Shown piece after piece: positions 1 to 13,104 of a DNA stretch of 13,104 bases. Location of the stretch: assembly GCA_021798635.1 (NCBI GenBank), contig JAJZGH010000130.1, positions 1 through 13,104 of the forward strand, read 5' to 3'. The notes under the pieces were generated by a model that worked only from the letters and a program-made list of their open reading frames with translations, did no database searches and had not been told where the DNA came from. The first letter of the stretch is position 1. Every line of letters starts with the position of its first letter. This stretch comes from Planctomycetota bacterium. GTDB taxonomy: Bacteria; Planctomycetota; Phycisphaerae; WQYP01. The translations under genes and the position numbers were made by a program.

Positions 1-2265
1 CTGGGCCGCCGCGCCGGTAACGGCCACCAAGCGCCGAATGCCTTTGCTGACGGATTCTTCAGCGATGATGGCGAATTCCTCTGCATCACCCGTGCCGGTC
101 AGATGCGTTCCGCCACAGAATTCAATGGAGTATTGTCGCCATGCCGGATTTTCCGGAGCACCCAGTAACTCGGATACCGGCACTCCGACGGAAACCACCC
201 GCACCATCGGGGGATATTTTTCACCGAAAACAGCGCGAAGCGAATGAATCTTCCGGGCCTGCTCCAGCGGGGCTGTTTCCGTGTAGACCTTGAGTTTTTT
301 GCCGATCGCCTGGCGCACCAGCGATTCGACTTTTTCCAACTCCTGATCATCCAGTGCTTTGGGCTGCACGAAATCAAAACGCAGTTTATCGGCATCCACC
401 AGCGAGCCTTTTTGTTCCACATGCTCGCCCAGCGTTTCGCGCAAAGCCCAATTCGCCAGATGCGTTGCGGTATGATTTTTTTCAATGCGCTTCCGCGCAT
501 TAAATACCGAAGCGCTGGCTGAATCGCCGCGATGGAGCTTCCCATTTTTCAGGTGGCCGATGTGCAGGACGTATCCGCCAAGCTGCCGCACGGATTCCAC
601 GACAAATGTGGCTCCCGAGTCGGTCTTTATTTCTCCCTGATCACCGATCTGACCACCCATTTCAGCGTAAAAATTCGTCCGATCCAGAAGCAATGCCACG
701 GTTCCGGATTCATTGGCAGTTACCGATTCCTGCAAACGCTGGGCGTCCCAAATTCCCGCAATGCTGGTGCGCAGCGGCCGGTGTTCATATTTTGCATGGT
801 CATCCGTGGGTTTAATGTGCAAGGCCGGTAATTCAGCGAGAATTTCCGGCGGCATATCCGCCAGACCGGAGGCGACAGTTTTTCCGCCCATCCGGGCTTT
901 TTCCCGCGCTTGCTGCATAAGCTGGTCATAGCCGTATTTGTCCACATCCATGTTTTGTTCGCGCGCCATAATCTGCGTGAGATCAATCGGGAAGCCAAAC
1001 GTATCATGGAGTTTGAACGCATTTTCCGCGGAAATCATGGTTGGTTTCAGCTTTTCAGCCCGGGCCTCGTCGGCGGCCAGCTGGAAAAGTTCCAGGCCGC
1101 GATCCAACGTGCGGCTGAAGCTTTGTTCTTCATCCTCAATAATATCGGCGACGCGCTTTGGGTTTTTAGCTAATTCCGGAAACGCGTCGCTCATGGAACT
1201 GACAATCACGGGCACCAACTGATGTAGAAATGGCTCACGCAGGGCCAGTTGCTGGCGTCCGAAGCGCACGGCGCGGCGCAGGATTCGCCGTAACACGTAA
1301 CCGCGTCCGTCATTTCCGGGAACGGCTCCATCGGTAATGGCGAAGGTCAGGCAGCGAATATGATCGGCGATAACACGAAACGCGATATCCCGCGCCAGGG
1401 CCGGATTCTGTATTTCTTCACCGGATCCCTGGTCCAGGGCCGGAAATACGCCGGTATATTGTTGGCCGCAAAGTTCCCCGATGGCGGCAAACAGCGGCGT
1501 AAAGAGATCGGTAGCGTAGTTGTCGCTTTTATCCTGCAATACCTGGCAAATACGCTCCAGCCCCATGCCCGTATCCACATGCTGGGCCGGCAGGGGGGTC
1601 AATTTGCGGTCCGCCCCGCGGTTGTACTGAATAAATACCAGATTCCATATCTCCATGACGCGCGGATCGGTGCCGTTCACCTGCGGGCCGCCAGTCATAT
1701 CCGCGGTGCGGTCGATGAATATCTCCGTGCAGGGACCGCAGGGGCCGGTCTCGCCCATTTCCCAGAAATTCTCATCGACAAACCGGTGAATGTGATGATC
1801 CGGTAAGCCCGCGATCTGCTTCCATAACTGTGCCGCCTCATCATCCGCCGGCACATTATCCGCGGGATTGCCGGCGTAAACCGTTACATGCAGCCGCAGC
1901 GGATTGATCTGCCAGACCTCGGTTAAAAGTTTCCAGGCCATTTCGATAGCGCCGGCTTTGAAATAATCGCCGAAGCTCCAGTTGCCGAGCATTTCAAAAA
2001 AAGTGTGATGCCGCCGTGAGCGGCCCACATCATCAAGATCATTATGTTTGCCGCCTGCGCGGATGCACTTTTGCGTATTGGCCACACGTTTCCAGGGGGC
2101 GGTAGCGGTGCCGAGAAAATAGGGTTTGAACTGATTCATGCCCGCATTGGTAAACAGCAATGTCGGATCATCATGCGGCACCACCGGACTGGACGGCACG
2201 AAGGTGTGCCCGTTCTGGCTGATAAAAAAATCAATAAATTGCTTGCGTATCTCACGCGATGTCAT
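1..2265 (-). CDS. alaS: Alanyl-tRNA synthetase, C-terminus cut by window edge
   Basis: Charges tRNA-Ala with alanine in the cytoplasm and edits mischarged Ser/Gly. 755 codons are present, from the ATG at 2265-2263 to the window edge. An AGGAG (plus-strand 2274-2278) sits 8 nt upstream and fixes the start. The N-terminal class II catalytic core shows RSRRHHTFFEMLGNWSFGDY (about residues 75-100) and the motif 3 region with GNDGRGYVLRRILRRA around Tyr323. The editing/zinc region has HTATH (H598, H602) and CGGTH (C717, H721), the expected four metal ligands. The frame is continuous through all these landmarks, so I see no frameshift. In E. coli the CxxxH lies near residue 666, so this protein is about 50 residues longer up to that point. 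The missing part should be the last 150-200 residues, including the C-Ala domain. It is the last visible gene of the minus-strand cluster, 99 bp after coaC. Confidence 0.97.
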   Translation of the reverse strand, partial: MTSREIRKQFIDFFISQNGHTFVPSSPVVPHDDPTLLFTNAGMNQFKPYFLGTATAPWKRVANTQKCIRAGGKHNDLDDVGRSRRHHTFFEMLGNWSFGDYFKAGAIEMAWKLLTEVWQINPLRLHVTVYAGNPADNVPADDEAAQLWKQIAGLPDHHIHRFVDENFWEMGETGPCGPCTEIFIDRTADMTGGPQVNGTDPRVMEIWNLVFIQYNRGADRKLTPLPAQHVDTGMGLERICQVLQDKSDNYATDLFTPLFAAIGELCGQQYTGVFPALDQGSGEEIQNPALARDIAFRVIADHIRCLTFAITDGAVPGNDGRGYVLRRILRRAVRFGRQQLALREPFLHQLVPVIVSSMSDAFPELAKNPKRVADIIEDEEQSFSRTLDRGLELFQLAADEARAEKLKPTMISAENAFKLHDTFGFPIDLTQIMAREQNMDVDKYGYDQLMQQAREKARMGGKTVASGLADMPPEILAELPALHIKPTDDHAKYEHRPLRTSIAGIWDAQRLQESVTANESGTVALLLDRTNFYAEMGGQIGDQGEIKTDSGATFVVESVRQLGGYVLHIGHLKNGKLHRGDSASASVFNARKRIEKNHTATHLANWALRETLGEHVEQKGSLVDADKLRFDFVQPKALDDQELEKVESLVRQAIGKKLKVYTETAPLEQARKIHSLRAVFGEKYPPMVRVVSVGVPVSELLGAPENPAWRQYSIEFCGGTHLTGTGDAEEFAIIAEESVSKGIRRLVAVTGAAAQ

Positions 2266-2364
2266 GCGCGTAACTCCTGTGAACCAAACTGGAATGGGGC
2301 ATTCTAACAGGATATGCGGAAATTTGCTTCCCATTTCCTGCGGGAAAGTGGATATGAACTGGTT

Positions 2365-2919
2365 TTATGGATTTGCCACGCGGGCCTTAATCATCTGGAT
2401 AATGGCGTCCGGCTCGCTCATCCGGCCAACGCCAATCGTTCGGCATGCCTGCCATCCGGACTCCGGCCCGATCATTGCAATGTGGCGCGAACGCAGTAAG
2501 GCTACGTTAGCCTGTACCGCGGGGTTATTCCACATTTGCTCATTCATGGCAGGGACCAGCAGCAGTTTTTCGGGTTCCGCCGCCAGCAGCAACGTGCTAA
2601 CCAAGTCATCCGCCAGGCCGTGCGCGATTTTCCCGATCATATTGGCCGTCGCGGGCGCAACAACAATCAGATCCGCCTGCTGTGCCAGTTGGATATGCTG
2701 GGGATCCTGACTGTCCGGATTATCAAACATATCCGTATGTACAGCATGTCCCGAAAGTGCTTCAAAGGTCAGCGCACCGACAAATTTCAGCGATTCAGCC
2801 GTCATGGCCACATCCACGCTGTACTGCTGCTGCGCCAGTTGGCTGACTACCTGGCACACTTTATAGGCGGCAATGCCCCCGCAGACACACACCAGAATTT
2901 TTCGCTGTGTGCTGTTCAT
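2365..2919 (-). CDS. coaC: Phosphopantothenoylcysteine decarboxylase (CoaC), stand-alone
   Basis: FMN-dependent decarboxylation of 4'-phosphopantothenoylcysteine to 4'-phosphopantetheine in coenzyme A synthesis. The 184-residue protein is one HFCD flavoprotein domain. It has CGGIAAYK near the N-terminus, catalytic His75 (QHIQLA), APATANMIGKIAHGLADDL, the PAMNEQMW substrate motif with Asn125, and the active-site Cys159 in QACRTIGVGRMSEP. These match the His75, Asn125 and Cys158 positions of E. coli Dfp. The usual CoaB (synthetase) half is absent: the frame stops at TAA (2367-2365) directly after the flavoprotein domain, and the next gene is alaS. It lies downstream of gmk and rpoZ, exactly where fused coaBC is found in many bacteria. 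The start at 2919 has a GGAG about 12 nt upstream, which is a long spacing. The assignment is firm. Whether CoaB is encoded elsewhere cannot be seen here. Confidence 0.93.
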   Translation of the reverse strand: MNSTQRKILVCVCGGIAAYKVCQVVSQLAQQQYSVDVAMTAESLKFVGALTFEALSGHAVHTDMFDNPDSQDPQHIQLAQQADLIVVAPATANMIGKIAHGLADDLVSTLLLAAEPEKLLLVPAMNEQMWNNPAVQANVALLRSRHIAMIGPESGWQACRTIGVGRMSEPDAIIQMIKARVANP

Positions 2920-2988
2920 AAGCCGTGTACACTCCGAAATCGTGAGGCTCTATCCGGTGCCATCCCGCCGCGATGCCAAGAGGTATGT

Positions 2989-3225
2989 TTATTTATGGCC
3001 CAGGGCTTCCGCGGGCTTGGTCATATTGCTTTTTTCAAAATCAATACTGACTTTACCTTGAAGAATTTCATCCAGAACCACTTCCATATCGCTGCGGCCA
3101 TTGCGCTCCACCAGCGGCCTCTGGCCTTCGATCAGCTCCGCCAGACGGTGTTGCACCAACGCACACAGCTTAAATCGGCCGCCAAGTTTATGTACAATGT
3201 CATCGCTCTTAATTGCTTCGATCAT
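2989..3225 (-). CDS. rpoZ: RNA polymerase omega subunit
   Basis: Small subunit that binds the beta' subunit and assists RNA polymerase assembly. I start it at the ATG 3225-3223 (protein begins MIEAIKSDDIVHKLGG, 78 residues) and not at the upstream in-frame codon at 3276. AGGAG (plus-strand 3236-3240) precedes it by 10 nt, and the extra upstream residues do not resemble the family. The body shows the omega pattern: a GGRFKLCALVQHRLAELIEG helix followed by PLV and a second helix (EVVLDEILQGKVSIDF). The canonical omega phrase is RFxLvxvaarRArqL, so the match is good but not exact; Gln/His replace residues of the usual Arg-Arg-Ala stretch. The position between gmk and coaC is the classical one for rpoZ and supports the call. 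Confidence 0.85.
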   Translation of the reverse strand: MIEAIKSDDIVHKLGGRFKLCALVQHRLAELIEGQRPLVERNGRSDMEVVLDEILQGKVSIDFEKSNMTKPAEALGHK

Positions 3226-3332
3226 GTCGTATATGCTCCTGAAACTATTCCAACCGGGCGGTCGTGCCCATTGCAAATTTTACTTTTTCCGGCCAACGTG
3301 CCATAAAAAACTTCAACAGATTCCTGTCGTGA

Positions 3333-3908
3333 TTACCTTTGTATGGTTTGCACAAAGCTGATCAATTCAGCGATGGTCTCTTCCAGGACGCGGTTGACCA
3401 CTTTTATCCGGTACGCCCCGGACTGTTCAGCGAGGGCAATTTCCTGTTTGGCCTGCCGAAGCCGCGTTTCAATTACTTCCGGTTCATCGCGACCGCGTTC
3501 CTGCAGGCGCCGGGTTAATTCCTCTTCGCCGGGCGGTAGAATAAATACTCCGACTGCCCGGGGAAACATTTTGCCAATCTGAATACCGCCCTGAATGTCT
3601 ATTTCCAGCAGCACCGTCCGCCCTAGCGCCAAGGCATCCAATACGGGTTGTCGCAGTGTCCCGTACCAATGCCCAAACACCCTAGCATATTCAAGAAATT
3701 CATTATTTGCAACACGTTGCTTAAATTCATTCTCATTTATGAATAAATATTGCTTTCCCCATTGATCCTGCGGCTTGCCGGCCCGAGTTGTTGCCGAAAG
3801 TGCGAATTGGGCGGGCAGGTCCCTGGCCAGGCGGTTGCACACCGTGGATTTTCCCACGCCCGACGGCCCTGATACAAAAAGAAGCAACCCTTGTTTGCTG
3901 TTTTCCAT
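3333..3908 (-). CDS. gmk: Guanylate kinase
   Basis: Transfers phosphate from ATP to GMP, giving GDP for nucleotide and (p)ppGpp pools. 191 residues from the ATG at 3908-3906. A TTG one codon earlier is possible, but GGA about 9 nt upstream suits the ATG. The P-loop is GPSGVGKST (residues 14-22). The GMP-binding loop is SATTRAGKPQDQWGKQY (38-54), followed by EYARVFGHWYGT (Glu73, Tyr82) and EIDIQGG (Asp104), then the Arg-rich lid RRLQERGRDEPEVIETRL. Compared with the usual TTRPPRPGE loop, the second Arg is Lys45, Gly is Gln47 and Glu is Asp48. These are conservative changes at GMP-contact positions. Length is normal for the family. It sits between yicC (67-bp gap) and rpoZ (about 107-bp gap), the widespread order. 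Confidence 0.96.
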   Translation of the reverse strand: MENSKQGLLLFVSGPSGVGKSTVCNRLARDLPAQFALSATTRAGKPQDQWGKQYLFINENEFKQRVANNEFLEYARVFGHWYGTLRQPVLDALALGRTVLLEIDIQGGIQIGKMFPRAVGVFILPPGEEELTRRLQERGRDEPEVIETRLRQAKQEIALAEQSGAYRIKVVNRVLEETIAELISFVQTIQR

Positions 3909-3975
3909 CAATTAATTTCCGTGCCTGGTAAATGTTAATGCCGGGTACTACGGTTCTTACCCCGTGCGGTCGTGA

Positions 3976-4872
3976 CTACTCGACGTTCTGGACCTGTTCC
4001 TTGATGCGGTCAATAATTCCTTTGATCTGCATGCAGAGTTTTGCGATCTTGCCGTCGCTGGCTTTGCTGCCGATGGTATTGGCCTCGCGCAGCATTTCCT
4101 GCGCGATAAACTCCAGCGTTCGGCCCACCTGATTTTCTTTTTCCGCCAAACCGTTAAAGTGCTCAAGATGCCCCGAAAGCCGCGAGATTTCTTCACTGAT
4201 ATCCGCCCGTTCGGAAAACAAGGCCACTTCCCGTAAAAGATCTGTATCAGATAATGACAGCTTCGCATCTCCCACCAACTGCATCACCCGTGCCCGCAGC
4301 CTCTGGTGATATTGCTGGGCAATCTGCGGTGCCTGCTGCCGGATGATTTCAAGCGAGGTGGCTATTTCGTCAAGATGCGATTTTAAATCTTTCCAAAGCG
4401 CTTCCCCTTCGCGCTTGCGCATCTGAACAACCTGCCCCAACGCATCGGCGGTCAGGCGGTTAATGACATCGCGACGGTGCTGGTGATCCGGTTCGGCGGT
4501 TCCACGGTTGGGCGATTCACACACCCCCGGCAAAAGCAGCAGGTCGGTTAGATCAATGGTCATCGGTGCGGGCGAATCCTTGGCCAGTCGCGCCAAATCC
4601 TGCATTTCTTTAAGGTAATACTGGGCGGCTTCCCGATTAACCACAGCCGCCGTGCCCGCGGGCAGTACCACAGTAACGGTTAGATTTATGGAGCCGCGGC
4701 AGAGTTGCTGCCGCACCAGTTTATCGATCTCCGGTTCGCAATCCGCCAGTTCATCGGGGAGGCGAACAGAGACTTTCAGAAACCGGTTATTCACCGAACG
4801 AATTTCCACCTGGCAGAAAAAATTTTCCTCTTCCAGACTCGCTCTGCCGTAACCGGTCATGCTGATGATCAT
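3976..4872 (-). CDS. yicC: YicC/YloC family endoribonuclease
   Basis: 298-residue member of the YicC family; the E. coli protein has been described as an endoribonuclease acting on RNA. The N-terminus MIISMTGYGRASLEEE carries the family's MTGYGRA signature. The middle contains the ELADCEPEIDKLVRQQLCRGSI and LLLLPGV segments. The C-terminal DUF1732 domain (about 213-298) has ERADISEEISRLSGHLEHF and GRTLEFIAQEMLREANTIGS, ending in IDRIKEQVQNVE. The start at 4872 is chosen because GGAG lies 5 nt upstream; the internal Met5 would be 17 nt away. It begins 16 bp after the secG stop, so the two are almost certainly co-transcribed, and gmk follows. The yicC-gmk-rpoZ order is conserved across many phyla. 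Confidence 0.95.
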   Translation of the reverse strand: MIISMTGYGRASLEEENFFCQVEIRSVNNRFLKVSVRLPDELADCEPEIDKLVRQQLCRGSINLTVTVVLPAGTAAVVNREAAQYYLKEMQDLARLAKDSPAPMTIDLTDLLLLPGVCESPNRGTAEPDHQHRRDVINRLTADALGQVVQMRKREGEALWKDLKSHLDEIATSLEIIRQQAPQIAQQYHQRLRARVMQLVGDAKLSLSDTDLLREVALFSERADISEEISRLSGHLEHFNGLAEKENQVGRTLEFIAQEMLREANTIGSKASDGKIAKLCMQIKGIIDRIKEQVQNVE

Positions 4873-4888
4873 CTGAACTCCGAACCCA

Positions 4889-5314
4889 TCACGGATGCGT
4901 CGCCGTGGATTTGGCCGGTGTGGCCGGGCCGCTAACTGGAACTTTGCCTGCCGTCGCAGGCTTGGAAACCGTCGTGCTGGTTGTGGCCGCGGTTGGTGCG
5001 GCGGTCTGTGTTGCGGTTGGCGTCGCTGCGCTTTTCGTCATGGCGGGCTGAGTTGTCGCAGCCGGGCGTGAGGTGGCGACAGGCGTTTTCCCCTGCACCA
5101 TCCAATTCAATCCGATCGCCAGGAACATAAACAATACAAAAAGTACGACGGTAATCGTGGTAAACACGTCACCGGTCTTGGTGCCGAATGCCGACCCGCC
5201 TCCGCCGGCGCCAAAGGCACCGATCAGGCCGCCGCCGCGTCCGCGTTGCAGCAGAATTACAAAAATCATCACGATGCCCAGAAGCACCAGCAAGATGGAA
5301 AAAAATGTTGTCAT
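4889..5314 (-). CDS. secG: Preprotein translocase subunit SecG with Ala/Thr/Pro tail
   Basis: Membrane subunit of the SecYEG export channel. It has two transmembrane helices (about residues 4-22 and 52-72) joined by the diagnostic loop [20 protein letters not shown] followed by SAFGTKTGD. Residues 75-141 form a low-complexity tail rich in Ala, Thr, Pro and Ser, which is longer than the compact SecG of enterobacteria. The tail contains no recognisable domain. The start ATG at 5314 has AAGGA about 10 nt upstream. It lies 42 bp after tpiA, matching the common tpiA-secG pairing, and 16 bp before yicC. Confidence 0.95.
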
Positions 5315-5356
5315 GAACCTGTTATCCTTGAGCCGTCAGCTCTGTTACCCGTTTGC

Positions 5357-6133
5357 TTAATGTCCCGCCTGCGCGGCAATGGCGGCTTGCACAATACCCA
5401 TAAACTCATCCGCCATCAGGCTGGCTCCGCCAATGAGCAGGCCGTCAATATCGGCCTGCGCCAAAAGTTCCGCGGCGTTGGCTTTCTTGGCTGATCCACC
5501 ATATTGGATACGGATGTGTTGGGCCATCTCATGGCCATATTTTTCTCCCAGTTTGGTCCGGATAAAACCGTGGACTTCCTGGGCTTGTGCCGGAGTGGCC
5601 GTTAACCCCGTGCCAATGGCCCATACTGGTTCATACGCGATAACCAGGTGGCCGGCTTCGGCGCTGGCGGCGGAAACATGCGCCAGGGCAGCCTCAAGTT
5701 GCCGACTCACGACTTCAACCGTCTTGAAGTGCTTGCGTTGTTCAAGGGTTTCGCCCACGCACAGGATCACCCCAAGGCCTTCGGTTACAACCGCATGGGC
5801 TTTCTTGCCGACCATGTCATCGGTTTCACCTAAAATATGCCGCCGTTCACTATGGCCGGCCAGCACATAGTTCACGCCCATGTCCCGCAGCATCGCCACG
5901 CTGACTTCGCCCGTGAAGGCACCTTTTTTCTCAAAATAAACGTTCTGTGCGCCAAGGAATATTTTCGAGTCAAGGACCGCGCGTACCGCCTCCAGATGCA
6001 CCAGCGTCGGAATGACGCTGATTTCCACCGGGCAGGAAGATGGCGTCTGGGCGACAATTTTAGAAGCCAGATCCACACTTTCCGCGCGGTCCAGATTCAT
6101 TTTCCAGTTACCGGCAATCAAAAATTTTCGCAC
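5357..6133 (-). CDS. tpiA: Triosephosphate isomerase, GTG start
   Basis: Interconverts dihydroxyacetone phosphate and glyceraldehyde 3-phosphate in glycolysis. I begin at the GTG 6133-6131, which gives MRKFLIAGNWKMN, the usual family N-terminus, and 258 residues. GGAG (plus-strand 6143-6146) lies 9 nt upstream. The in-frame ATG at 6148 overlaps that GGAG and has no good ribosome binding site of its own, and the frame open to 6184 is not family-like. Catalytic residues are Lys11 (GNWKMN), His94 (AGHSERR) and Glu168 (YEPVWAIGTG). The phosphate-binding IQYGGSAK and LIGGASL loops are present. It follows aroF by about 72 bp and precedes secG by 42 bp. Confidence 0.96.
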   Translation of the reverse strand: MRKFLIAGNWKMNLDRAESVDLASKIVAQTPSSCPVEISVIPTLVHLEAVRAVLDSKIFLGAQNVYFEKKGAFTGEVSVAMLRDMGVNYVLAGHSERRHILGETDDMVGKKAHAVVTEGLGVILCVGETLEQRKHFKTVEVVSRQLEAALAHVSAASAEAGHLVIAYEPVWAIGTGLTATPAQAQEVHGFIRTKLGEKYGHEMAQHIRIQYGGSAKKANAAELLAQADIDGLLIGGASLMADEFMGIVQAAIAAQAGH

Positions 6134-6142
6134 CTTTTTTAT

Positions 6143-6146
6143 CTCC
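6143..6146 (-). promoter_or_regulatory. Ribosome binding site deciding the tpiA start
   Basis: Minus-strand GGAG, 9 nt before the GTG at 6133. It lies within the codons that an ATG start at 6148 would translate, so the GTG is the better start. This agrees with the family N-terminus MRKFLIAGNWKMN. Confidence 0.7.
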
Positions 6147-6205
6147 ATTCGTTTGAATCTATTGCATTCACAGGGCCGCCACACAGCCGGCCGTCCGGGG
6201 AATTT

Positions 6206-7276
6206 TTAAACCGTTACCGGCCCCGCATGGGAAAGCGCGGCGGGTTCGGAAAAACTGCGTCCCAGCACCGCGGAAATCTTTTTGAGCGTTACCATTAAAT
6301 CGGCAAACGCCTCGGGCAACAATGCCTGCGGCCCATCGCACATCGCCTTGGACGGATTATCATGGACTTCCACCATGATGCCGTCCGCTCCTGCCGCAAT
6401 CCCCGCTTGCGCCAGCGCCGGAACAAAGTCCCGCACGCCGCTGGCATGGCTGGGATCCACAATCACCGGCAGATGACTGTTGGCTTTTACCACAGGCACC
6501 GCGGATATGTCCAGCGTGAATCGCAAGGCGGTTTCAAACGTTTTGATCCCCCGTTCACACAAAATCACCTGCCGATTCCCCTGGCTAAGCACATATTCAG
6601 CGCTCATCAGCCATTCCTGGATGGAACCGGCCATGCCGCGTTTCAGCAGCACCGGCTTGCGGGTTTTGCCCACTTCAAAGAGCAGATTAAAGTTTTGCAT
6701 GTTGCGTGCACCGATCTGAAATACATCGGTATATTGTTCGATGATTGCCACGTGACGGGTGTCCATCACTTCCGTGATAATGGGCATGCCGTTTTCGCGT
6801 CCCGCATCACGCAGCCACTTTAATGCATCTTCCCCATGCCCTTGAAAGCTATACGGACTGGTCCGCGGCTTGTATGCACCGCCGCGCAGTACCGCCGCCC
6901 CGGATGCACGGATGAACCTGGCAATGTTATGAACCATCTGCTCATTTTCGCACGCGCAGGGGCCGGCAATAGAGACACAGTGTCCGCCCCCGACCTTGAC
7001 CACGCCGCCATCCGGACACGGGATTTCCACAATCGTATCGGCCTTATGAAATTCGCGGCTGGCCAGTTTATACGGCCGCATAATCGGCAGCACCTGCTCC
7101 ACGCCGTTAATGGCCATGAGATGTTCTTTATCTACCTTGACCTCTTCTCCGACCACCCCGATAACGGTACGGAATTGTCCTTTGGACAGGTGCGCCTGCA
7201 GACCCAGAGCCTCAATTTGCGAGACAATATTCTTCACAAGAGCGTCATCGGCTCCCGGCTTAAGAATGACAATCAT
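6206..7276 (-). CDS. aroF: DAHP synthase with N-terminal ferredoxin-like regulatory domain
   Basis: Condenses phosphoenolpyruvate and erythrose 4-phosphate to 3-deoxy-D-arabino-heptulosonate 7-phosphate, the first step of the shikimate pathway. 356 residues from the ATG at 7276 (MIVILKPGADDA), with GGAA about 8-9 nt upstream. The frame stays open further upstream, but those residues do not look like the family. Residues 1 to about 66 form the ferredoxin-like domain seen in the Thermotoga-type enzyme, where it mediates feedback inhibition by aromatic amino acids. The barrel shows AGPCACEN (Cys107), RGGAYKPRTSPYSFQG (132-147), LLKRGM (Lys212), VDPSHASG (His277), MVEVHDNP (Glu303) and CDGPQAL (Asp314). 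The four metal ligands C/H/E/D sit a constant five residues after those of T. maritima DAHPS (C102, H272, E298, D309, from memory). It is the first gene of the minus-strand housekeeping cluster. Confidence 0.95.
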   Translation of the reverse strand: MIVILKPGADDALVKNIVSQIEALGLQAHLSKGQFRTVIGVVGEEVKVDKEHLMAINGVEQVLPIMRPYKLASREFHKADTIVEIPCPDGGVVKVGGGHCVSIAGPCACENEQMVHNIARFIRASGAAVLRGGAYKPRTSPYSFQGHGEDALKWLRDAGRENGMPIITEVMDTRHVAIIEQYTDVFQIGARNMQNFNLLFEVGKTRKPVLLKRGMAGSIQEWLMSAEYVLSQGNRQVILCERGIKTFETALRFTLDISAVPVVKANSHLPVIVDPSHASGVRDFVPALAQAGIAAGADGIMVEVHDNPSKAMCDGPQALLPEAFADLMVTLKKISAVLGRSFSEPAALSHAGPVTV

Positions 7277-7487
7277 GCGGTAAATTCCAATGCGTATAAA
7301 CAACCAGCGACCCGCGCCGCAAAAATCCAAGCCCCTTATTATCTGCGGCCCGCGAAAAAATTCCAGTAGTCGCAAAAACGAATAATCCTTTACATAAATT
7401 TAGGAATAGCCCGCTGCGCAACGCCCGCTATACGCAGCGTTGCCGATACGCACTCTACTGTTGGCGCTTGCGAAACACCGAAGGGTG
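7277..7487. other. 211-bp intergenic stretch between the PEP-CTERM-like gene and aroF
   Basis: No gene is supported here. The aroF-proximal half is rich in A/T runs. The distal part carries two overlapping dyads (7412-7443) and the lower half of a stop-codon hairpin (7470-7493). On the minus strand TTGCGG, 16 nt, TTTATA just before the aroF start is a weak sigma70-like possibility, leaving a very short leader. I would not rely on it. Confidence 0.4.
7412..7443. repeat. Two mutually exclusive 7-bp inverted repeats
   Basis: CGCTGCG (7412-7418) pairs with CGCAGCG (7433-7439), loop 14 nt. GCAACGC (7418-7424) pairs with GCGTTGC (7437-7443), loop 12 nt. The arms share bases, so only one hairpin can form at a time. 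There is no T-run beyond them on the minus strand, so a classical intrinsic terminator is not supported. They lie between the secreted-protein gene and aroF. Confidence 0.5.
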
Positions 7488-7493
7488 TTACGC
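7470..7493 (-). terminator. Hairpin spanning the stop codon of the PEP-CTERM-like gene
   Basis: On the minus strand: GCG, one mismatch, AACACC, loop CTTC, GGTGTT, one mismatch, CGC. That is a 6-bp core stem plus 3 bp. The TAA stop (7490-7488) is inside the stem. The loop can also be drawn as a stable UUCG-type tetraloop. No U-tract follows, so it may be an mRNA 3'-end or stability structure and not a true intrinsic terminator. Confidence 0.4.
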
Positions 7494-8468
7494 TATCAAT
7501 CTCTTCCGGTTTCGCGTGAAGCGTCGGCCCATGGCTACGAGTGCCAGTAGAACTCCACCTGAAAATGTTAATGGCATCGATCCGGGCAGCGGAACTGCCG
7601 AGTTGGCGGCGGGAGTCACCGGTGGATCGTTTAACACGGGTGTTTGCGGATTGGGATTGACGTAACCGCTTAATGCGAAAATGCCAACATCGCCACCGGT
7701 CACGGCGCTGAAGCTGATGGAAGCGAGGGCATTGTTGGAGTAGCCGAGGCTTTGCAGATTAAAATCCGTTTCGTACATTTGGAAGTCCGCTGGATTGCTG
7801 GTGTCTAAGATTGACTGGGTTTCAAGCGTTCCGCTGGTGCTGGCACTGCTGCGGGATACGGAATACGGCAAAGCCCAGTTGCCGCCCGAAGATTGGCTCC
7901 AGTCATACACGTTGTAGGAAATGGGAGCACTTTGAAATCCATTGGCAAAATGTAATGTCATGTTGACCGCTACATAATGCGGGCCGGAGTTGGCGGATGC
8001 GGCCAGGATGGCAATGTTATTAAATGCGGTAGCATTATTAAGAGAAAGAGTTGCCCCGGCTGTGCCATTGTTAAACAAATTGACGTTATTTGCATTCTGA
8101 AACGGTTGGAACTCGAATTGCGTCGCCGCGCCTGTAATGGTGTTGGTGTACGCACTGTTAAATAGGGTGGGTTGGGTCGCGTAACGTGATCCGGTACTCG
8201 GGTCTTGGTACTCCGGCAAGCCGGCCGATACAAATGCCCACGAGGGCATCGAGCCTAACGCATCCCATGCATATTGACCGTCAAAGGCTACCGCAGAATC
8301 AGTCGTGAAGGATGCAGCTCCATACACCACATCAGCGTTCCAACTCGAGCTGGTTAGCGAAACAGGTGTATCCTGCACAGAGGCAAAGGCTTGGTTTGCG
8401 GCTACCGGCAGCAACAGTGTGGCTGCGACCATTATGCGTCCTGATAAGAGAATCCAGTGTTTTTTCAC
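7488..8468 (-). CDS. Secreted protein with PEP-CTERM-like (VPLP) sorting tail, GTG start
   Basis: 326 residues; specific function unknown. Starting at the GTG 8468-8466 gives MKKHWILLSGRIMVAATLL, a clear signal peptide with predicted cleavage after AFA (residue 29). GGAGG lies 9 nt upstream of this GTG but only 3 nt from the TTG at 8474. The body is rich in Ser, Thr, Asn, Ala, Gly and aromatic residues with few charges, typical of exported beta-rich proteins. I recognise no enzymatic motif and few cysteines. The last 35 residues (from Val292) have VPLPGS, a hydrophobic helix (LTFSGGVLLALVAMG) and a basic end (RRFTRNRKR). This tripartite layout is that of exosortase/PEP-CTERM substrates, with VPLP in place of Pro-Glu-Pro. 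Known examples are thought to be cut by exosortase and linked to surface or EPS material. No exosortase gene is in this window. The gene is same-strand with aroF but 211 bp away. Confidence 0.85.
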   Translation of the reverse strand: MKKHWILLSGRIMVAATLLLPVAANQAFASVQDTPVSLTSSSWNADVVYGAASFTTDSAVAFDGQYAWDALGSMPSWAFVSAGLPEYQDPSTGSRYATQPTLFNSAYTNTITGAATQFEFQPFQNANNVNLFNNGTAGATLSLNNATAFNNIAILAASANSGPHYVAVNMTLHFANGFQSAPISYNVYDWSQSSGGNWALPYSVSRSSASTSGTLETQSILDTSNPADFQMYETDFNLQSLGYSNNALASISFSAVTGGDVGIFALSGYVNPNPQTPVLNDPPVTPAANSAVPLPGSMPLTFSGGVLLALVAMGRRFTRNRKRLIA

Positions 8469-8477
8469 GGTCAACTT

Positions 8478-8482
8478 CCTCC
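8478..8482 (-). promoter_or_regulatory. Ribosome binding site deciding the PEP-CTERM-like gene start
   Basis: Minus-strand GGAGG, 9 nt before GTG 8468 and 3 nt before TTG 8474. The spacing favours the GTG. Confidence 0.7.
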
Positions 8483-8527
8483 AAAAAACCTAAGTAATCA
8501 CCTCACACCCGGCGCAACAAACGCCAA

Positions 8528-8542
8528 GTGCTAAAAAAGCAC
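8528..8542. repeat. Perfect 5-bp inverted repeat with A/T loop
   Basis: GTGCT, AAAAA, AGCAC on the plus strand; on the minus strand GTGCTTTTTTAGCAC, upstream of the PEP-CTERM-like gene. It could be a small leader hairpin or a protein-binding dyad. It is short enough to be chance. Confidence 0.35.
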
Positions 8543-8555
8543 GCATGCGGGGCAA

Positions 8556-8569
8556 CATGTATTTACATG
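8556..8569. promoter_or_regulatory. Operator-like palindrome CATGTA-tt-TACATG
   Basis: A perfect 6+6 bp dyad with a 2-bp spacer, about 90 bp upstream of the PEP-CTERM-like start. It is flanked by GCAA on the left and CAAC on the right. Size and symmetry suit a dimeric repressor or activator site. The regulator is unknown and there is no second copy nearby, so this is suggestive only. Confidence 0.4.
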
Positions 8570-8876
8570 CAACAGGCGCGCAGAAATTGCATCACGCTGG
8601 CTGAAAATTGTTCGGCCGGCAGATCAATCCATATCGCTGCAGCGTTGCAAACCCTGAATTATTTGTTTAGGAAGAAAATCCGATTTCTCCCTCTCCACAT
8701 GTTGAAAAATAAACCATTTTTCGAAGCTGTCAATAAAAAAATGGAAAAATGATCAATAATATTATTATCGGGCGAAACATACGTCTTCCGGCTTGGCTGG
8801 GATTTGCAGCGACAGCGGAGTATGCGCTGCCACATTTCAGGGTTTTGTATTACTATGAAGCCGGTTATTTAAGGCC

Positions 8877-8880
8877 GGAG
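8877..8880 (+). promoter_or_regulatory. Ribosome binding site deciding the aldo/keto reductase start
   Basis: GGAG, 9 nt before ATG 8890. It supports the internal ATG over the upstream in-frame ATG at 8749. Confidence 0.7.
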
Positions 8881-8889
8881 AATTTATTT

Positions 8890-9879
8890 ATGCAGTATCG
8901 CAATTCACATCGGATCGGGGCCAGTGTTTCGGAAATTGGATTAGGCTGCTGGCAGCTTGGCGCCGCTGATTGGGGAGATGTGCCCGAACCGCGGGCGATG
9001 GAGATTCTTCACGCCGCCGATCAGACCGGTGTTACCTTTTTTGATACAGCGGATGTTTACGGCAGCGGCCGAAGCGAAATGCTGATTGGTCAATATCTAA
9101 AATCCCGGCCGGCTGGCGCAAAGCCTGTTTTTATTGCCACGAAACTCGGACGCCTGCAAGGGTATCCCGATGGCTACACCGCTGAGCTGCTGCGGGAATG
9201 CACCTTACGCTCCATTGAAAGGCTCGGCGTTGCGGCGCTGGATTTAACGCAGTTGCATTGCATACTTATGCGACATCTGCAAGCGGGGCACGTCTTTGAC
9301 TGGCTGCGAAAATTAAAGGATGAAAAGCTCATCCGGCATTTTGGTGCCAGTGTGGAGACCGTGCAGGAGGCAAAAATATGCCTGCAACAACCGGATTGTG
9401 ATTCCTTGCAGATTATCTTCAATATTTTCAGACAAAAGCCCATCGATGAATTATTTGCCGAGGCGAAGGAAAAGGGCGTGGCCATTATCGTGCGGCTGCC
9501 GCTGGCCAGTGGATTGCTTGCCGGCACTTATAGCCGTGACACCGCTTTTGCCCCGAGCGATCACCGCAATTACAATCGCAATGGGGAGAAATTCAATGTC
9601 GGCGAAACGTTTGCGGGACTCGAATTTGCACGCGGCGTAGAACTGGCGAACCGTGTGAAGGCTTCGGTACCAAAGAATCAAACCATGGCGGAATTTGCCC
9701 TCCGTTGGATACTGGATCATGATGCGGTAACCACGGTTATTCCCGGTGCTTCCAAGCCAGCGCAGGCGCTGAAAAATGCCAAGGCCAGCGATCTTTCGCC
9801 GCTGCCTGCAGAGGTTCATAAGCACCTGCGGGAACTATATGCAACGGATATCGCCGCGCACATCCGGGGGCCTTATTGA
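8890..9879 (+). CDS. Aldo/keto reductase
   Basis: NAD(P)H-dependent oxidoreductase of the AKR (beta/alpha)8 barrel family; substrate unknown. 329 residues from ATG 8890 (MQYRNSHRIGASVSEIGLGC, a typical AKR start) with GGAG 9 nt upstream. The frame is open back to ATG 8749, but those 47 residues are not family-like. The catalytic tetrad is visible: Asp52 and Tyr57 in FFDTADVYGSG, Lys85 in IATKLG, and His123 in TQLHC. The C-terminal cofactor region has FALRWILDHDAVTTVIPGAS, the usual AKR signature. It resembles the general COG0667-type reductases found singly in many genomes, so no pathway can be inferred. It converges on the next minus-strand gene with only 13 bp between stops. Confidence 0.93.
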   Translation: MQYRNSHRIGASVSEIGLGCWQLGAADWGDVPEPRAMEILHAADQTGVTFFDTADVYGSGRSEMLIGQYLKSRPAGAKPVFIATKLGRLQGYPDGYTAELLRECTLRSIERLGVAALDLTQLHCILMRHLQAGHVFDWLRKLKDEKLIRHFGASVETVQEAKICLQQPDCDSLQIIFNIFRQKPIDELFAEAKEKGVAIIVRLPLASGLLAGTYSRDTAFAPSDHRNYNRNGEKFNVGETFAGLEFARGVELANRVKASVPKNQTMAEFALRWILDHDAVTTVIPGASKPAQALKNAKASDLSPLPAEVHKHLRELYATDIAAHIRGPY

Positions 9880-9892
9880 AGACCTGCTCTGT

Positions 9893-10540
9893 TTATCGCG
9901 GCAGCGGAATAACGGCACCGGGCCGCGTTCGGCGGCCATTGATCGCAAGCAAATCAACCTCTCTGATGCGCCAGTTCCCCGGCCGCGGGTGATCCTGCCA
10001 GACAAAGCGCCAGGCGGTAATCACCGGCCCGTAATCGCGGGTGCTGGTCCAGATGACCAAGTGCGTAACGGCCTGCGACGCCTGCATGTGCACGGTCATG
10101 GATCGAATGATATTGCCGGTAATATGGACTGCTTTCAGTCGATTTGCCAAGCCGGATTGAATTTGGGCATAGTTCCACTGGCCAAAGATGGCCCGGCGCG
10201 AAAAATAGCGCATCACCGCCGGTACATCATCATGTGCTGCGGCGCTGATGATCGCATCATTGGCATTCACCAGTCGTTCCTGCGGAGTTACCACCAGTGT
10301 CGCTGTGAGAATCCAAATCATAGTGACGGCTAAGATCACGCCCCCGATATTTCGCACCAGGGCCTGCCGGGTATTTATTCCGCGCCAGATTGCCGCGATG
10401 GCAAGCAGCAGCATCGCCGCCCAGATGGCCCAATGATTTTCAAAAATGATGGCACCCGTTGATCGGGGAAAACCGGTGCTCAGGCGAATATAGCCAAGGG
10501 AACGGATCACACCATGCGGATGAATAATTGAAGTAAACAC
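9893..10540 (-). CDS. Small membrane protein with possible NTF2/SnoaL-like domain, GTG start
   Basis: 215 residues, not recognised as a named family. I start at GTG 10540-10538 (MFTSIIHPHGVIRSLGYIRL) because GGAG lies 6 nt upstream. The longer frame reaching 10786 runs through a transposon-like element and is rejected as the start. Two hydrophobic helices (about 36-53 and 64-84) are followed by a soluble segment of about 120 residues. That segment opens with TPQERLVNANDAIISAAAHDDVPAVMRYFS, a helix pattern reminiscent of NTF2-like domains that begin with an alpha-helical 'repeated small-load' region. It continues with mixed strands (VTHLVIWTSTRDYGPVITAWRFVWQ, NWRIREVDLLAING). Conserved catalytic residues cannot be identified. 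It is transcribed away from the flavin reductase and converges on the aldo/keto reductase. The domain guess is inference from pattern only. Confidence 0.72.
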   Translation of the reverse strand: MFTSIIHPHGVIRSLGYIRLSTGFPRSTGAIIFENHWAIWAAMLLLAIAAIWRGINTRQALVRNIGGVILAVTMIWILTATLVVTPQERLVNANDAIISAAAHDDVPAVMRYFSRRAIFGQWNYAQIQSGLANRLKAVHITGNIIRSMTVHMQASQAVTHLVIWTSTRDYGPVITAWRFVWQDHPRPGNWRIREVDLLAINGRRTRPGAVIPLPR

Positions 10541-10546
10541 ATTGTA

Positions 10547-10550
10547 CTCC
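10547..10550 (-). promoter_or_regulatory. Ribosome binding site deciding the membrane protein start
   Basis: Minus-strand GGAG, 6 nt before GTG 10540. It places translation start downstream of the MITE-like element. Confidence 0.6.
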
Positions 10551-10631
10551 GTGGCAATCAGGTTTTGCCAGCTTTTGCTGAAGCATTGTATGGCCAAGAC
10601 CGTCGGCGGGGCAACGCAGTTGCCGTCCGGC

Positions 10632-10639
10632 TCGAATAG
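10632..10639 (+). repeat. Left target-site duplication TCGAATAG
   Basis: 8-bp sequence directly abutting the left end of the inverted-repeat element. An identical copy abuts the right end at 10769-10776. A matching pair immediately outside both ends is the footprint of transpositional insertion. Confidence 0.8.
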
Positions 10640-10768
10640 GGGCGTGGCAATTTTTCCGGGCGGGGTGAAAAAAGCCGCCTTTGCACAGGAATTCTGAAGC
10701 CCGCCGGGATAAACCCGACGGCTCGCCGGTCGAATTGATGCGGGGTGCCCGGAAAAATTGCCACGCCC
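10640..10768. mobile_element. 129-bp MITE-like element with 22-bp perfect terminal inverted repeats
   Basis: The left end, 10640-10661 (beginning GGGCGTGGCA), is the exact reverse complement of the right end, 10747-10768 (ending TGCCACGCCC), over 22 bases. The element is flanked by the 8-bp direct repeat TCGAATAG on both sides. The 85-bp interior has no coding capacity worth noting. It contains an internal hairpin (10701-10721: CCG, mismatch, CGGG, ATAAA loop, CCCG, mismatch, CGG). Short length, perfect TIRs and a target duplication define a non-autonomous element mobilised in trans. An 8-bp duplication and ends starting GG would fit several families (for example ISL3, IS256 or IS1595 type), and I cannot choose among them. 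No second copy or transposase lies in this window. Confidence 0.82.
10701..10721. repeat. Internal hairpin of the MITE-like element
   Basis: CCG (10701-10703) and CGGG (10705-10708) pair with CCCG (10714-10717) and CGG (10719-10721) across one mismatch, loop ATAAA. With the 22-bp terminal stem the whole element could fold as a long stem with an inner hairpin arm. Confidence 0.6.
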
Positions 10769-10776
10769 TCGAATAG
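10769..10776 (+). repeat. Right target-site duplication TCGAATAG
   Basis: Identical to 10632-10639 and directly adjacent to the right inverted repeat. Confidence 0.8.
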
Positions 10777-10789
10777 TGCGATCCAACTG

Positions 10790-10818
10790 ACTAAGATACT
10801 GCGGTAGATTATCTTAGT
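10790..10818. promoter_or_regulatory. 9-bp dyad upstream of the flavin reductase
   Basis: ACTAAGATA (10790-10798) and TATCTTAGT (10810-10818) are exact inverted repeats around an 11-bp centre. The dyad ends 24 bp before the GTG start of the flavin reductase, so it would overlap the promoter or the 5' leader. It could be an operator or an mRNA hairpin just ahead of the ribosome binding site (GGAG 10829-10832). Confidence 0.5.
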
Positions 10819-10842
10819 AGAAGAATACGGAGTTTTAGAACA

Positions 10843-11472
10843 GTGGAATTTAATATTACTCAAATAGATTATTCTTTTTCATATAAACTCATGACCAACC
10901 TGATCGTGCCTCGGCCTATTGCGTGGATTACCAGCCTGGACGCCGCCGGAGTCCTTAACGCCGCACCGTTCAGTTTTTTTAATATGCTCGGGGCTGAACC
11001 GCCGATTCTTGCCGTCGGAATCGGTCGGAGACCTGGCACCGATACTCCGAAGGATTCGGCTTTGAACATCCGGAGCAGCGGTGAATTTGTTGTGAATCTG
11101 GTTACCGAAGAAATGGTGGAGTTGATGAACGCCAGTTCCGTGGATTTCCCCCATGGCAGCAGTGAAGTGGAATTGCTTGCTCTGGACTGCACACCGGGGC
11201 GGCAGGTGAAGGTGCCACATCTCGCGGCGTGTCCGGCAAGTTTTGAATGCCGCCTCGTGCAATATAACCAGATCGGAGAAAATCTTGTTTTCATCGGCCA
11301 AATTGTCCATTTACGGGTTGCCGATGAGATATATGATGCCGACAAGAACCATATTCGTTCCGATGCGTTTCACCCGGTGGGGCGCATGGGTGCACCGGCA
11401 ACGTATGTCCGCGCCCGTGATCGGTTCAACATGCCCCGGCTGAATTATCAGCAGTGGCTGGAGAGGCACTAA
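10843..11472 (+). CDS. Flavin reductase-like (FMN-binding split barrel) protein, GTG start
   Basis: 209-residue protein of the flavin reductase / DIM6-NTAB type, expected to bind FMN as a dimer; the substrate is not known. The start is GTG 10843 with GGAG 10 nt upstream. Family features are PRPIAWITSLDAAGVLNAAP (residues 23-42), FSFFNMLGAEPPILAVGIG (43-61), KDSALNIRSSGEFVVNLV (70-87), and the later FECRLVQYNQIGENLVFIGQIVHL strand pair. The C-terminus HPVGRMGAPATYVRARDRFNMPR is typical of the longer subfamily that resembles uncharacterised flavin-binding proteins. Length is normal. It is divergent from the small membrane protein, across a MITE-bearing gap, and its stop codon overlaps the stop of the convergent gene. 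Confidence 0.92.
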   Translation: MEFNITQIDYSFSYKLMTNLIVPRPIAWITSLDAAGVLNAAPFSFFNMLGAEPPILAVGIGRRPGTDTPKDSALNIRSSGEFVVNLVTEEMVELMNASSVDFPHGSSEVELLALDCTPGRQVKVPHLAACPASFECRLVQYNQIGENLVFIGQIVHLRVADEIYDADKNHIRSDAFHPVGRMGAPATYVRARDRFNMPRLNYQQWLERH

Positions 11473-13064
11473 TCTTTCCGCAAAATTGAGAAATATTTCC
11501 CCTGCCACTGCAGTGAGAACTGGTGGCGAACAGAAGCGAAGGCCGGATTGACCCATAAGCCAAACTTCCCGTACCCGTGCCGTACCACAATATAATGCGC
11601 GGCCAGTGCCTCACTTTTAAGCCGCCGCATTTCTATTGTGGTGGGAATTCCCGGTTCGGGAAACCAGCTTAAGGGCATGGACATGCCCCTGGGCATCCAC
11701 GGTAGATAGCCATTGGAAAGTATCAGCGTGGGATGGCCCCGCACTCTCCGACAGACATACTGCCATTGTGCGTATTGCTGCGAATACGCCCATAAATAGC
11801 CGGTGTGCTTATTGCGTATTTTATTTTGCCAGCACCAGAATGTAAGGCCGGTATTGCGCACCTGACTGCCAACCGCCAAAATTCCCAGTACTGTCGCCAC
11901 CTGTACCTGCCTGACCCCGCAGCGGCTGATTACCAGAGCCGTAAAAAGCACCGGCAGATAGGAATAATATTGCCACGCATATTTCCAGCCATAAAAGCCC
12001 AGCACGAAAGCGATGTGCATGAGGCCGATGGAAATTGCCGTTTCCCTCCAGTGGCTGGGGCGGTAAATCCAATCGGTAAGCAGGCCACCGGCAGGATGCG
12101 TCTTGCGGCCGGCTTCCCGCGTATTTTTTTTCCGCAATCCACGTATCAATAAAACCCACAACAATATTGCAGACATCACCAGCCAGATTCCGGCAGGCGT
12201 AATAATATAGTAGTACCAGGGATGATACGCCGGCCACCAGAACTGCAAACCGCTGCCGGAAAAAAAGCCGAAATGGGTATCTTTATAGGTGCGCATACCG
12301 GTGATTGGCACGATGGTTAAAAGCAGGGATTTAATCCCAAAGCGCCACGTCATGGCCGCAGCCATAAGTACCCCGGTTACCATCGCCGGAGCAAGGCCGC
12401 GCACCAACGCCCGCCGGTGATCTTTCTCCCGGTAACACGCTATAAGTGTCCAAATTACCAGCAGGAAACCATACACATACGCCATGGAAGGTTTGACAAA
12501 TAAGCACGCCGTGCAGATCGCAAGCGCCCGGGGTCGCCGGCCACGGGCCTGTTCGGCGATGGCCCACAGCAGCAGCAGGGCTTCCAGAGGATGCGTCAGC
12601 GTCAGATAGCAGGGCATAATTGCGATGGGCAGTGCGATAAATAAAAACCACAACGCAGGGCGTGATAATTTCATCGCCATCGCAAAGCGCGCGATCATCA
12701 CGGCCATGAGCACTTCCATGACCGATGTCATCAGCAGATAGGCCGCCGGGGTGCGGCCCAGAATTGCAAAACCCCAGTGGGCCACAATCAGGCTGGCCAG
12801 GCCATGGGTATAGCCAAAATCTATGGCCGGTTTCATTCCCAGAGAGATCAGCCAATCGCCTTTTAAGGCGGTACCGGGATCAAAGAACGAGAAAAAAGTC
12901 CAGCCGGCAATTCGCGGCAACTGCCAGATCTGCAACAGCACCAGCAGAATCGCGAAACCTGCGGCTAATATCGCGAACCGCTGTGGCGTTGCGTGATGCG
13001 GAGGGGTATTGCCGGAAATTTTTTTATCAGCGCCCGCAGGGGAATTTAGTGCGACATCCTTCAT
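11469..13064 (-). CDS. Polytopic membrane protein, GT-C glycosyltransferase-like
   Basis: 531 residues with about 10-11 hydrophobic helices (for example around 30-48, 87-104, 107-130, 137-153, 178-210, 224-242, 288-307 and 344-381), then a soluble C-terminal segment of roughly 130 residues. After the first helix comes FFDPGTALKGDWLISLGMKPAIDFGYTHGLAS, with Asp62, Asp70 and Asp82. This Asp-containing first loop with GxxPxxDxxYxHG resembles GT-C enzymes that use lipid-linked sugars, such as mannosyltransferase or ArnT-like proteins. On that basis it may move a sugar onto a lipid, glycan or protein on the outer face of the membrane; donor and acceptor are unknown. The ATG at 13064 has a weak upstream ribosome binding site, so the start is the least certain part. 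It converges on the flavin reductase with overlapping stops. No other polysaccharide gene is adjacent in the window. Confidence 0.72.
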   Translation of the reverse strand: MKDVALNSPAGADKKISGNTPPHHATPQRFAILAAGFAILLVLLQIWQLPRIAGWTFFSFFDPGTALKGDWLISLGMKPAIDFGYTHGLASLIVAHWGFAILGRTPAAYLLMTSVMEVLMAVMIARFAMAMKLSRPALWFLFIALPIAIMPCYLTLTHPLEALLLLWAIAEQARGRRPRALAICTACLFVKPSMAYVYGFLLVIWTLIACYREKDHRRALVRGLAPAMVTGVLMAAAMTWRFGIKSLLLTIVPITGMRTYKDTHFGFFSGSGLQFWWPAYHPWYYYIITPAGIWLVMSAILLWVLLIRGLRKKNTREAGRKTHPAGGLLTDWIYRPSHWRETAISIGLMHIAFVLGFYGWKYAWQYYSYLPVLFTALVISRCGVRQVQVATVLGILAVGSQVRNTGLTFWCWQNKIRNKHTGYLWAYSQQYAQWQYVCRRVRGHPTLILSNGYLPWMPRGMSMPLSWFPEPGIPTTIEMRRLKSEALAAHYIVVRHGYGKFGLWVNPAFASVRHQFSLQWQGKYFSILRKD

Positions 13065-13104
13065 GGCCGGAATTCTAACGGAAATCGTGTCCGGCGCGGC
13101 AGAT
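13065..13104. other. Upstream edge of the membrane protein gene
   Basis: 40 bp to the window end. No recognisable promoter hexamers or gene fragment seen. Confidence 0.3.

Follow-up and report, generated by a model that had tools for sequence, protein, structure and literature searches.

The window, the whole 13,104-nt stretch of planctomycete DNA considered here, carries a 129-bp element without coding capacity of its own (10640..10768) in the gap between two divergently oriented genes. The element is a MITE, as seen from its inverted repeats, the duplication at its edges, and its copies elsewhere. The gap, called divergent in an earlier note on this DNA, spans the GTG start of the left gene (10540, minus strand) to the GTG of the right gene (10843, plus strand). 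The left neighbor (9893..10540, minus strand) encodes a protein of 215 aa with hydrophobic stretches recognizable by eye; its GTG start, with GGAG 6 nt upstream, was also placed by eye. No Pfam match was obtained for 9896-10537, and the NCBIfam match was weak and far under the cut-off. The right neighbor (10843..11472, plus strand) encodes a flavin reductase-like domain protein (Pfam match to PF01613). Upstream of this gene lies a dyad (CTAAGATA-N11-TATCTTAG, 10791-10817) that is largely kept in four congeners and possibly represents the site of a regulator.

The ends of the MITE (end sequence GGGCGTGGCAAT) are terminal inverted repeats of 22 bp, the left one at 10640..10661 on the plus strand (GGGCGTGGCAATTTTTCCGGGC) and the right one at 10747..10768 on the minus strand. 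The arms, noted before as perfect, are complementary at 22/22 positions, 85 nt apart, and the sole inverted repeat of ≥12 nt reported within 10500-10900. The 8-bp target site duplication is exact, as had been claimed, with TCGAATAG at both edges (10632..10639 and 10769..10776). By our own estimate, the probability that 22-bp perfect arms at this spacing and an exact 8-bp edge repeat arose together by chance is far below 1e-6, and chance is not a serious option. The 145 nt comprising the MITE and both duplications fold strongly on the two strands (z = −6.0 and −5.8); a search of the window against Rfam at gathering scores was negative.

Such a fold would also be expected of an ancestral hairpin, attenuator, or terminator that never inserted, but this reading does not account for the duplication at both edges or for dispersed copies, and it is contradicted by empty sites; we consider it next to impossible. 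The element is absent from the orthologous gap in all four aligned congeners (G003, G005, G007, and G008). In three of them (G005, G007, and G008), the gap has one CTCGAATAtGGCG in place of CTCGAATAG and TCGAATAGTGCG of the window, a single CTCGAATAt in which 7/8 of the duplicated bases (TCGAATA) are kept; the gap of G003 is empty as well but has diverged at the site. Six congener loci (L191-L196) contained neither a MITE end with ≤5 mismatches nor an exact TCGAATAG. G004 and G006 gave matches to both flanks of the gap, and G002 gave no match to the neighboring gene.

The nearest genome compared, G001, has 79% of the sampled 31-mers of the window in common with it and carries a copy at the same locus (L001) that is identical over 129 bp. 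The window's copy is 94.6% identical (5.4% diverged) to the consensus of the 24 other copies in G001, which on average show 97.0% identity to their own consensus. Judged from the common position in G001 and the 5.4% divergence from the consensus, the insertion is older than the divergence of G001 and the window's strain. It had been described as recent, and this applies in comparison with other species of the genus but not with G001.

Copies, cores, and spread of the family

A search for further copies, suggested earlier, returned at least 88 matches to the MITE in G001: at least 25 near full length, at least 2 truncated, and the remainder short matches to arm or core. These counts are lower bounds, with 40 of 111 first-look candidates scored. 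By simple comparison, 13 of the 25 near-full-length copies have an exact 8- or 9-bp duplication. Among relatives, matches at E ≤ 1e-8 occur in at least 5 of 61 genomes, G001 included, with at most 14 candidates scored per genome. A degenerate form of the MITE end (≤1 mismatch) is present in 23 of the 28 genomes of the order, in none of which the reversed control pattern was found, and in at least 89 stretches of named Phycisphaerales/Planctomycetota MAGs. The MITE consensus of G001 is nearer to that of other genera (G023, 88%, 2 copies; g8, 85%, 4 copies) than to that of G004 from the same genus (75%, 3 copies), and horizontal spread or the existence of several old lineages are possible explanations.

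The collected loci contain 96 distinct paired elements, with listed lengths of 118-198 bp, which fall into six core groups and one singleton. The ends are common to these groups, and no similarity between their cores is detectable. Across all cores, we distinguished 135 independent insertions, with an exact duplication of 8 bp in 56, of 9 bp in 8, and no exact duplication in 71; no target-site consensus was seen among 16 eight-base duplications.

One subfamily, of 128 bp, has a REP-like hairpin in its core (element positions 60-87), which in the window lies at 10699..10726 on the minus strand (GCGAGCCGTCGGGTTTATCCCGGCGGGC). Near-identical units flank a gene of the Y1/RAYT type on both sides on contig C132 of G001, the arrangement typical of REP/RAYT systems. 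This gene matches NF047646 (REP_Tyr_transpos) with an E value of 1.1e-7 and 31.8 bits, under the cut-off of 80. It stands amid REP/BIME-like arrays (L029, 1381-2700). The 15-nt hairpin of the subfamily has 28 exact matches in G001, of which we assigned, by coordinates, 26 to MITE copies and 2 to the RAYT-type gene; at the window's own locus, one base differs. By position, 11 exact matches to the REP pattern in G001 lie outside the MITE copies and the RAYT locus, and looser variants are found at further sites in G001 as well as in other genomes of the order, but the MITE's own variant is almost confined to MITEs. In G015, six fetched MITE copies (L198-L202 and L207) are 211 or 241 bp long and contain extra palindromic DNA (GTCGCC/GGCGAC units) within the REP hairpin; at least one of these long copies, L198, has an 8-bp duplication (GCAACGGT).

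Insertion sequences with the same ends

A full-length insertion sequence with the same ends, which the earlier note had proposed to look for, was found in G025, another genus of the family. The element (L171) has 1,566 bp and perfect 22-bp ends (GGGCGTGGCAATTTTTTCGGGC) with one mismatch to those of the MITE, an 8-bp duplication (TTTTTGAA), and an open frame of 410 aa, or 399 aa counted from the first start codon. The ends and the duplication thus lie within the ranges given for the ISKra4 group (18-39 bp inverted repeats and 8-9-bp duplications). The best family of the transposase is the ISKra4 model NF033572, with 146 bits below the NCBIfam cut-off of 205 and model positions 60-422 only matched, so that the enzyme may be incomplete; the match to PF06782 (34.9 bits) is above the cut-off of 24.3. 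Homologues of this transposase number at least 1597 at E ≤ 1e-10, with 7996 candidates scored, and the enzyme is therefore widespread. Furthermore, an insertion sequence end in G018 (L176) has its first 27 nt in common with the MITE, and three further ends (L170, L174, and L179) have 0-1 mismatches to the MITE 22-mer.

Matches to the ISKra4 model were obtained in 20 of the 28 genomes of the order, none of them above the curated cut-off. In G001, no insertion sequence with MITE ends was found, and its single ISKra4-model match has other ends. An L171-type transposase may nevertheless be the enzyme that moves the window's MITE, and the 1,566-bp ISKra4-type insertion sequence of the related genus is a likely source for it.

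A scan of genome contigs yielded 10 pairs of ends 0.7-4.1 kb apart as candidates for further full-length insertion sequences. The frames of 8 of them were checked by eye and no transposase was recognized; these pairs resemble unconnected MITE ends with ordinary genes between them. The isolated ends of three loci (L040, L046, and L027) were also considered as ends of insertion sequences, and again no transposase was recognized by eye.

Distance to promoter-like sequences

The left gene of the window is preceded by a promoter-like sequence on the minus strand. The promoter scan gave a −35-like hexamer TTGCCC (10609..10614) and a −10-like hexamer TACAAT (10585..10590) separated by a spacer of 18, which in our reading leads to the GTG at 10540 with its upstream GGAG. 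Between the −35-like hexamer and the inverted repeat of the MITE are 25 nt. Hexamers and spacing are identical in the four element-free relatives, and the promoter-like sequence is therefore older than the element. In G001, the same insertion is 39 nt (by counting) from the −35 hexamer, because 14 bp are duplicated between promoter and element; this tandem duplication (L190) is absent from the window and from the aligned relatives. On the right flank, the best score at the expected distance is 6/12, and no promoter was seen there. The earlier suggestion that the element could alter the expression of both neighbors can thus be narrowed: on the left, the conserved promoter-like sequence begins 25 nt from the MITE, which lies on its upstream side and leaves it intact, as is usual in the family. 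An effect of the MITE on the expression of a neighbor may follow from this position.

All promoters considered here are sigma70-like consensus matches in which the 12 hexamer bases were scored. Among 251 distinct flanks read outward from the ends, TTGACA-like hexamers are most frequent 25-27 nt from the end and TATAAT-like hexamers at 46-50. After removal of related flanks, 244 independent ones were left, and 35 of these score ≥9/12 with the −35 hexamer starting at offsets 24-28, compared to a mean of 0.97 and a maximum of 4 in 200 sets of shuffles. Promoters pointing in the opposite direction reach at most 3 at any offset. In a hold-out of 78 flanks that are unrelated in sequence to the earlier ones but come partly from the same genomes, 12 have a promoter at the expected offset; equal windows at other places give 0-3, and 500 shuffled sets give 0.37 on average and at most 3. 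Counted by insertion, 73 of the 135 have a promoter of ≥8/12 on at least one side with the −35 hexamer about 26 nt outside the inverted repeat (six equal windows elsewhere, 4-12); this comprises 21 of 44 REP-core insertions and 52 of 91 others, with 0-5 and 3-8, respectively, in equal windows elsewhere. Judged by these consensus matches, insertions of the MITE family keep a fixed distance to sigma70-like promoters.

Flanks in G001 with a promoter make up 15 of the 37 that face a gene start and 0 of the 12 that face a gene end (Fisher p 0.006). With the exception of the 25th copy, whose flank is too short on one side, the near-full-length copies in G001 could be classified, and of these 24, 13 lie between divergent genes, 10 between tandem genes, and 1 between convergent genes. 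For comparison, 1200 intergenic positions drawn at random from 20 stretches of G001 were classified by equally crude gene calls, and 26% were in divergent, 61% in tandem, and 12% in convergent gaps (enrichment in divergent gaps, p 0.003). This enrichment is obtainable by selection alone, if an ordinary MITE inserted anywhere in noncoding DNA and its copies survived in promoter-rich gaps, and such a view would also accommodate the 62 of 135 insertions without a promoter at the expected place at the ≥8/12 threshold. However, selection on gaps predicts broad distances, and what is seen is a peak at offset 26 that has a width of 3-5 nt, is accompanied by the −10 hexamer at 49, is repeated in the hold-out, and has no counterpart for promoters on the opposite strand. 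We regard insertion without a preference for promoters as improbable.

The fixed spacing, the strong fold on both strands, and the perfect arms kept in the window and in G001 could also be taken for signs of a regulatory function, with the element serving as a bound site, an RNA hairpin, or an insulator that is kept at promoters for its usefulness. Against this stand cores so unrelated that the ends alone are common to the family, the absence of the element from the gap of the aligned congeners, and the orientation of the copies; there is one copy at this site. Orientation by the core is possible only in the REP-core subfamily, and there either side faces the promoter (the left alone in 11 insertions, the right alone in 9, and both in 1). 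Maintenance for a regulatory function therefore appears to us more improbable still than undirected insertion.

The spacing was also examined at insertion sequences. Among the insertion sequence ends examined, 3 of 8 score ≥8 at the expected place and 5 of 8 do not. Of six ISKra4-type insertion sequences of this order with unrelated ends, L168 (10/12 at 26) and L182 (9/12 at 27) have a promoter on one side each, and L066, L067, L167, and L183 have no clear promoter at 24-28; the distance of about 26 nt may hold more widely for the ISKra4 group in this order. For calibration, four ISKra4 copies of cyanobacterial plasmids (ISCasp2, ISCasp3, and two more) were analyzed. One is without a usable inverted repeat, and the other three showed no promoter of ≥8/12 at 13-17 or 24-28, only scattered ones at other offsets.

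A model of promoter-directed insertion

Promoter targeting by transposases of the Mutator-like type has been described before. According to Guerillot et al. (PMC3942029), sites upstream of sigmaA promoters are used for insertion by TnGBS/ISLre2 (p-MULT 3) and by members of the ISKra4 group (p-MULT 4), which have prokaryotic Mutator-like transposases. For the ISKra4 group, 8-9-bp duplications, near-symmetric ends of 18-39 bp, promoters on either side, and a distance of 13-17 from the IR-genome junctions to the −35 box are given (PMC3942029). The MITE resembles this group in the type of its ends, the size of the duplication, and the insertion upstream of promoters, and the candidate source transposase best matches the ISKra4 model and PF06782. 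Unlike the group, it is a gene-less element of 129 bp. Insertion upstream of promoters at a fixed distance is thus common to both, but the exact published distance was not reproduced: from the inverted repeat to the −35 hexamer we count about 26 nt (17-19 from the duplication) versus 13-17, and the excerpted text of PMC3942029 does not state whether the duplication was counted. ISCasp2 and ISCasp3, named as promoter targeting in PMC3942029, had a promoter neither at the published nor at the MITE distance in their plasmid copies in our calibration.

TnGBS and ISLre2 insert 15-17 bp upstream of −35 boxes with an 8-bp duplication (PMC3942029, PMC4701971). Measured from the duplication, the 17-19 nt of the MITE are close to this value; measured from the inverted repeat, the distance is about one helical turn more. 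TnGBS/ISLre2 are mostly oriented with the right end toward the promoter, whereas the REP-core subfamily uses either end (11 and 9). Bacterial MITEs such as RUP, NEMIS, Nezha, ERIC, and others are listed in PMC3733652 and, like the element described here, have 70-300 bp, inverted ends, and no coding capacity and are moved in trans; unlike for the present family, no fixed promoter distance is mentioned for them in the excerpted text. As in REP/RAYT systems (PMC3733652), copies of the core hairpin neighbor a Y1 transposase gene of the RAYT type in G001, but here the REP-like unit is within a DDE-type MITE and its tag is GCGAG, not GTAG. In the excerpted open-licence literature on ISKra4, MITEs, REP, and TnGBS/ISLre2 (including PMC9208149, PMC4701971, and PMC9956884), we found no description of a promoter-targeting MITE. 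MITEs, ISKra4-type ends, and promoter targeting are each known kinds; promoter targeting by gene-less miniatures would be the new part.

The element is very probably a nonautonomous MITE with ISKra4-type ends that is moved in trans by an ISKra4/UPF0236 transposase to a zone just upstream of sigma70-like promoters. In our model, a prokaryotic Mutator-like DDE transposase (ISKra4/UPF0236) acting in trans would make the 8-bp duplication on the upstream side of the −35 hexamer at a distance of about 17-19 nt, which places the edge of the inverted repeat about 26 nt away and the duplication site at approximately −61 to −54 relative to the transcription start. We infer that the transposase might sense promoter-bound RNA polymerase or the shape of its DNA and that the cut might be made at the upstream edge of the polymerase footprint. 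In this model, the transposase would contact RNA polymerase, and the predicted promoters would be active. At the locus in the window, the MITE would have inserted into the promoter region of the left gene, with the −35 and −10 hexamers kept and the sequence further upstream moved 137 bp away.

Insertion sequences and ICEs are the elements for which promoter targeting by transposases of the Mutator-like type has been reported; with the planctomycete family, it extends to miniature elements. There are many independent insertions of gene-less elements near promoters, and therefore, the ends alone seem to be enough as a substrate; promoter finding by a transposase thus becomes testable on a substrate of 129 bp. 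For lineages without a transcriptome, the family is a promoter pointer, in that for about half of the insertions, a −35 box is predicted by an end of the element at a distance of about 26 nt. Old insertions of this family may thus mark gene switches in bacteria never brought into culture.

A wider scenario is more speculative, and we consider it rather unlikely as a whole. A promoter-reading system may have shed a gene-less swarm with unrelated cores that kept the promoter-seeking behavior but inserts farther upstream than TnGBS by about one helical turn; the RAYT-type REP in one subfamily would make the element movable by two unrelated enzymes, and the old insertions would amount to a natural map of the sigma70 promoters of uncultured planctomycetes.
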